This document shows, piece after piece, positions 1 through 64,000 of a stretch of DNA of 64,000 bases (its first letter is position 1; each line of letters starts with the position of its first letter). The stretch is from Neotamlana nanhaiensis (GTDB lineage: Bacteria > Bacteroidota > Bacteroidia > Flavobacteriales > Flavobacteriaceae): the NCBI RefSeq assembly GCF_000943555.1, contig NZ_JTDV01000001.1:434001-498000 (forward strand), in the 5' to 3' direction. The translations under genes and the position numbers were made by a program. Under the pieces are notes generated by a model. The model was given only the letters and a program-made list of their open reading frames with translations, had not been told where the DNA came from and searched no databases.

Positions 1-902
1 TAATTGCAAAAGCGTTGTATTATATAAACACAAATGAGTTTAAGTTAGCCATACCTTACTTGGAAAAAGCACTAGAATACAATCCCAATGCATCTTCTGT
101 AGTTTTAATTTTATCTGATTTATATGCTCGTGTTGTGCCAGATACAAATAAATATCTTACTTATGCCTTAAAAGGAATGAAATTGAATATTGAAGCTAAC
201 GATTCTGTAGCTAAAAGTTATGTATATTTAAACTTAAGCAATGCATTAGTGCAAAATGGTTTTGCAGAAAAAGCTTCGGAATATATTGAGGAATCCTTAA
301 AATATAATGCAAAAAATCCTTATGCTCCGTATTTAAAAAACTTTATAGATTATGCTAATAATAAAAACCTAAAAGCCTTAACTAAAAAAATGCTTTTAGA
401 GTGGAAAAAAGATACGTTACGTGCCGATATAACTCAAGAATTGGCAAAAATGTACTATTTTCAAGAGGATTACGATAATGCTCTTTTTTATTATGAAAAG
501 TATATTAAAATACTTTCTATCAATAAAATTGATTTGTATCCTGCCGAAAATATAAAAATAGCATACACCTATAATAAAATGGGCTTTTCTAAGGAAGCCG
601 AACACTACTTAAATAAATATACAGACTATCTTGAAAAAGATGAATCTATTTACAAAGAGGCTGGTTTAGCTGTACTTTATCTTTATAAAAATATGCCGGA
701 TAAAGCTATAGAAGCTTATACCAGATTCAGTTTACAAAATGATTTTCAATATTGGGTCATTTTATTTATTCGAGAAGATCCTTTATTGAAGCGATTGCAA
801 AATCATCCAAAATATGAGGAAACTATTAAGCGCATAGAATCACGATTTTGGGAAAATCATAAAAAACTTAAAGAAACTTTAGAAAAGGAAAAATTGTTAT
901 AA
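1..902 (+). CDS. TPR-repeat protein, 5' end outside the window
   Basis: The reading frame is open to the first base (codons for I-A-K-A precede the TTG at 15), so the gene starts left of the window and only its last 300 or so residues are visible. What is seen is a string of degenerate tetratricopeptide repeats (for example FKLAIPYLEKALEYNPN, then further helical pairs with YNKMGFSKEAEHYL), ending in a charged helix (FWENHKKLKETLEKEKLL). TPR solenoids mediate protein-protein contacts. In Flavobacteria, C-terminal TPR tails of this style occur on winged-helix or cyclase-type signalling proteins, so the missing N-terminus may carry an output domain. That is inference; the visible part has no catalytic motif. 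Confidence 0.75.
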   Translation, partial: IAKALYYINTNEFKLAIPYLEKALEYNPNASSVVLILSDLYARVVPDTNKYLTYALKGMKLNIEANDSVAKSYVYLNLSNALVQNGFAEKASEYIEESLKYNAKNPYAPYLKNFIDYANNKNLKALTKKMLLEWKKDTLRADITQELAKMYYFQEDYDNALFYYEKYIKILSINKIDLYPAENIKIAYTYNKMGFSKEAEHYLNKYTDYLEKDESIYKEAGLAVLYLYKNMPDKAIEAYTRFSLQNDFQYWVILFIREDPLLKRLQNHPKYEETIKRIESRFWENHKKLKETLEKEKLL

Positions 903-953
903 ACTAGGTTTTATACTATTGGAATCTAATTTTAAACAACACTAAGTTTAATT

Positions 954-2369
954 TTACTTCCCGATACAAAAATTAGCAAATATATTCCCAAGTAAATCAT
1001 CACTAGTTATTTCACCAGTAATTTCACCAAAATGGCATAGCGCCTGACGAATATCAATAGCCATTAAATCACCCGATAAACCAGACTCTAAACCGTATTT
1101 CACCTTTTGAATTTCTTCAAAAGCCTTTAAAAGCGAATCGTAGTGTCTGGTGTTTGTAACAATAGTTTCATTGTTTTTTAGTGCGCCAGTATTCACAAAA
1201 TTTAGAAGTTGAGTTTTTAAATCTTCAACACCTTCGCCACTTTTTGCAGATATTGATAAATACTGAGAACCTTCAACCGCGCTTAAAGTACTGTTTAAAC
1301 TTTGCCTTTTGTCTTCAGTTAACTTATCGATTTTATTCGCGATAATTAGTAATGGTTTTAACGGGTATTTATTCTTGATTTTTTCAATTTCAACCACGAT
1401 ATTTTCAGATTTCTTATCATCACCCGAAATAGCATCAGCATCAAATAAATAAATCACAACTTGCGCCTGCTCTATCTTCTCGAAGGTTTTTTTAATACCA
1501 ATACTCTCCACCACATCTTTGGTATCGCGAATACCTGCCGTATCTATAAACCTGAAGCCAATGCCGTTAATTACCAATTCATCTTCAATGGTATCGCGTG
1601 TGGTTCCCGCTATATCACTAACAATAGCACGTTCTTCGTTTAAAAGCGCGTTTAACAGTGTTGATTTACCAACGTTTGGCTCGCCAACAATTGCTACTGG
1701 TATCCCGTTTTTAATTACGTTTCCTACTGCGAAACTGTCTATTAATCGTTTTAAAACAAACGAAATTCGCTCTACCAAATCTTTAAATTGAGTTCGATCG
1801 GCAAATTCTACATCTTCCTCTGCAAAATCGAGCTCAAGTTCTATTAATGATGCAAAATTGAGTAATTCTTCACGTAGTTTAGCAATTTCAGTTGAAAATC
1901 CACCACGCATTTGTTGCATGGCTATTTGGTGGGATGCTTCGTTATCGCTGGCTATTAAGTCGGCTACGGCTTCGGCTTGACTCAAATCTAATTTACCATT
2001 TAAAAAAGCTCTTAGCGTAAATTCTCCGGGATTTGCCATTCGACAACCTTTACGCAAAAACAACTGAATAATTTCCTGCTGAATATACACCGAACCATGA
2101 CAAGACACCTCAACAACATCTTCACCAGTGTAAGAATTAGGATTTTTAAATACCGACACCAAAACCTGATCGATAACACGTTCATCATCAACAATGTGGC
2201 CTAAGTGTATGGTATGCGTATTTTGGTCTATTAATTTTTTACCATGGGTAACCGATTTAAAATTCTGCGACGCTAATGCTATGGCATCTTTTCCAGATAA
2301 GCGTATTATGGCCACTGCCCCAGCACCCGATGCTGTTGCCAATGCTACTATGGTATCGTTGTAAATCAT
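954..2369 (-). CDS. mnmE: tRNA uridine-5-carboxymethylaminomethyl modification GTPase MnmE
   Basis: With MnmG this GTPase installs carboxymethylaminomethyl at U34 of certain tRNAs in the cytoplasm. The 471-residue length is normal. An N-terminal folate-binding domain (start MIYNDTIVALATASGAGAVA) is followed by the helical domain and an inserted Ras-like G domain at about residues 225-380, with G1 GEPNVGKST, the TTRDT switch, DTAGIRDT and NKID. The protein ends in CIGK, the conserved MnmE C-terminus whose cysteine is essential in studied homologues. All key motifs are intact. The gene is monocistronic and convergent with the TPR gene. A Bacteroidota-like promoter lies directly upstream. Confidence 0.97.
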   Translation of the reverse strand: MIYNDTIVALATASGAGAVAIIRLSGKDAIALASQNFKSVTHGKKLIDQNTHTIHLGHIVDDERVIDQVLVSVFKNPNSYTGEDVVEVSCHGSVYIQQEIIQLFLRKGCRMANPGEFTLRAFLNGKLDLSQAEAVADLIASDNEASHQIAMQQMRGGFSTEIAKLREELLNFASLIELELDFAEEDVEFADRTQFKDLVERISFVLKRLIDSFAVGNVIKNGIPVAIVGEPNVGKSTLLNALLNEERAIVSDIAGTTRDTIEDELVINGIGFRFIDTAGIRDTKDVVESIGIKKTFEKIEQAQVVIYLFDADAISGDDKKSENIVVEIEKIKNKYPLKPLLIIANKIDKLTEDKRQSLNSTLSAVEGSQYLSISAKSGEGVEDLKTQLLNFVNTGALKNNETIVTNTRHYDSLLKAFEEIQKVKYGLESGLSGDLMAIDIRQALCHFGEITGEITSDDLLGNIFANFCIGK

Positions 2370-2373
2370 TTGG

Positions 2374-2401
2374 CAAAAATAGAAAAAATAAGCCGTTCAA
2401 A
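2374..2401 (-). promoter_or_regulatory. Putative Bacteroidota-type promoter of mnmE
   Basis: On the minus strand TTTG (2401-2398) is followed after 16 nt by TATTTTTG (2381-2374), matching the Bacteroidota -33/-7 consensus TTTG/TAnnTTTG with slightly short spacing. The -7 box ends five bases before the ATG, so transcription would begin at or very near the start codon. Seen by eye only. Confidence 0.45.
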
Positions 2402-2518
2402 ATTTCAAATAAAAAAAATCACAAAATGTTAATAAACTGTGTGTGACCTATTTAAAAATAATGTGTCTTAAAAAAGTAAATTAATTAAAACCATTACAAA
2501 CCATTTTTTAGTACAACC

Positions 2519-2941
2519 ATGAGAATTATAGATTCCGATTTAAGAAAACACGTTTTAAAAACCATAAAAAACGAATTGGGTTATATGCATTTTCTTAACC
2601 AAATTGCGGTTATTGAATTTAATGAAGGCGTTCATGTGGAACTAAACAACACCCAATCGCTATTTACTGAGCTTAAAACTTTTTTTGGCATAAACAAACC
2701 TTTTGGAGTTGTAGCAAACCGCGTAAACTCGTATTCTGTTAAGCTTTTAGATATCCCTGCATTTAGAAGTCAAGTTGATAATTTGAGTGCGTATGCCGTA
2801 GTTGGACACGATCCGGCTGGAATTATGAATGCTGCAATTGAAAGTAATTTTTGTCTATCTGACGATATTGGATACGATAATATTTATGAAGCTGTTGATA
2901 GTGTAAACAACAAAGTAAAAAAAAGAACACTAGCTAGTTAA
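2519..2941 (+). CDS. Small STAS/SpoIIAA-like protein of unknown function
   Basis: This 140-residue soluble protein has no signal peptide or membrane segment. Its alternating hydrophobic pattern (IAVIEFNEGVHVELN, then FGVVANRVNSYSVKLLDI, then SAYAVVGHDPAG) resembles the strand-helix plan of STAS/SpoIIAA-like proteins common in Flavobacteria. I could not see a phosphorylatable STAS serine with confidence. It is divergent from mnmE, and its last 8 bases overlap the end of the convergent S1-domain gene. The ATG at 2519 is the first in frame and fits the fold. Function unknown. Confidence 0.7.
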   Translation: MRIIDSDLRKHVLKTIKNELGYMHFLNQIAVIEFNEGVHVELNNTQSLFTELKTFFGINKPFGVVANRVNSYSVKLLDIPAFRSQVDNLSAYAVVGHDPAGIMNAAIESNFCLSDDIGYDNIYEAVDSVNNKVKKRTLAS

Positions 2942-3764
2942 TTAGGTAAATACCATCCGTTTTTATGTCTATTTGGCGTTGTTTATATAACGTTCCAATA
3001 GCTTTTTTAAAGCTTTTTTTACTCATTTGTAGTCCCTCTTTTATAGCTTCGGGCGTCGATTTATCGGTTAAATTTAAATAACCGCTGTTATCCTCAAGCT
3101 CCTGTAAAACGCGTTGCGCATTAGGCTCGATATTTCTGTATCCAATTTGCCCTATAACAATATCGAGTTTATTGCCTGGGCGTATTTTTTTAACAACACC
3201 TTTTAATTTATCACCTACACTAATATCTTTAAAAATGGTGTCTTTAAATATTAAACCGTGGTGTTTGTTATTTACAATAACATTCATACCAATTTCGGAA
3301 GGATGCGACACAATTAAATCAACCTCATCAAAGGCTTTAACCGTTAAATCCTTATTATCTAAAAAACGGTTGGTTTTACTAGATGCTACTAATCTATTGG
3401 TTTTTTCATCTAAATAACAATACACCAAATACCATCCTCCAGGTTTCATTTTAAAAACTTGTTCTTTAAACGGGCAAAATAATTCTTTTACCAATCCCCA
3501 ATCTAAAAACGCGCCATATTCGGTAACTTGGTTACAGCGTAACAACGCAAAATTATCGCGGGTAATGTATGGCTTATCGGTTGTAGCCACAGGGCGTTCC
3601 TCGTTATCTAAATACACAAAAACATCAATCTTGTCCCAAATTTTAAACTCATTTGGCACATAACGATTGGGTAATAAAACTTCATCATCGTTAGCATCAA
3701 TTAAATAAATACCATGATCTGTTTCACGAAGTATTTCTAGCGTATGTATTTTTCCTAATTCCAT
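2934..3764 (-). CDS. CvfB-like S1 RNA-binding domain protein
   Basis: This 276-residue protein has the layout of the CvfB/YitL family: tandem S1-type OB folds (the first about residues 1-60, the second near TEYGAFLDWGLVKELFCP, a third near GLIFKDTIFKDISVGDKLKG) and a C-terminal winged-helix-like tail (STPEAIKEGLQMSKKSFKKA). Family members bind RNA and affect expression of virulence or stress genes in Firmicutes; the role in Bacteroidota is not established. I start it at the ATG at 3764 (MELGKIHTLEIL) rather than the in-frame ATG at 3827, because the family begins there and because a good promoter lies between the two ATGs. Confidence 0.88.
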   Translation of the reverse strand: MELGKIHTLEILRETDHGIYLIDANDDEVLLPNRYVPNEFKIWDKIDVFVYLDNEERPVATTDKPYITRDNFALLRCNQVTEYGAFLDWGLVKELFCPFKEQVFKMKPGGWYLVYCYLDEKTNRLVASSKTNRFLDNKDLTVKAFDEVDLIVSHPSEIGMNVIVNNKHHGLIFKDTIFKDISVGDKLKGVVKKIRPGNKLDIVIGQIGYRNIEPNAQRVLQELEDNSGYLNLTDKSTPEAIKEGLQMSKKSFKKAIGTLYKQRQIDIKTDGIYLIN

Positions 3765-3772
3765 AATTGGCG

Positions 3773-3802
3773 CAAAGGTAACGATATTAGTTTTTTTGCA
3801 AA
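3773..3802 (-). promoter_or_regulatory. Bacteroidota-type promoter of the S1-domain gene
   Basis: On the minus strand TTTG (3802-3799), an 18-nt spacer and TACCTTTG (3780-3773) match the Bacteroidota consensus fully. The -7 box ends 8 nt before the chosen ATG at 3764, so the leader is only a few bases long. Its position rules against the upstream in-frame ATG at 3827. Confidence 0.65.
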
Positions 3803-3856
3803 TAAAAAAGCGCCACAATAATTGCAACGCTTAAATTTAAATATTTTTTATAACTT

Positions 3857-4195
3857 TTAGTAAATAGATTCTTTACCAAAATGCTTCGTTAATAAGTAAT
3901 ATACAACGGCTCTATATTTCGATCTGTTAGACTTACCATATTGCTCAATTACACTAGCAATTGCGCCATCTAAATCGTCGCTTTCGCTTAATCCTAATTT
4001 TTTAATTAAGAAGTTGTTTTTTACTGTTGCCAATTCAGATTCGTCCGAGCCTGATACCGTTGAAGCATCGGCATTATAAATTGAAGGACCACAACCAATG
4101 GTTACTTTAGTTAATAAATCCATATCGGCATCTACACCGCATTTTTCTTTTAAATCTGATGCATACTTTGCAATAAGTTCGTCACGTTTACTCAT
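3857..4195 (-). CDS. DUF2853 family protein
   Basis: This 112-residue acidic, helical cytoplasmic protein starts MSKRDELIAKYASDLKEKCG and carries the GCGPSIYNADASTVSGSDESEL stretch (starting near residue 34) that typifies DUF2853, a family of compact all-helical proteins common in Bacteroidota and some Proteobacteria. Length matches the family. No function is established. It sits between the S1-domain gene and menD on the same strand, with about 95 bp on each side, and may have its own promoter. Confidence 0.85.
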   Translation of the reverse strand: MSKRDELIAKYASDLKEKCGVDADMDLLTKVTIGCGPSIYNADASTVSGSDESELATVKNNFLIKKLGLSESDDLDGAIASVIEQYGKSNRSKYRAVVYYLLTKHFGKESIY

Positions 4196-4291
4196 GATAA
4201 TTTGTAATGTTTAAAATTTAATAATATTTAATTGATAACTCTTTAAAGATACTATTTTTTAGACACCAAATTAATTATTGAAGTCACAATT

Positions 4292-6052
4292 TTATTTTAT
4301 AAACTCGAAATAGTTTAAGAGTACCTCGTCGTTTATTTGTTTTGGCGTAAAAATCTCTAGTAACTTAGGCTGTTTTCCAACTTTATAAAAAGTATTTAAT
4401 TCTTTTTGCAAACTTTCTATATTTGAAGCTTTTTGGTAACTAAATCCATACATTTTACACAAATGTTCGGCTGTTAATTTATGATTGGTTTCAAAATAAG
4501 TATCGAAATTTTCGGTGTTTTTATGTCCTGGTAAAATTCTAAAAATACCACCACCTGTATTATTTACAACTATAATTCTAAAATTTTTGGGTATATAATT
4601 GTTCCACAAAGCATTACTATCGTATAAAAAACTTAAATCGCCCGTAATTAAAACCGTAGGTTTTTTACTTACAACAGCACATCCTACCGCGGTTGATGTG
4701 CTACCATCTATACCACTTGTACCACGATTACAATACACTTCGAGCGTTTTACTTAAACTAAAAAGTTGCGTGTAACGTATGGCCGAACTATTGCTAACTT
4801 GAAGAATATAATTACGAGGAATATCCTTTAAAACCTCATTAAAAACAGTAAAATCGGAAAACGGAATAGCTTCTAAATATTCCTTATGCTTTTTTATTCG
4901 GGTTTGTTTAACCGCCGTCCAAGTATCTCGATAATTACTCTTCACAAAATGAGTAACCTTTTGTAGAAACAAACTAAAAAAGGTGTTTGGAGTCATTTCG
5001 ATATGATTTTCTAAACAGAAAAACGTATCGTTTGCCGTTTTTGGGTCGATATGCCAATGGTGTTTTGGCTTATATTTTCTTAGGAATTGTTTAATTTTTT
5101 TTGAAACAATTAAACCTCCAAAAGTGACTAATATTTCTGGTTGAAGTTGCTTTTGTTCAATGCTATTTAAAGGCGCAATTAATTGATCAATACTTGGGAA
5201 GAAACTTGAATGATGTAAGTTTGACGTAGTTTCGGTAAGTACAATTACACTATCGTCTTGTGCAATTTCTTCAAGCCATTTTTCTTCAATATCGTTTGGT
5301 GGATTTACCCCAACCAAAATCATTTTTTTGGTTGCCGAATTCCAATCTTCCAAACACGATTGCAGCATATAATCTTCAATTTTTGAAGCCTTTGAGGAAG
5401 CTTCAATAACTTTAGGATTTACGCTTAATTTTTCAACCATCTCATACAAAGGCTCATCAAACGGAATGTTTATGTGTACTGGCCCTTTTTTCTGCACTGC
5501 AAAATTTATGGCAATATTTATTTCTTCTTCATTATTGGTTTGTATATCCTTTTGCAAGCCCAATAAACGCTCAAATTTATCTTCTAAATTCTTTAAAATA
5601 GGAATATCTTCATTTCCAGGAATGTTGTTTTCGTCTTTTAAATCGAGCTTTAAATTCGCTGAATATAAAATATGATTGTCGTAAACGTTCTTTTGGTTAA
5701 TGGTTTGTCCGTCGCCAATGCCAATTAAATGTTTTGGTCTGTCTGCCGATAAAACCACCAACGGAATATCGCTGTAAAAGGCTTCGGCTACAGCCGGATA
5801 ATAATTTAAAAGCGCACTACCGGAGGTACAAACAACAGCCGTAGGTTCGTGTAATTGTTGCGCTATTCCTAAGGCAAAAAATGCCGCCGCACGTTCATCG
5901 ACAATACTATAGCACGAGAAAAATTCGTCGTTAGTAAAACCAATGGTTAAAGGCGCATTTCGGCTACCTGGAGAAATGATAATATGCTTAATGTTTTTCG
6001 CTTTACAAAGCTGCACAACGGTTTGTGCTAAAGGTATTTTTGGATAAACCAT
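4292..6052 (-). CDS. menD: 2-succinyl-5-enolpyruvyl-6-hydroxy-3-cyclohexene-1-carboxylate synthase
   Basis: MenD is a thiamine-diphosphate enzyme that joins 2-oxoglutarate to isochorismate in menaquinone synthesis. The 586 residues follow the ThDP fold: N-terminal Pyr domain with SPGSRNAPL and the catalytic-type glutamate in IVDERAAAFFALG, a central domain, and the C-terminal PP domain with GTSGIDGSTSTAVG and the GDLSFLYDSNALW...NNTGGGIF cofactor motif. All are in place. Menaquinone is the usual respiratory quinone of Flavobacteriaceae. Its pathway partner menF lies 6.5 kb away beyond the efflux operon, on the same strand. Confidence 0.97.
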   Translation of the reverse strand: MVYPKIPLAQTVVQLCKAKNIKHIIISPGSRNAPLTIGFTNDEFFSCYSIVDERAAAFFALGIAQQLHEPTAVVCTSGSALLNYYPAVAEAFYSDIPLVVLSADRPKHLIGIGDGQTINQKNVYDNHILYSANLKLDLKDENNIPGNEDIPILKNLEDKFERLLGLQKDIQTNNEEEINIAINFAVQKKGPVHINIPFDEPLYEMVEKLSVNPKVIEASSKASKIEDYMLQSCLEDWNSATKKMILVGVNPPNDIEEKWLEEIAQDDSVIVLTETTSNLHHSSFFPSIDQLIAPLNSIEQKQLQPEILVTFGGLIVSKKIKQFLRKYKPKHHWHIDPKTANDTFFCLENHIEMTPNTFFSLFLQKVTHFVKSNYRDTWTAVKQTRIKKHKEYLEAIPFSDFTVFNEVLKDIPRNYILQVSNSSAIRYTQLFSLSKTLEVYCNRGTSGIDGSTSTAVGCAVVSKKPTVLITGDLSFLYDSNALWNNYIPKNFRIIVVNNTGGGIFRILPGHKNTENFDTYFETNHKLTAEHLCKMYGFSYQKASNIESLQKELNTFYKVGKQPKLLEIFTPKQINDEVLLNYFEFIK

Positions 6053-6102
6053 AATTGTTTAAATAGTACAACAAAATTAACCAATAAAGCTGAAATTAAG
6101 TC

Positions 6103-6846
6103 TTAAAGCGAGTTTTTATTTAGAAACTCTAAAAACTTAGGTTTGTACTGTTCTGATACGGTTATACGCTGCTTATTTATTACAATTTGGCTGCGCTCAA
6201 TTACATCGATATTGTTTAGTGATACGATAAACGAACGGTGTACGCGCATAAATTCATCGGATGGAAGTTGCTCTTCAAGCGATTTTAAACTCATAAGCGT
6301 TAAAATGGCTTTAGATTCGTTTTTTAACCAAATTTTGATGTAGTCTTTTAAACCTTCAAAATACAAAACATCGTCAAGCTTAATGCGTAATTGTTTGTAT
6401 TCTGATTTTACAAATAAAAACTCTTTTTTTGAAGCTTCGGCAGTTTCAATTTTTACAGGTTCTTGTGTTTTGTTCACCAAATTAAACCAGTTTTTCGCTT
6501 TGTTGGCTGCCATTAAAAATTCGGCATAATCAAAAGGTTTTAATAGGTAATCTAGCGCATCAACTTTAAAACCATCTAAAGCATATTTATCGAAAGCTGT
6601 TGTGAAAACAACTTTGGTTTGCTTGGGTAACATTTTAGAAAGTTCTAACCCTGTTAAATCGGGCATTTGAATGTCTAAAAACAACACTTCAACAGGATTT
6701 GTAGTGACATAAGTTAACGCTTCAATAGCACTACTAAACTTGTTTTTAAGCACTAAAAATGGTGTTTTTTTTACGTAGCTTTCCACGAGATTTAACGCCA
6801 TAGGTTCATCATCAACAATGACGCAATTAAGAGTTAAATTTTCCAT
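6103..6846 (-). CDS. LytTR-family response regulator
   Basis: This 247-residue protein has an N-terminal receiver domain (acidic pair in IVDDEP, phospho-acceptor aspartate in VLFLDIQMPDLTGLE, lysine in YLLKPFDY) and a C-terminal LytTR DNA-binding domain (FLFVKSEYKQLRIKLDDVLYFEGLKDY and MRVHRSFIVSLNNI). LytTR regulators bind direct-repeat operators upstream of target genes. It overlaps the end of the adjacent LytS-type kinase gene by one base, so the two form a pair. The adjacent efflux genes on the same strand are plausible targets, by position only. Confidence 0.93.
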   Translation of the reverse strand: MENLTLNCVIVDDEPMALNLVESYVKKTPFLVLKNKFSSAIEALTYVTTNPVEVLFLDIQMPDLTGLELSKMLPKQTKVVFTTAFDKYALDGFKVDALDYLLKPFDYAEFLMAANKAKNWFNLVNKTQEPVKIETAEASKKEFLFVKSEYKQLRIKLDDVLYFEGLKDYIKIWLKNESKAILTLMSLKSLEEQLPSDEFMRVHRSFIVSLNNIDVIERSQIVINKQRITVSEQYKPKFLEFLNKNSL

Positions 6847-7889
6847 TAGTCGACTTCAAAAATTAGTTTTGTAAAAAAAGTATCATCGTCTACACCATAC
6901 GTAAACACATGCTTGTTTGGGTAAATTAGATTTAAACGCTTATCGAGATTCTGTATACCAATGCCCGAGCCGCTTTTATCGTGATCGGTTTTAGGAAAAT
7001 TCGGATTTTTCGTTTGAAATTCAATCGTATTATTTTCAATTTTAAGTTCAAAATACAATGCGCTTGTTTTATTGGCTGAAACACCATGTTTAAAAGTATT
7101 TTCAACTAAAGAAATAAATAACAACGGCGCCACCAAAATATGATCTTTTACCTCGGCAAACTTGAATGTAACAGTTGTTTTATCGGTTAACCGAAGTTGC
7201 ATCAATTCAATGTACTTTTCTAAAAACTGAACTTCTTGCTTAAGCGATACTTTCTCCGTGGTTGTGTCGTACAACAAATAACGCATTAGCTTACTCAAAC
7301 TGTGAATCGACGATTTGGCTTGTTCTGGCGAAATATCGACTAAAGAATAAATATTATTCAATGAATTGAAGAAAAAATGCGGCTGCAACTGGTATTTTAA
7401 ATGCTGAAGTTCGGCTTCCAATTTTATTTTTTCAGCTTCTTTTCGTTCCGATTCTGTTTTTATCAAGCGTTCGGCAAATTTTAAAGCAATTGCAAACACA
7501 ATAGGCACCACAAACGAGATACTTTGCAAGTAGATAAAAAATTGAATTGGCGGGCCTTTTCTATCTTCTCCTTCTGGAATTAAATCTATTAAAAAATAGG
7601 TATTTGCATATTCTCTTATTAACACACAAACAATAATTAAAGCAATATTTATTACTGCAAAAAAAACAAATTTCTTAGCAATAAGGAGCTTATCAGCAAG
7701 TACAAAATAATTCAGATAAAAAACGATTGCATACAGCAGTAAAGGCAACCATGAATGCACAAAAACTCGAGTCAAACCTTGCTGTTGACCCGAGGATAAT
7801 AGGTACGGAAAACTAAACAGTACAATCCATACCAACACATGAAAAAATATAATTATCTTTTTATTTCTTGCTGAAATTAAATTACTCAT
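6846..7889 (-). CDS. LytS/YehU-type sensor histidine kinase
   Basis: This 347-residue membrane kinase has four hydrophobic segments in the first 140 residues, a short coiled coil (ERKEAEKIKLEAELQHLKYQ), the His_kinase motif LQPHFFFNSLNNIYSL containing the phosphorylated histidine, and a C-terminal HATPase domain (SLVENTFKHG, then GSGIGIQNLDKRL). It signals to the LytTR regulator encoded immediately downstream. No large extracytoplasmic domain is present, so sensing is probably within or near the membrane. It overlaps the MacB permease gene by 8 bp, which links the kinase to the efflux operon transcriptionally. Confidence 0.93.
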   Translation of the reverse strand: MSNLISARNKKIIIFFHVLVWIVLFSFPYLLSSGQQQGLTRVFVHSWLPLLLYAIVFYLNYFVLADKLLIAKKFVFFAVINIALIIVCVLIREYANTYFLIDLIPEGEDRKGPPIQFFIYLQSISFVVPIVFAIALKFAERLIKTESERKEAEKIKLEAELQHLKYQLQPHFFFNSLNNIYSLVDISPEQAKSSIHSLSKLMRYLLYDTTTEKVSLKQEVQFLEKYIELMQLRLTDKTTVTFKFAEVKDHILVAPLLFISLVENTFKHGVSANKTSALYFELKIENNTIEFQTKNPNFPKTDHDKSGSGIGIQNLDKRLNLIYPNKHVFTYGVDDDTFFTKLIFEVD

Positions 7890-9102
7890 AACGCAATGCT
7901 GTTATTGGGTCTAATGCCGATGCTTTTCTGGCCGGATACCATCCAAAAAAGATACCTGTAATGGCACAAACCGCAAACGAAATTACTATAGAATACGTGG
8001 TAACGCTGGTTGGCCACCCTATAAAATTTTCTATAATAAATGTTGACAATAAACCCAAAGATACACCAATTAATCCACCTGCAATACTTATTAAAATGGC
8101 TTCAATTAAAAACTGCATTAAAATGTCGTTGCCCTTACCGCCTACTGCCATTCGTAAGCCAATTTCACGGGTACGTTCTTTAACCGAAACATACATAATG
8201 TTCATAATACCAATACCACCAACTAATAGTGAAATAGCAGCAATAGACACTAATAAAACCGTAAGCATTTCGCTAGTGGAACTGAAGGTAGAAATGAGTT
8301 CTTCCATAGAAAATACATTAAAATCGTCGTCCTCATTACTGCTAAGTTGATGCTGTTTTCTTAAAATTTCGGTGACTTGTGTTACGGCGTTATCGGCTTC
8401 TTCTTCGCTTATCGCGGAAGCTACGATGCTTTGTAGATAATCAATCGCCAAAATACGTTTTTGTACCGCCGTGTAAGGCGCCAAAATAACATCATCTTGA
8501 TCTTGCCCAAAGGTATTCTCGCCTTTTTCACTTAAAACACCAATAACTTTAAACGGTGTATTATCAAAACGAATCATTTTACCAATAGGATTGTCGCCGT
8601 TCGGAAACAAATTTTCAACAATAGTTTGCCCAATTACGGCTACTTTTGAAGCTGAATTGATTTCCTGCTCGGTAAACATACTACCATCTTCAATATCGAA
8701 CTTCTTAATATCGGCATACGTTGGCGACACACCATAAATTGATGTTGGCCAGTTGTTAGCACCGTTAATGGCTTGTCCGCTACCACTTACCTGCGGCGAT
8801 ACATCGGTTAGCAAATTGGCTTCGGAAACCAATGCCTTGTAATCGGTTAATTTTAGGGTTTGCATTTCACTTGGATCTAACCGAACGCCACCACGCATAT
8901 CGGCTCCAGGGCGAATATTTATCATATTAGATCCCATACTCGAAATTTGTGTTTTTATGCTTTCTTTAGAGCCTTCACCAATCGCTAACATGGCAATAAC
9001 CGAACCCACACCTATAATGATGCCCAACATGGTAAGCAATGTTCTTACTTTGTTGAGTAAAATAGCTTTCCAAGCGGTTTTAAGTAAATTTAAAAGTCTC
9101 AT
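7882..9102 (-). CDS. MacB-like ABC transporter permease
   Basis: This is the 406-residue FtsX/MacB-type permease subunit. It has an N-terminal membrane helix (LTMLGIIIGVGSVIAML), a large periplasmic MacB_PCD domain of about 230 residues, and three C-terminal helices in the FtsX domain (VSIAAISLLVGGIGIMNIM, VKERTREIGLRMA, then VISFAVCAITGIFFGWYPA). MacB proteins are mechanotransmitting pumps that drive export of drugs, toxins or peptides through TolC. I start it at the ATG at 9102 (MRLLNLLKTAW), one base after the ATPase stop codon; an upstream in-frame ATG at 9147 would lie inside the ATPase gene. Confidence 0.93.
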   Translation of the reverse strand: MRLLNLLKTAWKAILLNKVRTLLTMLGIIIGVGSVIAMLAIGEGSKESIKTQISSMGSNMINIRPGADMRGGVRLDPSEMQTLKLTDYKALVSEANLLTDVSPQVSGSGQAINGANNWPTSIYGVSPTYADIKKFDIEDGSMFTEQEINSASKVAVIGQTIVENLFPNGDNPIGKMIRFDNTPFKVIGVLSEKGENTFGQDQDDVILAPYTAVQKRILAIDYLQSIVASAISEEEADNAVTQVTEILRKQHQLSSNEDDDFNVFSMEELISTFSSTSEMLTVLLVSIAAISLLVGGIGIMNIMYVSVKERTREIGLRMAVGGKGNDILMQFLIEAILISIAGGLIGVSLGLLSTFIIENFIGWPTSVTTYSIVISFAVCAITGIFFGWYPARKASALDPITALRYE

Positions 9103-9103
9103 A

Positions 9104-9862
9104 CTAATCTTCTTCTTTAGGAAGCGCTGCCAAAGCCTTAGCAGCATCTTTTATATTGTTGTTTTTTTCATCTTTAATGATGTGTCCATCTTTTAGCACA
9201 ATGGTACGGCTACTAAACTCGGCTATATCTGGTTCGTGCGTCACAAACACAATGGTTTTACCTTGGCTGTTTAACTCTTGAAATAGCGCCATAATTTCGT
9301 ATGATGTTTTAGTGTCCAAGTTTCCTGTGGCTTCATCAGCTAGAATAACCACTGGGTTATTTACCAACGATCTTGCAATAGCTACACGTTGTTGTTGTCC
9401 GCCCGATAATTGCGCTGGTGTATGATCGAATCTTTCTGCTAATCCTACCCGTTTTAAAGCGGTTTCGGCGCGTTCGCGACGTTCTAAGGTGCTTACTTTA
9501 CTGTTGTAAAGCAATGGTAATTCGGCATTTTCGATGGATGTTGTTCTTGGTAATAAGTTATACGACTGAAAAATAAAGCCTATTTTTTCGTTTCTTATCG
9601 TTGCCAAATCGTTTCTGCTTAATTTTTTTACCATCACGCCATCAATTTCATATTCTCCAGAAGATGGCTGATCTAAACACCCTAAAATATTAAGCATGGT
9701 ACTTTTTCCTGAGCCACTGCTTCCCATTATGGTTACAAATTCTCCCTCGTAAATGGTGTATGAAATTCCTTTTAACGCATGCACCACCTCATCGCCCATT
9801 TTAAACTCGCGTTTTAAATCGGTTATCCTGATAATTTCTTTTTTTAATGCTTTTATTTCCAT
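9104..9862 (-). CDS. MacB-like ABC transporter ATP-binding protein
   Basis: This 252-residue ABC ATPase carries Walker A GSSGSGKST, the Q-loop FIFQSYNLLPR, signature LSGGQQQRVAIARSL, Walker B VVILADEATGNLD and the H-loop VFVTHEPD. It belongs to the LolD/MacB/FtsE branch. In MacB of E. coli the ATPase and permease are one chain; here they are separate genes one base apart, as is usual in Bacteroidota. Together with the adaptor and the TolC-like protein upstream it would form a complete tripartite pump. Confidence 0.95.
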   Translation of the reverse strand: MEIKALKKEIIRITDLKREFKMGDEVVHALKGISYTIYEGEFVTIMGSSGSGKSTMLNILGCLDQPSSGEYEIDGVMVKKLSRNDLATIRNEKIGFIFQSYNLLPRTTSIENAELPLLYNSKVSTLERRERAETALKRVGLAERFDHTPAQLSGGQQQRVAIARSLVNNPVVILADEATGNLDTKTSYEIMALFQELNSQGKTIVFVTHEPDIAEFSSRTIVLKDGHIIKDEKNNNIKDAAKALAALPKEED

Positions 9863-9880
9863 GATAAATGGCGTTTACGA

Positions 9881-11086
9881 TTATTTTTTCTTTCCTGGTG
9901 GTTTTGGCATAAACGGACTCTCACCTCCCGATGCTGTTGTAGTTGCAGTTGAAACACTTTCTAAACTATACACGAGCTTATCTTCTACATTTAAGCCATT
10001 TTTAACTTGAATATTTACACCATCACTTTCACCTAACTCAATAGTTTTTGGAGTGATTTTTTTATTGTTAAGCACCCAAACCACTGAAGCATCGTCCGCT
10101 GGTTTCTCTTGAGTTCTAACTGATGTATTTTCAACACCTTCTTGGGCTTCGTAGGCTTGAATCAAACTTTCATCTGGCATAAAATTTACCGCTTTAGCTT
10201 CAATAGTTAATTGATCTTTCAACTCTAAAGTATAGATGTAAACCGTTGCTGTTAAACCTGGTTTTAACTTTAAATCTGGATTTTTAGCTTCAATAACAAC
10301 CGTATAAGTAATTACATTTGATTCTTCGGTTGGGTTTAAACGTACTTGCGTTACGGTGCCATCAAACTCGGTGCCTTGATACGCATCAACTGTAAAAGTT
10401 ACACGCTGACCTTCTTCAACTTCACCTATATCAGCTTCATCAACATCCGCTTCAACTTGCATTTCTTTTAAATCTTTTGCTATTGTAAATAAGGTTGGTG
10501 TTGAATAACTTGCCGCTACAGTTTGTCCTTCATCGACTTCTCTCGACAACACCACGCCATCAATAGGCGAATAAATTTCGGCATAACTTAAATTGGTTTT
10601 AGCTTCTTCCAAATCGGAATACCGTTGTGTTACCGTATTTTTTGCTGCATTTAAGTTGTACAAGGCCTCATCATAATCCGATTGACTAATCACTTTATTA
10701 TCAAAAAGTTGTTTTTGTCGGTTATAAATGGTTTGTAAATAATCACGATCATTTACCGCATTGTTGTAAGTCGCTCTGGCTTGTAATAATGAGGCTTGCA
10801 GGTTGGTTTTATCTAATTCTGCCAACAAATCGCCCGCTTTAACTTCACTATTGTAATCCACGTAAATTTTTGAAACTTTACCCGATACTTGCGTACCAAC
10901 TTCAACTTCGGTTAAAGGTTGCACCGTACCAGTTGCAGTTACCAATTTTGTAACTTCTCCTTTTTTAACTGCGGTGGTTTTTACTTCAATAACGGTATCG
11001 CTTCCGCTACTAAAAAATCCATAGGCAACAACGGCTACAACGAGTAACGCTATGGTTATTATGATGGTTTTTTGTTTTGATTTCAT
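9881..11086 (-). CDS. MacA-like periplasmic adaptor (membrane fusion) protein
   Basis: This 401-residue HlyD/RND-type adaptor has an N-terminal membrane anchor (IIITIALLVVAVVAYGFF), a lipoyl-like hairpin (ATGTVQPLTEVEVGTQVSGK and YSPIDGVVLSREVDEGQTV), a long coiled-coil hairpin between them (about residues 95-165), then a beta-barrel domain (DVDEADIGEVEEGQRVTFTV) and a membrane-proximal domain. It bridges the inner-membrane MacB pump to the outer-membrane channel. The C-terminus is proline- and lysine-rich. The gene is co-directional with the ATPase 18 bp downstream and the TolC-like gene 10 bp upstream. Confidence 0.94.
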   Translation of the reverse strand: MKSKQKTIIITIALLVVAVVAYGFFSSGSDTVIEVKTTAVKKGEVTKLVTATGTVQPLTEVEVGTQVSGKVSKIYVDYNSEVKAGDLLAELDKTNLQASLLQARATYNNAVNDRDYLQTIYNRQKQLFDNKVISQSDYDEALYNLNAAKNTVTQRYSDLEEAKTNLSYAEIYSPIDGVVLSREVDEGQTVAASYSTPTLFTIAKDLKEMQVEADVDEADIGEVEEGQRVTFTVDAYQGTEFDGTVTQVRLNPTEESNVITYTVVIEAKNPDLKLKPGLTATVYIYTLELKDQLTIEAKAVNFMPDESLIQAYEAQEGVENTSVRTQEKPADDASVVWVLNNKKITPKTIELGESDGVNIQVKNGLNVEDKLVYSLESVSTATTTASGGESPFMPKPPGKKK

Positions 11087-11096
11087 GTGTAGTGTT

Positions 11097-12419
11097 TTAA
11101 ACTTTTATTTGATTTCCTTGATAAAATTGTAATAACTGGTTGTATAAAATATTTAGGTATTTTGCTTGTAAATAATTCTGTTGGGCAGTTGTGTAAGTAT
11201 TTTGACTCACCACTAAATCGGTAGTGCTTAATGCGCCTAAATCGAATTTTTTCTGTGCCAGTTTATACGATTCTTCGGCGGCTGTACTTGCTGCTTCTGC
11301 GGCCAATAATTGTTCTTGCGAAGACAACGCATTTTGGTAAGCCGTAGCTACTTTTTGATAAATCTCTTTTTGAGCAGTTTGCACCTGAATTTGAGATTGA
11401 TCGATGGCTATTTTTGCCTTTTGAACAGCAGCTTTGGTTTGATTGCCATTAAAAATAGGCACACTTAATGACAAGCCTAAAGATTGATTGAAATTCCCGT
11501 TTATTTGATTGGAAAAATTCATATCCTGTGTATTGGTATAGCCTGTACCAATACTTCCTGACAGTGTAAGTGATGGCAAATAATTACCTTTAGCTAAGTC
11601 TAAATCCTTTTTAGAAACCTCAACGCCTAATTTTACGGCTTCGTACTCCGGTAGCATACCCAAAGCAGCATTATAAACGGCTGTTTTGTTTGGTAAAATT
11701 GGTGCAGCATAGGCATCGGTTTCTGGCGCTGCGATATCGAAATCGGTTTCTGGACCTAATTCTAATAACTGCTTTAACACCAATATTTGTTGCGCGTAAG
11801 TGTTTTTGGCATCAATTAAATTATAACGGTTGGTAGCTTCTTGGGAAATCGCATCAGTGTAATCTTGCATCGCAATACTTCCTGCCTCGTAACGCGCTTT
11901 AGCTTGTTCGGCTTGTTGCGCAGTGGCTTCGAGATTTTCTTCAGCAATAGCAATACCTTCTTTAGCGTACAAAGCTTGTAAATAGGATTCGGCAACACTT
12001 AAAGTAATGCTGTTTTTAGCCTCTTGTAAATACAACGAATTCTGATTTGCTAAAAGCTTGTTTTGCTTTATTTGATTCGAAATTTGATTGCCATTAAACA
12101 CACTAACCGAAGTGTTTAAACCAAAACTACTGGAGTGTATTTGTTGGTTCACAAAATCGCTGGTAATTGGGTCAATGGATTGTCCGTTAGTAAAACGTTG
12201 TGACGCGCTACCCGACAATGTTGGCAAACGGCTATCTTTAGATTGTTGATAGGTAACATCGGCTGTTTGCTTGGTGTATTCAGCATCTTTAATGGTAATA
12301 TTATTTTCTACGGCATACTCTAAACACTCTTGAAACGTCCATTGTTTTGGCGTAACATCTTGTGCTTTCGCAGCAGTAATTCCTATTAAAAAAAATGCTA
12401 TGTAAATGTATTGTTTCAT
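11097..12419 (-). CDS. TolC-family outer-membrane efflux channel
   Basis: This 440-residue protein has a signal peptide (MKQYIYIAFFLIGITAAKAQ) and two internally similar halves of the OEP fold, each with long amphipathic coiled-coil helices (YLQALYAKEGIAIAEENLEA and ATAYQNALSSQEQLLAAEAA) and short beta-strand segments for the barrel. TolC channels cross the outer membrane and periplasm. I start it at the ATG at 12419, because an in-frame ATG ten codons earlier would put MKCKIKSRFK ahead of a normal signal peptide. It is the first gene of the tolC-macA-macB-kinase-regulator operon; a 119-bp gap to menF probably holds the operon promoter. Confidence 0.93.
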   Translation of the reverse strand: MKQYIYIAFFLIGITAAKAQDVTPKQWTFQECLEYAVENNITIKDAEYTKQTADVTYQQSKDSRLPTLSGSASQRFTNGQSIDPITSDFVNQQIHSSSFGLNTSVSVFNGNQISNQIKQNKLLANQNSLYLQEAKNSITLSVAESYLQALYAKEGIAIAEENLEATAQQAEQAKARYEAGSIAMQDYTDAISQEATNRYNLIDAKNTYAQQILVLKQLLELGPETDFDIAAPETDAYAAPILPNKTAVYNAALGMLPEYEAVKLGVEVSKKDLDLAKGNYLPSLTLSGSIGTGYTNTQDMNFSNQINGNFNQSLGLSLSVPIFNGNQTKAAVQKAKIAIDQSQIQVQTAQKEIYQKVATAYQNALSSQEQLLAAEAASTAAEESYKLAQKKFDLGALSTTDLVVSQNTYTTAQQNYLQAKYLNILYNQLLQFYQGNQIKV

Positions 12420-12538
12420 TTTAAAGCGTGATTTTATTTTACACTTCAAAATTGAAACTATTGCTACATTATATAAAAGACAATAGAAGTTTTGGGTAAT
12501 TGTCTCGACGGAAACTTAATTTCTATCGATGGTATTTT

Positions 12539-13657
12539 TTAAGATAATACCTTTTTTATGGTTTGCGTTTTAAAAACCGTTTCTTGCCATTCCTTTTCTG
12601 CATTTGATGTTTCGGTTACACCACCACCAACATAAATTAATGCCTGATTATCTTTAAGTTGCATGCAGCGTAAATTCACGTACAATTGTGTGCTATTTTG
12701 TGGTATAGCGTAGGCTCTGTTTTCAATATTTCTACGTCCAGAACGTGGTTTCTTTACAGTCGTAAAATTTAATTCTCCTAAAAAACCTGTATAAAATTCT
12801 CGGTTGTAATTTTCGTTTTCAAGAATAAAAGCCTTAGTTTCAGCCTTTGGTAATCCGCAAACGGCAGGCGTTGGATGCATACTTTCAATAAGCTTATTTA
12901 ACGCAACATCTGGCTTTAGGCGCGCATTTATCATCGTTTTTAAATGCAATAAGTTACCCGCTTTTGCGGTTTCAACTTCCGAAACATTTATAGCATTTAC
13001 CCACGGTTTTAAATTAGCTACAATAAAATCCGTTACAAACTGCTGCTCTTGCTTTTCTTTATCTTGCCAAACTACTTCTTTAGTATTTTTGTAAGCTTGT
13101 GTGCCCGCCAATGCCATAATTGAAAAGTTGCTCCCTTCAATTTTCATTAAAGTTTCTGGTGTAGCGCCCAACCACAACCCTACTTTTGGATGATACCAAC
13201 AATACGCAAATGCCGAAGGATAATTTTTAACCAATCGTTTAAAAATGGTCAAAGGATTAGCATTATCAGTATTCACAGATTCACAACGAGACACCACCAC
13301 CTTTTTAAAAGCATCGTTTTTTATAGCCTCAATACTTTTTTCTACAAGATTTATATGATGTGTTTTTTCGCTTTCGCGGATGGATTCTGAGGTGCTTTTT
13401 AAATCTTCAGAAATTGAAAAATGTGATTCCGTTTCAATAACTTCCGAAGCATCACTTGGAATTAGAACTGATTTTTCAATGGCATCAAACGGCGAAAACA
13501 CAAAGCCTTTTTCGGTAAAATGGGTTGTATAATGTAATTCATCATCATATTGAAGCATGCCTAACACCGTATCTGTATTAGGTTTTCGGTACACAACAAA
13601 AGGCAATTTATTTTGGTATTGAGTTTCAATACGTTTAAAAAAATCGGCTGTAATCAT
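12539..13657 (-). CDS. menF: Isochorismate synthase (menaquinone pathway)
   Basis: This 372-residue chorismate-binding enzyme converts chorismate to isochorismate, the first step of menaquinone synthesis. Visible motifs of the family are AFKKVVVSRCESV, GLWLGATPETLM, the SIMALAGT loop, the HLKTMINARL segment, HPTPAVCGLPK, REFYTGFLGEL and the C-terminal YVGGGVTETSNAEKEWQET. The N-terminal 100 residues are less conserved, as usual. It is two bases downstream of a thioesterase that likely serves the same pathway. EntC-type use for siderophores is less likely because no siderophore genes are near. Confidence 0.93.
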   Translation of the reverse strand: MITADFFKRIETQYQNKLPFVVYRKPNTDTVLGMLQYDDELHYTTHFTEKGFVFSPFDAIEKSVLIPSDASEVIETESHFSISEDLKSTSESIRESEKTHHINLVEKSIEAIKNDAFKKVVVSRCESVNTDNANPLTIFKRLVKNYPSAFAYCWYHPKVGLWLGATPETLMKIEGSNFSIMALAGTQAYKNTKEVVWQDKEKQEQQFVTDFIVANLKPWVNAINVSEVETAKAGNLLHLKTMINARLKPDVALNKLIESMHPTPAVCGLPKAETKAFILENENYNREFYTGFLGELNFTTVKKPRSGRRNIENRAYAIPQNSTQLYVNLRCMQLKDNQALIYVGGGVTETSNAEKEWQETVFKTQTIKKVLS

Positions 13658-13659
13658 GC

Positions 13660-14082
13660 TTATTTTTTAGGCAAAGAAATGGTTGATAATTTACAAAGTG
13701 AAATTAAATTATCGGACTCGTCGGTTACTCTAATATCAAGTAATTGTGTGGTTCTTCCTTTATGAATAAACGTAGCCTTCGCATACACATAGCCTTCGCG
13801 AACGCTTTTTAAATGGTTCGCCGTAATTTCTATACCACGAACAAATAGTTTTTCGGTATCGATAAAAACATGGGTTGCAAAACTACCCACACTTTCGGCT
13901 AAAGCGGCTGTTGCGCCACCGTGTAATACGCCATCGGGTTGATAAACTCTAGAATTCACTGGCATTCTTGCGACTAGGAAATCTTCACCGTAATCGACCA
14001 TTTCAATTTGTAACGTTTCCATTAACGTGTTTTTGCAAGCTAAATTCGCTTGTTTTAAAATGGCTTCTTTCGATAATTTCAT
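13660..14082 (-). CDS. PaaI/YdiI-type hotdog thioesterase, probable DHNA-CoA thioesterase
   Basis: This 140-residue hotdog-fold protein has the family motif DGVLHGGATAALAESVGS, with the active-site-type glutamate in AESVGS, and a C-terminal strand region GRTTQLLDIRVTDE. Hydrolysis of 1,4-dihydroxy-2-naphthoyl-CoA is a missing step in many menaquinone pathways, and enzymes of this clade (MenI/YdiI) perform it. The two-base spacing to menF makes that role likely, but a general acyl-CoA thioesterase cannot be excluded. The ATG at 14082 lies downstream of a -7-like box, TATTTTTG (14118-14111). Confidence 0.85.
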   Translation of the reverse strand: MKLSKEAILKQANLACKNTLMETLQIEMVDYGEDFLVARMPVNSRVYQPDGVLHGGATAALAESVGSFATHVFIDTEKLFVRGIEITANHLKSVREGYVYAKATFIHKGRTTQLLDIRVTDESDNLISLCKLSTISLPKK

Positions 14083-14160
14083 AAAATTCTTGTACTTTTA
14101 ATCTAGATTACAAAAATACAAAACCAGCAATCAATTTTTTTAGAATTTAATCTTAAAATA

Positions 14161-14736
14161 ATGGAAAACTTAAGGATTCCAACCTTAGAAAATGAGCGTA
14201 TTCGTTTATCTCCTATAAATTTAGAGAACTATAAACAACTTCTTGAAATTGCACAAGAAGATAAATTGGTTCAGTTTTCACCTTCAAAAATTGATACTCC
14301 AGAGGATTTACAAAGCTATGTGCAAAATGCATTAGATAGCTTTCAGCAAAAAACCGCTATTCCTTTTATTATTTTTGATAAAAAGGAAAACGCCTATGCC
14401 GGTTGTACCAGATTTGGACATATTAACTGGCACAACAAAGTCTTGCACATCGGTTGGACGTGGATTGGTAAACGTTTTCAAGGTACTGGTTTAAATAAAA
14501 ACATGAAGTTTTTAATGCTTGAATATGCTTTTGAAACATTACAATTTGATAAAGTTGAATTTCGTGTTGACGAGCGCAACATCACCTCTAGAAAAGCTGT
14601 TGAAAAAATTGGTGGCACTCTTGAGGGTATTTTACGAAAAGACACCTTAATGCTTGACGGTTTTAAGCGTAGCACTTGTTGTTATGGCATTTTAAAAGAA
14701 GAATGGCCTTCTTTAAAGCAACAAATTTTAGCCTAA
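14161..14736 (+). CDS. GNAT-family N-acetyltransferase (RimJ/RimL type)
   Basis: This 191-residue protein shows the RimJ/RimL-like GNAT pattern: ENERIRLSPINLENYKQLLE near the start, the HIGWTWIGKRFQGTGLNKNMKF acetyl-CoA region beginning near residue 98, and VEFRVDERNITSRKAVEKIG followed by LEGILRKDTLMLDG. Members acetylate protein N-termini, ribosomal proteins or small molecules; the substrate here cannot be told from the sequence. It is divergent from the thioesterase gene and its last 9 bases overlap the end of the convergent marC-like gene. Confidence 0.9.
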   Translation: MENLRIPTLENERIRLSPINLENYKQLLEIAQEDKLVQFSPSKIDTPEDLQSYVQNALDSFQQKTAIPFIIFDKKENAYAGCTRFGHINWHNKVLHIGWTWIGKRFQGTGLNKNMKFLMLEYAFETLQFDKVEFRVDERNITSRKAVEKIGGTLEGILRKDTLMLDGFKRSTCCYGILKEEWPSLKQQILA

Positions 14737-15345
14737 ATTAAATGATATTTTCACACCTTCAATAATCATACTGGTACCGATAATCGCGATGATTAATCCC
14801 ATGATTTTCCCAATAACCGATATTACGTTTCGACCGAGTTTTTTCAGAATGAAATCACTTAAACTAAACGCCATATAATTTAGCGCACACATAATAGCGT
14901 AAATTAAAATAACGATACCAATTTGAATGTAATTTGCTTTAGAGACGAAGTTCATTGCCGTTACAATTGTTCCTGGACCCGCTAAAATAGGAATGGCTAA
15001 TGGCGACACTGCAATATCTTCATCTACATTAGGCTTATTTAGATGTTTTACATTGGATTTTTTACTTTGAAGCATTTCAAAACCGACATAAAAAATTAAA
15101 ATGCCACCTGTTATTTTAAACGCGGGAATAGTAATACCAAATAATTGAAAAATAAATTTCCCTAAAATAACAAACACTAAAACAATGATAAACGCAATGA
15201 AAGCCGCTTTTCTACTAATCATGCGCTTGTCTTTTTTATCGTAACCATCTACCAAAGCCATAAAAATAGGCATGTTAGAAATTGGGTTGGTTATGGCGAA
15301 AAAGCCTGTAAAAACTGTAATTGAAAACGCTAATAAATGATCCAT
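14728..15345 (-). CDS. MarC-family integral membrane protein
   Basis: This 205-residue inner-membrane protein has six predicted helices in the two-fold MarC/UPF0056 pattern, with conserved loops NPISNMPIFMALVDGY near the start and SPLAIPILAGPGTIVTAM at about residues 112-129. The family was once tied to multiple antibiotic resistance in E. coli, but that link was withdrawn; no transport substrate is established. Single gene, convergent with the GNAT gene. Confidence 0.92.
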   Translation of the reverse strand: MDHLLAFSITVFTGFFAITNPISNMPIFMALVDGYDKKDKRMISRKAAFIAFIIVLVFVILGKFIFQLFGITIPAFKITGGILIFYVGFEMLQSKKSNVKHLNKPNVDEDIAVSPLAIPILAGPGTIVTAMNFVSKANYIQIGIVILIYAIMCALNYMAFSLSDFILKKLGRNVISVIGKIMGLIIAIIGTSMIIEGVKISFNLG

Positions 15346-15553
15346 TATTTAATATTTAAACAACGAAGTTATATTTTATAATAAAATTATCAAAACAGCT
15401 GATCAAAATTCACAAAACACCCTAGTTAACAACACGTTATACTTAAATTAATTTTGCTTAAAAATTAATTTCATCCTCAAATACCATCCATTTAAAAAAT
15501 ATTATTACTATTTTTAAAACAAAATTCCCTCGGAGCTTCAAAATCCCTTACAA

Positions 15554-15916
15554 TTGAAGACACTTATTATTTTACTAGGTCTTAGCTGTTTTACCCAGCT
15601 TTGCAACGCCCAATTATCAACACCCGACCAAAAAAAACATTTTGCTGCTGGCGCAATAATATCTGGAATTACTTATCCAGTAATTTATTCGACAACAAAA
15701 CGTAAAGGAAAAGCTTTTTTTATAAGCTTTGGCGCATCGGTATTGGCAGGCTTTGGAAAAGAAATTTACGACAGCCAAAAATTTAATTCGCCTTTAGATA
15801 AATCGGAAGTATTAGCAACCGCATTAGGAGGTGCTTTTGCCTCAACAACTTTTTATATTTTTACTGGAAAAGGTAAAAAGAAAAAACAACAACAGGAAAT
15901 AGCTCTGGTTAATTAG
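15554..15916 (+). CDS. YfiM-like small exported or membrane protein
   Basis: This 120-residue protein uses a TTG start at 15554, chosen because it opens directly into a signal peptide (KTLIILLGLSCFTQLCNAQ). The mature part begins with STPDQKKHFAAGAIISG, the D-x-x-K-H-F pattern of YfiM/DUF2279-type proteins, followed by two glycine-rich hydrophobic stretches (AFFISFGASVLAGFGKEIYD and ALGGAFASTTFYIFTG) and a lysine-rich tail. It is probably exported or held in the membrane. Function unknown. The gene is flanked by two minus-strand genes; the 208 bp upstream are A+T-rich with no recognised feature. Confidence 0.72.
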   Translation: MKTLIILLGLSCFTQLCNAQLSTPDQKKHFAAGAIISGITYPVIYSTTKRKGKAFFISFGASVLAGFGKEIYDSQKFNSPLDKSEVLATALGGAFASTTFYIFTGKGKKKKQQQEIALVN

Positions 15917-15921
15917 GGTTT

Positions 15922-16908
15922 TTAATAACCTCCTCTAATCTTAGAAGCTATTTCATTAGTATAAAGCGCCTTAAGTTTTTTATGAGTCTCGTTTGATAAA
16001 TTATCTAAACTTGAAACTGAAGCATTCGAAATCACTTGATTTTCGCTACTCGCGCCTGGGATTATAGTACTTACGGCATCAAAATCTAAAATATAACGCA
16101 ACGCCAGTTGCACCATATTCAAATCATTTGGTAGAATATCGTCTTTAATGGTTTCAACAAAATTTAAACCATCTAAAAATGGTAGTCCAGCAAAGGTTTC
16201 TCCCACGTTAAAGGCTTCGCCATCTTTATTATAGTTTCTGTGGTCGTTTTCTGGAAACGTCGTATTGGCATTGAATTTTCCTGTTAAAAGTCCGCTAGCC
16301 AATGGTAAACGCACAATAATACCCACACCTTTTTCTTTCGCTTTTGGAAATAATTCTGAAATCAATTTTTGCCTGAACACATTAAATATTACTTGTAAAG
16401 ACAATAAGCCTTCTTGCTCGATACAGATTAAGCCTTCTTCAACGGTTTCAACACTGGCTCCAAAATGTTTTATTAAACCTTCTTGTTGCAATTCACGTAG
16501 CCAATTGAAAATAGCACCATCTTTTAAGTATTCCGTAGGAATGCAATGCAATTGTAACAAATCTAAAGAAGCTACGCCTAATCTAGCAATCGATTCTTCA
16601 ACGGTTTGTCTTAAAATCGCTTTCGAGTATTTATCTGGGTATGAATTTGCAGCTCTACCAAATTTAGTTGCCACACGAATAGGTGTATCGCAAGTTTTTA
16701 AAAATTCACCGATAAGAGATTCACTTTTCCCGTTACCGTAAACATCGGCTGTATCAAAAAAAGTAATGCCATTTTTAACGGCTTCATCAAGAATTTTAAA
16801 TGCTTTTTCTTTTGAAATATCGTCACCCCAATCGGCGCCTAATTGCCAGCATCCTAACCCTACTTCACTTACATTAAATCCGTTATCTCCCAGTTTTCTA
16901 GTTTTCAT
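15922..16908 (-). CDS. Aldo/keto reductase
   Basis: This 328-residue protein has the AKR TIM-barrel motifs: GLGCWQLG near the start, the catalytic aspartate and tyrosine in FFDTADVYGNGKSE, the lysine in VATKFGR, the region LDLLQLHC where the histidine of the tetrad lies, and the C-terminal NADPH site STIIPGASSENQV. It likely reduces a carbonyl with NADPH in the cytosol; the substrate is unknown. Overall it resembles YajO/Tas-like reductases. It ends 5 bp after the preceding convergent gene. Confidence 0.93.
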   Translation of the reverse strand: MKTRKLGDNGFNVSEVGLGCWQLGADWGDDISKEKAFKILDEAVKNGITFFDTADVYGNGKSESLIGEFLKTCDTPIRVATKFGRAANSYPDKYSKAILRQTVEESIARLGVASLDLLQLHCIPTEYLKDGAIFNWLRELQQEGLIKHFGASVETVEEGLICIEQEGLLSLQVIFNVFRQKLISELFPKAKEKGVGIIVRLPLASGLLTGKFNANTTFPENDHRNYNKDGEAFNVGETFAGLPFLDGLNFVETIKDDILPNDLNMVQLALRYILDFDAVSTIIPGASSENQVISNASVSSLDNLSNETHKKLKALYTNEIASKIRGGY

Positions 16909-16980
16909 CCTTATGTTGTTCAGTTTTTATCCGACTAAAGTACAAAAAAGGACATCGTGTAACCTAAAAGTAGCTCGAAT

Positions 16981-17928
16981 TTATTCCGTTAAGCGCTTTA
17001 CAATAGCTTTTACAGGAAGAATTTCTGTAGTATGTTTAATACTCGGGCCAGCCACCCAAACCGTTTTATACGTTGCTTTTTTCGCCGCTTTTTCAGTAGC
17101 TTTCATGCCTATTGAAAACCGAATCATTTTCACCCACTTTTTAAGCTTTCGGTTTTTGTTAAGTAGATTCTCAATCCATGTTGCCTTTGTTCCAATCTTT
17201 TTAACGTAAGGTGTATTAATTACGGTGCAAGGTGTTCCTGAAATTCGCTCGGTCATAACAATATCGTCCGCTCCGTAATCTACACAGGCTTGTTTATATT
17301 CATCTGTAACGTTCGATTCAACTGAAGCAATAAACGGACTACCAACCGAAACACCATCGGCACCATAACTTATCATATCGTCAATATCGGCTTTCACACC
17401 AACGCCACCGGCAGAAATTACTGGAATTTTTAAGTGTTTTTTTAACGTTGCTATTAATTCCTTTGGTGATATATTTCCTCTATGCCCACCAGCTTCATTA
17501 TTTACGGCAACAACAGCATCGGCTCCTAAAGATTCTACTTTTTGCGCAAAACGTAAATCGGTAATATCACAAAACACCTTAATACCAACTTTGTGAGCCT
17601 GCTCGATCGTTTCTTTTGGATTTCCCAAAGAGGTTAAAATAAAATCGCAACCTGCTTCACACAAAACGTCTAATTGCGCTTTCGCTTTAGGGTTTGACTT
17701 GTTTACAATAAGATTAAACCCAAACGAACCTCCACTTGGTTTCGCTGCTTTAAGTTCTCTGGCGGCGACTTTTAATTCATCAAGTGTTCTATAATTGAGA
17801 GCAGGAATACAACCCGCAATTCCTGAGTTCATGGCTTCTTTAACCATAGCCACATTAGACACCAAAAACATTGGCGCCATAATTATAGGATGTTTAATGC
17901 TTAACAATTGTGTGAGGTTTGCTGCCAT
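16981..17928 (-). CDS. Nitronate monooxygenase-like flavoprotein (NPD family)
   Basis: This 315-residue FMN-dependent TIM-barrel protein has the typical start LLSIKHPIIMAPMFLVSN, the phosphate-binding strand PVISAGGVGVKADIDDMISY and GADGVSVGSPF, plus AVNNEAGGHRG, which carries the catalytic-type histidine of nitronate monooxygenases. Such enzymes oxidise alkyl nitronates, including the toxin propionate-3-nitronate, but related proteins are enoyl reductases such as FabK, so the substrate is open. A TATATTTG box and a perfect palindrome sit just upstream. Confidence 0.88.
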   Translation of the reverse strand: MAANLTQLLSIKHPIIMAPMFLVSNVAMVKEAMNSGIAGCIPALNYRTLDELKVAARELKAAKPSGGSFGFNLIVNKSNPKAKAQLDVLCEAGCDFILTSLGNPKETIEQAHKVGIKVFCDITDLRFAQKVESLGADAVVAVNNEAGGHRGNISPKELIATLKKHLKIPVISAGGVGVKADIDDMISYGADGVSVGSPFIASVESNVTDEYKQACVDYGADDIVMTERISGTPCTVINTPYVKKIGTKATWIENLLNKNRKLKKWVKMIRFSIGMKATEKAAKKATYKTVWVAGPSIKHTTEILPVKAIVKRLTE

Positions 17929-17951
17929 GTTTAGTTTGTTTTGGTTTCACA

Positions 17952-17980
17952 CAAATATACTAAATATTATGCACGCATAA
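17952..17980 (-). promoter_or_regulatory. Putative promoter with palindromic operator upstream of the NPD gene
   Basis: On the minus strand TATATTTG (17959-17952) matches the Bacteroidota -7 box; the -33 box is weak. A palindrome with perfect 6-bp arms, TTATGC-AC-GCATAA (17967-17980), lies between the -7 and -33 positions, where a repressor dimer would block RNA polymerase. Inference from sequence only. Confidence 0.35.
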
Positions 17981-18177
17981 GACATTGCGTTAGCCTGTAT
18001 TTACAAATTGTATTAATAAACTTTTATAACAACATCAAAATACTCAAATTATACATTAAACCGATAATTTTGTTTTTAGTCTATTTAATTGTTGCTCAGA
18101 ACTTTTTGTAAATAGATTTACAATACTCCTAAACTATAAAGCAAAAAAATTATTAGAAAAATATAGTACAACCTCAA

Positions 18178-19218
18178 ATGGTTAAAAGAATTCCTGAAAG
18201 TCCTCCACATATTTTACCTTATCTGGGGGAAGAACAAATAATCTGGTCTGTAATGATTCCGGTTTATAATTGCTTTAAATTTATAGAAGAAACAATCACA
18301 AGTGTACTAGATCAAGATCTTGGTGAAAATATCATGCAAATTGAAGTAATAGATGATTATAGTACAGACGGAAAAGTTGAAGAACTTGTTAAACAATTAG
18401 GAAACGGCAGAGTACAATATTTTCGTCAAAAACAAAATGTAGGTAGCTTAAGAAATTTTGAAACTTGTATTAATCGCTCCAAAGGTAAGTATGTTCATAT
18501 TTTACATGGAGACGACAAATTAGAACCTGGCTTTTATAACGAAATTGATTTTTTATTTAAGAACTACCCAAATGCAGGTGCAGCCTTTACTAATTTTCAC
18601 TTAATAAATGGTAATAGTAAAATTGCAGAATCGAAAGATGAATTTATACTTGATGCTCCTGGAATAATACCTAATTTTTTAGAAAAAATAGCATCTAAAC
18701 AATTATTGCAACCACCTGCTATTGTAGTTAAGCGTAGTACCTACGAAAATTTAGGGGGCTTTTTTGCTGTTCATTTTGGAGAAGATTGGGAAATGTGGAC
18801 ACGAATAAGCGCACATTATCCTGTTGCCTATTCGCCAAAAAAATTAGCTAATTACAGAGTTGGTCATGGCGATGGTATTAGTTATAATAGTTTTCAAAGT
18901 GGCCAAAATTTTAAAGACCTCCTTACGGTTATAAATATTATACAAAATTATTTACCCGATAATAAGAGACAACACATAAAAGATGCTGCGTTAAAATATA
19001 ATGCAAACTATTGCATAAAAATTGCAAATAGCTTAATATTAAAAAACACAAAAGTTGCAAAAACTCAAATAAAAGGTGCTTGGAGTATGAGTAAAGATTT
19101 TTACACCATGTATCGTATTGTTAGGTTTTATGTTATGTATTTTTCTAGATTTAAACAAATAGAAAGCTTTATTTTTCCTGAAAGTAAAAGTTTCAAAAAG
19201 TTTTTTTTTAAGCGCTAA
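18178..19218 (+). CDS. Family 2 glycosyltransferase (island copy A)
   Basis: This 346-residue cytoplasmic or membrane-associated GT-A enzyme has SVMIPVYNCFKFIEETITSV, the nucleotide-binding IEVIDDYSTDG, and the DxD-like HILHGDD. The acceptor-side region contains HFGEDWEMWTRI. Such enzymes transfer a sugar from a nucleotide-sugar donor onto a growing glycan. It opens a plus-strand operon, and its stop overlaps the start of the ABC permease by one base. It is a clear paralogue of the gene at 21364, with long shared runs such as NVGSLRNFETCINR and MQIEVIDDYSTD. Confidence 0.92.
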   Translation: MVKRIPESPPHILPYLGEEQIIWSVMIPVYNCFKFIEETITSVLDQDLGENIMQIEVIDDYSTDGKVEELVKQLGNGRVQYFRQKQNVGSLRNFETCINRSKGKYVHILHGDDKLEPGFYNEIDFLFKNYPNAGAAFTNFHLINGNSKIAESKDEFILDAPGIIPNFLEKIASKQLLQPPAIVVKRSTYENLGGFFAVHFGEDWEMWTRISAHYPVAYSPKKLANYRVGHGDGISYNSFQSGQNFKDLLTVINIIQNYLPDNKRQHIKDAALKYNANYCIKIANSLILKNTKVAKTQIKGAWSMSKDFYTMYRIVRFYVMYFSRFKQIESFIFPESKSFKKFFFKR

Positions 19219-20081
19219 TGAAAGATAGAATATTACAAAAAAATTCCGATTGGGATTGGGAAATTAAACCAGAAACTTCGTGGTGGCAGCTAAACTTTCG
19301 CGAAATATTTTCATATAAAGACCTTATTAAACAACTCGTTCGTAAGGAATTTTTAGGGCAATATCAACAAACTCTTTTAGGTCCCTTTTGGGCATTAGTG
19401 CAACCTTTACTATCTGTTATTGTATATGTATTTGTTTTTAATAGAGTAATTGGTGTTCCTACAAGTAACATCCCTCCTTTTCTATTCAATTTAGCAGGCT
19501 TGACTTTATGGAACTTATTTTCCGAAATATTTTTACAAACTTCTAGATCTTTTGCTCAAAATGCCGATATTTTTTCTAAAGTATACTTTCCAAGAATAAT
19601 AGTACCTATATCTGCACTTTGGCTTCAATTATCTCTATTCTGTATACAATTATTTTTTTTAATTTTAGTTTGTAGCTACTATTATATTACAGGAGGCATT
19701 ACCTTTAATGTAGCAAATTTTATTTTATTCATTCCTGTAATAATTATAACAGCTGGCATTGGTTTTGGTGGCGGGTTAATATTTTCGGTACTAACCTCAA
19801 AATATCGCGATTTATTATCACTAATTCAACTTGTTATTCGACTACTTATGTTTGCTTCACCAGTATTTTACTCCTTAAGTTTAGTACCACCAAATGCTAA
19901 ATGGATTGTTAAAATAAATCCATTATCATCCTTATTCGAATATTTTAGATTTGCACTTTTAGGGATTGGAAACTTAGAGCTTTCTTTATTGGTATATAGT
20001 ATTGTTTTTATGCTAATTTTATTACTATTAAGTATTATGCTATTTAATAAAATCAGTGATAGTTTAATTGATGTTTTATAA
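19218..20081 (+). CDS. ABC-2 polysaccharide export permease (Wzm/KpsM/TagG type)
   Basis: This 287-residue inner-membrane protein has six predicted helices and the family hallmark near the N-terminus, LIKQLVRKEFLGQYQQTLLGPFWALVQPLLS (seen from about residue 35). It pairs with the Wzt-like ATPase immediately downstream, 3 bp away, to export an undecaprenyl-linked polysaccharide to the periplasmic face. The context of glycosyltransferases on both sides supports a surface glycan such as an O-antigen. Confidence 0.93.
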   Translation: MKDRILQKNSDWDWEIKPETSWWQLNFREIFSYKDLIKQLVRKEFLGQYQQTLLGPFWALVQPLLSVIVYVFVFNRVIGVPTSNIPPFLFNLAGLTLWNLFSEIFLQTSRSFAQNADIFSKVYFPRIIVPISALWLQLSLFCIQLFFLILVCSYYYITGGITFNVANFILFIPVIIITAGIGFGGGLIFSVLTSKYRDLLSLIQLVIRLLMFASPVFYSLSLVPPNAKWIVKINPLSSLFEYFRFALLGIGNLELSLLVYSIVFMLILLLLSIMLFNKISDSLIDVL

Positions 20082-20084
20082 TTT

Positions 20085-21347
20085 ATGACGGAAGCGGTAA
20101 TACAAGTCGAAAATATTTCAAAATTATACCATCTTGGTAAAATTGGATCGGGATCGTTAAAACGCGACATGCAATTATGGTGGGAACAACATATTTTAAA
20201 ACATGACAACCCTAACAATTACATACAAAATGGTGTTAAAGTTGATAATAATGAAGCTATTTGGGCTTTAAAAAACATTAATTTTGAAATAAAACAAGGT
20301 GAAACCTTAGGTATTGTTGGCCATAACGGAGCTGGTAAATCTACCCTATTAAAAATTTTGTCACGTATAGTAAAACCCACAGAAGGCATTGTTCGAGGTA
20401 AAGGACGCATTAGTAGTTTACTTGAGGTTGGTACAGGATTTCATGCCGATTTAACAGGAAGAGAAAATATATTTATAAGCGGACATATTCTTGGAATGAA
20501 AAAAGCTGAGATTCAAAATAAGTTTGATGAAATAGTGGCTTTTTCTGGGGTTGAAGCTTTTATTGACACACCTGTAAAAAGATATTCTTCGGGGATGTAC
20601 GTACGACTTGCCTTTGCTGTTGCTGCGCACCTAGAACCCGATATTCTTATAGTTGATGAAGTTCTTGCCGTTGGTGATGCCGATTTTCAAAAAAAATGTT
20701 TGGGTAAAATGAACGAAGCTTCTTCCAAAAGTGGAAGAACTGTAATTTTTGTTAGCCATAATTTACAAGCTATAAATAATCTTTGCGCAAGTACCATTTG
20801 GCTGGAAAAAGGAAATTTAAAGGCTTTTGGAAATACTAAAACGGTTATTAACAGTTACCTATCAACCGTTCATCAAAAAAGTTGGAAAAAAGAGTTTAAA
20901 ATTAATGAGGCGCCAGGAAATGATTTTATAAAAGTATTTTACGTAGAGCTTATTCCTAAACTGGTTCCAGGAAGTTCGGTTATTGATATACGTACACCAC
21001 TTACAGTAAAATTTAAGTTTTATAACCAAAGTGATAATATACCACTATCTGCCGACCTTCTTTTATTTACATTATCTGGTGACTGTATTTTTGATATCCC
21101 CTCTAAACAAACCATATTTAACAAAGGTGTTATTGAAGGTGAATGTAAGATACCTGGTAATTTTTTAAATGACGGATCTTATACGTTTACGCTTCACTTT
21201 TCAAAAAATACATCTTCCGAATTATTTTCATATAAAGATTGCTTAATGTTCGACATCGCAGATTATCGTAAAAACACTAATTGGTATGATAAATGGTGGG
21301 GCTATGTTCGTCCTGATTTTCCTTTAGAGTTGAAAACCGTTGAATAA
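20085..21347 (+). CDS. Polysaccharide ABC exporter ATPase with C-terminal substrate-binding domain (Wzt type)
   Basis: This 420-residue protein has an ABC domain (about residues 45-260) with Walker A GHNGAGKSTLLKIL, signature-type YSSGMYVRLAFAVAAH, Walker B ILIVDEVLAVGD and H-loop VIFVSHNL. It is followed by a beta-rich C-terminal domain (about 270-420) like the Wzt_C carbohydrate-binding domain that recognises the finished glycan chain in E. coli O9a. Its presence suggests a chain-end signal is read before export. The 3' end overlaps an early in-frame start of the next glycosyltransferase, but the preferred start at 21364 does not overlap. Confidence 0.94.
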   Translation: MTEAVIQVENISKLYHLGKIGSGSLKRDMQLWWEQHILKHDNPNNYIQNGVKVDNNEAIWALKNINFEIKQGETLGIVGHNGAGKSTLLKILSRIVKPTEGIVRGKGRISSLLEVGTGFHADLTGRENIFISGHILGMKKAEIQNKFDEIVAFSGVEAFIDTPVKRYSSGMYVRLAFAVAAHLEPDILIVDEVLAVGDADFQKKCLGKMNEASSKSGRTVIFVSHNLQAINNLCASTIWLEKGNLKAFGNTKTVINSYLSTVHQKSWKKEFKINEAPGNDFIKVFYVELIPKLVPGSSVIDIRTPLTVKFKFYNQSDNIPLSADLLLFTLSGDCIFDIPSKQTIFNKGVIEGECKIPGNFLNDGSYTFTLHFSKNTSSELFSYKDCLMFDIADYRKNTNWYDKWWGYVRPDFPLELKTVE

Positions 21348-21363
21348 ATTCACCATTAAAGTT

Positions 21364-22377
21364 ATGGAAAGGATACCTAAATCACCACCAAAAATTGCAT
21401 CAATTAAAGACAATTTACACCGACCCTTATGGTCTGTTATGATACCTACATACAATTGTTCTCAATATTTACCTGAAACAATTAATAGTGTTTTGCAACA
21501 AGATTTGGGGAAAGATAATATGCAAATTGAAGTAATTGACGATTACAGTACTGATGAAGATATTGAAAAGTTAGTAAAGACAATTGGTAATGGACGTATA
21601 AACTTTTACAGACAAAAAACAAATGTTGGTAGTTTAAGAAATTTTGAAACATGTATAAATCGAGCAAGAGGTAAGTATATACATATTTTGCATGGCGACG
21701 ACCGCGTAAAAAAAGGATATTACCATACCATTACTCAACTTTTTGAAAAATACCCAAATGCCGGAGCCGCATATACAGCTTGGGACTATATAACCAGTGA
21801 TGGCAAGTTCTCTCATGAATCAAGAATTGAAGCCAATGAAACCTGTATATTAGATAATTGGCTATATAAACTTGCAGAACATCCTAGATTGCAATATGCT
21901 GCTATCACGGTAAAACGTGAAGTTTACGAAAAATTAGGTAGCTTTTATATAGCTCATTATGGCGAAGATTGGGAAATGTGGGCTAGAATAGCAAAACATT
22001 ACCCAACTGCCTACACTCCAAAATTTTTAGCCGAGTATCGTGAACATGAAAATTCAATTACTTGGCAAAGCTACAAAAATGGTCAAAACATTAGAGACCT
22101 AGCCAAAGTAACATCGGTAATAGTTAGTTATTTACCAAAAAAAGACCAACCCAGTATGCTAAGAACTTCTCGAAGAATATACATACATTGGATTTTAGGT
22201 GTTATCCATAATATGTGGGTTTTAGAAAGAAGTAATACAGGTATTATTTACAACCAAATAAAAACTATAATACCTATTTACCTAGATAGGTTTGTTATTA
22301 CAAAATCTGCTCGAATATTACTTTCTATTTGGACTTGGCCCATTCGAAAATATTTTGTTAAAACTAGCCATTCGTAA
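21364..22377 (+). CDS. Family 2 glycosyltransferase (island copy B)
   Basis: This 337-residue GT-A protein is paralogous to the gene at 18178. It has SVMIPTYNCSQYLPETINSV, IEVIDDYSTDED, HILHGDD and HYGEDWEMWARI. I start it at the ATG at 21364 (MERIPKSPPKI), which aligns with MVKRIPESPPHI of copy A; a TTG eight codons earlier would overlap the ATPase gene. The two copies flank the exporter genes, which suggests a duplication followed by divergence of acceptor or donor use. Confidence 0.9.
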   Translation: MERIPKSPPKIASIKDNLHRPLWSVMIPTYNCSQYLPETINSVLQQDLGKDNMQIEVIDDYSTDEDIEKLVKTIGNGRINFYRQKTNVGSLRNFETCINRARGKYIHILHGDDRVKKGYYHTITQLFEKYPNAGAAYTAWDYITSDGKFSHESRIEANETCILDNWLYKLAEHPRLQYAAITVKREVYEKLGSFYIAHYGEDWEMWARIAKHYPTAYTPKFLAEYREHENSITWQSYKNGQNIRDLAKVTSVIVSYLPKKDQPSMLRTSRRIYIHWILGVIHNMWVLERSNTGIIYNQIKTIIPIYLDRFVITKSARILLSIWTWPIRKYFVKTSHS

Positions 22378-22384
22378 TAAAAAA

Positions 22385-23629
22385 ATGACTAAAACTAAAC
22401 CATATCAAATTATTCATATTAAACTTAATAAAGATCATGACTTAAGTTTAGTAATTAAACCCAACCAAAAATATTACCTCGTTTTTTGGTGGAAAACTAT
22501 TCCTCTTGGTAATTTATACATTAACGAAAATGGTGTTGAAGACTTAGAAAGAACGATTTTAAAGGTAATAATACCTACTTTAACATACTACGGACTAAAA
22601 AAAACTGGCAATATTGAAGGTTTATTATCCAGTAAAAGAGAGCACTTTTTTAAACAAATAAATTCTATTCTCACTCCTTTTATAAACAAAAAAATTCCTA
22701 AAAAAGTTGATGTTTCGGTTGTTATTTGTACTAGAAACAGAAGCGAAAGCCTAAAAAAATGTTTAAATAAATTACAAAATCAAACGTGCCAACCATCGGA
22801 AGTTTTAGTTATAGACAACGCTCCTTTTGATAATACTACAGAAAAAGTAGTAAAACAATTTAGTAATGTTAACTATTATATAGAGCCAACACCAGGCCTT
22901 TCTTTTGCTAGAAACTTAGGCGTAAAGCAAGCAAAAAATGCTATTATTGCTTTTACAGATGATGATGTTGAAGTAGATAAATTATGGATATTCAATATTT
23001 GGGATACATTTAAAAATAATAATATTGATGCACTAACAGGATTAATTATTGCGTCTTCACTAGAAACTGAAAGCCAGCAAATATTTGAGAAATATTGGGG
23101 TTTTAATAAAGGGTACCAAGATATTTATTTTGACAAAAAATATTTAACAAACTCAACAGAAGTCCCGCGAATATGGGAACTTGGAGCTGGTGCAAACATG
23201 GCATTCCGTAAAGATATTATTTGTAAGCTTAATTATTTTGATGAACGTTTAGGAGCTGGAGCGTCAGGATGTAGTGAAGATTCTGAATTATGGTTTAGAA
23301 TGCTTCTGGAAAACTCTAAAATTCAATATAACCCACGAATAATTGTATTTCACGAACATAGAAGCCAAATAACTCAATTAAAAAAACAACTGTTTAGTTA
23401 CATGAAAGGCCATGTTGTTGCTGCATTAATACACCATAGTCAAAATAAAACTCTAGGATATAAAAAGTATATATTTAATCTTCCAAAATATTATTTACTT
23501 TTATTTAGACTAGGATTTCCTAATTATAGATTTAGATATAAAACCTTATGGGCCGAATTTACTGGATATTTTTCGGGAATTAAATTTTATATTTTAAACA
23601 AAAATAAGCCAGCGATAACCAAAAAATAA
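22385..23629 (+). CDS. Family 2 glycosyltransferase with extra N-terminal domain
   Basis: This 414-residue protein has about 110 residues of unassigned N-terminal domain (KYYLVFWWKTIPLGNLYI) before a GT-A domain with DVSVVICTRNRSESL, VIDNAPFDNTT, GLSFARNLGVKQA, the DxD-type FTDDDVEVD and the acceptor-site GCSEDSELWFRM. The C-terminus is basic and hydrophobic, suggesting membrane contact. I start it at the ATG at 22385, 8 bp after the preceding stop; an earlier in-frame ATG at 22292 lies inside the upstream gene. Confidence 0.9.
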   Translation: MTKTKPYQIIHIKLNKDHDLSLVIKPNQKYYLVFWWKTIPLGNLYINENGVEDLERTILKVIIPTLTYYGLKKTGNIEGLLSSKREHFFKQINSILTPFINKKIPKKVDVSVVICTRNRSESLKKCLNKLQNQTCQPSEVLVIDNAPFDNTTEKVVKQFSNVNYYIEPTPGLSFARNLGVKQAKNAIIAFTDDDVEVDKLWIFNIWDTFKNNNIDALTGLIIASSLETESQQIFEKYWGFNKGYQDIYFDKKYLTNSTEVPRIWELGAGANMAFRKDIICKLNYFDERLGAGASGCSEDSELWFRMLLENSKIQYNPRIIVFHEHRSQITQLKKQLFSYMKGHVVAALIHHSQNKTLGYKKYIFNLPKYYLLLFRLGFPNYRFRYKTLWAEFTGYFSGIKFYILNKNKPAITKK

Positions 23630-23633
23630 ATAC

Positions 23634-25277
23634 ATGGATCAAGCAGCTTTAAAAGAATCACCTTTAGTTTCAGTAGTAATTCCGTGTTATAATCATGCGC
23701 AATATCTTCCTAAAGCCATAAATAGCGTATTAAATCAATCGTATTCTGAACATGAAATAATAGTTATTGATGATGGGTCTTCAGACAATACAAAAGATGT
23801 TTGTTTAAAATTTCCTGAAGTAATATATATACATCAAAAAAACGCAGGTCTTTCAGCAGCTAGAAATACAGGAATTAAACACGCTAAAGGAGAATACCTA
23901 GTTTTTTTAGATGCTGATGATTGGCTTGTTCCTGATGGGATAAAACTAAATTTATCCTTCATCGTAAAAAATTCTAAAATTGCCTTTGTTTCAGGAGGAC
24001 ATAAAATTTATTACGAACCAGATGATAAATCTTGGCTAATTCAAAAAAAACCGAATAACAATACGTATTTGGAATTATTAAAAGGGAATTTTATTGGAAT
24101 GCATGCTACCGTCATGTACAGTCAATGGGTTTTTAAAAAGTTAAAATTCGATACAACTATAAAATACTGTGAAGATTACGATTTGTATTTAAAAATTGCC
24201 AAATCATTTCCTGTTTTGCATCATACAAATATTATCGCAGTCTATAGAATACACGATAATAATATGTCGTCTAACTATCACAAAATGCTTCGCTATGCCC
24301 TTTTAATTTTATCTAAACAAAAAAAACTAAAGCTGTCAGAAAATGAAAAATCGGCTCTAAAATATGGTCAAGATTTTTGGAAATCGTACTATTCAAAAAA
24401 AACTTACAACCATCTTATCCATCAATTATACGAAACTAACAATACATTAAATATTCAAGAAATTAAAAGTTTAAAACGTCATAATTCCAAACTTTACAAA
24501 GCCTTTAAATTAGAAAAAAAAGAATACCAAAAAACTTTAAAGAACAATTATCGAACTAAAAAAATAAAAGCACCAACTTTTATGCAATTATTACGAACTA
24601 TTAAAAACAAACTAAAGTATAAAAAGTCAAATTCAATTAAAGTCAACTTAGGCGATTTTAACCGAACCACGCCTTTTAGTACTCAATTTGGATACGACAG
24701 AGGTGGGCCTATCGACAGGTATTATATTGAGAGCTTTTTAAGCGAAAATGCCAATAAAATAAAAAACAATGTTTTAGAAATTGGAGATAATACGTACTCC
24801 TTAAGGTTTGGAGGAAGTAATATAAAAAAAAGCGACATTTTACACATAGATGATAAAAATGAAAAAGCTACCTATATAGGAGATTTAAGTGATGCCCCTC
24901 ACGTACCATCAAATAATTTTGATTGTGTTATACTTACTCAAACACTTCACCTCATTTACAATTACAAAGCCGCAATTGAAACTTGTTACAGAATTTTAAA
25001 ACCCGGTGGTGCACTTTTACTAACCGTTCCTGGTATAAGTCACATTGCCCAAGATCAATGGGGAGAATATTGGCTATGGTCTTTTACTAAGGCATCTATT
25101 ACAAAAATCTTACAGGAATATTTCCCAGAAAAAAATATTACAACAAATACCTACGGAAATGTACTTGTTTCAAGTGCTTTTCTATACGGACTGGGGCTAC
25201 CAGAATTAAATCAAGAACAATTAGATTATAACGACCCACACTTTCAATTAATTATAAGTGCCTCTGCAATTAAATAA
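23634..25277 (+). CDS. Glycosyltransferase 2 fused to a SAM-dependent methyltransferase
   Basis: This 547-residue bifunctional-looking protein carries an N-terminal GT-A domain (SVVIPCYNHAQYLPKAINSV, VIDDGSSDNT, FLDADDWLVPDG, EDYDLYLKIA; about residues 10-225), a lysine-rich linker, and a C-terminal class I methyltransferase (about 350-547) with motif I-like NVLEIGDNTYSLRFGG, FDCVILTQTLHLIYN and RILKPGGALLLTVPG. Motif I lacks the usual GxGxG, which is normal for some sugar-modifying methyltransferases. Methylation could cap the glycan, which would fit the Wzt-type exporter, but this is inference. Confidence 0.88.
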   Translation: MDQAALKESPLVSVVIPCYNHAQYLPKAINSVLNQSYSEHEIIVIDDGSSDNTKDVCLKFPEVIYIHQKNAGLSAARNTGIKHAKGEYLVFLDADDWLVPDGIKLNLSFIVKNSKIAFVSGGHKIYYEPDDKSWLIQKKPNNNTYLELLKGNFIGMHATVMYSQWVFKKLKFDTTIKYCEDYDLYLKIAKSFPVLHHTNIIAVYRIHDNNMSSNYHKMLRYALLILSKQKKLKLSENEKSALKYGQDFWKSYYSKKTYNHLIHQLYETNNTLNIQEIKSLKRHNSKLYKAFKLEKKEYQKTLKNNYRTKKIKAPTFMQLLRTIKNKLKYKKSNSIKVNLGDFNRTTPFSTQFGYDRGGPIDRYYIESFLSENANKIKNNVLEIGDNTYSLRFGGSNIKKSDILHIDDKNEKATYIGDLSDAPHVPSNNFDCVILTQTLHLIYNYKAAIETCYRILKPGGALLLTVPGISHIAQDQWGEYWLWSFTKASITKILQEYFPEKNITTNTYGNVLVSSAFLYGLGLPELNQEQLDYNDPHFQLIISASAIK

Positions 25278-25289
25278 ATCATCAATAAT

Positions 25290-26294
25290 ATGCTTAATTT
25301 AATAAAAAAACATTTTGTTAAAGCAGAACCAAAGGCACTCGTATTGATGTATCATAGAGTTTGCAACATTAAAACAGACCCTTGGGAATTAGCTGTAAGT
25401 CCAAAAAATTTCGAGAGTCAAATTAATGAGCTCAAAAAGCACTATACAATTTTACCCATTAGTGCTCTATTTAAACAATTTGATAATTTAAAAATTAAAA
25501 ATCGATCCGTTTATATTACTTTCGATGATACTTATCAAGATAATTTCACCCTCGCAAAACCTATTTTGGAAAAACATCAATGTCCTGCAACATTTTTCGT
25601 ACCAAATTATTTTACAGGAAAACAACAAATGTTTTGGTGGGATGAACTAGAAAACATTTTTTTACATACTAACATTCTCCCCAAAACTCTTACCTTAACG
25701 ATTAAAGATAATACAATTGAATTTAAGACTGAAGTTGAAGTTCTCACTGATACTCTACAAAGGAAACAACAAGATTGGACTTGGCATACCGCCCCACCAA
25801 CTCGAAGATGCGAGCTTTACCTCGAAATTTGGAGCCTATTAAAACCGTGTTCCTTAATTGAAATAAATAAAATAATGAATAGTATTAAAATCTGGGCTAA
25901 ATATGAGCAAACGAATTTAGAAGATAATTTTGCAATGAAAACGGAACAACTTTCAGAATTAATTAATAATAAATTATTCTCTCTAGGTTTCCATACTGAA
26001 ACGCATCTATCATTACACGCACATGAAAAACCTGTTCAGTTAAAAGAGATAATGAATAACAAGGCGTTTTTTACGCAAAACAATTTAAAAAATGTAAACG
26101 CTATTGCCTTTCCTTATGGAGATTACAACAACGATACAATATCAAGCATAAAAGAATTAAAAATAGAGCTAGGTTTTACTACAAAAGCAGAATGTATTAC
26201 TAAAAAATCGAACCCATTTATTTTGGGAAGAATTCAAGTCCCTAATTGTTCTGGGGCTGATTTGATTGAAAAGTTAACGGAAATTTTAAACTAA
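25290..26294 (+). CDS. Polysaccharide deacetylase (carbohydrate esterase family 4 type)
   Basis: This 334-residue protein has the NodB-homology motifs: start ALVLMYHRV, metal-binding TFDDTYQDNF with the two aspartates, the histidine motif GFHTETHLSLH, and FPYGDYNN. CE4 enzymes remove N-acetyl groups from amino sugars using a metal ion. No signal peptide is seen, so it probably acts in the cytoplasm on a glycan or lipid-linked precursor. It is the last gene of the island, 12 bp after the fusion gene, and is followed by a terminator. Confidence 0.9.
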   Translation: MLNLIKKHFVKAEPKALVLMYHRVCNIKTDPWELAVSPKNFESQINELKKHYTILPISALFKQFDNLKIKNRSVYITFDDTYQDNFTLAKPILEKHQCPATFFVPNYFTGKQQMFWWDELENIFLHTNILPKTLTLTIKDNTIEFKTEVEVLTDTLQRKQQDWTWHTAPPTRRCELYLEIWSLLKPCSLIEINKIMNSIKIWAKYEQTNLEDNFAMKTEQLSELINNKLFSLGFHTETHLSLHAHEKPVQLKEIMNNKAFFTQNNLKNVNAIAFPYGDYNNDTISSIKELKIELGFTTKAECITKKSNPFILGRIQVPNCSGADLIEKLTEILN

Positions 26295-26305
26295 CTTGAT
26301 AACCC

Positions 26306-26342
26306 AAAAAAGCCTTTAACATAAAACATTAAAGGCTCTTTT
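26306..26342. terminator. Intrinsic terminator between convergent genes
   Basis: A 9-bp perfect stem AGCCTTTAA / TTAAAGGCT (26311-26319 with 26329-26337) has A-rich DNA on the left and CTTTT on the right, so it can end transcription from the glycan island on the plus strand and the SDR gene on the minus strand. Confidence 0.75.
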
Positions 26343-26360
26343 ACACACAACACTCAATGG

Positions 26361-27143
26361 TTATGCATTTCCATACATATTCGATTCACCACCATCAATG
26401 GCAATAGTTTGCCCACTTACATAACCATTTTCTTCACTTAACAAAAACGACACCAACAAACCAACATGTTTAGGATCGCCTAATGCTCTTGTTGGGTTGC
26501 GTTTTGCATATTCTGCTTCGGCTGCCTTTGGGTCTTCAGGGTTTACTTGTTTAAAAGCCTCTGCCACCATTGGCGTTAAAATTGCTCCGGGTGCAATGGC
26601 ATTAGTCAAAATACCATCTTTACCATACTCAACTGCGGCTTGTTTACTCATACCTGAAACGGCGTGTTTACTTGCCACATAAGGCGTTTGGTTTATAACC
26701 CCACGAATACCTCCCACAGACGCTACATTTACAATACGCCCATATTTTTGTTTTTGCATTATAGGAATAACGTAACGTAAACCGTAATACACCCCCATTA
26801 AATTAATATCGATAACTTTTTCGAAGACTTTTAAATCGTAATCAATTAATGGCGCTTGCTTCCCTTCTATTCCGGCGTTGTTGTAAAGTCCGTCGATTTT
26901 ACCAAAAGTCTCAACTGTTTTATTAATGTAATTCTTAACATCCTCTTCGTTGGAAACATCTGCTTTTACTCTAATAATTTCGATTTCAGGGTACTCTGAT
27001 TTTAATTTTTCAGCTTCCTTGATTAATTGTTCTTCGTTGTAATCTACTAATGATAAATTAGCGCCTTTTTCGGCCAAAACTTTTGCTGTGGCAAGCCCTA
27101 ACCCCATGGCTGCTCCTGTAATTATAATTGCTTTATCTTTCAT
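26361..27143 (-). CDS. Short-chain dehydrogenase/reductase
   Basis: This 260-residue classical SDR has the NAD(P) motif TGAAMGLGLA, NNAGIEG, the catalytic serine region VASVGGIRG, YVASKHA with the Tyr-x3-Lys pair, and the C-terminal GYVSGQTIAIDGG. Asp in VDYNEE after the second strand suggests NAD preference. It resembles glucose 1-dehydrogenase-like oxidoreductases, but the substrate is not determined. The gene stands alone; the 230 bp upstream hold no recognised feature apart from a short hairpin, TAGCTT-ACT-AAGCTA. Confidence 0.92.
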   Translation of the reverse strand: MKDKAIIITGAAMGLGLATAKVLAEKGANLSLVDYNEEQLIKEAEKLKSEYPEIEIIRVKADVSNEEDVKNYINKTVETFGKIDGLYNNAGIEGKQAPLIDYDLKVFEKVIDINLMGVYYGLRYVIPIMQKQKYGRIVNVASVGGIRGVINQTPYVASKHAVSGMSKQAAVEYGKDGILTNAIAPGAILTPMVAEAFKQVNPEDPKAAEAEYAKRNPTRALGDPKHVGLLVSFLLSEENGYVSGQTIAIDGGESNMYGNA

Positions 27144-27374
27144 GATTTTTTTATGTTTTTTGGTTTAGATAAAGTTACCTAGAACATAAAAGAATCGTCG
27201 TTAAGAGCCTATTAAACTTAACTTAAAAAACAGGTGATTTCATCGGGATTTTAACCCTAATTTAGTAGAAGTTTTAACGAACATTTGGCTATTAAATCCT
27301 ATTATTCTTGTACTCCTAACATAGCTTACTAAGCTAAACAGATGCTTTGTAGAATTTGCTGAAGAATATTCGTA

Positions 27375-28598
27375 TTAAAACTGATAAGACCCACATTTTA
27401 AATAAGCGCCTTCTGGAAAGCCAACAGGATGATCGGTATCGTGAAACGTTTTTAAAATAAGTTGATACGGACGCTTAACTGCATTTAAAACCGAAGCGTT
27501 AATTTCAAAGAACACATCGGCGGTAACTCGAGACGAACACGAGGCTAAAACTAAAAGTCCGTTTTTAGCCGTTAGCTTCTCGCCCAATGCTGCCAATTGC
27601 GCGTATTTTTTTTGTGCCAAAGCAATTTCTGAAGCTTGTTTTGCAAAACTTGGCGGATCGATAACAACCACATCAAAAGTTATGTTCTTTTTTATGAGTG
27701 TATTTAACGCATTAAAAGCATCGCCTGCTATGGTTTTATGTTTGCCTTTGTACGCATTTAATTTTCCGTTCTCAACTGCAATTTCTAAGGCTTGCTTACT
27801 AATATCTAAACTGGTCACTTCTTTTGCACCATTTGCCAAAGCATGAACCGAAAATCCGCCCGCATAACTAAATACATCTAAAACGGTTTTACCTGTGCTC
27901 CACTCGCCGACTTGTTTTCTATTGGCGCGATGATCTAAAAAATAGCCTGTTTTATGACCTTTAATAACATTTGCCGAAAAGTTAACGCCATGTTCTACAA
28001 ATGCAACTACCTCATCTTCTAAAGTGCCATAAATAACTTCGCCATCGGTGAATTGATACGCTTTAGAATTTTGCAAGTTTCGGCTTAATCGCAATACAAC
28101 GGTTTCGGCTTGAGAAGTTTGTTGTAAATCATGAAGAATTGACTCTAAATACGGCAACCAAATCTCGGAATATAGTTTCACCACTAAAACAGACGCATAA
28201 ACATCGGCTATTAAACCAGGAAAACCATCATTTTCACCAAAAATTAAACGATAACTATTGGTGTTAGTTTGCAATAAACTATGGCGTTTAGCAAAAGCCT
28301 TTTGAATTTTACTCTTGAAAAAAGCGGCATTTATTTCAACCTTTTCCATGCCACTATGCAGCATTTTTATTCGAATGGGCGAATTGGCATCGTATAACCC
28401 CAAACCAACAACCTTATTCTTGCTTTTACTAAAAATTATGGCCAAATCGCCTGTGTTGGCATCGTCGTTAATTTTTGTAATGCTATTTGAAAACACCCAA
28501 GGATGCCCCTTTAAAACAAATTGTTCGCCTTTAGCATTCAGCTTTACAGCCAATCGTTTTGGCTTTTGTGATGATTTTATTTTGGGTGAAAATGGCAT
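27375..28598 (-). CDS. rlmI: RlmI-like rRNA large-subunit cytosine methyltransferase
   Basis: This 407-residue class I methyltransferase begins with a PUA RNA-binding domain (VLKGHPWVFSNSI; about residues 18-90), then a RlmI-type central region, and the Rossmann methyltransferase domain with DVFSYAGGFSVHAL (motif I), VVIDPPSFAK (the NPPF-like motif) and LASCSSRVTADVFFE. In E. coli RlmI makes m5C1962 of 23S rRNA. Length and domain order fit. A -7-like TACTTTCG sits upstream. The name is given by family resemblance. Confidence 0.87.
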   Translation of the reverse strand: MPFSPKIKSSQKPKRLAVKLNAKGEQFVLKGHPWVFSNSITKINDDANTGDLAIIFSKSKNKVVGLGLYDANSPIRIKMLHSGMEKVEINAAFFKSKIQKAFAKRHSLLQTNTNSYRLIFGENDGFPGLIADVYASVLVVKLYSEIWLPYLESILHDLQQTSQAETVVLRLSRNLQNSKAYQFTDGEVIYGTLEDEVVAFVEHGVNFSANVIKGHKTGYFLDHRANRKQVGEWSTGKTVLDVFSYAGGFSVHALANGAKEVTSLDISKQALEIAVENGKLNAYKGKHKTIAGDAFNALNTLIKKNITFDVVVIDPPSFAKQASEIALAQKKYAQLAALGEKLTAKNGLLVLASCSSRVTADVFFEINASVLNAVKRPYQLILKTFHDTDHPVGFPEGAYLKCGSYQF

Positions 28599-28698
28599 TG
28601 AAATACATTGAGGTTGCGAAAGTACAAAAGATATTAAAAGGAGACTTGGTTAGATATGGTGTATTTCATTCATATTATTCCGAATTAATTACAACCAA

Positions 28699-29622
28699 TT
28701 AATCCTTTAACATCCAAGAAACTAATTCTTCAGGATTAACAATAGACCATGAATGCGGATGGCGCTCGCCATTAGCGCGATATCCTTTATTCTGAGTTTC
28801 AATTAATTCTACATCTGTTTCTTCAAATGCAGACTTAAGGACAATACTGAGCTGTTTTAAATAATACGCGTTTAAATCCTCATAATCGTTTTGTCGCTGT
28901 TCTTTCCACCAAGCCATATCGGGTTCGGTATAAAAGCGCAATTTTGTATTTTTAAGCGCGGAAAGATTTGCTATATTTTTTGTTTGAAAGGTAAAAGGTG
29001 AAAACTTTTCGTAAACTGCTAAACTATCGTTTGGACTTCCAAATTTAGCGTCAAACATTTGTTTTATAAACTGCGATTCTTGAACTGAAACCTCAGCCAC
29101 CTTTTGTTTTAAATTCTTTTCTGCTGTTTTGTACAAAGCCAATAAATCTAAAGGCGAATCAACAACAAAAATAGCATCCGGTTGTATATTTCTATCATAT
29201 TTTTTAAGATGATTCCCAATTAGCAACGCCATATTTCCGCCACTCGAAAATCCTCCGAAATAAATATTTTTAGTAACTAAATTATTTGTTTTAATGATAC
29301 TTTGAAGCATCGAAGCGATATCTTCTTTTTCTTCTTCAGACAGAAATAGCTTTCTGTTAACATTAAGCGCCAAGACAGAAAAACCATTTTTTGCAGCTAC
29401 GTCTGCTATTTTAAATTCTGCAAGTGTGTTTTCTGCATCACAAGGAAAACAAGGAAACAACACCAAAAGTCCTTTTTCGTTTGATGATTTCACCAATTGA
29501 AAATCATCAGATTTAATTATTTCGCTAACCTTTATAACCGCTTTTTCATCAACACTTTTTTTACAAGAAAAGGCAACAAGAAACAGCATTAATATGAAGC
29601 ATCTCATATTCAAAATGTACAT
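28699..29622 (-). CDS. Lipoprotein with alpha/beta-hydrolase fold
   Basis: This 307-residue protein has a lipoprotein signal (FILMLFLVAFSC), so it is likely anchored in a membrane facing the periplasm or surface. The mature part has an alpha/beta-hydrolase pattern: the GFSSGGNMALLIG nucleophile elbow with serine, a VVDSPLDLL strand, and a late histidine near HPHSWSI. The substrate is unknown. The first ATG (29622) is one base after the stop of the upstream gene; the ATG at 29607 (MRCFILM) gives an equally good lipoprotein signal. Confidence 0.8.
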   Translation of the reverse strand: MYILNMRCFILMLFLVAFSCKKSVDEKAVIKVSEIIKSDDFQLVKSSNEKGLLVLFPCFPCDAENTLAEFKIADVAAKNGFSVLALNVNRKLFLSEEEKEDIASMLQSIIKTNNLVTKNIYFGGFSSGGNMALLIGNHLKKYDRNIQPDAIFVVDSPLDLLALYKTAEKNLKQKVAEVSVQESQFIKQMFDAKFGSPNDSLAVYEKFSPFTFQTKNIANLSALKNTKLRFYTEPDMAWWKEQRQNDYEDLNAYYLKQLSIVLKSAFEETDVELIETQNKGYRANGERHPHSWSIVNPEELVSWMLKD

Positions 29623-29623
29623 T

Positions 29624-30145
29624 TTACTGTTTTATAAAACTTGCCTCTAAATCAAATTCCGATGTATATGTAATCCCATCCTCGGTGATGTCTTCGGTTT
29701 CATGTCCCGTTAAAATTAAACGAGTACTTGTTAATTCCTTTATGGTTAAAATTGTAGTTTCTCCATTTTCAACAATAGTAATGGTATTACCTTGTTTAGA
29801 CCAGGTTCCGTTTCCTAAAAACTCCTGATTGTCTATGCGCTCTGTCATGGTTTGAAATAAGTATGTCACCGAAATTTCAAGTCCGAAAGAGCCTTCAGTG
29901 GTATAATTATCAGGGTTTTCAGAAAAAGACAATGTAAAATCAACATCATAACCTTGGCCTTCTATTGGAGCCGTAATGGTTTCGCCTAAAATATCGAAAG
30001 TGGCCGTTCCTGTATTTGTAATGTCTTGAGCAACCCAAGTCCCAATTAGTGCATTGGTATCTTGCTCGGTATTATTCTCAGAATCGCTAGAACACGACCA
30101 TAACATGAGAGAACAGGTTATAAATAAGAAAACAGCTTTTTTCAT
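29624..30145 (-). CDS. Lipocalin-like lipoprotein
   Basis: This 173-residue protein has a lipoprotein signal peptide (FLFITCSLMLWSCSSD) and a mature domain that is all beta-strand in pattern (IGTWVAQDITNTGTATFDI, NGTWSKQGNTITIVENGET, STRLILTGHE). The LxGTW opening is typical of the small lipocalin-like proteins abundant in Bacteroidota. Ligand and role are unknown. It is translationally adjacent to the downstream alpha/beta-hydrolase lipoprotein and probably co-transcribed with it. Confidence 0.8.
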   Translation of the reverse strand: MKKAVFLFITCSLMLWSCSSDSENNTEQDTNALIGTWVAQDITNTGTATFDILGETITAPIEGQGYDVDFTLSFSENPDNYTTEGSFGLEISVTYLFQTMTERIDNQEFLGNGTWSKQGNTITIVENGETTILTIKELTSTRLILTGHETEDITEDGITYTSEFDLEASFIKQ

Positions 30146-30210
30146 GGTTTTAAAACGGATTGATTAACTACGCTAAACTATACTTTTTTCTGGTTTTTAA
30201 GAAATTAGAG

Positions 30211-30250
30211 CAAAAAAAAACACAATCCTGTAAATGGATTGCGTTTTTAT
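30211..30250 (-). terminator. Intrinsic terminator downstream of dnaK
   Basis: On the minus strand the stem ACGCAATCC / GGATTGTGT (30244-30236 with 30228-30220, one G-U pair) is followed by a run of nine T. It lies about 95 bp past the dnaK stop. A second, perfect 10-bp hairpin, CGCTTTTTGC-TAAG-GCAAAAAGCG (30312-30335), lies between dnaK and this terminator. Confidence 0.7.
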
Positions 30251-30344
30251 TTTTAAGCTTAAAGCTTGTTTTTTATAAATTCTGAAACGAGTTCGGAATA
30301 AGCGATTCACACGCTTTTTGCTAAGGCAAAAAGCGGTTCACTGC

Positions 30345-32255
30345 TTACTTTACTTCCTCGAAGTCTACATCTTCAACATCGCTACCTTCGTTAGCGCTAC
30401 CGCCAGCATTTGCATCTGGACCAGGTTGTGCACCACCAGCTTGTTGAGCTTCAGCTTGAGCTTTGTACATTTCTTCACTTGCAACTTTCCAAGCTTCATT
30501 CATTTTGTCTAAAGCAGGTGTAATTACAGCAATATCTTTAGTTTCGTAAGCCTTCTTCAGCTCTTCTAAAGCTTCCTGAATTGGTTGTTTTTTATCATCA
30601 GATAATTTATCACCAAATTCTTCTAATTGCTTTTCAGTTTGGAAAATCATAGAATCAGCCTCATTAAGCTTTTGTGCTGTTTCAGCAGCAGCTTTATCCG
30701 CTTCAGCGTTAGCTTCAGCATCAGCTTTCATTTTCTCGATTTCTTCCTCAGTTAAACCAGAAGACGCTTCAATTCTAATATCTTGTTTTTTACCAGTCGC
30801 TTTATCTTCCGCAGATACTTTAATAATACCGTTGGCATCAATATCGAACGTTACTTCAATTTGTGGTGTACCACGACGTGCTGGCGGAATACCATCTAAG
30901 TGAAAACGTCCAATAGTTTTGTTATCGGCAGCCATGGCGCGTTCACCTTGTAATACGTGAATCTCTACAGAAGGTTGATTATCTGCTGCTGTTGAGAATA
31001 CTTGCGATTTTTTGGTAGGAATGGTTGTATTTGCCTCGATTAACTTAGTAAATACGTTACCCATAGTTTCAATACCTAAAGATAAAGGTGTTACATCTAA
31101 AAGTAATACGTCTTTTACATCTCCAGTTAATACACCACCTTGTATACCAGCACCTAAAGACACCACCTCATCTGGGTTAACACCTTTACTTGGCGCTTTA
31201 CCAAAGAATTTCTCTACAGCTGCTTGTACAGCAGGAATACGTGTAGAACCACCTACTAAAATCACCTCATCAATATCAGATTTCGATAAACCAGCTGCTT
31301 TAAGTGCAGACTCACATGGCTCGATAGTACGTTTTACTAAATCGTCAATTAATTGCTCAAATTTACTGCGTGTTAACGTGCGTACTAAGTGCTTTGGTCC
31401 GCTAGCTGTAGCAGTAATATATGGTAAGTTAATCTCTGTTTGTGCAGACGATGATAACTCTATTTTTGCTTTTTCAGCCGCTTCTTTTAAACGTTGTAAA
31501 GACATTGGGTCTTTACGTAAGTCCATATTTTCTTCAGCTTGAAACTCATCAGCTAACCAGTTAATGATTTTTTCATCAACATCATCACCACCTAAGTGTG
31601 TATCACCATCGGTAGATAATACTTCAAAAACGCCATCACCTAATTCTAAGATAGAAACGTCGTGTGTACCACCACCAAAATCGAATACTACAATTTTTTG
31701 ATCCGATCCTTTTTTATCTAAACCATAAGCTAACGCCGCTGCAGTAGGCTCGTTAATAATACGCTCTACTTTTAAACCAGCAATTTCACCAGCTTCTTTA
31801 GTAGCCTGACGTTGGCTATCGTTAAAGTAAGCAGGCACTGTAATTACCGCTCTACTTACGTCTTGTCCTAAATAATCTTCGGCCGTTTTTTTCATTTTTT
31901 GAAGAATCATTGCCGATAATTCTTGTGGTGTATATAAACGACCATCAATATCTACGCGCGGTGTATCGTTATCACCTTTTACTACTTTATAAGGTACGCG
32001 TTCTGCTTCATTTTTAGACTCCGAGTATTTGTTACCCATAAAACGTTTAATAGAATAAACCGTTTTTGTAGGGTTAGTTACCGCTTGTCTTTTTGCAGGG
32101 TCACCAACTTTAATTTCACCACCTTCAACAAAAGCGATTACAGATGGTGTTGTTCTTTTTCCTTCTGCATTAGGTATTACAACAGGCTCGTTACCTTCCA
32201 TTACCGAAACGCAAGAGTTTGTTGTTCCTAAATCAATTCCAATAATTTTACTCAT
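30345..32255 (-). CDS. dnaK: Molecular chaperone DnaK (Hsp70)
   Basis: This 636-residue Hsp70 uses ATP to bind and release unfolded proteins in the cytoplasm. The start [18 protein letters not shown], the phosphate-2 loop [26 protein letters not shown], the linker [18 protein letters not shown] and the acidic C-terminus ([14 protein letters not shown]) are all present. Length is normal for Bacteroidota. It is encoded alone, with no dnaJ or grpE adjacent, as is common in this phylum. The upstream 300 bp contain a dispersed repeat shared with sdaA's upstream region. Confidence 0.98.
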
Positions 32256-32395
32256 AATGTTTATTTGTGTTTTATAGATTTCCGACTTAACGGAAAGTTT
32301 GCGTTCTTTTTAAATTCGGTTTGTATAAGTCAATCATTATGCCAACCAAAAAATACTGACACAGTGTCATATTCCATCATTAAAACCTGTAATTT

Positions 32396-32476
32396 GGGCG
32401 CTACCACAAGGGTCGGGCTATACGCTACAAGTCCGCGCTGCGCTGTGGGCTTTCCGCTCCTATCCCTAGCGCAACC
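32396..32476. repeat. REP-like dispersed intergenic element, copy 1
   Basis: An 80-bp G+C-richer block with ends GGGCGCTACCACAAGGGTCGGGC and ATCCCTAGCGCAAC lies in the dnaK-sdaA divergent gap. A second copy, inverted, is at 55324-55402, with the same ends and a divergent middle. The rest of the gap 32256-32555 shows no further feature. Similar blocks are familiar between flavobacterial genes; mobility is not shown here. Confidence 0.75.
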
Positions 32477-32555
32477 TACAATTAACAATAAGTTTATTGC
32501 AAGCCTGTAAAATCCGTCTATATTTGTTCACAAACAATAACGCTTTTGGTATTTT

Positions 32556-33977
32556 ATGGAATGTATTTCTGTTTTCGACATGCTTAAAATTGGCATAGGC
32601 CCTTCAAGTTCGCACACTTTAGGCCCATGGCGCGCTGCCGAACGCTGGATAAACAAACTAAAAGCGAGTAACAAATTCAATCAAGTCGATAAAATTACGG
32701 TAAACCTCTACGGTTCCTTATCACTTACCGGAAAAGGACACGCCACCGATTATGCCGTAATGCTTGGTTTAAGTGGCGAAGACCCCGTTACTATTGCGCC
32801 CGAAGACATTCATACCATTGTAAATACCATAAAAGAAACCAAAACCATAAATTTTGGTGGCGACAAACAACTCGCATTTCACCCAGAAACCGATATTGTT
32901 TTTAACAAAGCCTTTTTACCTTTTCATGCCAATGGCATGGGATTTACAGCGCATTTTGGTGATAAAAAACAAACCAAAAAATACTACTCAATTGGCGGTG
33001 GTTTTGTGGTAAAGAAAAAACGTAAAAACGCTAAAAAAAATGCCGAGATAAAATGTAGCTTTCCTTACGCAACTAATAACGGTACAGATTTGCTAGCATT
33101 TTGTAAATCGCTTAACAAATCGGTTTCGCAAGTGGTTTTAGAAAACGAAAAATCACTTCGACCAGAAACAGAGATTGATACCGAACTGCAACGCATCTGG
33201 GAGGTTATGCTAGAATGTATGTACACAGGTTGCCACACCGAAGGCACGCTACCCGGCGGCTTAAACGTAAGGCGTCGAGCTTTCGATATGCACCAAAAAC
33301 TTATAGGAAACAAAACCTACAACACCCCAACCGAATGGATTTTTGCCATCCGCGATACCGAGGTTAAATTCCGTCAAATTATAAAATGGGTAAGCTGTTT
33401 TGCATTAGCGGTTAACGAAGTTAATGCGTCGCTTGGTCGTGTGGTTACAGCGCCAACTAATGGTAGCGCAGGTGTAATTCCCGCGGTTTTAATGTATTAT
33501 TTGGTTATCGAGAATCACGATGGTAATTTCGAGGATATTAAAAAATTCCTTTTAGTGGCTGGCGAAATTGGTAGCATCTTTAAAAAAGGTGCGACAATTA
33601 GTGCCGCTATGGGTGGTTGTCAAGCCGAAATTGGCGTATCCTCTGCCATGGCTGCAGGTGCCTTATGCGAACTTTTAGGTGGCTCACCAGAGCAAGTTTT
33701 AATTGCTGCCGAAATTGCCATGGAACACCATTTAGGTTTAACCTGCGACCCTATTGGTGGTTTGGTACAAATACCATGTATAGAACGCAATGCTATGGGT
33801 GCCATAAAAGCTATAAATGCTGCCGAATTAGCTCTAGACACCTCTCCTGAGAATATTAAAGTGCCACTCGACAAAGTCGTTTCAACCATGTGGGAAACCG
33901 CAAAAGACATGAATACAAAATATAAAGAAACCAGCGAAGGTGGTTTGGCGGTTGGAGTTAATCTTACCGATTGTTAA
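32556..33977 (+). CDS. sdaA: L-serine ammonia-lyase (iron-sulfur, single chain)
   Basis: This 473-residue enzyme deaminates L-serine to pyruvate with a [4Fe-4S] cluster. The N-terminal beta domain ([24 protein letters not shown]) and the C-terminal alpha domain are fused. The three conserved cluster cysteines are visible in [19 protein letters not shown] and QIPCIERNA, along with [14 protein letters not shown]. It belongs to type II L-serine dehydratases like SdaA/SdaB of E. coli. Encoded alone and divergent from dnaK. Confidence 0.96.
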
Positions 33978-34080
33978 AGTTTTTTAGATATCATTCTAAA
34001 ATTATCAATTTTACCATATCTATTTTTTAAAATTAACGCAACCTTTTTGCTATTTCTACATCTTTCAGAAAAAATAACCA

Positions 34081-34581
34081 ATGAAAAAAACACTAATCTT
34101 TTTAGTTTTATTATGCTCACTTTCTTGTAGTAATGAAGAAATGAAAGATTATAATGAAAGCTTAAGAAATTGGAATAGCTTAAAAGAAGATAATGGAAAT
34201 TCCTATAAATATACTACAAGCTGGGGTTCATGGGCTGGATTTGGAGGTAAAACTACTATGACAATTCAAGATAATCAAGTAATTTCAAGGTTTTATGAGT
34301 CTTTTAAAATTGATGGTGCAACTGGAGAATTAACAATTATTGAAACCTTTGAAGAAACTCTTGAAACCCTAAATTCAAATAATGCAGGTTCTCCACCATT
34401 AACCATCGATGAATTATATGATTCTTGTTTGGAAAACTATTTAAAAGTAAATAAAAACAAGAATACTATTTATTTTGAAACTAATGATTTTGGTTTAATA
34501 TCAACTTGTGGATTTGTGCCCGATAATTGTGTAGATGATTGTTTTACTGGTTTTAGAATAGATTCATTTGAATGGCTTTAA
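34081..34581 (+). CDS. Hypothetical lipoprotein
   Basis: This 166-residue protein starts with a lipoprotein signal (LIFLVLLCSLSCSNEE) and has a polar, beta-rich mature domain with the pattern NSYKYTTSWGSWAGFGGKTTMTIQDNQV, read from about residue 40, and four cysteines near the C-terminus (STCGFVPDNCVDDCFTGFRI, plus one upstream). The pattern of a tyrosine-rich opening strand, a tight turn and a value-like strand recalls DUF6174-type proteins, but I cannot assign it firmly. It ends 2 bp before the end of the convergent NTF2-like gene. Function unknown. Confidence 0.75.
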   Translation: MKKTLIFLVLLCSLSCSNEEMKDYNESLRNWNSLKEDNGNSYKYTTSWGSWAGFGGKTTMTIQDNQVISRFYESFKIDGATGELTIIETFEETLETLNSNNAGSPPLTIDELYDSCLENYLKVNKNKNTIYFETNDFGLISTCGFVPDNCVDDCFTGFRIDSFEWL

Positions 34582-34582
34582 A

Positions 34583-35050
34583 TTAAGGTTGATTGCAACC
34601 TTCCTTTCGCCTCGTGTCAATCAAATAGATTATTTTCCATTGTTCATCATCTTTAAACAGTTGAAATGAGTTTACACCACAATGGCTAAAAACATCATTA
34701 AACCAAAATTCGTAGGGCGTCCAAACATGAGCCATAAGGCCATCTATTTGAATATTAAAACTTAATAAGCGTTCGTCCCATTTTTGAGTTTCGGGCCTTT
34801 CGGCAATGGCTTTTATTAGTTTTTCAGGCTCCTCAGTTACCAAAATAGCTTCACCTTTCTTATTTTTATAGGCCGTTTGCAAAACTATTCTGTCGGCTAA
34901 AACTTGCTTTATTAAAGTTGTATCTCCTTTATGAAAGCCTTCAAAAAATATTTCAATGGCAGCTTTTACCGCTTTCTTTTCAATAGTTAATTCTTGTGCT
35001 TCAGTTAAAACTGAAAATAAAATAACGAGTACAGAGGCTAAAGTCTTCAT
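34583..35050 (-). CDS. Secreted SnoaL/NTF2-like protein
   Basis: This 155-residue protein has a signal peptide (TLASVLVILFSVLTEAQE) and an NTF2-like cone fold pattern: the helix VKAAIEIFFEGFHKGDTTLIKQVLADR, then alternating strands HVWTPYEFWFNDVFSHCG and a final strand WKIIYLIDTRR. SnoaL/DUF4440-type proteins include small enzymes and binding proteins; no catalytic residues stand out here. Periplasmic location is likely. Confidence 0.82.
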   Translation of the reverse strand: MKTLASVLVILFSVLTEAQELTIEKKAVKAAIEIFFEGFHKGDTTLIKQVLADRIVLQTAYKNKKGEAILVTEEPEKLIKAIAERPETQKWDERLLSFNIQIDGLMAHVWTPYEFWFNDVFSHCGVNSFQLFKDDEQWKIIYLIDTRRKEGCNQP

Positions 35051-35174
35051 ATTAAAAAATAAAATCTTTCTACTAAATTATAATTACTCAACAATTTAAA
35101 CAAAAGTTTAACACTGTACTTTAATTTATTACCTTTACAATCGACTATTTTTAAATAAACTTTAATCAATACTA

Positions 35175-36521
35175 ATGAAACATTTCTGCTTCATCATGCT
35201 AGCCTTTCTAGCATTTTCCTGCAAACAAGAAACCAAAACAACAACAGAAACTTTAGCAACAAACATCGATCTTTTTCCTGATGGCACAGAAATTCCAGAA
35301 TGGTTTAAAGATTATTCTAAAATTAACCCAAAAGATTTAGGCAAGTTTTATAGCGTAATCGATTACGGTGCTAAAAACGATAGTACTCTATTACAAACTA
35401 AAGCCATACAAAACACTATTGATGAGGCTTACCGTAATGGTGGTGGCGTTGTGGTTATCCCTAAAGGAACCTTTTTAAGTGGTGCTTTATTTTTTAAACC
35501 TAACACACATTTACATGTTGAAGAAGGTGGCGTTTTAAAAGGATCGGATAATATTGAGGATTACCCAATTAGGCCTTCGCGTATTGAAGGACAAAGTATT
35601 GAGTACTTCCCGGCGCTTGTTAATGCTTATGGTATTGATGGATTTACCATTACAGGTCACGGAATTATTGATGGTAATGGCTTAAACTATTGGAAAGCCT
35701 TTTGGCAACGTCGTGAGGAAAACCCTAAATGTACCAATTTAGAGGTATCCAGACCACGTTTGGTATTCATCTGGAAATGTAATAATGTTCAAGTACAAGA
35801 TGTTAAATTACGTAATTCGGGCTTTTGGTCTAGCCACTATTACCAATGTAACTACGTTAAAATATTAGATTTACGCATTACCTCGCCACACAAACCTATA
35901 AAAGCACCAAGTACCGATGCGATTGACTTAGACGTTTGTTCTAACGTCTTGGTAAAAGGTTGTTATATGGCGGTTAACGACGATGCTATTGCCTTAAAAG
36001 GTGGTAAAGGGCCTTGGGCTGAAAAAGATGCGAGTAATGGCGAAAACACCAACATTATTATTGAAGATTGCGAATTCGGATTTTGCCACGGTGCGTTAAC
36101 CAATGGTAGTGAATCTATCCACAACAAAAATATTATCATGCGTCGTTGTAAAGTCGATTCAGCCGTACGTTTATTATGGCTAAAAATGCGACCAGATACA
36201 GCGCAAAAATACGAATACATTACCGTTGAAGATATTACAGGGCAAGTACGTAGCTTTATTTACATTAAGCCATGGACTCAGTTTTTCGATTTAAAAGGTC
36301 GTGAAGATGTGCCACTATCCTATTCTGATAACATTACCATGAGAAACATTGATGTGGAATGTGATATTTTCTACGATATGAAAATTACTGAATATGACAA
36401 ACTTTCAAATTTCACTTTTGAAAATATTGACATTGAAACTAAAAATGCTGAATACGATAAATCGATTATTGAAGGCGTTGCATTTAACAATGTAAAAGTT
36501 AACGGAAAAATCATTGAATAA
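35175..36521 (+). CDS. Glycoside hydrolase family 28 lipoprotein (polygalacturonase-like)
   Basis: This 448-residue right-handed beta-helix enzyme has a lipoprotein signal (FIMLAFLAFSCKQE), so it is probably tethered to the cell envelope. It opens with the GH28 N-terminal segment FYSVIDYGAKNDSTLLQTKAIQ. Catalytic motifs are STDAIDLD, NDDAIALKGG, the histidine in FCHGALTNGSE and the RLLWLKMRPD segment in place of RIKT. These support hydrolysis of a galacturonan-type or related uronic-acid polymer, with exact specificity unknown. The CE7-like esterase starts 11 bp downstream, so the two likely act together on an acetylated glycan. Confidence 0.9.
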   Translation: MKHFCFIMLAFLAFSCKQETKTTTETLATNIDLFPDGTEIPEWFKDYSKINPKDLGKFYSVIDYGAKNDSTLLQTKAIQNTIDEAYRNGGGVVVIPKGTFLSGALFFKPNTHLHVEEGGVLKGSDNIEDYPIRPSRIEGQSIEYFPALVNAYGIDGFTITGHGIIDGNGLNYWKAFWQRREENPKCTNLEVSRPRLVFIWKCNNVQVQDVKLRNSGFWSSHYYQCNYVKILDLRITSPHKPIKAPSTDAIDLDVCSNVLVKGCYMAVNDDAIALKGGKGPWAEKDASNGENTNIIIEDCEFGFCHGALTNGSESIHNKNIIMRRCKVDSAVRLLWLKMRPDTAQKYEYITVEDITGQVRSFIYIKPWTQFFDLKGREDVPLSYSDNITMRNIDVECDIFYDMKITEYDKLSNFTFENIDIETKNAEYDKSIIEGVAFNNVKVNGKIIE

Positions 36522-36532
36522 AATATAAGCAA

Positions 36533-37822
36533 ATGAAAATCCGCGCTTTAATTTTAACTATCCTGTTTCTTACAGGTTACAATTTAAAAGCCCAAAACTC
36601 ACCTGCACCAATTAAATTGGTGCAGTTTGTTTTAACACCAAATCATAACGATTGGAATTATAAACTAAACGAAAATGCTGTTATAAAAATTCAGGTATTA
36701 AAGCATTTTGTCCCTTTATCTAACATTGAAGTTAGTTATCAATATGGTAACGAATTAATGCCACCTGATAAAGAAGGATCCGTGTCATTAAAAAACGGAC
36801 AAGCATCGATAAACATTGGTAATTTAAAAGCCCCTGGATTTCGCCAATTAAAAGTAAAAGTTACCGTTGATGGCTATACATATCGGGATCAAGTAAAAGT
36901 GGGCTACAATCCGTTTGATATTGAGCCGACTTTAAAATTACCAAACGATTTTGTGTCCTTTTGGGAAAAGGCCATAGAAGCTAATAAAGCCATCCCCATG
37001 GAACCTGTGGTAACATACAAACCCGAACTTTCTACACCAACCGTTGATGTATTTTTAGTACGCTTACAAAATTTCAAAAAAAACAAACACCTTTATGGCT
37101 ATTTAAGCAAACCGAAAGATGACAAAAAACATCCCGTTTTGTTTCATCCACCTGGTGCTGGTGTTAAAAAAATTGATCCAGTTTATGCTTTTGCAGAAGA
37201 GGGATTCATCAGTTTTACTACTGAAATCCATGGCATAACTCCTGAAATTTCAAAAACCGATTACAAAGATATTAGCAGAGCCATTGGTAATTACTGGAAA
37301 ATCGATTTAAACGATAAAGATGCTTATTATTACAAAAGTGTTTACGTGGGCTGTACGCGAGCCATCGATTTTTTAACCAGTTTACCCGAATTTGATGGCA
37401 AAAATGTGGTGGTTACAGGCGGTAGTCAAGGTGGTGCTTTAACTATTATTACGGCTGGTTTAGATAAACGTGTTACGGCTTTAGCTTCATTTTATCCCGC
37501 TTTAAGCGATAATTCAGGATACTTAAAAAATAGAGCTGGCGGATGGCCACATATGTTTAGCTATCCTGAGTATTCATCAAAAGAAAACATTGAAACCATG
37601 CGTTATTACGATGTGGTAAATTTTGCTAAACAAATTACTGCTCCTGGTTTTTATTCCACAGGTTACAATGATAACACCTGCTCGCCAACCAGCGTACTTT
37701 CAGCTTTTAATAGTGTTCACGCTCCAAAAGAAATTGTTATCACTCCTATTTCAGGACATTGGCGATTTGGAGAAACCAACGATACAGCCATCAATTGGCT
37801 TAAAGAAACCTCCGGTTTATAA
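36533..37822 (+). CDS. Secreted acetylxylan esterase-like protein (CE7/AXE1 type)
   Basis: This 429-residue protein has a signal peptide (ALILTILFLTGYNLKAQ), an N-terminal Ig-like beta domain of about 100 residues, and an alpha/beta-hydrolase domain. The latter has GYLSKPKDDKKHPVLFHPPGAG, the nucleophile GGSQGGALTI, a late strand with acid (GYNDNTCSPTS) and the histidine motif ISGHWRFGE. CE7 enzymes deacetylate xylan oligomers and other acetylated carbohydrates. Its gene follows the GH28 gene by 11 bp. Loss of acetyl groups would open the polymer to the hydrolase, an inference from the pairing. Confidence 0.88.
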   Translation: MKIRALILTILFLTGYNLKAQNSPAPIKLVQFVLTPNHNDWNYKLNENAVIKIQVLKHFVPLSNIEVSYQYGNELMPPDKEGSVSLKNGQASINIGNLKAPGFRQLKVKVTVDGYTYRDQVKVGYNPFDIEPTLKLPNDFVSFWEKAIEANKAIPMEPVVTYKPELSTPTVDVFLVRLQNFKKNKHLYGYLSKPKDDKKHPVLFHPPGAGVKKIDPVYAFAEEGFISFTTEIHGITPEISKTDYKDISRAIGNYWKIDLNDKDAYYYKSVYVGCTRAIDFLTSLPEFDGKNVVVTGGSQGGALTIITAGLDKRVTALASFYPALSDNSGYLKNRAGGWPHMFSYPEYSSKENIETMRYYDVVNFAKQITAPGFYSTGYNDNTCSPTSVLSAFNSVHAPKEIVITPISGHWRFGETNDTAINWLKETSGL

Positions 37823-37900
37823 GCAAAATTTAAGCCTTTGTTAATTTTTTATTTCAGCAATTAAGTATTTAGTACTTTTGCACTCTAAAACAAACTAAAT

Positions 37901-38719
37901 ATGTCTACAGCAAAAAAAGAATACAAACGTATTACCGTAAAAACATTGGTTGATATGAAAGCCAATGGTCAAAAAATATCAATGCTTACTGCCTACGATT
38001 ATACCATGGCAAAAATTGTTGATGGCGCTGGTATCGATGTTATTCTTGTGGGCGATTCTGCGAGTAACGTTATGGCAGGGCACGAAACCACATTACCTAT
38101 TACTTTAGATCAAATGATTTACCACGCCTCGTCTGTTGTGCGTGCCGTAAACCGAAGTTTAGTAGTTGTAGATTTACCTTTTGGAAGCTACCAAAGTGAT
38201 CCTAAAGAAGCACTTCGTTCGTCCATTAGAATTATGAAAGAAAGTGGCGGACACGCCGTAAAACTTGAAGGTGGCAAGGAAATAAAAGAATCGATTAAGC
38301 GTATTTTACATGCTGGAATTCCTGTAATGGGGCATTTAGGATTAACACCGCAATCGATTTATAAATTCGGAACTTATACCGTGCGCGCTAAAGAAGAAGC
38401 TGAAGCTGAAAAACTTCTTGAAGATGCTAAAATGCTTGAGCGCATTGGTTGTTTTGCCATTGTTTTAGAAAAAATCCCTGCCGAATTAGCTAAAAAAGTA
38501 GCCGAAAGCGTTAGTATTCCTATTATTGGTATTGGCGCCGGACCAGATGTTGATGGTCAAGTTTTGGTGGTTCATGATATGCTTGGGATGACACACGAAT
38601 TTAATCCTCGTTTTTTACGTCGCTATTTAAACCTATTTGATGACATGACTGAAGCTATCGCACAATACGTTGATGATGTAAAAACTCAGGATTTCCCTAA
38701 CGATAGTGAGAAATACTAG
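37901..38719 (+). CDS. panB: 3-methyl-2-oxobutanoate hydroxymethyltransferase
   Basis: PanB transfers a hydroxymethyl group to 3-methyl-2-oxobutanoate in pantothenate (vitamin B5) synthesis. The 272 residues show the TIM-barrel motifs of the family: [57 protein letters not shown] and [21 protein letters not shown]. All metal and substrate residues appear in place. A TACTTTTG -7-like box (37873-37880) lies 20 bp upstream of the ATG. The pseudouridine synthase gene follows by 17 bp. Confidence 0.97.
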
Positions 38720-38736
38720 GTTGAAAACTACAATTT

Positions 38737-39438
38737 GTGGCAAAAAAAACACTTTCTAACAAAAATAACCTAAACGTTCTTTACGAAGACAATCACCTGA
38801 TTGTGGTTAATAAACGTGCTGGTGATATTGTTCAGGGCGATAAAACTGGTGACAAACCGTTAAGCGAGGTTGTTAAAGAATATATTGCCGAAAAATATAA
38901 TAAACCTGGTAATGTTTATCTAGGCGTGGTACATCGGTTAGACCGTCCCACAACGGGCATTGTTGTGTTTGCAAGAACAAGTAAAGCCTTGCCAAGACTT
39001 AATAAATTATTCGCCGAAAAAGACGCAAAAAAAACCTATTGGGCTGTGGTTAAAAATGAACCACCAAAACCTAAAGATACGCTCATACATTGGCTAAAGA
39101 AAAACCCAAAGAATAACAAATCGTACCCGCATACCAAGGAAGTTAAAGATAGTAAAAAGGCTATTTTACATTACGAGGTTATAAAAAAACTAAACTCGTA
39201 TTATCTACTCGAAATTAATTTAGAAACCGGTCGTCACCATCAAATCAGAACGCAATTAGCATCAATAGGTTGCCCAATAAAAGGCGACTTAAAATATGGA
39301 TTTGATAGAAGTAATAAGGATGCTAGTATTCACCTGCATGCGCGCTATTTAACCTTTGAACATCCTGTAAAAAAAGAACCTTTGAATATTGAAGCGCCTT
39401 TACCTCTTGATGCGGTTTGGGAGGCTTGTTTGTTTTAA
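38737..39438 (+). CDS. RluA-family RNA pseudouridine synthase
   Basis: This 233-residue protein isomerises uridine to pseudouridine in rRNA or tRNA. It has the RluA catalytic motif HRLDRPTTGIVVFA with the essential aspartate, LYEDNHLIVVNKRAGDIVQG before it, and LETGRHHQIRTQLASIGCPI after it. There is no S4 domain, so it matches the shorter RluA/TruC-type forms. It uses a GTG start at 38737 and probably shares a transcript with panB. Confidence 0.93.
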   Translation: MAKKTLSNKNNLNVLYEDNHLIVVNKRAGDIVQGDKTGDKPLSEVVKEYIAEKYNKPGNVYLGVVHRLDRPTTGIVVFARTSKALPRLNKLFAEKDAKKTYWAVVKNEPPKPKDTLIHWLKKNPKNNKSYPHTKEVKDSKKAILHYEVIKKLNSYYLLEINLETGRHHQIRTQLASIGCPIKGDLKYGFDRSNKDASIHLHARYLTFEHPVKKEPLNIEAPLPLDAVWEACLF

Positions 39439-39613
39439 AAAGATTGCCACGTCGTGCCCCCTCGCAATGAGATTAACATTGCATAAAACAGAATCAGATA
39501 TTGAAAACCAAACGTCAATCTTAACCGTCATTGCGAACGTAGTAAAGCTATCTTTTAAATTCTAGTTCTCTTTGAAAGATTGCCGCGTCGTGCCTCCTCG
39601 CAATGACAGAAAC
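39439..39613. repeat. Cluster of three TCATTGCGAGG-type intergenic repeats
   Basis: Between two convergent genes lie three copies of a short unit: AAGATTGCCACGTCGTGCC continuing to CCTCGCAATGA (39440-39470), an inverted diverged copy CGTCATTGCGAACG ending AGCTATCTTTT (39526-39555), and GAAAGATTGCCGCGTCGTGC continuing to CTCGCAATGACAG (39574-39609). Opposed copies can fold into a long hairpin. This unit is common in Bacteroidota intergenic DNA. No gene is seen here. Confidence 0.8.
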
Positions 39614-39631
39614 TTTTACAACACGTATATT

Positions 39632-40438
39632 TTATAATACCACAAACGGATAATCAATCACCATTTGAACACCTTCATTAGGTTGTGAAGTAAGATCTAA
39701 TTTGGCATTTACAAGGTTGGCTCTACTTTTCATGTTTAGGAGTCCTGCGCCTTTTTTAATGGTACTCATGTCGAAGCCTTTTCCGTCGTCTTCAGCAGTA
39801 ATAATGAGGCGTTCTGGTTTATAATCTAAGTTGACTTTTAAATTTTCGGCTTCAGAATATTTTACCGAATTGGATAAAAACTCCTGCAAAATCCTGAAAA
39901 TTATTATTTCGTGTTTTCGGTTTTCAAACTCTATTTTGTCACCAACTACTTTTAATTCCGCGGAAGCGAACTTCATCTTTTTTAATCGCTTCAACTCGTT
40001 GTTTATAGATTTCTCGAAACCAATATTTAGTACCACTTCGTTGTTTAAGGTTCTTGAGAGTTGTCTGACTTCATGTAAACTTTGACTAAGAGCTTCAGTC
40101 GTATCTTTAAACTTATCTTTTACCTCATCTTGAACTTGCATTTTAAGTATACTTAACTGCATGCTAGCAAAGGATAATAATTGCCCTACGTTATCGTGTA
40201 ACTCCCAACCAATATTTTTTAAGGTTTGCTCTTGGGTTTCGGTTTGGGCTTGCGCTATTTCTTGCTCGAAAGCCTGTTGCTGCTTAATTTTATCGAGCAA
40301 TAATTTATTTTTTCGCTTTTGAAAAACTATAAAAAATACTATAACTAACGAGGTAATAATAACCAAAACGGCTATCATGTAAATGAGTAAATAACGTTCG
40401 GAAGCGGTACTCGCTAAACGCTCTGTGGTTTGCACCAT
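39632..40438 (-). CDS. NarL/LiaS-type sensor histidine kinase with minimal sensor region
   Basis: This 268-residue kinase has one N-terminal membrane helix (YLLIYMIAVLVIITSLVIVFFIVF), a coiled coil, a HisKA_3 dimerisation domain with the phosphorylated histidine in NIGWELHDNVGQLLSFAS, and a HATPase domain (EFLSNSVKYSEA, DDGKGFD, AGLLNMKSRANLV). It lacks a periplasmic or PAS-type sensor. I start it at the ATG at 40438 (MVQTTERLA), giving a 25-bp overlap with the upstream seven-helix gene; longer in-frame starts would add hydrophobic residues that do not fit the family. No response regulator is adjacent. It is the last gene of the seven-helix operon. Confidence 0.88.
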   Translation of the reverse strand: MVQTTERLASTASERYLLIYMIAVLVIITSLVIVFFIVFQKRKNKLLLDKIKQQQAFEQEIAQAQTETQEQTLKNIGWELHDNVGQLLSFASMQLSILKMQVQDEVKDKFKDTTEALSQSLHEVRQLSRTLNNEVVLNIGFEKSINNELKRLKKMKFASAELKVVGDKIEFENRKHEIIIFRILQEFLSNSVKYSEAENLKVNLDYKPERLIITAEDDGKGFDMSTIKKGAGLLNMKSRANLVNAKLDLTSQPNEGVQMVIDYPFVVL

Positions 40439-41118
40439 AATAGAATACATGTAAAAGTTATATACATAAATAAGTTGGCAAACATTAAAATTTGCCATTT
40501 TAAAAAAACGTAATCCCAATCGGCAGTCGTGTTGTAGCGATCAAAAACACTAATTGGCGTTACAACAAGCCACCAAAGAAAAATTGTAATACTAATATAA
40601 AAATTTATTGATTTATAGAAGTAAAATATCTGATTACTGGATAATTTCTCGGTAAAATAAAAAATACAACTTAATAAAATGAGTAAAGCGCCAAAATTAT
40701 CTATTAACGGGAGTTCCCCCTTAAAATAGGCATCTGTATTAAACATAATTAAACTCACACTAAAAATTACAAATGCAAATCCCAATATTTTTAATAGTTT
40801 ACGTAAAGTTTTACGCTTTAAAATTTTATGAAAATAAAAAAGATAGAAACTAACGGCTCCTATGCCCCACATGAGTGTAAACCACCAAGAATTTCGAGCA
40901 AACTTGGTACCTTTAAAAAAACTGAAAATTCCATTATTTTCAACATAGCTCGCGTAGCCACCTACGAAATCTACCAAAAAACTGTAAAGCAAAAAGAAAA
41001 TAAAATATTTAATTGTTGTGTGCTTGTATTTTCTATAAAGTAATACTCCTGTTAAAGCTGCTAAGGCTTCTATTGAATAGATAACCAAGCTGTAATACTT
41101 TAATAAAAACTCGTGCAT
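40414..41118 (-). CDS. Seven-helix membrane protein, array member 4
   Basis: This 234-residue protein has seven predicted transmembrane helices and no recognised domain. It shares with the next three genes a TM1 glutamate (IEALAALTGVLLYRKYKH), an aspartate in TM2, WWFTLMWGIGAV in TM3, the signature FYKSINFYISITIFLWWLVVTP in TM6 (about residues 163-184), and DYVFLKWQILMFANLFMYITFT in TM7. It lacks the Lys of WKIGA seen in the others (WGIGA). It overlaps the kinase gene by 25 bp, the tightest coupling in the array. It may be the direct partner of the kinase. Confidence 0.85.
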   Translation of the reverse strand: MHEFLLKYYSLVIYSIEALAALTGVLLYRKYKHTTIKYFIFFLLYSFLVDFVGGYASYVENNGIFSFFKGTKFARNSWWFTLMWGIGAVSFYLFYFHKILKRKTLRKLLKILGFAFVIFSVSLIMFNTDAYFKGELPLIDNFGALLILLSCIFYFTEKLSSNQIFYFYKSINFYISITIFLWWLVVTPISVFDRYNTTADWDYVFLKWQILMFANLFMYITFTCILLWCKPQSV

Positions 41119-41127
41119 GTTCTAAAA

Positions 41128-41835
41128 CTAATGTTTTTTTAGTTCGTTTTTACAAAAAATTAAAGCAAATGTAAAGGTTAGATACATACTTAGGTTTGCA
41201 AACAAATAAATTTGCCACTTTAGAAAAACAAAATTCCAATCTTCTTGAGAATTATAAATATCGTAAAATACCAAAGGTGTAATTATTAGCCACCAAATAA
41301 ATATAGCGGCACTTACGTAAAAATTTATCGATTTATAAAAACTTAAAACAGTATTGCTGTGTAATACTTCGAAAAAATAAAAGATGGTACATAAAAATAC
41401 AATCACTGCTCCAAATATGCTTATTACAGGAAAAGAACGTTTAAAAAAGGCCGTAAAATTAAAACCAATATAGCCTAAAGAAAACAGTAAGAATGCTATT
41501 GCGGTATATTTTAAAATAAGCTTAAAACGACTATTGTTTAGGTTTTTGTGATAATAAAACGCCAAAAATAAAATAGCTCCAATTTTCCAATATATGGTGT
41601 ACCACCAGTAATTCCACTCCAAAACAGTACCTTTTAAAAACGGAATGTAGCCGTAATAAACTAAATAAGCGTAGCCTCCAAAAATATCGCCTAACGCAAC
41701 GCCCACCAAAAACCAAATAAAGTATTTAGCATTACTCAACTTATAATGTTTGTATAAAACTAAACCTGTAACGGCCGCTAAAACCTCAGCGAAATGCGTG
41801 ATAAATGTAAAGTACTTTAATAAAAAGGCTTCCAA
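41128..41835 (-). CDS. Seven-helix membrane protein, array member 3
   Basis: This 235-residue paralogue of the neighbouring genes has seven predicted helices, the TM1 pattern AEVLAAVTGLVLYKHYKL, WWYTIYWKIGAILFLAFYY in TM3, FYKSINFYVSAAIFIWWLIITP in TM6 and NFVFLKWQIYLFANLSMYLTFT in TM7. The start ATG at 41835 aligns with its siblings. It lies 9 bp upstream of member 4. The 99 bp before it, after the frameshifted member 2, contain a TATATTTA -7-like box on the minus strand and may hold an internal promoter. Function unknown. Confidence 0.85.
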   Translation of the reverse strand: MEAFLLKYFTFITHFAEVLAAVTGLVLYKHYKLSNAKYFIWFLVGVALGDIFGGYAYLVYYGYIPFLKGTVLEWNYWWYTIYWKIGAILFLAFYYHKNLNNSRFKLILKYTAIAFLLFSLGYIGFNFTAFFKRSFPVISIFGAVIVFLCTIFYFFEVLHSNTVLSFYKSINFYVSAAIFIWWLIITPLVFYDIYNSQEDWNFVFLKWQIYLFANLSMYLTFTFALIFCKNELKKH

Positions 41836-41934
41836 TAAAACTAAAGGCTATTAATGATTAGGGTAAAATTGTAAATATATAAAAGCTAAAATAAAGTGTA
41901 GATGTTTTATTATTGCTATAAACTAACCTATTAT

Positions 41935-42629
41935 TTATTCTGGATTACAATATATTAAAGCAAACGTAAAGGTTAAATACATACAAATATTAGCAAATAT
42001 ATAAACTTGCCATTTTAAAAGAATAAAACTCAAGTCCAAATTAAAATGGTAGTAATCAAAGAAAATTAAAGGTGTAATAACCAACCACCATATAAAAATT
42101 GAGACACTGATGTAAAAATTAATAGACTTAAAACAGATAAGACTGAATTACTTTGTACAACCTCATAGAAATAAAACATAGCGCAAATTATGATGATGAT
42201 AGCTCCAATAATTGAAATTGAAATAAACGATTTTACAAAATACTCATCAAAATTTAATAAAATACAGCCAAAAGCATAAATTAAAAAAACAATATTAACA
42301 TATTTTAAAACGGCTCTTAACCGCTCTATTTTTAAAACTTTACGGTAATAAAAAATGAAGAAAGCAATAGCTCCAATTTTCCAAAAAAGTGTACACCACC
42401 AATAATTCCAGGCGAAAATGGTACCATGTAAAAAATGTAAAAACCCATCACGTATAAAACGCACGTAATTGCTTAAAGTATCACAGATTGTTAAATACAC
42501 TAAAAACCATATAAAATACTTGGTGGCTGCATGCTTGTATTTTTTATATAAAATTAAACCCGTAATTACTGCTAAAAACTCAACGGCAAAGGTTACATAA
42601 CTGTAATATTTCAATAGAAAATCTTCCAA
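41935..42629 (-). pseudogene. Seven-helix membrane protein, array member 2, frameshifted
   Basis: The reading frame from 42629 matches its siblings through VVQSNSVLS and then runs into unrelated residues, ending at 42066. In the next frame the expected sequence resumes at SINFYISVSIFIWWLVITPL and continues through KWQVYIFANICMYLTFTFAL to a stop at 41935. Between the two serines the sibling has nine bases for F-Y-K while here there are eight, so one base is missing near 42127-42134. The 695-base span plus one base gives 231 residues, the length of its siblings. The break may be a real mutation or a homopolymer sequencing error (a TTTTAA run). Confidence 0.85.
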
Positions 42630-42640
42630 ACAAACTATTA

Positions 42641-43360
42641 CTATTCTAGCACCTTAGTTTCCTCTGGCTTACAATAAATCAAAGCAAAAGTAAAGGTGAA
42701 ATACATACATAAATTGGCGAATAAGTAAATTTGCCATTTTAAGAAAATAAAATTCCAGTCACCATTAAAGTGATATAAATCATAGAATACCAAAGGTGTA
42801 ATAATGAGCCACCAAATAAAAATAGCTGTACTTACGTAAAAATTTAAGCTTTTATAAAACGTTAATATGCTGTTACTACTCAATACTTCTATGAAATAAA
42901 ATATAGTACACATAAAAATAATTAATGCTCCTAAAACACTTATTACAGGAAATGACCTAACAAAATACTCTTCCCAATTTAAAACTATATATATGAGACT
43001 AAAGCATAAAAAAGTAATACCCGAAAATTTTAAAACTTTCTTAAATAAAGTACTGTTTAAAACTTCTACATAGTAAAATACAAAGAATATTACAGCTCCT
43101 ATTTTCCAAAATAACGTAGACCACCAGTAGTTATAAACAAATTTTGTATCCTCTAAAAAACTTAATACTCCACCGTAAATTAAATACACATATTTACCGG
43201 CCGAATCGCATATTGTTAAATAGATTAAAAACCAAATAAACCATTTATATTCTTTTATTAATGAGTACCGCTTATATAATAAAATACCCGTAAAAGCTGC
43301 TAAGCTCTCTACAAAAAAAGTAAGATAATTATAGTTATCAAATAAAAAATCATTTATCAT
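42641..43360 (-). CDS. Seven-helix membrane protein, array member 1
   Basis: This 239-residue protein is the first of the four paralogues in transcription order. It has seven predicted helices, VESLAAFTGILLYKRYSL in TM1, CDSAGKYVYLIYGG after TM2, WWSTLFWKIGAVIFFVFYY in TM3, FYKSLNFYVSTAIFIWWLIITP in TM6 and DWNFIFLKWQIYLFANLC leading into TM7. The tail ends with CKPEETKVLE. Its start overlaps the stop of the upstream membrane-anchored gene by 4 bp (ATGA type), so the two are translationally coupled. Function unknown. Confidence 0.85.
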   Translation of the reverse strand: MINDFLFDNYNYLTFFVESLAAFTGILLYKRYSLIKEYKWFIWFLIYLTICDSAGKYVYLIYGGVLSFLEDTKFVYNYWWSTLFWKIGAVIFFVFYYVEVLNSTLFKKVLKFSGITFLCFSLIYIVLNWEEYFVRSFPVISVLGALIIFMCTIFYFIEVLSSNSILTFYKSLNFYVSTAIFIWWLIITPLVFYDLYHFNGDWNFIFLKWQIYLFANLCMYFTFTFALIYCKPEETKVLE

Positions 43361-43878
43361 TTGGGTGGGTAACCTCCTTGTCCTGTACCTCCATCATTTA
43401 AAGGTGGTAGCGGAATATCTCCATCATCAGGAGGTAATATAAAATTTAAACTACTCGCTTTACTTTTACTTGGGTTACCTGTTGGCACAATAAACATGGT
43501 ATTACGGTAACGTTTTGGTGGTAATGCTTCCTTACCATAATTTCCTAAATACACCCGTAAACCTGTAAATGAATACCCTAAAGAATCAGCTCCAGATTTT
43601 GCATAGACGATGTATTGATTTATATCATCAATAGACCACCAAACCGATTGCGTTTTTTTTCTTGAACCTTCTAATTCCAACAAGGTATCAATTTCGGTTT
43701 TATTGTATTTTCCCCAATTGGCGCTAAGCTGTGTTGCTTCAGCAATAGATATGGTATCTTTTGGAGCTTTAGCCATCATATTTTCTGGCCCTCCAACAAC
43801 GCATTGCTTCGGACAAAAATAATAGGTTAAAACCGCTCCAATAATCAAACCTAAAATAAGGTATGCTAATTTTTTCAT
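43357..43878 (-). CDS. Membrane-anchored extracytoplasmic protein leading the seven-helix operon
   Basis: This 173-residue protein has an N-terminal helix (LAYLILGLIIGAVLTYYFCP) that acts as a signal anchor or signal peptide, a soluble domain of about 110 residues with WWSIDDINQYIVYAKSGADS and LRVYLGNYG, and TMFIVPTGN, and a proline/glycine-rich tail (PPLNDGGTGQGGYPPK). I recognise no named domain, although proteins with this VYxGxY and MFIVPT pattern are familiar in Flavobacteria. Its ATGA overlap with seven-helix member 1 suggests it works with the array, possibly as a ligand-binding partner; that is inference. Confidence 0.8.
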   Translation of the reverse strand: MKKLAYLILGLIIGAVLTYYFCPKQCVVGGPENMMAKAPKDTISIAEATQLSANWGKYNKTEIDTLLELEGSRKKTQSVWWSIDDINQYIVYAKSGADSLGYSFTGLRVYLGNYGKEALPPKRYRNTMFIVPTGNPSKSKASSLNFILPPDDGDIPLPPLNDGGTGQGGYPPK

Positions 43879-43946
43879 ATTGCATTCGTATTGGTTAATA
43901 GCAGGCTAAAAGTAATAAAAACTTTTAAAATTACTGTAATTTTTTA

Positions 43947-44573
43947 CTACGATGGAAAGCCTAACATCGCGCCTAACCCTACGGTAAACAACCAACAACC
44001 GTAAATGGCATGCTCAACAGATACTAAAAGTGTCGATTTTGTTTTGGTAAATGTAAACGCAAATAACAACCCGCCAATAAACGTAAGTAGCAGCACCAAA
44101 ACGTTTTTAAAAAAGATATGCCCCAAGCTAAACACCAAAGCATTTAAAACAATTAAAACATTGGTATTCGAAATAAGCGCTTTATACCTCGCAAAGAAAA
44201 AGGTACGATACAACAGTTCCTGTGGATACACCGAAAACAAACTATAAACAAACAAAATGAAAAACCATAATTTAGGTTTGTTTACCATCACCTGAAACAA
44301 CAATTCTTTATTAGTAACATATACAAATAGTGTTGTTACCATGGCTATTACCAAGAGCTTTACTAATGTGACTTTCCAGAATTTACGCCAATTAAGGTGT
44401 TTATTTATTCGAAATTTCTGATTTTCAACTTTTAATAACATATAAATTACATAAGCAAACCCCAATATTCCTAAAGTCAACTTTAAACAAGATGCATACG
44501 GAAATACAAAACTTACAGGAAGTAATATAAAAATGATAAAAAACTCGGAAGCTTTATACGGTTTTGACTTCAT
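43947..44573 (-). CDS. CPBP-family intramembrane metalloprotease-like protein
   Basis: This 208-residue protein has several predicted helices and the three CPBP/Abi motifs: YPQELLYRTFFF (Q-E form of EExxxR), ALVFSLGHIFF with the first histidine and VEHAIYGCWLF with the second. The family includes Rce1-type CAAX prenyl proteases, and in bacteria is tied to bacteriocin self-immunity and membrane-protein cleavage. I start it at the ATG at 44573 (MKSKPYKASEF), since an in-frame ATG at 44684 lies in repeat-derived DNA. The substrate is unknown. The 68 bp to the next operon hold no clear feature. Confidence 0.85.
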   Translation of the reverse strand: MKSKPYKASEFFIIFILLPVSFVFPYASCLKLTLGILGFAYVIYMLLKVENQKFRINKHLNWRKFWKVTLVKLLVIAMVTTLFVYVTNKELLFQVMVNKPKLWFFILFVYSLFSVYPQELLYRTFFFARYKALISNTNVLIVLNALVFSLGHIFFKNVLVLLLTFIGGLLFAFTFTKTKSTLLVSVEHAIYGCWLFTVGLGAMLGFPS

Positions 44574-44648
44574 GGAACCTATTTTTAAGTAGATTAAAGT
44601 TACGGATTTTGGTGGAGACGTTTTTGTTTTGTTTGGAATTCTTGGGTT

Positions 44649-44878
44649 GGAATGATATGTTAAATCGTATTGTTTGTTGTTCACAAGGAGATGTGACTGA
44701 AGAATCTATTTCTATTACGAAGCGTAAATCACTTAAAAATTTAACTCTCGCAGAGACACAAAGACACGGAGTTATTTAGATTCCTCCTGTGTCGGAATGA
44801 CATGTGAAACGTTCTTGTTTGCCATTCATAAGGAAGCCCACGACTGAAGAATTTATTCTTATTGCAAAGGCGTAAATA
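44649..44878. repeat. Two diverged direct repeats in a 448-bp gene-free gap
   Basis: The gap 44574-45021 has no convincing gene. It holds two copies of an approximately 80-bp unit, 44649-44729 and 44794-44878, sharing GGAATGAYATGT, CAYAAGGA, GACTGAAGAAT and GCGTAAAT. Between them is CTCGCAGAGACACAAAGACA (44747-44766), a block widespread in bacterial intergenic DNA. Downstream, 44908-44947 holds short TCAAC-rich near-repeats. The parts read as decayed fragments of dispersed elements. Confidence 0.65.
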
Positions 44879-45021
44879 ACAAAAAACATCATTCAAATTC
44901 TTAACAGTTCCGTCTTCCGTCAACTATCAACTGTCAACGGTCACCTGTCTATTAACGAGTTAATCGAAACCAAACCATTTAAACGTAATAAGATATGCTT
45001 TTACTTCTTTCACAACCCTCA

Positions 45022-45480
45022 TCACAATCGGATTACCGTAGAATGCTTCACTTCATTAATAACAAACATACTGTGTGTGCTACCAATATGGCTAATAGAA
45101 GTGAGTTTTTTAACCATAAATTCTCGAAAAGCCGCCATATCTGTCACTAAAACTTTAAGCAAATAATCGTAATCGCCGCTTAGGTGGTAACACTCTAAAA
45201 CTTCTGGAATTTTTGCCACTTCACGTTCAAATTTTATAACATAATCCTGCGTATGTTGTACCAATTTAACATGACAAAACACCACAAAATTCTTATCTAT
45301 TCTCGCTTTGTTTACCAAGGCAACATAACCATCAATAAAGCCTTCGCGTTCTAGTTTTTTAATACGCTCATAAACGGCAGTAACCGATAACCCGAGTTTA
45401 TTAGAAAGCTCTTTATTGGTTTGTTTGCTATCGGTTTGTAGTAATTCTAACAGGTTTTTATCGGTTTTATCGAAAATCAT
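45022..45480 (-). CDS. Lrp/AsnC-family transcriptional regulator
   Basis: This 152-residue regulator has an N-terminal AsnC helix-turn-helix (DKNLLELLQTDSKQTNKELS and LSVTAVYERIKKLEREG, about residues 7-45) and a C-terminal RAM/ACT-like domain that binds amino acids and forms octamers (VPEVLECYHLSGDYDYLLKVLV type region). It is divergent from a PLP-dependent Cys/Met-metabolism lyase, which is its most likely target, and probably also regulates itself. Possible half-sites lie in the shared 190-bp gap. Confidence 0.94.
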   Translation of the reverse strand: MIFDKTDKNLLELLQTDSKQTNKELSNKLGLSVTAVYERIKKLEREGFIDGYVALVNKARIDKNFVVFCHVKLVQHTQDYVIKFEREVAKIPEVLECYHLSGDYDYLLKVLVTDMAAFREFMVKKLTSISHIGSTHSMFVINEVKHSTVIRL

Positions 45481-45523
45481 AAGTGATAATTTTTCTAAAG
45501 CAAATCTATTTCAGTGAAAAATA

Positions 45524-45569
45524 CAGAATAAAAATCATATAAAACAACAATATACCAATTTATATTCTA
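45524..45569. promoter_or_regulatory. Possible Lrp-type half-sites in the divergent gap
   Basis: Two similar sites point toward each other: CAGAATAAAAAT on the plus strand (45524-45535) and TAGAATATAAATTGG on the minus strand (45569-45555). Both resemble the start of the Lrp consensus YAGHAWATT. They fit an octameric Lrp/AsnC protein but could be chance in A+T-rich DNA. Confidence 0.3.
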
Positions 45570-45670
45570 CAAAATAAATATTTAATTGACATTTTGTCTT
45601 ATAATTATGACTTTTGATTGAAAGTTTTTAACCAAAAACTAAACTAACATAAACCTAAAAATCTATAATC

Positions 45671-46870
45671 ATGGCATTTAAACCAGCAAATAACATACAA
45701 GACTTACAATATTTTGGCGAATTTGGAGGTGTAAACCCTTCCATTTCAGATTCATCAACTTATACGTTTTTATCGGCAAAAACCATGTTCGATACTTTTG
45801 AGGGTAACGCCGATGGTTGTTATTTATACTCGCGGCATTCATCACCTTCAAATTTATATTTAGGTGAGGCTTTAGCAGCTATGGAAGACACCGAAACCGC
45901 CAATGTTACGGCCTCGGGTATGGGCGCCATAACAGCAGTATTAATGCAATTATGCAATGCGGGCGATCATATTATTTCTAGCCGAACCATTTATGGCGGC
46001 ACTTACGCATTTTTAAAAAACTTCACACCAAAATTTAATATTGAAACCTCATTTGTTGACATCACCAAATTAGAAACGGTGGAAGCTGCCATAACACCAA
46101 ACACGAAAATATTGTATTGTGAATCGGTTAGCAATCCGCTTTTAGAAATCGCAGGTATAAAAGGTTTAGCAAAAATTGCTAAAAAGTATCATTTAAAATT
46201 GGTTGTCGATAACACCTTCTCACCTCTTTCTATTTCACCTGCAACCTTGGGTGCCGATGTGGTTATTCATAGCTTAACTAAATTTATAAATGGCTCAAGC
46301 GATACTGTTGGCGGCGTAGTTTGCGGCACTCAAGCATTTATCAATGATTTAAGAAACGTTAATGACGGTGCTGCTATGCTTTTAGGAAGTACAATGGATA
46401 GTTTAAGAGCTGCTTCCATTTTAAAAAACTTACGAACGCTTCATATCAGGATGCAACAACACAGTAAAAACGCCTTGTATTTAGCTGAAAAATTTGAAGC
46501 AGATGGCTTAAAAACCGTATACCCAGGTTTAAAATCGCACCCATCCCACGAACTTTATAAAAGTATGATGAATCCGCAATACGGATTTGGCGGTATGCTA
46601 ACTATTGATGTTGGAAATATAGACAAGGCCAACGAACTCATGGAATTAATGCAACATAAAAACTTAGGTTATTTAGCGGTGAGTTTGGGCTTTTATAAAA
46701 CCTTGTTTAGTGCTCCCGGAACTTCAACATCTTCAGAAATACCAGAAAAAGAACAAAAAGCCATGGGTTTAACCGATGGTTTAATACGCTTTTCTATTGG
46801 ATTAGATGCCGATATTGAACGTACTTACGACCTGATGAAGGCATGCATGACATCCTTACATATTATTTAA
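45671..46870 (+). CDS. PLP-dependent Cys/Met metabolism lyase (methionine gamma-lyase-like)
   Basis: This 399-residue enzyme belongs to the trans-sulfuration family (fold type I). It has YLYSRHSSPSNLYLGEALAA near the start, the phosphate-binding SGMGAITAVLMQL, VDNTFSPLSISPATLGADVV and the lysine motif HSLTKFINGSSD, where the lysine would hold PLP. C-terminal FSIGLDADIE is typical. Methionine gamma-lyase, cystathionine gamma-synthase/lyase and O-acetylhomoserine sulfhydrylase are hard to tell apart by eye; methionine gamma-lyase is favoured by its Lrp neighbour. Its last 15 bases overlap a small convergent gene. Confidence 0.9.
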   Translation: MAFKPANNIQDLQYFGEFGGVNPSISDSSTYTFLSAKTMFDTFEGNADGCYLYSRHSSPSNLYLGEALAAMEDTETANVTASGMGAITAVLMQLCNAGDHIISSRTIYGGTYAFLKNFTPKFNIETSFVDITKLETVEAAITPNTKILYCESVSNPLLEIAGIKGLAKIAKKYHLKLVVDNTFSPLSISPATLGADVVIHSLTKFINGSSDTVGGVVCGTQAFINDLRNVNDGAAMLLGSTMDSLRAASILKNLRTLHIRMQQHSKNALYLAEKFEADGLKTVYPGLKSHPSHELYKSMMNPQYGFGGMLTIDVGNIDKANELMELMQHKNLGYLAVSLGFYKTLFSAPGTSTSSEIPEKEQKAMGLTDGLIRFSIGLDADIERTYDLMKACMTSLHII

Positions 46871-47221
46871 CTGTTGTATTTTTTCGGTTAAAACGATGGT
46901 TTCTTGTTGTAACTTTGTTTTCATTTTTTTTACATCTGCGCAGTGTTCTGTCTTTAAGTTTAAAGTCATACCTGCCTCAAGTGAGGCAATGTAATCTAAC
47001 ATCTGTAAGTTCGATTTAAGATTCTTATTGTAAAGGATTAAAAGCTTGATAATTTCAGAGCAGTTCCTTTTTACAGTTCGTTTTGACTTGACAAATTGTT
47101 TTACTCGCTTTGCAACATCTGCCTGTACCCCTAAATTATGCATATTTAGATGAAATACAGCGAGACATTTTTCGGCGAAAGCCATAAATGAATTATTAAT
47201 AACTGAACTATTCAAAGGCAT
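46856..47221 (-). CDS. Small helical hypothetical protein
   Basis: This 121-residue reading frame is almost wholly helical in pattern, with a basic middle (DVAKRVKQFVKSKRTVKRNC) and an amphipathic C-terminal helix (KKMKTKLQQETIVLTEKIQQ). No signal peptide, membrane helix or known domain is seen. An alternative start is the ATG at 47185 (MAFAEKC). It overlaps the end of the convergent lyase gene by 15 bp. It reads as coding because its length, charge patterning and the lack of an overlapping gene on the other strand over most of it fit a real gene, but I cannot prove that. Confidence 0.5.
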   Translation of the reverse strand: MPLNSSVINNSFMAFAEKCLAVFHLNMHNLGVQADVAKRVKQFVKSKRTVKRNCSEIIKLLILYNKNLKSNLQMLDYIASLEAGMTLNLKTEHCADVKKMKTKLQQETIVLTEKIQQLNNM

Positions 47222-47362
47222 TAAAACGATTATTTTAATTGATATTCATACTAATAAGACACTCAAAACAAAACTTCGTCGCATGGTTTTAAAAATTGAA
47301 ACTCATCATAATTTGTAAAAAAACTAAGTTTATCGTAACATTACATCTATAAATCTTTCCAA

Positions 47363-48832
47363 ATGCAAGACGACAAAAACATTTCTGAAATAAAAACCGA
47401 CAAGCAATCAATTATCGAAAACACCAAATTAAACATTTGGGAAGCCTTAATTCCGGTAATTGTATTAATGGCATTATTGGCGTATAATATCTTTTTTGCA
47501 GATGGTGAAATGTTTGGTGGTTATTCCAATCAGTTAATCTTACTTATTGGTGCTGCTGTTGCTGTTGGAGTTGGTTTGTTTAACAAGGTCTCTATAAACC
47601 GAATGCTAACGGAAGTTTGGGAAAATTTAAAAAGTATTTTTGTTCCCGTTCTCATTTTATTATTAGTTGGCGCCCTTGCTGGAACATGGTTAGTTAGCGG
47701 CGTTATTCCTGCCATGGTTTATTACGGGTTAGAGGTTTTAAAACCGTATATATTTTTACCAGCCTGTGTAATTATATGTGCATTAATATCGATTTCAACT
47801 GGTAGTTCTTGGACTACTTCGGCTACCGTTGGTATTGCACTTGTTGGTATTGGTAACGCTCTAGGTATAAATTCGGGGATGATTGCTGGTGCTGTTATTT
47901 CTGGTGCTTATTTTGGCGATAAAATGTCACCTTTAAGCGATACTACTAACCTCGCTCCTGCCGTTGCCGGAACCGATTTGTTTACACACATTCGTTACAT
48001 GACCGTTACTACAGTGCCTACCATAATTGTAACTTTAATTGTTTTTACAATTTTGAGCTCAACCGCCGATGTTTCTGGAGATGCCGACGTGAGTAACTTA
48101 TTAAATACAATAGACAGCACATTTAACATTACACCTTGGCTATTTTTAGTTCCTGTAATTGTAATCGCGCTTATTTTATTAAAAACAAAACCTTTAATTG
48201 CTCTTGGTGCTGGTGTACTTATTGCGGCTGTGTTTGCTTTTATTTTCCAATCGGATGTTTTAGTGGCCTTGAACGAATCGAAATTTAGTGCAGTAATTAC
48301 TTCAATTTTTACAGACACGCAAATTGCTACCGAAAATGAAAAATTAAACGAATTGTTTTCCGCAGGCGGCATGAACGGTATGTTATGGACCATCTACTTA
48401 ATTATCAGCGCCATGATTTTTGGTGGTGTTATGGATGGCATTGGTGCACTTGCTAGAATCACAAAAGTATTATTATCTGTAGCAACTACCGTATTCGGAT
48501 TATTCGCAAGTACCGTGATTAGTTGTTTAGGTTTAAACACCATCGCTTCCGATCAATATTTAGCCATTGTAATTCCTGGTAAAATGTTTAAAAAAGCTTT
48601 TGACGATAAAGGTTTAGCTCCTGAAAACTTAAGTAGAACTCTTGAGGATTCTGGTACTGTTACCTCTGTACTTATTCCTTGGAATACCTGTGGCGCTTAC
48701 CAAAGTGGTGTTTTAGGTGTTGGTGTGGGCGAATATTTTATGTATGCTATGTTCAATTGGCTTAGTCCGTTTACCACCTTACTTTTCGCCGCATTAAAAA
48801 TTAAAATTAAAGAAATAAGTAGTGCAAAGTAA
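47363..48832 (+). CDS. nhaC: NhaC-family Na+/H+ antiporter
   Basis: This 489-residue inner-membrane protein has about 11-12 predicted helices and NhaC-family motifs: VPVLILLLVGALAGTWLVSG, SISTGSSWTTSATVGIALVG, GAYFGDKMSPLSDTTNLAPA and the late SGTVTSVLIPWNTCGAYQSG. These conserved loops match Na+/H+ antiporters of the NhaC group, which expel Na+ at the cost of protons, though some relatives exchange malate/lactate (MleN). It fits life in seawater. Its promoter region (47222-47362) shows no clear motif. Confidence 0.92.
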   Translation: MQDDKNISEIKTDKQSIIENTKLNIWEALIPVIVLMALLAYNIFFADGEMFGGYSNQLILLIGAAVAVGVGLFNKVSINRMLTEVWENLKSIFVPVLILLLVGALAGTWLVSGVIPAMVYYGLEVLKPYIFLPACVIICALISISTGSSWTTSATVGIALVGIGNALGINSGMIAGAVISGAYFGDKMSPLSDTTNLAPAVAGTDLFTHIRYMTVTTVPTIIVTLIVFTILSSTADVSGDADVSNLLNTIDSTFNITPWLFLVPVIVIALILLKTKPLIALGAGVLIAAVFAFIFQSDVLVALNESKFSAVITSIFTDTQIATENEKLNELFSAGGMNGMLWTIYLIISAMIFGGVMDGIGALARITKVLLSVATTVFGLFASTVISCLGLNTIASDQYLAIVIPGKMFKKAFDDKGLAPENLSRTLEDSGTVTSVLIPWNTCGAYQSGVLGVGVGEYFMYAMFNWLSPFTTLLFAALKIKIKEISSAK

Positions 48833-48971
48833 TCTACAGGTTTTTAATAGTAAAATTATCAAATCCACAATTTAAAAAGGTTAAAACTTAACACTTCTTA
48901 AAATTACCCCTCTGTTTTTGACAGCATTTTTAAAACTTATTGTAACATAAAATTTTATAATTATAATTTAT

Positions 48972-49001
48972 TTTGAAACGTTAATTCTTCAACTAGATTT
49001 G
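48972..49001 (+). promoter_or_regulatory. Bacteroidota-type promoter of the peroxiredoxin operon
   Basis: TTTG (48972-48975), an 18-nt spacer and TAGATTTG (48994-49001) match the Bacteroidota consensus at every defined position. The box ends 33 bp before the ATG at 49035. The 202-bp gap before it holds nothing else recognised. Confidence 0.7.
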
Positions 49002-49034
49002 CGGTAAGAAAATCAATTTTAAATAAAATATATT

Positions 49035-49673
49035 ATGTCTTTAGTAGGAAAAAAATTCCCAGATTTAAACGTAGACGCCATGAACGATATGGGCGATACT
49101 TTTAAATTAAACGTTTTAGAAGAAGCTGTAAACAATAAGAAAAAAGTAGTATTATTTTGGTATCCAAAAGACTTTACTTTTGTTTGTCCTACAGAATTAC
49201 ACGCTTTTCAAGCTGCATTACCAGAATTTGAAAAACGTAACACTATTGTAATTGGTGCATCTTGTGATACTCCAGAAGTACACTTTGCTTGGTTAAACAC
49301 TGAAAAAGATAACGGTGGAATTGAAGGTGTAACTTACCCAATTTTAGCAGATAGCAACAGAAACTTATCTAGCATTTTAGGTATTTTAGATATTACAAAC
49401 GAAACTTTCGACGAAGCTACTGGAACCGTTCAAGTTGAAGGCGATAATGTAACTTACAGAGCTACTTATATTATTGATGAAGACGGTGTTGTACAACACG
49501 AAAGTATTAACAACATGCCATTAGGTAGAAATGTTGGGGAATATATTCGTTTGGTTGATGCTTTAACTCACGTACAAGAAAAAGGAGAAGTTTGTCCTGC
49601 AAACTGGGAAGAAGGTAAACAAGCTATGAACGCAGACCGCGCTGGTGTTGCTGAGTACCTTTCTGCTAACTAA
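49035..49673 (+). CDS. Typical 2-Cys peroxiredoxin (AhpC/Prx1 type)
   Basis: This 212-residue enzyme reduces hydroperoxides with a thiol pair. The peroxidatic cysteine is in FTFVCPTELHAF (about residue 50) and the resolving cysteine in EKGEVCPANWEEG near the C-terminus, the 2-Cys layout. Other conserved features are VLFWYPKDF and the NMPLGRNVGEYIRLVDAL region. The next gene, a thioredoxin, begins 15 bp downstream and is the natural reductant. Likely induced by peroxide, though no operator was seen. Confidence 0.95.
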   Translation: MSLVGKKFPDLNVDAMNDMGDTFKLNVLEEAVNNKKKVVLFWYPKDFTFVCPTELHAFQAALPEFEKRNTIVIGASCDTPEVHFAWLNTEKDNGGIEGVTYPILADSNRNLSSILGILDITNETFDEATGTVQVEGDNVTYRATYIIDEDGVVQHESINNMPLGRNVGEYIRLVDALTHVQEKGEVCPANWEEGKQAMNADRAGVAEYLSAN

Positions 49674-49688
49674 AAAAACACAACTATT

Positions 49689-50003
49689 ATGGTTAAAGAA
49701 TTAGAACAAGATAATTTATCAGAATTAGTATCAGGAAACAATACGGTTATTGTTCAATATTCTGCAACTTGGTGTGGCAACTGCAGAATTATGAAACCTA
49801 AATTCAAAAAATTGGCAACAGAAAACGAAAATGTAACGTTTGTTATGGCTGATGCCGAAAAGTTTCCAGAATCTAGAAAGCTTGCAACGGTTGATAATTT
49901 ACCAACTTTTGCAACTTTTAAAAACGGCGCATTTGTTAACCAAGTTCAAACCAATAAGTTTGACGTTTTAAAAGATTTAGTTAATGAAGTTACCAGTAAT
50001 TAA
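49689..50003 (+). CDS. Thioredoxin-family protein
   Basis: This 104-residue thioredoxin-fold protein has the active site WCGNC in NTVIVQYSATWCGNCRIMKP (rather than the usual WCGPC) and the cis-proline in NLPTFATFKNG. It sits in the peroxiredoxin operon 15 bp downstream and likely recycles that enzyme. The GNC variant would alter redox potential, by analogy with other CxxC changes. Its last 20 bases overlap the next gene. Confidence 0.93.
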   Translation: MVKELEQDNLSELVSGNNTVIVQYSATWCGNCRIMKPKFKKLATENENVTFVMADAEKFPESRKLATVDNLPTFATFKNGAFVNQVQTNKFDVLKDLVNEVTSN

Positions 50004-50241
50004 ACAATTAACGCAATTCATTGAAGAAAACGATGAAGATTACGTTTTAGAAACCATTGATACGCTAGAGAATTTAACCGAAGTATCATCATTAAAAGAT
50101 GAAGAACTAGACGTTATTGGCGAATTAATTTCTAATATGTATGGTGCGATTGAGGTTAACAAAATGATAAAAGATGGAGCTCCAAAAAAAGAGGCATTAA
50201 ATACTTTTATGTCGCGCGTACTTGGATCTATCGATAAATAA
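49984..50241 (+). CDS. DUF6952-family small protein
   Basis: This 85-residue acidic, all-helical protein (EENDEDYVLETIDTLENLTE, and DVIGELISNMYGAIEVNKMI) starts inside the thioredoxin gene with a 20-bp overlap, so the two are translationally coupled. It matches the small family DUF6952, which accompanies peroxiredoxin-thioredoxin pairs in Flavobacteria. Role unknown; an accessory to peroxide reduction is a fair guess. The operon ends in a strong terminator. Confidence 0.85.
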   Translation: MKLPVIKQLTQFIEENDEDYVLETIDTLENLTEVSSLKDEELDVIGELISNMYGAIEVNKMIKDGAPKKEALNTFMSRVLGSIDK

Positions 50242-50261
50242 TATCAATCTCTTTAAAATAC

Positions 50262-50296
50262 AAAAGCCACTTAAATTTTTATTTAAGTGGCTTTTT
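50262..50296 (+). terminator. Intrinsic terminator of the peroxiredoxin operon
   Basis: A perfect 15-bp stem AAAAGCCACTTAAAT / ATTTAAGTGGCTTTT (50262-50276 with 50281-50295) has a 4-nt T loop and ends in a T run. It lies 20 bp after the last stop codon. Confidence 0.9.
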
Positions 50297-50341
50297 CATG
50301 TTTAAAATTCTATGTGTTCTCAATAAAAATAACCTATTCTA

Positions 50342-50380
50342 TATAAAATAAAACCCCGATAGCATTTACTATCGAGGTTT
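50342..50380 (-). terminator. Intrinsic terminator of the rprX-rprY operon
   Basis: On the minus strand a 12-bp stem AAACCTCGATAG / CTATCGGGGTTT (50380-50369 with 50362-50351, one G-U pair) is followed by TTTTATTTTATAT. It lies about 30 bp past the response-regulator stop. Confidence 0.85.
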
Positions 50381-50412
50381 ACTTATATCAAAAACGATTT
50401 GCTAATAAAAGC

Positions 50413-51117
50413 TTAATCGTTAATTACCAATCTAAAACCTTCGCCGTGTATATTTAAAATCTCAACTTTTTCGTCAAGTTTTAAGTACTTACGCAATTTA
50501 GCGATGTAAACATCCATACTACGAGATGTAAAATAATTATCGTCGCGCCAAATTTTTGTTAATGCTAATTCTCGTGGCATTAAATCGTTTTCGTGTAAGG
50601 CTAATAAACGTAATAATTCGTTTTCTTTAGGTGATAATTTCACAGGTTCACCACCGTTAAATTTTAAGAAACGTAACTTAGAGTTTAAATCGAATTTCCC
50701 AATTTTAAACTCAAATTGTTTACTATCCGAAATTGTTTCGGTTGCCTTACGTTGCATAATGGCTTTAATTTTCATTAAAAGCACCTCGCTATCAAAAGGT
50801 TTGTTTAAATAATCGTCGGCACCTACTTTATAACCTTTTAAAACATCTTCTTTCATGGTTTTTGCGGTTAAAAATATAATAGGTACATCGGTGTTTTTTT
50901 CACGAATTTCTTTAGCTAAAGTAAACCCATCTTTATAAGGCATCATAACGTCTAGAATACATAAATCGAAATCATCTTTTTTAAACTTTTCGAATCCTTC
51001 CATACCGTTTTTAGCATGTGTTACCTCATAATCATTCATCATTAAATAATCTTTAAGAACGGTTCCAAAATTCGGATCGTCCTCAACTAGTAAAATTCTT
51101 TTCTTTTGCTCTTCCAT
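50413..51117 (-). CDS. rprY: OmpR-family response regulator (RprY-like)
   Basis: This 234-residue regulator has a receiver domain (LLVEDDPNFG, phospho-aspartate in CILDVMMPYKDGF, lysine in YLNKPFDSE) and an OmpR-type winged helix (VKLSPKENELLRLLALHENDL and YFTSRSMDVYIAKLRKYLK). It matches RprY, which controls membrane, transport and oxidative-stress genes in studied Bacteroidota. It follows its kinase by 2 bp. The name is based on family resemblance and the adjacent kinase. Confidence 0.9.
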   Translation of the reverse strand: MEEQKKRILLVEDDPNFGTVLKDYLMMNDYEVTHAKNGMEGFEKFKKDDFDLCILDVMMPYKDGFTLAKEIREKNTDVPIIFLTAKTMKEDVLKGYKVGADDYLNKPFDSEVLLMKIKAIMQRKATETISDSKQFEFKIGKFDLNSKLRFLKFNGGEPVKLSPKENELLRLLALHENDLMPRELALTKIWRDDNYFTSRSMDVYIAKLRKYLKLDEKVEILNIHGEGFRLVIND

Positions 51118-51119
51118 AT

Positions 51120-52688
51120 TTAAGATATTAGTGGAAGCTTAATTATAAACGTGCTTCCTTTGTCTTTTTCACTTTCTACTGATATGTGACCTTGGTGGTC
51201 TTCTACAATACGTTTTACATATGCCAAACCTAAGCCATGACCTTTCACATTATGTATATTTCCAGTGTGTTCTCTATAAAATTTTTCGAACACACGTTTG
51301 GCAACAGCTTTACTCATGCCACTACCATGATCTTTTATTTTTAAAACAATATTAGTTCCTACATTTTCTGTATAAACCTCAATTTCTGGGGTGTTTGGAG
51401 AATACTTTACAGCATTATCCAATATATTTACAATAACATTAGTAAAATGCGTATCGTTTGCTAAAACGGATGACTTTTCGGCATTTAAAAATGTTTTTAT
51501 ATAGCCTTGTCGGTCTTCAACTATTAACTCTACATGGGTAATAGCATCTTCAATTAAGTCGTGTAGCTTAACGCGTTCCTTACTAATGTTTAATTCGTTT
51601 TTTTCTAGTTTAGATATTCTTAAAACATTTTCAACCTGTGCGTGCATCCGTTTATTTTCATCTTTAATCATGTTTAAATAACGTAATACTTTGCTTTCGT
51701 CTCCAATAATTTTAGGATTTTTAATAGCATCTAAAGCCAAATTTATGGTCGCAATTGGTGTTTTAAACTCGTGCGTCATATTATTTATGAAATCGCTTTT
51801 TATTTGCGATATTTTGCGCTGTTTAACCAATTGTAAAATGGCACTTGTGTAAGCCAAAATAATAATTAAGGTGAATATTACCGACAATAAAATCATTCCA
51901 ATAACACCTGAAAGTACAAATCTTTTATCGTCTGGAAAATTGACTAAAAGCCTGTAAGGTGTTTGCCTGTTTTCATCATAAAAAATAGGCACTTTAAAGG
52001 TTGAATTTGGTCTATACTCAAAATTGTCACTGCTTACTTTAGTTGCTAAATCGTTACTATAAATAGCTAATTCAAAATCGATATCGACACCATCTTTTTC
52101 TAGTTTTTCCGATAAAAGCTTTCTAATTTCACCTTCCGAAACTCGTTTATGAATTGGAGTTCGTTTTGAAATAGCTTTATAATTTTTTTCAAAACTTATA
52201 CGTTGTGCTTCATCAATAGAACCACTTCTAATAATATTTGTAATAGGACTTTTTAAATCTTTATCGGATGGTCCAAAATCGGTATAAATCTCGGTAGATG
52301 AGTTACCTATTATATTAGTAATTTCGAGACTATCTAAACCAATGTCAAAGAGCGATGAAGATAATTTGTAATTCTCTTCAAGTACATTACTTTTATAAAT
52401 GAGGGTTTCGTTAGTATTATTGTTTTTTCTATAAACTAATAATTGTGAAACATTTGCAGAATCTAAACTCTTTTCCTTCTCTAATTTTTGAACATTTTTA
52501 AACGCGGTTTCAATCTCATTTTCGCCAATAATATTAGACACATAGTTTAATGCTGTTTCAACAATAAACTTAAAATGCGCCTTCTCGTTTTTAACCGATT
52601 CGTTTATGTAATAAGCCTGAATAGATATAATACCTATAAGCGACAAACTCATTAAAATGATGAGTAGGATAAAAATTCTTTTCCTCAT
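51120..52688 (-). CDS. rprX: Sensor histidine kinase (RprX-like)
   Basis: This 522-residue membrane kinase has an N-terminal helix (FILLIILMSLSLIGIISIQAY), an extracytoplasmic region of about 235 residues, a second helix (VIGMILLSVIFTLIIILAYT), then the HisKA domain with the phosphorylated histidine in FINNMTHEFKTPIATINLA and a HATPase domain (NILDNAVKYSPN, KDHGSGMS, GHGLGLAYVKRIV). It is partnered with the regulator 2 bp downstream. The sensed signal is not known. Confidence 0.91.
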   Translation of the reverse strand: MRKRIFILLIILMSLSLIGIISIQAYYINESVKNEKAHFKFIVETALNYVSNIIGENEIETAFKNVQKLEKEKSLDSANVSQLLVYRKNNNTNETLIYKSNVLEENYKLSSSLFDIGLDSLEITNIIGNSSTEIYTDFGPSDKDLKSPITNIIRSGSIDEAQRISFEKNYKAISKRTPIHKRVSEGEIRKLLSEKLEKDGVDIDFELAIYSNDLATKVSSDNFEYRPNSTFKVPIFYDENRQTPYRLLVNFPDDKRFVLSGVIGMILLSVIFTLIIILAYTSAILQLVKQRKISQIKSDFINNMTHEFKTPIATINLALDAIKNPKIIGDESKVLRYLNMIKDENKRMHAQVENVLRISKLEKNELNISKERVKLHDLIEDAITHVELIVEDRQGYIKTFLNAEKSSVLANDTHFTNVIVNILDNAVKYSPNTPEIEVYTENVGTNIVLKIKDHGSGMSKAVAKRVFEKFYREHTGNIHNVKGHGLGLAYVKRIVEDHQGHISVESEKDKGSTFIIKLPLIS

Positions 52689-52757
52689 TATTCAAATTTA
52701 ACATTTTAACATTTAGAAATTTTATTTTTAACCTTACATTAACAAAATGCAAACATA

Positions 52758-53339
52758 TTATATATTTATTAGCTTTTTATGAATTTTATCTACCTGATTT
52801 TTAATACTCTGCATTGTAGTATTATGGACTACAAAATGTGAATCCTTAATTTTTTGTTCGTCACTCCACTGATTTTTCATAATAGCTTCTATTTTTTCAA
52901 TCGTGGTGTTATCTCTTTTTAGTAAACGTTCTATACGCGTTTCGCGATTGGCAGTTACGGTAATTACATAATCGCAAGCTTTATTGCCACCATTTTCGAA
53001 CAAAATGGCAACTTCCTTAATAACATAGGGTGCATTTTGTTTTAAAGCCCATTTATTAAAATGTTTTGCCACTCTTGGGTGAATAATAGCATTCATTTTT
53101 TCTAGGTAACTTTTATCATTAAAAATAATATTGGCTATAAATGGCCGATTTAATTCGTTATTCACATAAGCTTGATCACCAAACAACTCGATAAGTTTAC
53201 GTTTTATAACTTTCGATTTATGCATGAGTTTTTTCGCCTCATCGTCGGCAATATAAACGGGAATTCCCAATGTCTCAAACTGCTTCGCTACTGTGGTTTT
53301 ACCACTACCAATACCTCCTGTAAGTCCTACAACTATCAT
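52758..53339 (-). CDS. coaE: Dephospho-CoA kinase
   Basis: CoaE phosphorylates dephospho-CoA in the last step of coenzyme A synthesis. The 193-residue protein has the Walker A GLTGGIGSGKTTVAKQF, YIADDEAKKLMH, the HPRVAKHF motif and VTANRETRIERLLKRD with the lid arginines. It overlaps the ybbR gene by 4 bp (ATGA type). It shares the window with coaBC (59044) and panB (37901), though not their operons. Confidence 0.96.
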   Translation of the reverse strand: MIVVGLTGGIGSGKTTVAKQFETLGIPVYIADDEAKKLMHKSKVIKRKLIELFGDQAYVNNELNRPFIANIIFNDKSYLEKMNAIIHPRVAKHFNKWALKQNAPYVIKEVAILFENGGNKACDYVITVTANRETRIERLLKRDNTTIEKIEAIMKNQWSDEQKIKDSHFVVHNTTMQSIKNQVDKIHKKLINI

Positions 53340-54295
53340 TTTACTAATATAAATTCTACCCGTTGCCTATTAATTTTTGCGTTTTTAACTAAACTTGGTT
53401 TTGCAACCAATTCAGGTACTAAAACCGTTTGATTTTTATCCAATTTATTATAATCGCAAACTACTTTAAAATCTTTAGTCGTAATTTTATCGTAGTTACT
53501 TAAACTTACATTATAACGTACATTTACTGTTTTAGGAAAATACTTTAACTCTAAATTTTTAGGCTTATTAATTATAGTAATAGGAATACTTAAAGTGCCC
53601 TCGGTAAATTTTTCAACTTCTGCTTTAAAATTGACCGTATTTACCGAAAATTTTAAATCGGAAGCATTTTTAGGAAGCTTTAATTTTACACTTTCATTTA
53701 AATTTGAACGAATATCATTAAACGTTCTAGCTTCAGTTTCTATATTGTTTATTGCTGATACTAAAATATTAGGACCAACTACCACCACTGAATCTGGTAC
53801 GATAGTAATGGCGTTAGGCGAATTATATCCGGGTGAAAAGTTAAGTTGAACATTTGTAGTAACAGGAACTTTTTTTACCTGATTAATACCGTATTTAAAA
53901 GTTAAAGTATCTGGCGAAATATTTAAAATTTCAACCTCCTTATCAAATTGTGTACTGTTTAAATATGCAGCAGATTTATGCCAAACAAAAACACCATCTT
54001 TTTTGTACACATCTTTTGTAAAATCGATGGTTATTTTAGGCTCATTAAACACATAACTCAACCATTTAAACCCATGCGTTTTTAACGTGATATTGAGTTT
54101 TATAGAATCGTTTAAAATGATATACTCTTGAGGAATATCTTTCTTTACAACTGTAAATCCTAACGTGTTAGTATATGTTTTAGATAGCTTGGTAAAAATT
54201 AAAATAATAAGCGCAAACAATAAAAACAGGAAGAACACATTGATTCTCTTGTTTTTGTGCGATTTAATTATTTCGGATTTTAGTTTTTTAATCAT
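53336..54295 (-). CDS. YbbR/CdaR-like membrane protein
   Basis: This 319-residue protein has one N-terminal helix (VFFLFLLFALIILIFTKLS) and an extracytoplasmic region with YbbR-type beta repeats, recognisable from PTVVVGP-like and VNFKAEVEKFTEGTLSIPI and LKYFPKTVNVRYNVSLSNY segments. In Firmicutes YbbR/CdaR regulates the CdaA diadenylate cyclase; here it is not next to a cdaA gene. It is placed between a glycosyltransferase and coaE with 4-bp overlaps on both sides, so it is part of a tight operon. Confidence 0.85.
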   Translation of the reverse strand: MIKKLKSEIIKSHKNKRINVFFLFLLFALIILIFTKLSKTYTNTLGFTVVKKDIPQEYIILNDSIKLNITLKTHGFKWLSYVFNEPKITIDFTKDVYKKDGVFVWHKSAAYLNSTQFDKEVEILNISPDTLTFKYGINQVKKVPVTTNVQLNFSPGYNSPNAITIVPDSVVVVGPNILVSAINNIETEARTFNDIRSNLNESVKLKLPKNASDLKFSVNTVNFKAEVEKFTEGTLSIPITIINKPKNLELKYFPKTVNVRYNVSLSNYDKITTKDFKVVCDYNKLDKNQTVLVPELVAKPSLVKNAKINRQRVEFILVK

Positions 54296-55299
54296 TTATG
54301 TTTAAAAAATAAATTTGGGAAATAGCTTTCTGGATCTTTTTTTAACACACCAACGGCTATGGTAGATTTTAAAAACCCAAAACCATAACCCAAAAATTGA
54401 TAAAAAATTGCAACTAAAGCTAAACCAGCAACTATAATGCTTTTTGATGCCACTAATGCCAATAAAAAAGCTATTAAAAAATACAAAATATAGACAAAAA
54501 GCAACCACTTAAACCCCATAAAAAATAAAGCCACTGCCATTAATAAACCTATGATAAAAACAGATGGAAACCAATAAGTTATTTTTTTAGTTGAAGGATG
54601 CCAAACATTTAAAATGGGACGCACTAAACCAAATTTATTGACTTGATTATAAAATTTACGCCATGAAATGCGTCGTTTGTGATATACAAATGCTTCTGGG
54701 ATAAGTTTTGTTTTAAAACCTAATTGCCATAAACGTATGGTTAAATCGGGATCTTCACCAGGGTGAATGCGCCCGAAACCTTTTGAAGCTAAAAAGGCTT
54801 TTTTTGAAATCCCCATATTAAAACTTCGTGGTTGAAACTTATTGACACTATTTTTACCGCCTCGAATACCGCCTGTAGTGATAAACGATGTCATTGAAAA
54901 ATTAATGGCTTTTTGAAGATTTGTAAACGAACTTTTAGCGGCATCGGGTCCGCCAAAACAATCTACATAATCTGTGCTTAAACTTTGGGTAACCGCATTG
55001 AGGTAATTTGGCGGCAATACACAATCGGAATCGAGAATTATAAAATAATTACCCGATGCCTTTTGCATACCGTAGTTTCTGGAATCTCCAGGACCTGTGT
55101 TCTCTTTAAAGAAATATTTAATATTTAACTTATTATCAAACTGTTCTATAACATGTTTTGAAGTTATTGTAGAACCATCTTCAACAATTACAATTTCGAA
55201 ATTGGTATTGCCTTTTAATGTTGCTAAACTTTGTAAAAGTTCTAAGGTTTCGTCGGGACGATTGTAAACCGGAATTATAAAAGAAAACTGTAATTTCAT
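54292..55299 (-). CDS. Membrane-associated family 2 glycosyltransferase
   Basis: This 335-residue GT-A protein has FSFIIPVYNRPDETLELLQS, IVIVEDGSTITS, GPGDSRNYGMQKASGNYFI, the DxD-type ILDSDCVLPPNY and the acceptor-side GRIHPGEDPDLTIRLWQLG. Two or three hydrophobic helices in the last 90 residues (WFPSVFIIGLLMAVALFFMGF and neighbours) place it at the membrane. It begins an operon with ybbR and coaE. Substrate unknown. The gene is separate from the exporter island. Confidence 0.9.
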   Translation of the reverse strand: MKLQFSFIIPVYNRPDETLELLQSLATLKGNTNFEIVIVEDGSTITSKHVIEQFDNKLNIKYFFKENTGPGDSRNYGMQKASGNYFIILDSDCVLPPNYLNAVTQSLSTDYVDCFGGPDAAKSSFTNLQKAINFSMTSFITTGGIRGGKNSVNKFQPRSFNMGISKKAFLASKGFGRIHPGEDPDLTIRLWQLGFKTKLIPEAFVYHKRRISWRKFYNQVNKFGLVRPILNVWHPSTKKITYWFPSVFIIGLLMAVALFFMGFKWLLFVYILYFLIAFLLALVASKSIIVAGLALVAIFYQFLGYGFGFLKSTIAVGVLKKDPESYFPNLFFKHK

Positions 55300-55323
55300 G
55301 TTTGCTACTAAACTTCGCTGATT

Positions 55324-55402
55324 GTTGCGTTAGGGATTGAGCCATTGTTGGAGCTCCTCGCAGAGAGCGACTTGCGAAAGCCCGACCCTTGTGGTAACGC
55401 CC
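55324..55402. repeat. REP-like dispersed intergenic element, copy 2 (inverted)
   Basis: A block of about 79 bp starts GTTGCGTTAGGGATTGA and ends GCCCGACCCTTGTGGTAACG plus CCC. It is the reverse complement form of the element at 32396-32476: both ends match closely and the middle differs. It lies upstream of the glycosyltransferase gene and downstream of fabI. Confidence 0.75.
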
Positions 55403-55424
55403 AACCTATTTTTATTAACAAATG

Positions 55425-55456
55425 TAACAAAAAAAGCCACCTTAAAAGATGGCTAT
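55425..55456 (-). terminator. Intrinsic terminator of fabI
   Basis: On the minus strand the stem AGCCATCTT / AAGGTGGCT (55454-55446 with 55443-55435, one G-U pair) is followed by TTTTTT. It lies about 60 bp beyond the fabI stop. Confidence 0.65.
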
Positions 55457-55469
55457 GTATTTTAATAAT

Positions 55470-55496
55470 CCTTTTAGGTTTTTAAAACCTGAAAGG
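55470..55496. repeat. CCTTTCAGGTTTT palindromic repeat
   Basis: A near-perfect palindrome CCTTTTAGGTTTT / AAAACCTGAAAGG (55470-55482 with 55484-55496) sits between fabI and its terminator. The same palindrome is common in intergenic DNA of Flavobacteria, so it may be a dispersed repeat rather than a local operator. Confidence 0.6.
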
Positions 55497-55511
55497 TCTT
55501 GCAAAAAATTA

Positions 55512-56330
55512 TTATTCTTCTCCAACAAATGTACTCATAACAGCATCGCTTACACCCATGTTGCTAAATCCGCCATCGTTGTAAAGATTTTGTAAGGTGA
55601 CACGCTTGGTTAAGTCGCTAAACATGGCCACGGTATAGTTGGCACAGTCCATAGCTGTTGCATTACCAAGTGGCGACATTTTTTCGGCGTAAGCTATAAA
55701 ACCATCGAAACCTTTTACACCGCTACCCGCTGTTGTTGGGGTTGGCGATTGCGAAATGGTGTTAACACGAACGTTTTTATCACGACCAAAAAAGTAACCA
55801 AAACTACGTGCAATACTTTCTAAATAGGCTTTATTATCGGCCATATCGTTATAATCTGGAAATACACGTTGCGCTGCCATATAGGTTAACGCTACAATAC
55901 TTCCCCACTCGTTCATAGCGTCGCTTTTGTAAAGAGTTTGCATTAATTTGTGGAAAGACATAGCTGAAACATCGGTTCCTTTTTGAGTCCAATCGTAATT
56001 CTGATCAGTGTAGTGCTTGCCTTTACGCACGTTTATAGACATACCTATTGAGTGTAGTACGAAATCTATTTTTCCGCCTAAAATCTCCATAGATTTATCG
56101 ATTAGGTTTTGTAAATCTTCAACATTTGTGGCATCGGCAGGAATAATTTGTGAACCTGTTTTTTCGGCCAATTCGTTAATTTGCCCCATACGCATAGCTA
56201 CTGGTGCATTGGTTAATACAAATTCTCCGCCTTCTTCATGTACACGTTCGGCAGTTTTCCATGCGATAGAATTAGAATCTAAGGCTCCAAAAATGATTCC
56301 CTTTTTTCCTTTTAGTAAATTAAATGACAT
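55512..56330 (-). CDS. fabI: Enoyl-ACP reductase (FabI type)
   Basis: This 272-residue SDR-like enzyme performs the last reduction in each round of fatty-acid elongation with NAD(P)H. It has KKGIIFGALDSNSIAWKTAE with the FabI-type nucleotide motif, FVLHSIGMS, MSFHKLMQTLYKSD, LTYMAAQRVFPDYNDM and the catalytic-type region AYLESIARSFGYFFG, then VRVNTISQSPT. The Tyr-x6-Tyr spacing of standard FabI appears altered, so substrate residues deserve comparison with known FabI. A -7-like TACCTTTG (56382-56375) lies upstream. Single gene. Confidence 0.92.
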   Translation of the reverse strand: MSFNLLKGKKGIIFGALDSNSIAWKTAERVHEEGGEFVLTNAPVAMRMGQINELAEKTGSQIIPADATNVEDLQNLIDKSMEILGGKIDFVLHSIGMSINVRKGKHYTDQNYDWTQKGTDVSAMSFHKLMQTLYKSDAMNEWGSIVALTYMAAQRVFPDYNDMADNKAYLESIARSFGYFFGRDKNVRVNTISQSPTPTTAGSGVKGFDGFIAYAEKMSPLGNATAMDCANYTVAMFSDLTKRVTLQNLYNDGGFSNMGVSDAVMSTFVGEE

Positions 56331-56414
56331 ATTTATTTTTGTTAAAAATCGTTAGTTGTTATTTTTAGATGCGCCAAAGGTAACAAACTTTTTAGTTACG
56401 CGATTTAAGTTTTA

Positions 56415-58067
56415 CTAATTTAGTAAATCTTTAGCATGCGCAATGGCCGAACTTGACATTTCTATACCGCCTAACATTTGTGCTATTTCTACAATACGCT
56501 CGTCGTGATTTAGTTTAACCAAGTTGGTTTGTGTTACCTCATTAACATCTTCTTTAAACACTTTAAAATGCGAATGCCCTTTGGCGGCTACTTGCGGTAA
56601 ATGCGTTATAGAAAACACCTGCATGGTTTTACTCATTTGTAACATTATATCGCCCATTTTATTTGATATTTCGCCTGAAACACCCGTATCTATCTCGTCG
56701 AACATTATGGTTGGCAACTGTATATAATTTGCTAAAACAGATTTTATAGCCAGCATAATTCGAGATAATTCACCTCCTGAAGCTGCTTTTTTAAGCTCGT
56801 TAAAATTGCCGCCTTTGTTTGCTGAAAATAAAAAGGTTAATTCGTCCTTTCCGTTTGGTAAAAAAGTAGTGGCTGAACTTAACTCTATTTTAAATTGAGC
56901 ATTTGGCATCCCTAAACTACTCAAAATAGTTTCTAATTGCGATTTTAATTCTGGTACTATCGCTTTACGTAATTTAGAAATTTCGCCAGCAACTGTATTA
57001 AGTTCCTTTTCTTTAGAAGCTATTTGACTTTGCTTGGTTTTAATGCTGTCGTCTAAATTTTCGGTAACCGCTACTTTTTCTTGAAGTTGATTTCTAATTT
57101 CAACTAATTCGGCCACTTCACTAACTACGTGCTTTTGCATTAAATTGTGAAGCATTTTTAAGCGTGCATCAACCACTTCTAATCGGTTTGGGTCGGCATC
57201 GAGCGCTTCTTGTAAATTAGTGATTTCACTAAAAATATCATCGAGCTCTATAAAACTGCTTTCGGCACGTTTATAAACATCTTCGTACTTAATCGAATAA
57301 CTCGAAAGCTTCTGCAAGGCATGTTTTAAAGTGGTTAACGCTGTAAGCGCTCCCATTTGTTCATCACCTAACAACTGCTCTGCTTCACTTAATTTTTCTT
57401 GAATATTTTCAATGTTATTAAGTGTTTCATATTCTTCTTCAAGCGCTTGCAATTCATCTTCAACTAAATTAGCCTCAACCAATTCGTTTAACAAGAATGT
57501 ATTATAATCGTGTTCTTTAATGGCTTCTGCCTGAAAATTCAAAAGCTCTTTATATTCTTTTTCTAACTTTTTTAAAACCTTTAGTTCTTGCTTGTATTGT
57601 TTTAAAACAGCATCGTTTTTTGCTAAAGCATCAATAACTTGAAACTGATAATCGTTATCGGTTAATTGCATGGTTTGATGCTGCGAATGAATATCGATTA
57701 AGCGCTCACCTAGTAATTGCAAACTACTTAAATTTACAGGTGAATCGTTTACAAATGCTCTTGATTTTCCAGAAGGCAATATTTCTCTACGAATAATTGT
57801 TTGCGCTTCATAATCAAAATCTTCAGCCGCGAAAAGGGCTTCAAGTTTATATTTTTCAATATTAAAAACAGCTTCGATAATACATTTTTTAGTATCGTCC
57901 TTTAAACTGCTTAAATCGGCTCGTTTACCAAGAATTAAAGATAAACCACCTAATAAAATAGATTTACCAGCACCGGTTTCTCCTGTTATAATTGAAAATC
58001 CATCATTAAAATCGACTTTTAAATGATCGATAAGCGCGTAATTTTTTATTGAAAGAGAGGTTAGCAT
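56415..58067 (-). CDS. recN: DNA repair ATPase RecN
   Basis: RecN is an SMC-like ATPase for double-strand-break repair. The 550-residue protein has the N-terminal Walker A GETGAGKSILLGGLSLILG, a long coiled-coil region (about residues 155-365), the ABC signature-type AASGGELSRIMLAIKSVLA, Walker B PTIMFDEIDTGVSGEI and the late SITHLPQVAAKGHSHFKV. All are intact. It is co-directional with the coaBC-porD genes but lies 96 bp downstream of them, so it may be separately promoted. Confidence 0.96.
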   Translation of the reverse strand: MLTSLSIKNYALIDHLKVDFNDGFSIITGETGAGKSILLGGLSLILGKRADLSSLKDDTKKCIIEAVFNIEKYKLEALFAAEDFDYEAQTIIRREILPSGKSRAFVNDSPVNLSSLQLLGERLIDIHSQHQTMQLTDNDYQFQVIDALAKNDAVLKQYKQELKVLKKLEKEYKELLNFQAEAIKEHDYNTFLLNELVEANLVEDELQALEEEYETLNNIENIQEKLSEAEQLLGDEQMGALTALTTLKHALQKLSSYSIKYEDVYKRAESSFIELDDIFSEITNLQEALDADPNRLEVVDARLKMLHNLMQKHVVSEVAELVEIRNQLQEKVAVTENLDDSIKTKQSQIASKEKELNTVAGEISKLRKAIVPELKSQLETILSSLGMPNAQFKIELSSATTFLPNGKDELTFLFSANKGGNFNELKKAASGGELSRIMLAIKSVLANYIQLPTIMFDEIDTGVSGEISNKMGDIMLQMSKTMQVFSITHLPQVAAKGHSHFKVFKEDVNEVTQTNLVKLNHDERIVEIAQMLGGIEMSSSAIAHAKDLLN

Positions 58068-58163
58068 TTGTAGTTTACGGTTTTAAATTGCTGTTTTTGA
58101 TCTCTGTAATTGGTAGCTATCGGAATTTTTAGTTTTTACTAAAAAACTCTGTTTAGGCTTAAT

Positions 58164-59051
58164 TTAAAATTTAATATTTTGCCATTTACTACTGTGAAGC
58201 GGTGCAATTTTAGGTAGCGCTTCTTTTAACTTCACAATATTTACATTAGGACCATTTGAAAATATTTGCTGAATCTCTTCGGCCTTAGCATCAAAAAAAG
58301 TTCTGAGTAAAAAGGAATTTGGCCTACGACTATTCATTGTGCTAAACTTTAAAATAGATTGTGCTACAGCTTCTTTTCCTGTTTTAACATTTTCGCTCAT
58401 TACATCTAGCCCGTCGCGGTGATAGGTGTACATAACATTGCGATATTCCTTATAGGTTGGCGATAAAATATTGTCGATTAAAGTAAAGCGACTTTGTAAA
58501 CCATCTTCTACTTTCCAACCACTAAAATTACTTTGTTGCGAAAAGTTAACAATGGTTTGTGCTTGCTTGTAATAAGTGCTGCCACCATTTTCGGCAAAAG
58601 TATCGGCATCTAAAGCCAAAATAATATACACATGGTAAGCAATTATAGATATTAAATTAGATTGAAACTGCGTATTACTGAAGTTTAAATTTTGATACTC
58701 TAAGTAATTAAAGGTTAAATCCTTATCGTTAAAACTATAAATTGGCGTAGTAAACGTTGAGCCATAAACCGGACGAGAAGCTTGCACTTGCAATGCGCCT
58801 TGAAATGTTTCGCCACTGTAATTACTAATATTTAATACCATAGAACAATTAATACGCTCCTGTGGTTTAAATGTTTTATTAGTCCATTTTGTGTTATTAA
58901 CAAATTCGGTAAGTTGTTTTTCTAGTGTTTTAAAAATAGGAAAGTTTTCGTTACCAGTTTGTTGCGCATTAACTACTAATTTACAGTTTAACTCTTGCGA
59001 AAAACTGGCAAAACTTAACAATATTGAAAGTGTAATTAATAGGTTACGCAT
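58164..59051 (-). CDS. porD: PorD/DUF4835 family protein (type IX secretion-linked)
   Basis: This 295-residue secreted protein has a signal peptide (NLLITLSILLSFASFSQ) and matches DUF4835 throughout: LNCKLVVNAQQTGNENFPIF, INCSMVLNISNYSGETFQGA, YHVYIILALDADTFAENGGS, SGWKVEDGLQSRFTLIDNIL and the ending LPKIAPLHSSKWQNIKF. In Porphyromonas gingivalis the PorD homologue is needed for type IX secretion and gliding-related traits. Its start overlaps the end of coaBC by 8 bp. Its location beside core genes is typical for the phylum. Confidence 0.88.
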   Translation of the reverse strand: MRNLLITLSILLSFASFSQELNCKLVVNAQQTGNENFPIFKTLEKQLTEFVNNTKWTNKTFKPQERINCSMVLNISNYSGETFQGALQVQASRPVYGSTFTTPIYSFNDKDLTFNYLEYQNLNFSNTQFQSNLISIIAYHVYIILALDADTFAENGGSTYYKQAQTIVNFSQQSNFSGWKVEDGLQSRFTLIDNILSPTYKEYRNVMYTYHRDGLDVMSENVKTGKEAVAQSILKFSTMNSRRPNSFLLRTFFDAKAEEIQQIFSNGPNVNIVKLKEALPKIAPLHSSKWQNIKF

Positions 59052-60255
59052 GTATTTTGGTTATAATATGATGTATTAAATCGTTAGCGACTTCGGCCTT
59101 TGTTTTTAACTCAAATTCAGTGATTTGGTCTTTATTATCAATAAAAGTTACCTTGTTAGTGTTACCTTTAAATCCAGCGCCTTTATCGTTTAACGAATTT
59201 AATACTATTAAATTTAAATTTTTACGTTTTAGTTTGCCTTTTGCATTTTCTAACTCATTATTCGTTTCTAAAGCAAACCCAACTAAATATTGTTGTTTTT
59301 TTATGCCGCCTAACGATGCTAAAATATCTTTTGTTTTTTCTAACTCTAATGTTAACGTATCGGTTTTCTTTTTTATTTTCTGAGTAGCAATTTCTTTTGG
59401 TCTAAAATCGGCTACTGCTGCCGAAAGTATTGCCACATTAACCGAATTAAAATACTCATGAACCGCATCGTACATACTTTGAGCACTAATAACTGGAACA
59501 ACTTTAATTAAATTATGATTAACCTTTTCGTGAGTTGGACCTGTAATTAAAATAACTTCAGCACCATTATTTGCAGCTGCTTTTGCAATTTCAAAGCCCA
59601 TTTTACCAGAAGAATGATTCCCTATAAAACGAACCGGATCGATTGCTTCGTAGGTTGGACCAGCTGTAATTAACACTTTTTTTCCACGAAGTGGTAATTT
59701 GTTTAACATATCATTTTCTAAAAACGATACGATATCTTCTGGTTCTGCCATCCTGCCCTCGCCTACTAAACCGCTTGCTAATTCTCCGCTTGCAGCAGGA
59801 ATCATAACATTTTTAAACGATTGAAGCTTTGTGAAACTTGCTAAAGTTGATGGGTGTTTGTACATATCTAAATCCATTGCGGGCGCAAAATACACCGGAC
59901 ATTTCGCCGATAAATACGTTGCTAACAATAGGTTATCGCAAACGCCATTTGCCATTTTCGATAAGGTATTGGCTGTTGCAGGTGCAATTACCATGACATC
60001 GGCCCAAAGCCCTAAATCGACATGATTATTCCATACAGCATTATCGTCTTCTTCATTTGTAAACGAAGAAAACACAGGGTTTTTAGATAATGTTGAAAGT
60101 GTTAAAGGGGTAATAAAATCTTTTGCACTTGGAGTTAACACCACTTTCACTTGGGCACCAGATTTTATAAACAACCTTACAAGTGAAGCTGTTTTATAAG
60201 CGGCAATACCACCACTAATTCCTAATAGTATGTTCTTGCCGCTTAATATTGACAT
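59044..60255 (-). CDS. coaBC: Bifunctional phosphopantothenoylcysteine decarboxylase/synthase
   Basis: This 403-residue fusion carries CoaC (about residues 1-180) and CoaB (about 190-400), which make phosphopantothenoylcysteine and decarboxylate it for CoA. The CoaC part has LLGISGGIAAYKTASLVRLF, the histidine in WNNHVDLGLWADVMVIAPAT and the FAPAMDLDM region. CoaB shows VLITAGPTYEAIDPVRFIGN, the SSGKMGFEIA motif and KIKKKTDTLTLELEKTKDIL. It is 11 bp after rpoZ and overlaps porD by 8 bp. Confidence 0.96.
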   Translation of the reverse strand: MSILSGKNILLGISGGIAAYKTASLVRLFIKSGAQVKVVLTPSAKDFITPLTLSTLSKNPVFSSFTNEEDDNAVWNNHVDLGLWADVMVIAPATANTLSKMANGVCDNLLLATYLSAKCPVYFAPAMDLDMYKHPSTLASFTKLQSFKNVMIPAASGELASGLVGEGRMAEPEDIVSFLENDMLNKLPLRGKKVLITAGPTYEAIDPVRFIGNHSSGKMGFEIAKAAANNGAEVILITGPTHEKVNHNLIKVVPVISAQSMYDAVHEYFNSVNVAILSAAVADFRPKEIATQKIKKKTDTLTLELEKTKDILASLGGIKKQQYLVGFALETNNELENAKGKLKRKNLNLIVLNSLNDKGAGFKGNTNKVTFIDNKDQITEFELKTKAEVANDLIHHIITKIHA

Positions 60256-60266
60256 TTTAGAATGTT

Positions 60267-60593
60267 TTACTGAGCGTCTTCTTCAGTATTTCTAAAATAA
60301 ATTTTATCGGTTAACCATTCTTGAACGGCTAACGCATGAGGTTTTGGTAATTTTTCATAAAATTTAGAAACCTCGATTTGTTCTTTGTTTTCAAAAATTT
60401 CTTCAAGACTATCGTTATAAGTAGCAAACTCTTCTAACTTATCGATTAGTTCCTTTTTAATTTCGGTATTTATTTGCTCAGAACGTCTTGCAATAATAGA
60501 AATAGCCTCGTATATGTTTTCGGTAGGCTCGTCTATTTGGTTTCTGTCGTACGTTACCGTATTTACAGGAGCATTGGTTTTCTTTAAATCCAT
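60267..60593 (-). CDS. rpoZ: RNA polymerase omega subunit (Rpb6-like)
   Basis: This 108-residue protein is the Bacteroidota form of omega, related to the archaeal/eukaryotic Rpb6, which aids RNA polymerase assembly. The core omega helix is visible in NIYEAISIIARRSEQINTEI, and the C-terminus (VQEWLTDKIYFR) matches the phylum-specific extension. Placement directly before coaBC is conserved in many bacteria and supports the call. Confidence 0.9.
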   Translation of the reverse strand: MDLKKTNAPVNTVTYDRNQIDEPTENIYEAISIIARRSEQINTEIKKELIDKLEEFATYNDSLEEIFENKEQIEVSKFYEKLPKPHALAVQEWLTDKIYFRNTEEDAQ

Positions 60594-60607
60594 ATCGTCT
60601 TCAATGT

Positions 60608-61453
60608 TTAACTTTTTGTGCTATAATTTTTTAATTCTTCATCTAGCAAAACCGTCATTTCGTTAACAGTTTCTAGGTGTTTAGAATTTACAAATGTACT
60701 TTTAAATGTGGTTGAGTATTCTTTAGCATTCTCTAAACGTTCTTTACGCAAATGCACCAAACCTTCTTGTATGGTATTTTTGTATTCTCGACTGTTTATA
60801 GCTTGCTGAAACATAGCGTCAAATTTTAAAAACATAGCTTCTTCACGCAACGGTGAACCAGGAAACTCAAACAAAAAATTATCAAAAGATTTAATAGCTG
60901 CATTAAAATCTTTACTGTAACCTGGAGCAATGTCTTTATATTTTTTAGCTATTTCGAACGCCTTTTTTTGAAGTTTAAAATCTAATTCTTGAACCAACTT
61001 ATTCGCTTCGTCGCTATACTCTGAATCTGGAAATAAATTAATAAATTCCTGAAGTTTCTCGATGGCCGAAGCTGTTTCAGTTTGATCTTTTGAATATACT
61101 GGCGACAGCATATACGCGCTTTTTGCGGCTAAAAACGACGCCTGTTCTAGTTTTTCACTACTTGGGTAACTTGATGCAAAACGCTCAAACTGATATCCTG
61201 CCGTATAATAATCTTTTAATTGATAATACGAATTAGAATATAAAAACATAAGTTTTTCGGCTTGAGGCTTACCTCTATAATTAGGAACAATTTGTGCAAA
61301 AAGTCGGTTAGCTTTTCCAAACTTACCTTCATTATACAAATCTTCACCTAATTTAAATTTTGTAGCAATATCTTCAGACTTTAAAGCCTTTTGAAATTCG
61401 CTACAACTTGTTAAAAGTGTTACCGCTAATAGTATGTAAAAAACGTTCTTCAT
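60608..61453 (-). CDS. bamD: Outer-membrane assembly lipoprotein BamD
   Basis: This 281-residue lipoprotein has a signal ending in TLLTSCSEFQKAL and TPR-like helices (KFKLGEDLYNEGKFGKANRLF, and YYTAGYQFERFASSYPSSEK, then LFPDSEYSDEANKLVQELDF). BamD works with BamA to insert barrel proteins in the outer membrane. Length and layout match the family. It opens a cluster with rpoZ (14 bp on), coaBC and porD. Confidence 0.93.
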   Translation of the reverse strand: MKNVFYILLAVTLLTSCSEFQKALKSEDIATKFKLGEDLYNEGKFGKANRLFAQIVPNYRGKPQAEKLMFLYSNSYYQLKDYYTAGYQFERFASSYPSSEKLEQASFLAAKSAYMLSPVYSKDQTETASAIEKLQEFINLFPDSEYSDEANKLVQELDFKLQKKAFEIAKKYKDIAPGYSKDFNAAIKSFDNFLFEFPGSPLREEAMFLKFDAMFQQAINSREYKNTIQEGLVHLRKERLENAKEYSTTFKSTFVNSKHLETVNEMTVLLDEELKNYSTKS

Positions 61454-61570
61454 AAATCTTAAACAGTTTGCAAAATTAAGTTAATAAAATGGATTTAAAA
61501 AATATTATTTAAGCGCTAAAATAACAGGTAAAAGCCACTATTTATAAGGTTTAAGTAATATTTAACACCA

Positions 61571-62449
61571 CTAAAACTGTTTTACAAAATCTGCAATTTT
61601 ACTTTTTAAGGCATTTGAAGCAGGCACTAATGGTAACCTTACCGTGCTTTCGCATAAGTTTAAAGCTTCAAAAACAGCTTTAATTCCTGCTGGGTTATTT
61701 TCTTCAAAAATATAACCAATAACATCCATTAATTTAAAATGTAACTTATAAGCGTCTTTAGCATTTCCTGCTAATCCTAAACGAATCATTTCTGAAAATT
61801 CTTTTGGAAATCCTTGACCAATTACAGAAATAACACCAGCACCTCCAGCAAGAACAATACCTAAAGCTAAATCGTCATCACCAGAAATAATTAAAAAATC
61901 TTCTGGTTTACTTTTAATTAACGTTAAATATTGAGCGACATTGTTACCAGCTTCTTTAACTGCAATTACATTTTTAAAATCGTTAGCTAAACGAATGGTA
62001 GTTTCTGGCTCCATATTTTTTGAAGTGCGCCCAGGAACATTATATAAAATGATATCGATTGGGCAAGCCTCGGCAATGGCTTTAAAATGCTGATACACGC
62101 CTTCTTGCGTTGGCTTACTATAATATGGTGACACCGACAAAATGGCATCTATACTGCTTAAATCGGTTGTTTTTATTTCTTCAATAACCTGCATGGTATT
62201 ATTACCCCCAATACCTAAAACCATTGGCACGCGACCATTATTTGCTTTAGCAACTGTGGCAACAACGGCCTTTTTTTCTTCTTTAGTAATGGTAACGCTT
62301 TCGCCTGTGGTACCACAAATTACTAAATACTCTACCCCATTTTCAATATTGTAATTTACAATATTTGCTAAGGCATCATGGTTAATTGATAAATCGGAAT
62401 TAAACGGTGTAACCAACGCTACGCCTGTTCCAAGAAACTTATTATTCAT
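61571..62449 (-). CDS. dapA: 4-hydroxy-tetrahydrodipicolinate synthase
   Basis: DapA condenses pyruvate with aspartate semialdehyde, the first committed step to diaminopimelate and lysine. The 292-residue TIM barrel has [56 protein letters not shown] with the catalytic tyrosine, and the Schiff-base lysine in [10 protein letters not shown]. All are intact. It begins 2 bp after the DUF6913 gene stop. A 117-bp gap to bamD downstream shows nothing. Confidence 0.97.
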
Positions 62450-62451
62450 TT

Positions 62452-62970
62452 TTAAATTTTGTTTAATATGGTAAGGTATTTTACTACCTCGTCTTTAAAA
62501 AGCTTAAATTCTTTTGTTTTTGTTTTAATTATTAAATCGTTTAAACGTTCGTCGCGTTGAAAGTTTCCTATTTTAAACTTGGCTTTACTTTGCGCGGTAA
62601 TTAATTTAATTTCGGTAATGTCTTTTTGGTAAAAACTTATTAATAAATCGAAATTTTTATTTAAAAACCCATCTAACTCAACGTTTTTAATGGTGCCTTT
62701 CCAGCCAAAATCTTTTGGATTAAAACAAGAATCCCAAGATAAAGCTTGCTTATTTTCATTTTCTGTAAAAGTGATAATTTTCAATCGGTTAGACCTTATA
62801 TTAATAGCTTCAGAAAAACTTGTAAATTGTTCAACATCATCAAACTCATCAGCATTTACAATAATCCCCAGACTTTCAACCTTGCTATCATTGGCTTCCA
62901 CATTTCTTTTTGATAACAATTTGTTTAAGTACTTTTTATTAGATTTTTCTTTAAAACCTTGTAAAATCAT
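62452..62970 (-). CDS. DUF6913-family protein
   Basis: This 172-residue soluble protein matches DUF6913, found in Bacteroidota near dap[21 protein letters not shown], then [40 protein letters not shown] and [20 protein letters not shown]. Function unknown. It is translationally close to dapA (2 bp) and divergent from the nucleotidase-domain gene across a 58-bp promoter gap. Confidence 0.85.
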
Positions 62971-62979
62971 TTACCTTTA

Positions 62980-63005
62980 TACTTTTCGCAAAGGTAGCAA
63001 AAGTA
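62980..63005. promoter_or_regulatory. Divergent promoter region with inverted -7-like boxes
   Basis: In the 58-bp gap between DUF6913 and the nucleotidase gene, TACTTTT (62980-62986) and AAAAGTA (62999-63005) form an inverted repeat. On the minus strand TACTTTTG and TACCTTTG (62996-62989) are -7 matches; on the plus strand TACTTTTCG is a near match with a TTG 18 nt upstream. Confidence 0.45.
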
Positions 63006-63028
63006 CATTCAAAAAATATCGTAAAAAA

Positions 63029-63784
63029 ATGAGGATAACAATTTTATTGGTTTTGTTATATTTTTTAAGTTTTACTGGTTGTAAACAAAATCAATTACAC
63101 TTAAATAAAATTGAAGGCAAACGTATTGAAGTTAATAACAGCATTACAGAAAATGCCGAAATTGAAGCTTATATTAAACCTTTTAGAGAACACATACAAA
63201 ATGATTTAGATAGCATTATTGCGTATGCGCCGCAAACTTACACAAAATCGGATGGTGAATTTAACACCGCCATTGGCAACTTTATGGCCGATGCCGTTTA
63301 CCAAGAAGCAAACCCTATTTTTAATAAGAGAACCGGACACGATATTGATATGGTTTTACTTAATCATGGTGGTATTCGCTCAATTTTATCCAAAGGAAAT
63401 ATTTCTAAAAGAACAGCTTTTGAATTAATGCCTTTTGAAAACAGCATCGTAGTTGTTGCTTTAAAAAAAGCTCAAATTGACAGTATGTTGCTATACTTAT
63501 CGAAATCGAAAAAAGCACACCCTATTTCGCAACTTAAATTAACTTTAAACAGAAATTTTGAAATTGTTGATGCTAAAATTAAAAATGAAGCTATTACAAA
63601 CAGAACCTATTATGTAGCCACAAACGATTATTTATACAATGGTGGAGACAATATGCGATTTTTTAAAACTAACGATTCTTTATATATTTTAAATTATAAA
63701 ATTAGAAATGCTTTAATTGATAATTTTTTAAAAAACGATACCATTCAACCTAGTCAAGACGATCGATTCACCCAAATAAAATAG
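63029..63784 (+). CDS. 5'-nucleotidase C-terminal domain lipoprotein
   Basis: This 251-residue protein matches the C-terminal, substrate-binding half of UshA-type 5'-nucleotidases: GEFNTAIGNFMADAVYQEAN, the loop MVLLNHGGIRSIL, FELMPFENSIVVVAL and the DNYLYNGGDNM-like ending TNDYLYNGGDNM. It has a signal ending in LSFTGCKQN, probably a lipoprotein. The catalytic metallophosphatase half is encoded by the next gene, 5 bp downstream. I start it at the ATG at 63029; an upstream in-frame ATG at 62690 would run through the divergent gene. Confidence 0.92.
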   Translation: MRITILLVLLYFLSFTGCKQNQLHLNKIEGKRIEVNNSITENAEIEAYIKPFREHIQNDLDSIIAYAPQTYTKSDGEFNTAIGNFMADAVYQEANPIFNKRTGHDIDMVLLNHGGIRSILSKGNISKRTAFELMPFENSIVVVALKKAQIDSMLLYLSKSKKAHPISQLKLTLNRNFEIVDAKIKNEAITNRTYYVATNDYLYNGGDNMRFFKTNDSLYILNYKIRNALIDNFLKNDTIQPSQDDRFTQIK

Positions 63785-63789
63785 ACATT

Positions 63790-64000
63790 ATGAAGCGTAG
63801 AGATTTTTTACAACATACAGCAGCAAGCACCACTTTAATAGGTTTGGGCGGATTAGGATTAACTTCGTTTACATCAGAAAAAAAAGCAACTAAAATAACT
63901 ATTTTGCATACCAACGATGTGCACAGCCATATTGATGCTTTTGGACCAGAAGATGGCAGAAACGCAAATAAAGGTGGTGTTGCAAGACGCGCTACATTAA
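63790..64000 (+). CDS. Metallophosphatase half of split 5'-nucleotidase, cut by the window end
   Basis: The visible 70 codons start ATG at 63790 and read KRRDFLQHTAASTTL, a Tat-type signal with a twin arginine, then KKATKITILHTNDVHSHIDA with the metal-binding D-x-H motif of UshA-type phosphatases, and a glycine-rich GGVARRATL. The frame is open at base 64000, so the gene continues to the right. It would act on nucleotides outside the cytoplasm with the product of the upstream gene. Confidence 0.92.
   Translation, partial: MKRRDFLQHTAASTTLIGLGGLGLTSFTSEKKATKITILHTNDVHSHIDAFGPEDGRNANKGGVARRATL

Follow-up and report, generated by a model that had tools for sequence, protein, structure and literature searches.

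For many bacterial kinases no sensor can be recognised, and it is an open question to what they respond. In the UhpC-UhpB-UhpA system, a membrane sensor (UhpC, a 12-helix relative of transporters) acts together with a kinase of the HisKA_3 class and a regulator of the NarL type. Seven-helix receptor modules of the 7TMR-DISM type (PF07695) feed signalling domains, and sensory rhodopsin II is a stand-alone seven-helix receptor that signals to a separate, helix-bearing transducer, HtrII. LiaS belongs to the HisKA_3 class and is without a large sensor domain; it is restrained by LiaF. As described in the accessible text of the respective papers, LiaF-LiaS-LiaR combines an accessory protein with a core kinase-regulator pair (PMC3543457), the small accessory lipoprotein QseG acts through its C-terminal domain on the histidine kinase QseE (PMC12691602), and BtsS is a 7-transmembrane receptor kinase of the LytS type (PMC10653868).

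We analysed a stretch of 64,000 nucleotides from Neotamlana nanhaiensis (the window), which carries an operon encoding a small protein (A), a row of seven-helix proteins (T) and a histidine kinase without a sensor domain (K). The likeness to UhpC-UhpB-UhpA lies in the joining of a separate multi-helix membrane protein, here the putative sensor, to a HisKA_3 kinase and a NarL-type regulator; unlike UhpC, however, T has seven helices and matches no transporter family. As in the Lia system, an accessory protein accompanies a kinase-regulator pair, but LiaF, a negative regulator, belongs to a different family, and we know of no tandem arrays and no A-type protein in the Lia system. QseG-QseE likewise has a small accessory protein beside a histidine kinase; yet QseG is of a different family, a seven-helix partner is absent, and QseE carries its own sensor, which K does not. 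With 7TMR-DISM proteins T shares a seven-helix, here putative, receptor module, but it is unfused to an extracellular domain or kinase; with sensory rhodopsin II it would share the role of a detached receptor, but it shows neither profile similarity to rhodopsins nor a conserved lysine at the TM7 position examined. BtsS-like LytS kinases resemble some loci described below in having seven helices, a LytS-type kinase and a LytTR regulator, whereas A-T loci split the seven helices and the kinase into separate genes. In the literature that we searched, which included the accessible text of PMC12691602 and PMC4608122 and lay mostly outside subscription journals, we recognised no description of an A-T-K module.

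Results

Layout of the operon

An earlier note on this DNA had read a minus-strand operon here, and our analysis bears this out, with A, a row of T genes and K following one another (Table 1). The 173-residue A has the N-terminal hydrophobic anchor that had been claimed for it, and both tight couplings were found, namely a 4-bp overlap of A and T1 (43357-43360) and the 25-bp overlap of T4 and K. The paralogues had been counted as four, each about 234 residues long. Tandem seven-helix paralogues are indeed present, with 46-59% identity to member 1, but only three are intact; the second is frameshifted and is either a broken copy or an assembly error. In the tree, the T4 lineage stands apart from T1-T3 and is well supported.

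Table 1. Features of the window operon and its upstream neighbour (window positions).
Feature	Description	Coordinates	Strand	Remarks
A	173-aa small protein	43357..43878	-	N-terminal hydrophobic anchor, globular domain, conserved C-terminal tail (...LNDGGTGQGGYPPK)
T1	intact seven-helix protein, 239 aa	42641..43360	-	AlphaFold model pLDDT 93.8
T2	broken seven-helix copy, 187-aa ORF	42066..42629	-	frame lost near TM6
T2, C-terminal piece	piece in other frame	41935..42144	-	contig C1:475935-476144
T3	intact seven-helix protein, 235 aa, TTG start	41128..41835	-	
T4	intact seven-helix protein, 234 aa, kinase-proximal	40414..41118	-	own lineage in tree
K	268-aa histidine kinase	39632..40438	-	one helix, then HisKA_3 and HATPase_c; without sensor domain
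T4/K overlap	25 bp	40414..40438	-	
P	CPBP/Rce1-like membrane protein	43947..44588	-	directly upstream of A

The one-helix HisKA_3 kinase was also found as claimed. K scores 44.1 bits for HisKA_3 (Pfam cut-off 24) and 39.8 bits for HATPase_c (cut-off 26.4), and its His, N and G boxes, read directly, are intact (ELHDN, QEFLSNSVK, DDGKGF and GAGLLNMKSRA). Its best match is the NCBIfam model of UhpB, at 96 bits against a cut-off of 408 and over residues 42-265 only. Relatives were surveyed with four text patterns of our own making. Where no regulator adjoins the kinase, all four patterns match in 72 of 82 kinase rows and none in 3; where one does, all four match in 20 of 43 rows, and in 16 of these 43 the G2 pattern alone is missing. 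The T-K overlap, whose length depends on the start codons chosen by our script, was measured in 75 related loci: 46 have exactly 25 bp, and a further 15 have 8 bp.

Conservation of the gene order

A co-occurrence survey of the kind proposed in the earlier note revealed that the A-T-kinase order is strongly conserved and reaches other families of Bacteroidota. Among 77 close loci, A is found in 76, K in 75, and A plus a kinase in 74; direct phmmer searches from two starting proteins also gave A in 76/77. Among the 60 weaker loci fetched (12 further listed places and fragments were left aside), direct phmmer found A in 59, and A plus a kinase is present in 52, with 47 kinases of the HisKA_3 class and 5 of the LytS type. 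The 8 remaining loci have A-T or A-T-T and no nearby kinase, which we count against the reading of T as a detached sensor. In 20 genomes of other families, our own pick out of 43 such genomes with a match, a HisKA_3 kinase lies in the gene chain in 18 and a LytS-type kinase in one; in the last, the kinase lies past a second T-like open reading frame, as seen by eye. The CPBP protein P was considered as a further component of the system and set aside: it stands upstream in 43/77 close loci and in 0/60 weaker loci, and is therefore probably outside the core of the module.

Individual examples confirmed that A-T occurs with two kinase classes (PF06580/LytTR and HisKA_3/GerE). At some loci A-T lies beside a LytS-type kinase, which here has a short N-terminal part only, and a LytTR regulator. 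Since it is found with both HisKA_3 and LytS-type kinases, A-T has the look of a sensor module that can be exchanged between kinases lacking a sensor. The same genome as the window contains a second, single-copy A-T-K-R locus (R, response regulator), whose A, T and K are paralogous to those of the window.

The seven-helix protein T

The earlier note had recognised no named family for the paralogues, and in Pfam and NCBIfam neither A nor T matches one. For T, nothing among the transporter or enzyme families of these two collections lies above cut-off, and the Pfam matches on members of both families are scattered, below cut-off or weak. AlphaFold gives a confident seven-helix bundle as the predicted fold of T, and positive-inside counts are mostly N-out/C-in; the predicted topology thus has seven helices with the N-terminus outside and the C-terminus inside. 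The cytoplasmic face would include a conserved region at 162-175. The inner C-terminal tail, by contrast, is as variable as the outer loops, a point that we count against a detached sensor.

The motifs that had been read as kept by the paralogues fared unevenly across the family. The TM2 acid is near-universal (D/E in 67/70 close and 47/48 diverse members), whereas the TM1 glutamate is typical only of close members (66/70, but only 22/48 diverse) and FLKWQ is variable even there (K in 33/70, W in 34/70). A proline in TM6 is present in 46/48 diverse members. Together with an N-x-x-x-Y in TM7, this proline and the acid in TM2 are reminiscent of positions in class A GPCRs, which could reflect a shared switch or coincidence. 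Foldseek retrieved 321 PDB matches of the T model at E <= 10, and among the 50 listed 41 are GPCRs by count, a group over-represented among solved seven-helix proteins. Query-normalised TM scores are 0.35-0.55, but the best E is 0.16, and 0/321 matches reach E <= 0.001; one ceramidase and one adiponectin receptor are also among the 50 listed, non-significant matches. Among the T matches listed no open frame exceeds 304 aa, and no T-K fusion was found, which likewise speaks against a detached sensor.

We rejected an assignment of T to three known groups of seven-helix proteins. For 7TMR-DISM, PF07695 gave no match to the three intact T of the window (the broken copy reaches 18.4 bits, against a cut-off of 29) and matched 1/48 diverse members at E 0.0014 and 0/26 close members at E 0.1. 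Using hhalign, T against 15 7TMR-DISM domains from related genomes gave probabilities of 0.9% and 2.2%; an alignment of two T profiles against each other had the first sequence in common and hence is no control. T is moreover a stand-alone protein of 234-239 aa, without the fused extracellular or signalling domains of 7TMR-DISM. As for microbial rhodopsins, the hhalign probability against 12 near-identical rhodopsins is 0.3%, and the lysine of the window motif at the outer start of TM7 (position 208) is unconserved in the diverse set. No histidine is conserved in T, the highest histidine column reaching 33% among close members and 21% in the diverse set; T therefore has no PAQR/ceramidase-type metal site, and was rejected as a hydrolase of this (CREST) group.

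The small protein A

The reading of A as an anchored extracytoplasmic protein stands only in part. The hydrophobic anchor is there in the window protein, but not in every homologue: with a simple hydropathy cut-off applied to the whole open frame, a hydrophobic N-terminus is present in 112/145 and absent in 33/145 (39 in a cruder first pass). The term "extracytoplasmic" therefore does not fit the family as a whole, and A cannot act outside everywhere. The C-terminal tail of A carries an N.G..PP/YP-type motif in 133/145 homologues, as compared to 82/505 control ORFs, a set that still contains the A genes of the same loci. A fold search with A gave nothing at E < 1; its PDB profile matches to a short piece of an ETV6 construct (best E 0.00012) are weak and were taken as chance.

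Turnover of T within the genus

Within the genus, K is 86-92% identical, panB 92-94% and rluA about 94%, while A is 63-70% and the best T 56-69% identical. The genomes compared carry 4 T copies (one of them broken), 2 copies, 1 copy, or a single copy together with a decayed 3' end. A variable T beside a stable K is what one would expect if the receptor changes and its kinase does not. It is plausible, as the earlier note had proposed, that several T copies broaden specificity, because copy number shifts within the genus and the divergence of T exceeds that of K. At 52 loci with a single T, its identity trails that of P in the same K bin by only 2.5-6.4 points, so the genus comparison and the copy numbers show the fast change of T most clearly.

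A T-K gap in one congener was considered as a lost T, and the T profile gave nothing significant there. By eye, a TonB-like gene in the opposite orientation occupies this gap.

Response regulators

The window operon has no adjacent response regulator, in agreement with the earlier note. This absence is typical of the window's clade but atypical of the wider family: a regulator adjoins the kinase in 1/77 close loci, 42/60 weaker loci (NarL-type) and 16/20 other-family loci, and the usual form outside the clade is A-T-K-R with an adjoining LuxR-type regulator. Of the 16 regulator loci fetched from the window genome, that at locus C33 is the best match of 43/43 other A-T-K-R regulators (taken from A-T-K-R loci at phmmer E < 1e-40 to the C33-locus regulator itself), which suggested that the window kinase uses this regulator. 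However, the family's usual regulator (E <= 1e-40) occurs in only 4/41 genomes with a window-type T (T match E <= 1e-50, neighbourhoods partly read) and in 4/37 near-complete ones. The shared regulator therefore cannot be the general answer, and we rejected it as the window kinase's general partner.

Two other regulators of this genome, C13 and C5, whose fetched flanks contain no kinase, were looked for in 28 of the 41 window-type genomes and in 11 genomes free of T matches, and neither was retained as partner. The C13 regulator is present in 28/28 window-type genomes but also in 6/11 T-match-free ones at E < 1e-58. The C5 regulator occurs in 28/28 at E < 1e-59, with a best value of 5.6e-51 in the 11 T-match-free genomes, at first a promising contrast. 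In 43 further genomes, however, it occurs at E < 1e-59 in 4/5 of those without an adjacent regulator and also in 20/38 others, most with A-T-K-R.

Discussion

Our results make it quite probable that the window operon encodes a two-component signalling system in which the seven-helix sensor T is detached from a sensor-less kinase K and accompanied by a partner A. T would be a stand-alone receptor, with its N-terminus outside and its C-terminus inside, that senses a signal and hands it to the one-helix K through helix contacts. A would be a dedicated partner of T, a ligand-binding or gating subunit that may use its conserved C-terminal tail. K would phosphorylate a response regulator, presumably the adjoining LuxR/NarL-type protein in most loci outside the clade and a distant one in the window genome. 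On this reading the window T has multiplied to a row of four through tandem duplication and loss, so that several receptors probably feed a single kinase. The earlier note had proposed that T and A sense a ligand and steer the kinase. The steering is supported, by inference, by the strong co-occurrence with a kinase (74/77 and 52/60 loci), but A is not always extracytoplasmic; the refuting tests that the note named were run, and with no known transporter or enzyme family matching T and kinase co-occurrence conserved, the proposal was not refuted.

It is rather unlikely that T and A restrain or stabilise the kinase without binding a ligand, in the way that LiaF restrains LiaS, and that K itself senses the membrane. 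K does have, like intramembrane-sensing kinases, one helix and a very short outer segment, and the T-K overlap suggests fixed co-expression. Yet T duplicates, decays and diverges in the genus while K is near-constant, which fits a specificity part better than a fixed brake.

We consider it unlikely that T works chiefly in transport or as an enzyme of the membrane, with the kinase reading its state of activity, A as a substrate-binding protein and sensing as a side product. No such family lies above cut-off for T in Pfam or NCBIfam, T has no conserved histidine, and GPCRs make up most of the 50 PDB matches listed (of 321), although no match is significant. UhpC provides a precedent for a transporter-like sensor, the acid in TM2 is nearly invariant, and A-T lacks a nearby kinase in 8/60 weaker loci, so that A-T may have its own job.

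A peptide-signalling circuit like agr, with the A tail processed (perhaps with P) into a signal that T processes or receives and K reports, would account for the conserved tail (motif in 133/145) and for a CPBP-type protein upstream in 43/77 close loci, but is very improbable, as signal peptides usually diverge whereas the tail is the conserved part of A, A also has a folded domain, P is absent in 60/60 weaker loci, and the export signal is missing in some A.

Returning to the detached-sensor reading, we tentatively raise the possibility that T represents a phylum-wide Bacteroidota family of stand-alone GPCR-like seven-helix receptors which, with a small partner, are plugged into interchangeable sensor-less kinases of two classes. 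Birth and death of copies might then expand them into small arrays on one conserved kinase, resembling chemoreceptor repertoires in logic.

Two unnamed families across Bacteroidota, A and T, are thus tied by gene order to sensor-less kinases, which gives each such kinase a candidate sensor. The natural T arrays and the two kinase classes make the sensor role directly testable. If the fold is truly GPCR-like, these proteins would also bear on the origin of stand-alone seven-helix receptors.

Gene content of the operon

In the window, the gene for a small anchored protein (A), four seven-helix paralogues (T1 to T4) and a histidine kinase gene (K) form one minus-strand operon. The earlier note gave the gene overlaps correctly in window coordinates; the second paralogue, which it counted among four of about 234 residues, has in fact lost its frame near TM6.

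Genes of the operon, in order of transcription
Feature	Position	Strand	Basis
A	43357-43878	minus	ORF reading of the window
T1	42641-43360	minus	ORF reading of the window
T2, broken	42066-42629 + piece 41935-42144	minus	ORF reading of the window
T3	41128-41835	minus	ORF reading of the window
T4	40414-41118	minus	ORF reading of the window
K	39632-40438	minus	HisKA_3 + HATPase_c (Pfam)

K consists of one helix and its two Pfam domains, with no sensor domain. T matched no Pfam or NCBIfam family, its sole lead being 7TMR-DISM, below cut-off; no Pfam family was found for A among 49 members searched, and ten distant A-like proteins gave nothing above any cut-off. Just past the kinase gene (39440-39620) lie two similar intergenic stretches and an inverted piece, which by eye resemble dispersed repeats. 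At 35175-37822 a polygalacturonase-like gene is followed by an esterase-like gene (by eye), a pair that suggests pectin use near the operon's neighbourhood.

The same genome holds a second copy on contig 33, where A, a single T, K and a LuxR/NarL-type regulator (Response_reg and GerE domains) follow one another, showing the full form of the system. Its A and K are 30% and 43% identical to those of the window.

Conservation of the module

The best 80 of 100 relatives yielded 77 distinct close loci, whose record titles name Flavobacteriaceae or genera taken to belong there, apart from one 'Flavobacteriales' and a single 'Bacteroidia'. A was present in 76 and K in 75, with A and a kinase together in 74; two of the three exceptions sit at contig ends (L084, L089). 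Most of these loci carry one T (57), the others two (15), three (3) or four (2), and a regulator is adjacent in 1/77. Of 75 related loci, 46 have an overlap of exactly 25 bp between the final T and K, and in 15 others it measures 8 bp. Since the start region of K is thus kept over wide divergence, K and the neighbouring T are probably translated together. In one congener (L037, 8712-9590, and L270) a TonB-like gene, recognised by eye, lies between T and K on the opposite strand, so that the usual overlap is missing there.

A sample of 149 same-family genomes contained 90 with a T match. We compared 60 places with weaker T matches, leaving out 12 further ones, and found A in 59 when the two starting proteins were compared directly, and in all 60 by a profile that itself includes members of these 60. 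A HisKA_3 kinase followed in 47 and a LytS-type kinase in 5, and 42 had a NarL-type regulator; the second kinase class (PF06580 with LytTR) was confirmed by Pfam on examples. No kinase was nearby in 8/60; these eight (L157, L159, L160, L163, L166, L167, L170 and L173) consist of A-T or A-T-T, and all adjoin a rho-like gene (by eye). A CPBP/Rce1-like membrane protein gene (P; 43947-44588) lies directly upstream of the window operon on the same strand; P accompanies the operon in 43/77 close loci and 0/60 weaker ones.

In a phylum-wide draw, the broad T profile matched 69 of 395 genomes. Among 20 other-family genomes, hand-picked from 43 with a match, K lay within the gene chain in 18 and a LytS-type kinase in one, while in the remaining one a kinase lay past a second T-like ORF seen by eye. 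A NarL-type regulator was present in 16/20, and A was recognised by profile in 9/20. The ORF upstream of T had PP, YP or CP..C within its last 25 residues in 15 of these 20 loci; in a control, PP or YP occurred within the last 20 residues of 92/505 ORFs. In distant Bacteroidota (L204-L223), the small proteins upstream of T often have CPP-x-C-like ends, which may be metal- or redox-related.

Turnover of the seven-helix proteins

Between the window and three congeners, K (86-92%), panB (92-94%), rluA (about 94%) and the 399-aa gene at 45671 (88-89%) are highly identical, with lower values for P (73-79%), A (63-70%) and the best-pair T (56-69%). The four genomes carry 4 (one broken), 2, 1 and 1 T copies, the last with an additional decayed 3' end immediately ahead of K. 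T4 clusters in the tree with the kinase-proximal copy from Tamlana sedimentorum (support 100/99) and T1 with the leading copies from two congeners (100/81), while T2 and T3 branch near the T1 group with weaker support (92/86). These placements indicate that both an older split and lineage-specific duplication shaped the row of T genes. In 52 single-T loci, K is better conserved than either T or A in every K-identity bin down to 60%, A falling further below K than T does; where P is present, T identity lies 2.5-6.4 points below that of P.

Predicted structure of T and A

The AlphaFold model of T is confident (pLDDT 93.8, pTM 0.88), and positive charges fall mostly in the loops expected for an N-out/C-in topology, with the first outer loop a mixed case in the charge count. 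Conserved segments include the third inner loop (mean entropy 1.23), TM6 (1.10) and TM7 (1.35); TM4, three outer loops and the inner C-tail vary most (2.2-2.5). Part of this pattern is what a conserved inner side next to the kinase and a variable exterior would give; the variable C-tail runs against it. Among 48 diverse T proteins, an acidic TM2 residue (D/E) is found in 47, a TM6 proline in 46 and a TM7 tyrosine in 44, all three together in 41; an asparagine stands four residues ahead of the tyrosine in 32.

A Foldseek search of the PDB with T gave 321 matches, none significant; among the 50 listed, the best E was 0.16, query-normalised TM ranged from 0.28 to 0.55, and there were 41 GPCRs, three rhodopsins or rhodopsin-like proteins, an adiponectin receptor, a ceramidase and four cytochrome oxidase chains. 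Solved seven-helix proteins are mostly GPCRs, and the list is biased accordingly. Profile comparisons showed no relation of T to rhodopsins or to 7TMR-DISM. A 2015 article (PMC4608122) argues for a common origin of bacterial seven-helix receptors and GPCRs despite no significant sequence similarity; by that argument, the missing similarity of T to GPCRs would not settle its origin. The likeness of T to receptors is one of shape, and is not proven.

The model of A is of moderate confidence (pLDDT 81) and matched no PDB fold. Its most distinctive feature is the tail: a loose motif occurs in 133/145 A proteins and in 82/505 control ORFs from the same loci, with A genes still among the controls. 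The N-terminus is anchored in the window, bears a lipoprotein signal in other homologues, and has no hydrophobic segment in 33/145. The side on which A acts may differ between lineages; alternatively, its contact may not depend on the side.

Candidate regulators for the window kinase

The family's usual regulator is absent beside K in the window's clade, and in 37 of the 41 genomes with a T resembling that of the window a search at E <= 1e-40 did not detect it. The catalytic motifs of the window K are intact, as read directly from the protein (a pattern scan was applied to relatives), and their retention makes it likely that K works with a distant partner regulator. Of two orphan regulators considered as partners, presence across genomes marked out neither. 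One of the two, a NarL-type regulator (G000:C5:158580-159185), occurred in all 28 tested of these 41 genomes and is unspecific more widely. It adjoins a CHAT-like gene (by eye), with no kinase in the flanks examined.

A probable detached sensor of a two-component system

Our literature search retrieved no description of the receptor and partner families, of how these pair with two classes of kinase across the phylum, or of the arrays. Detached sensors as such are already known, in UhpC-UhpB, LiaF-LiaS and QseG-QseE. The best-supported reading, with function inferred from genome context, is a two-component system of this kind, in which T would be the receptor, A its partner and K the kinase, with a regulator that would adjoin K or sit elsewhere.
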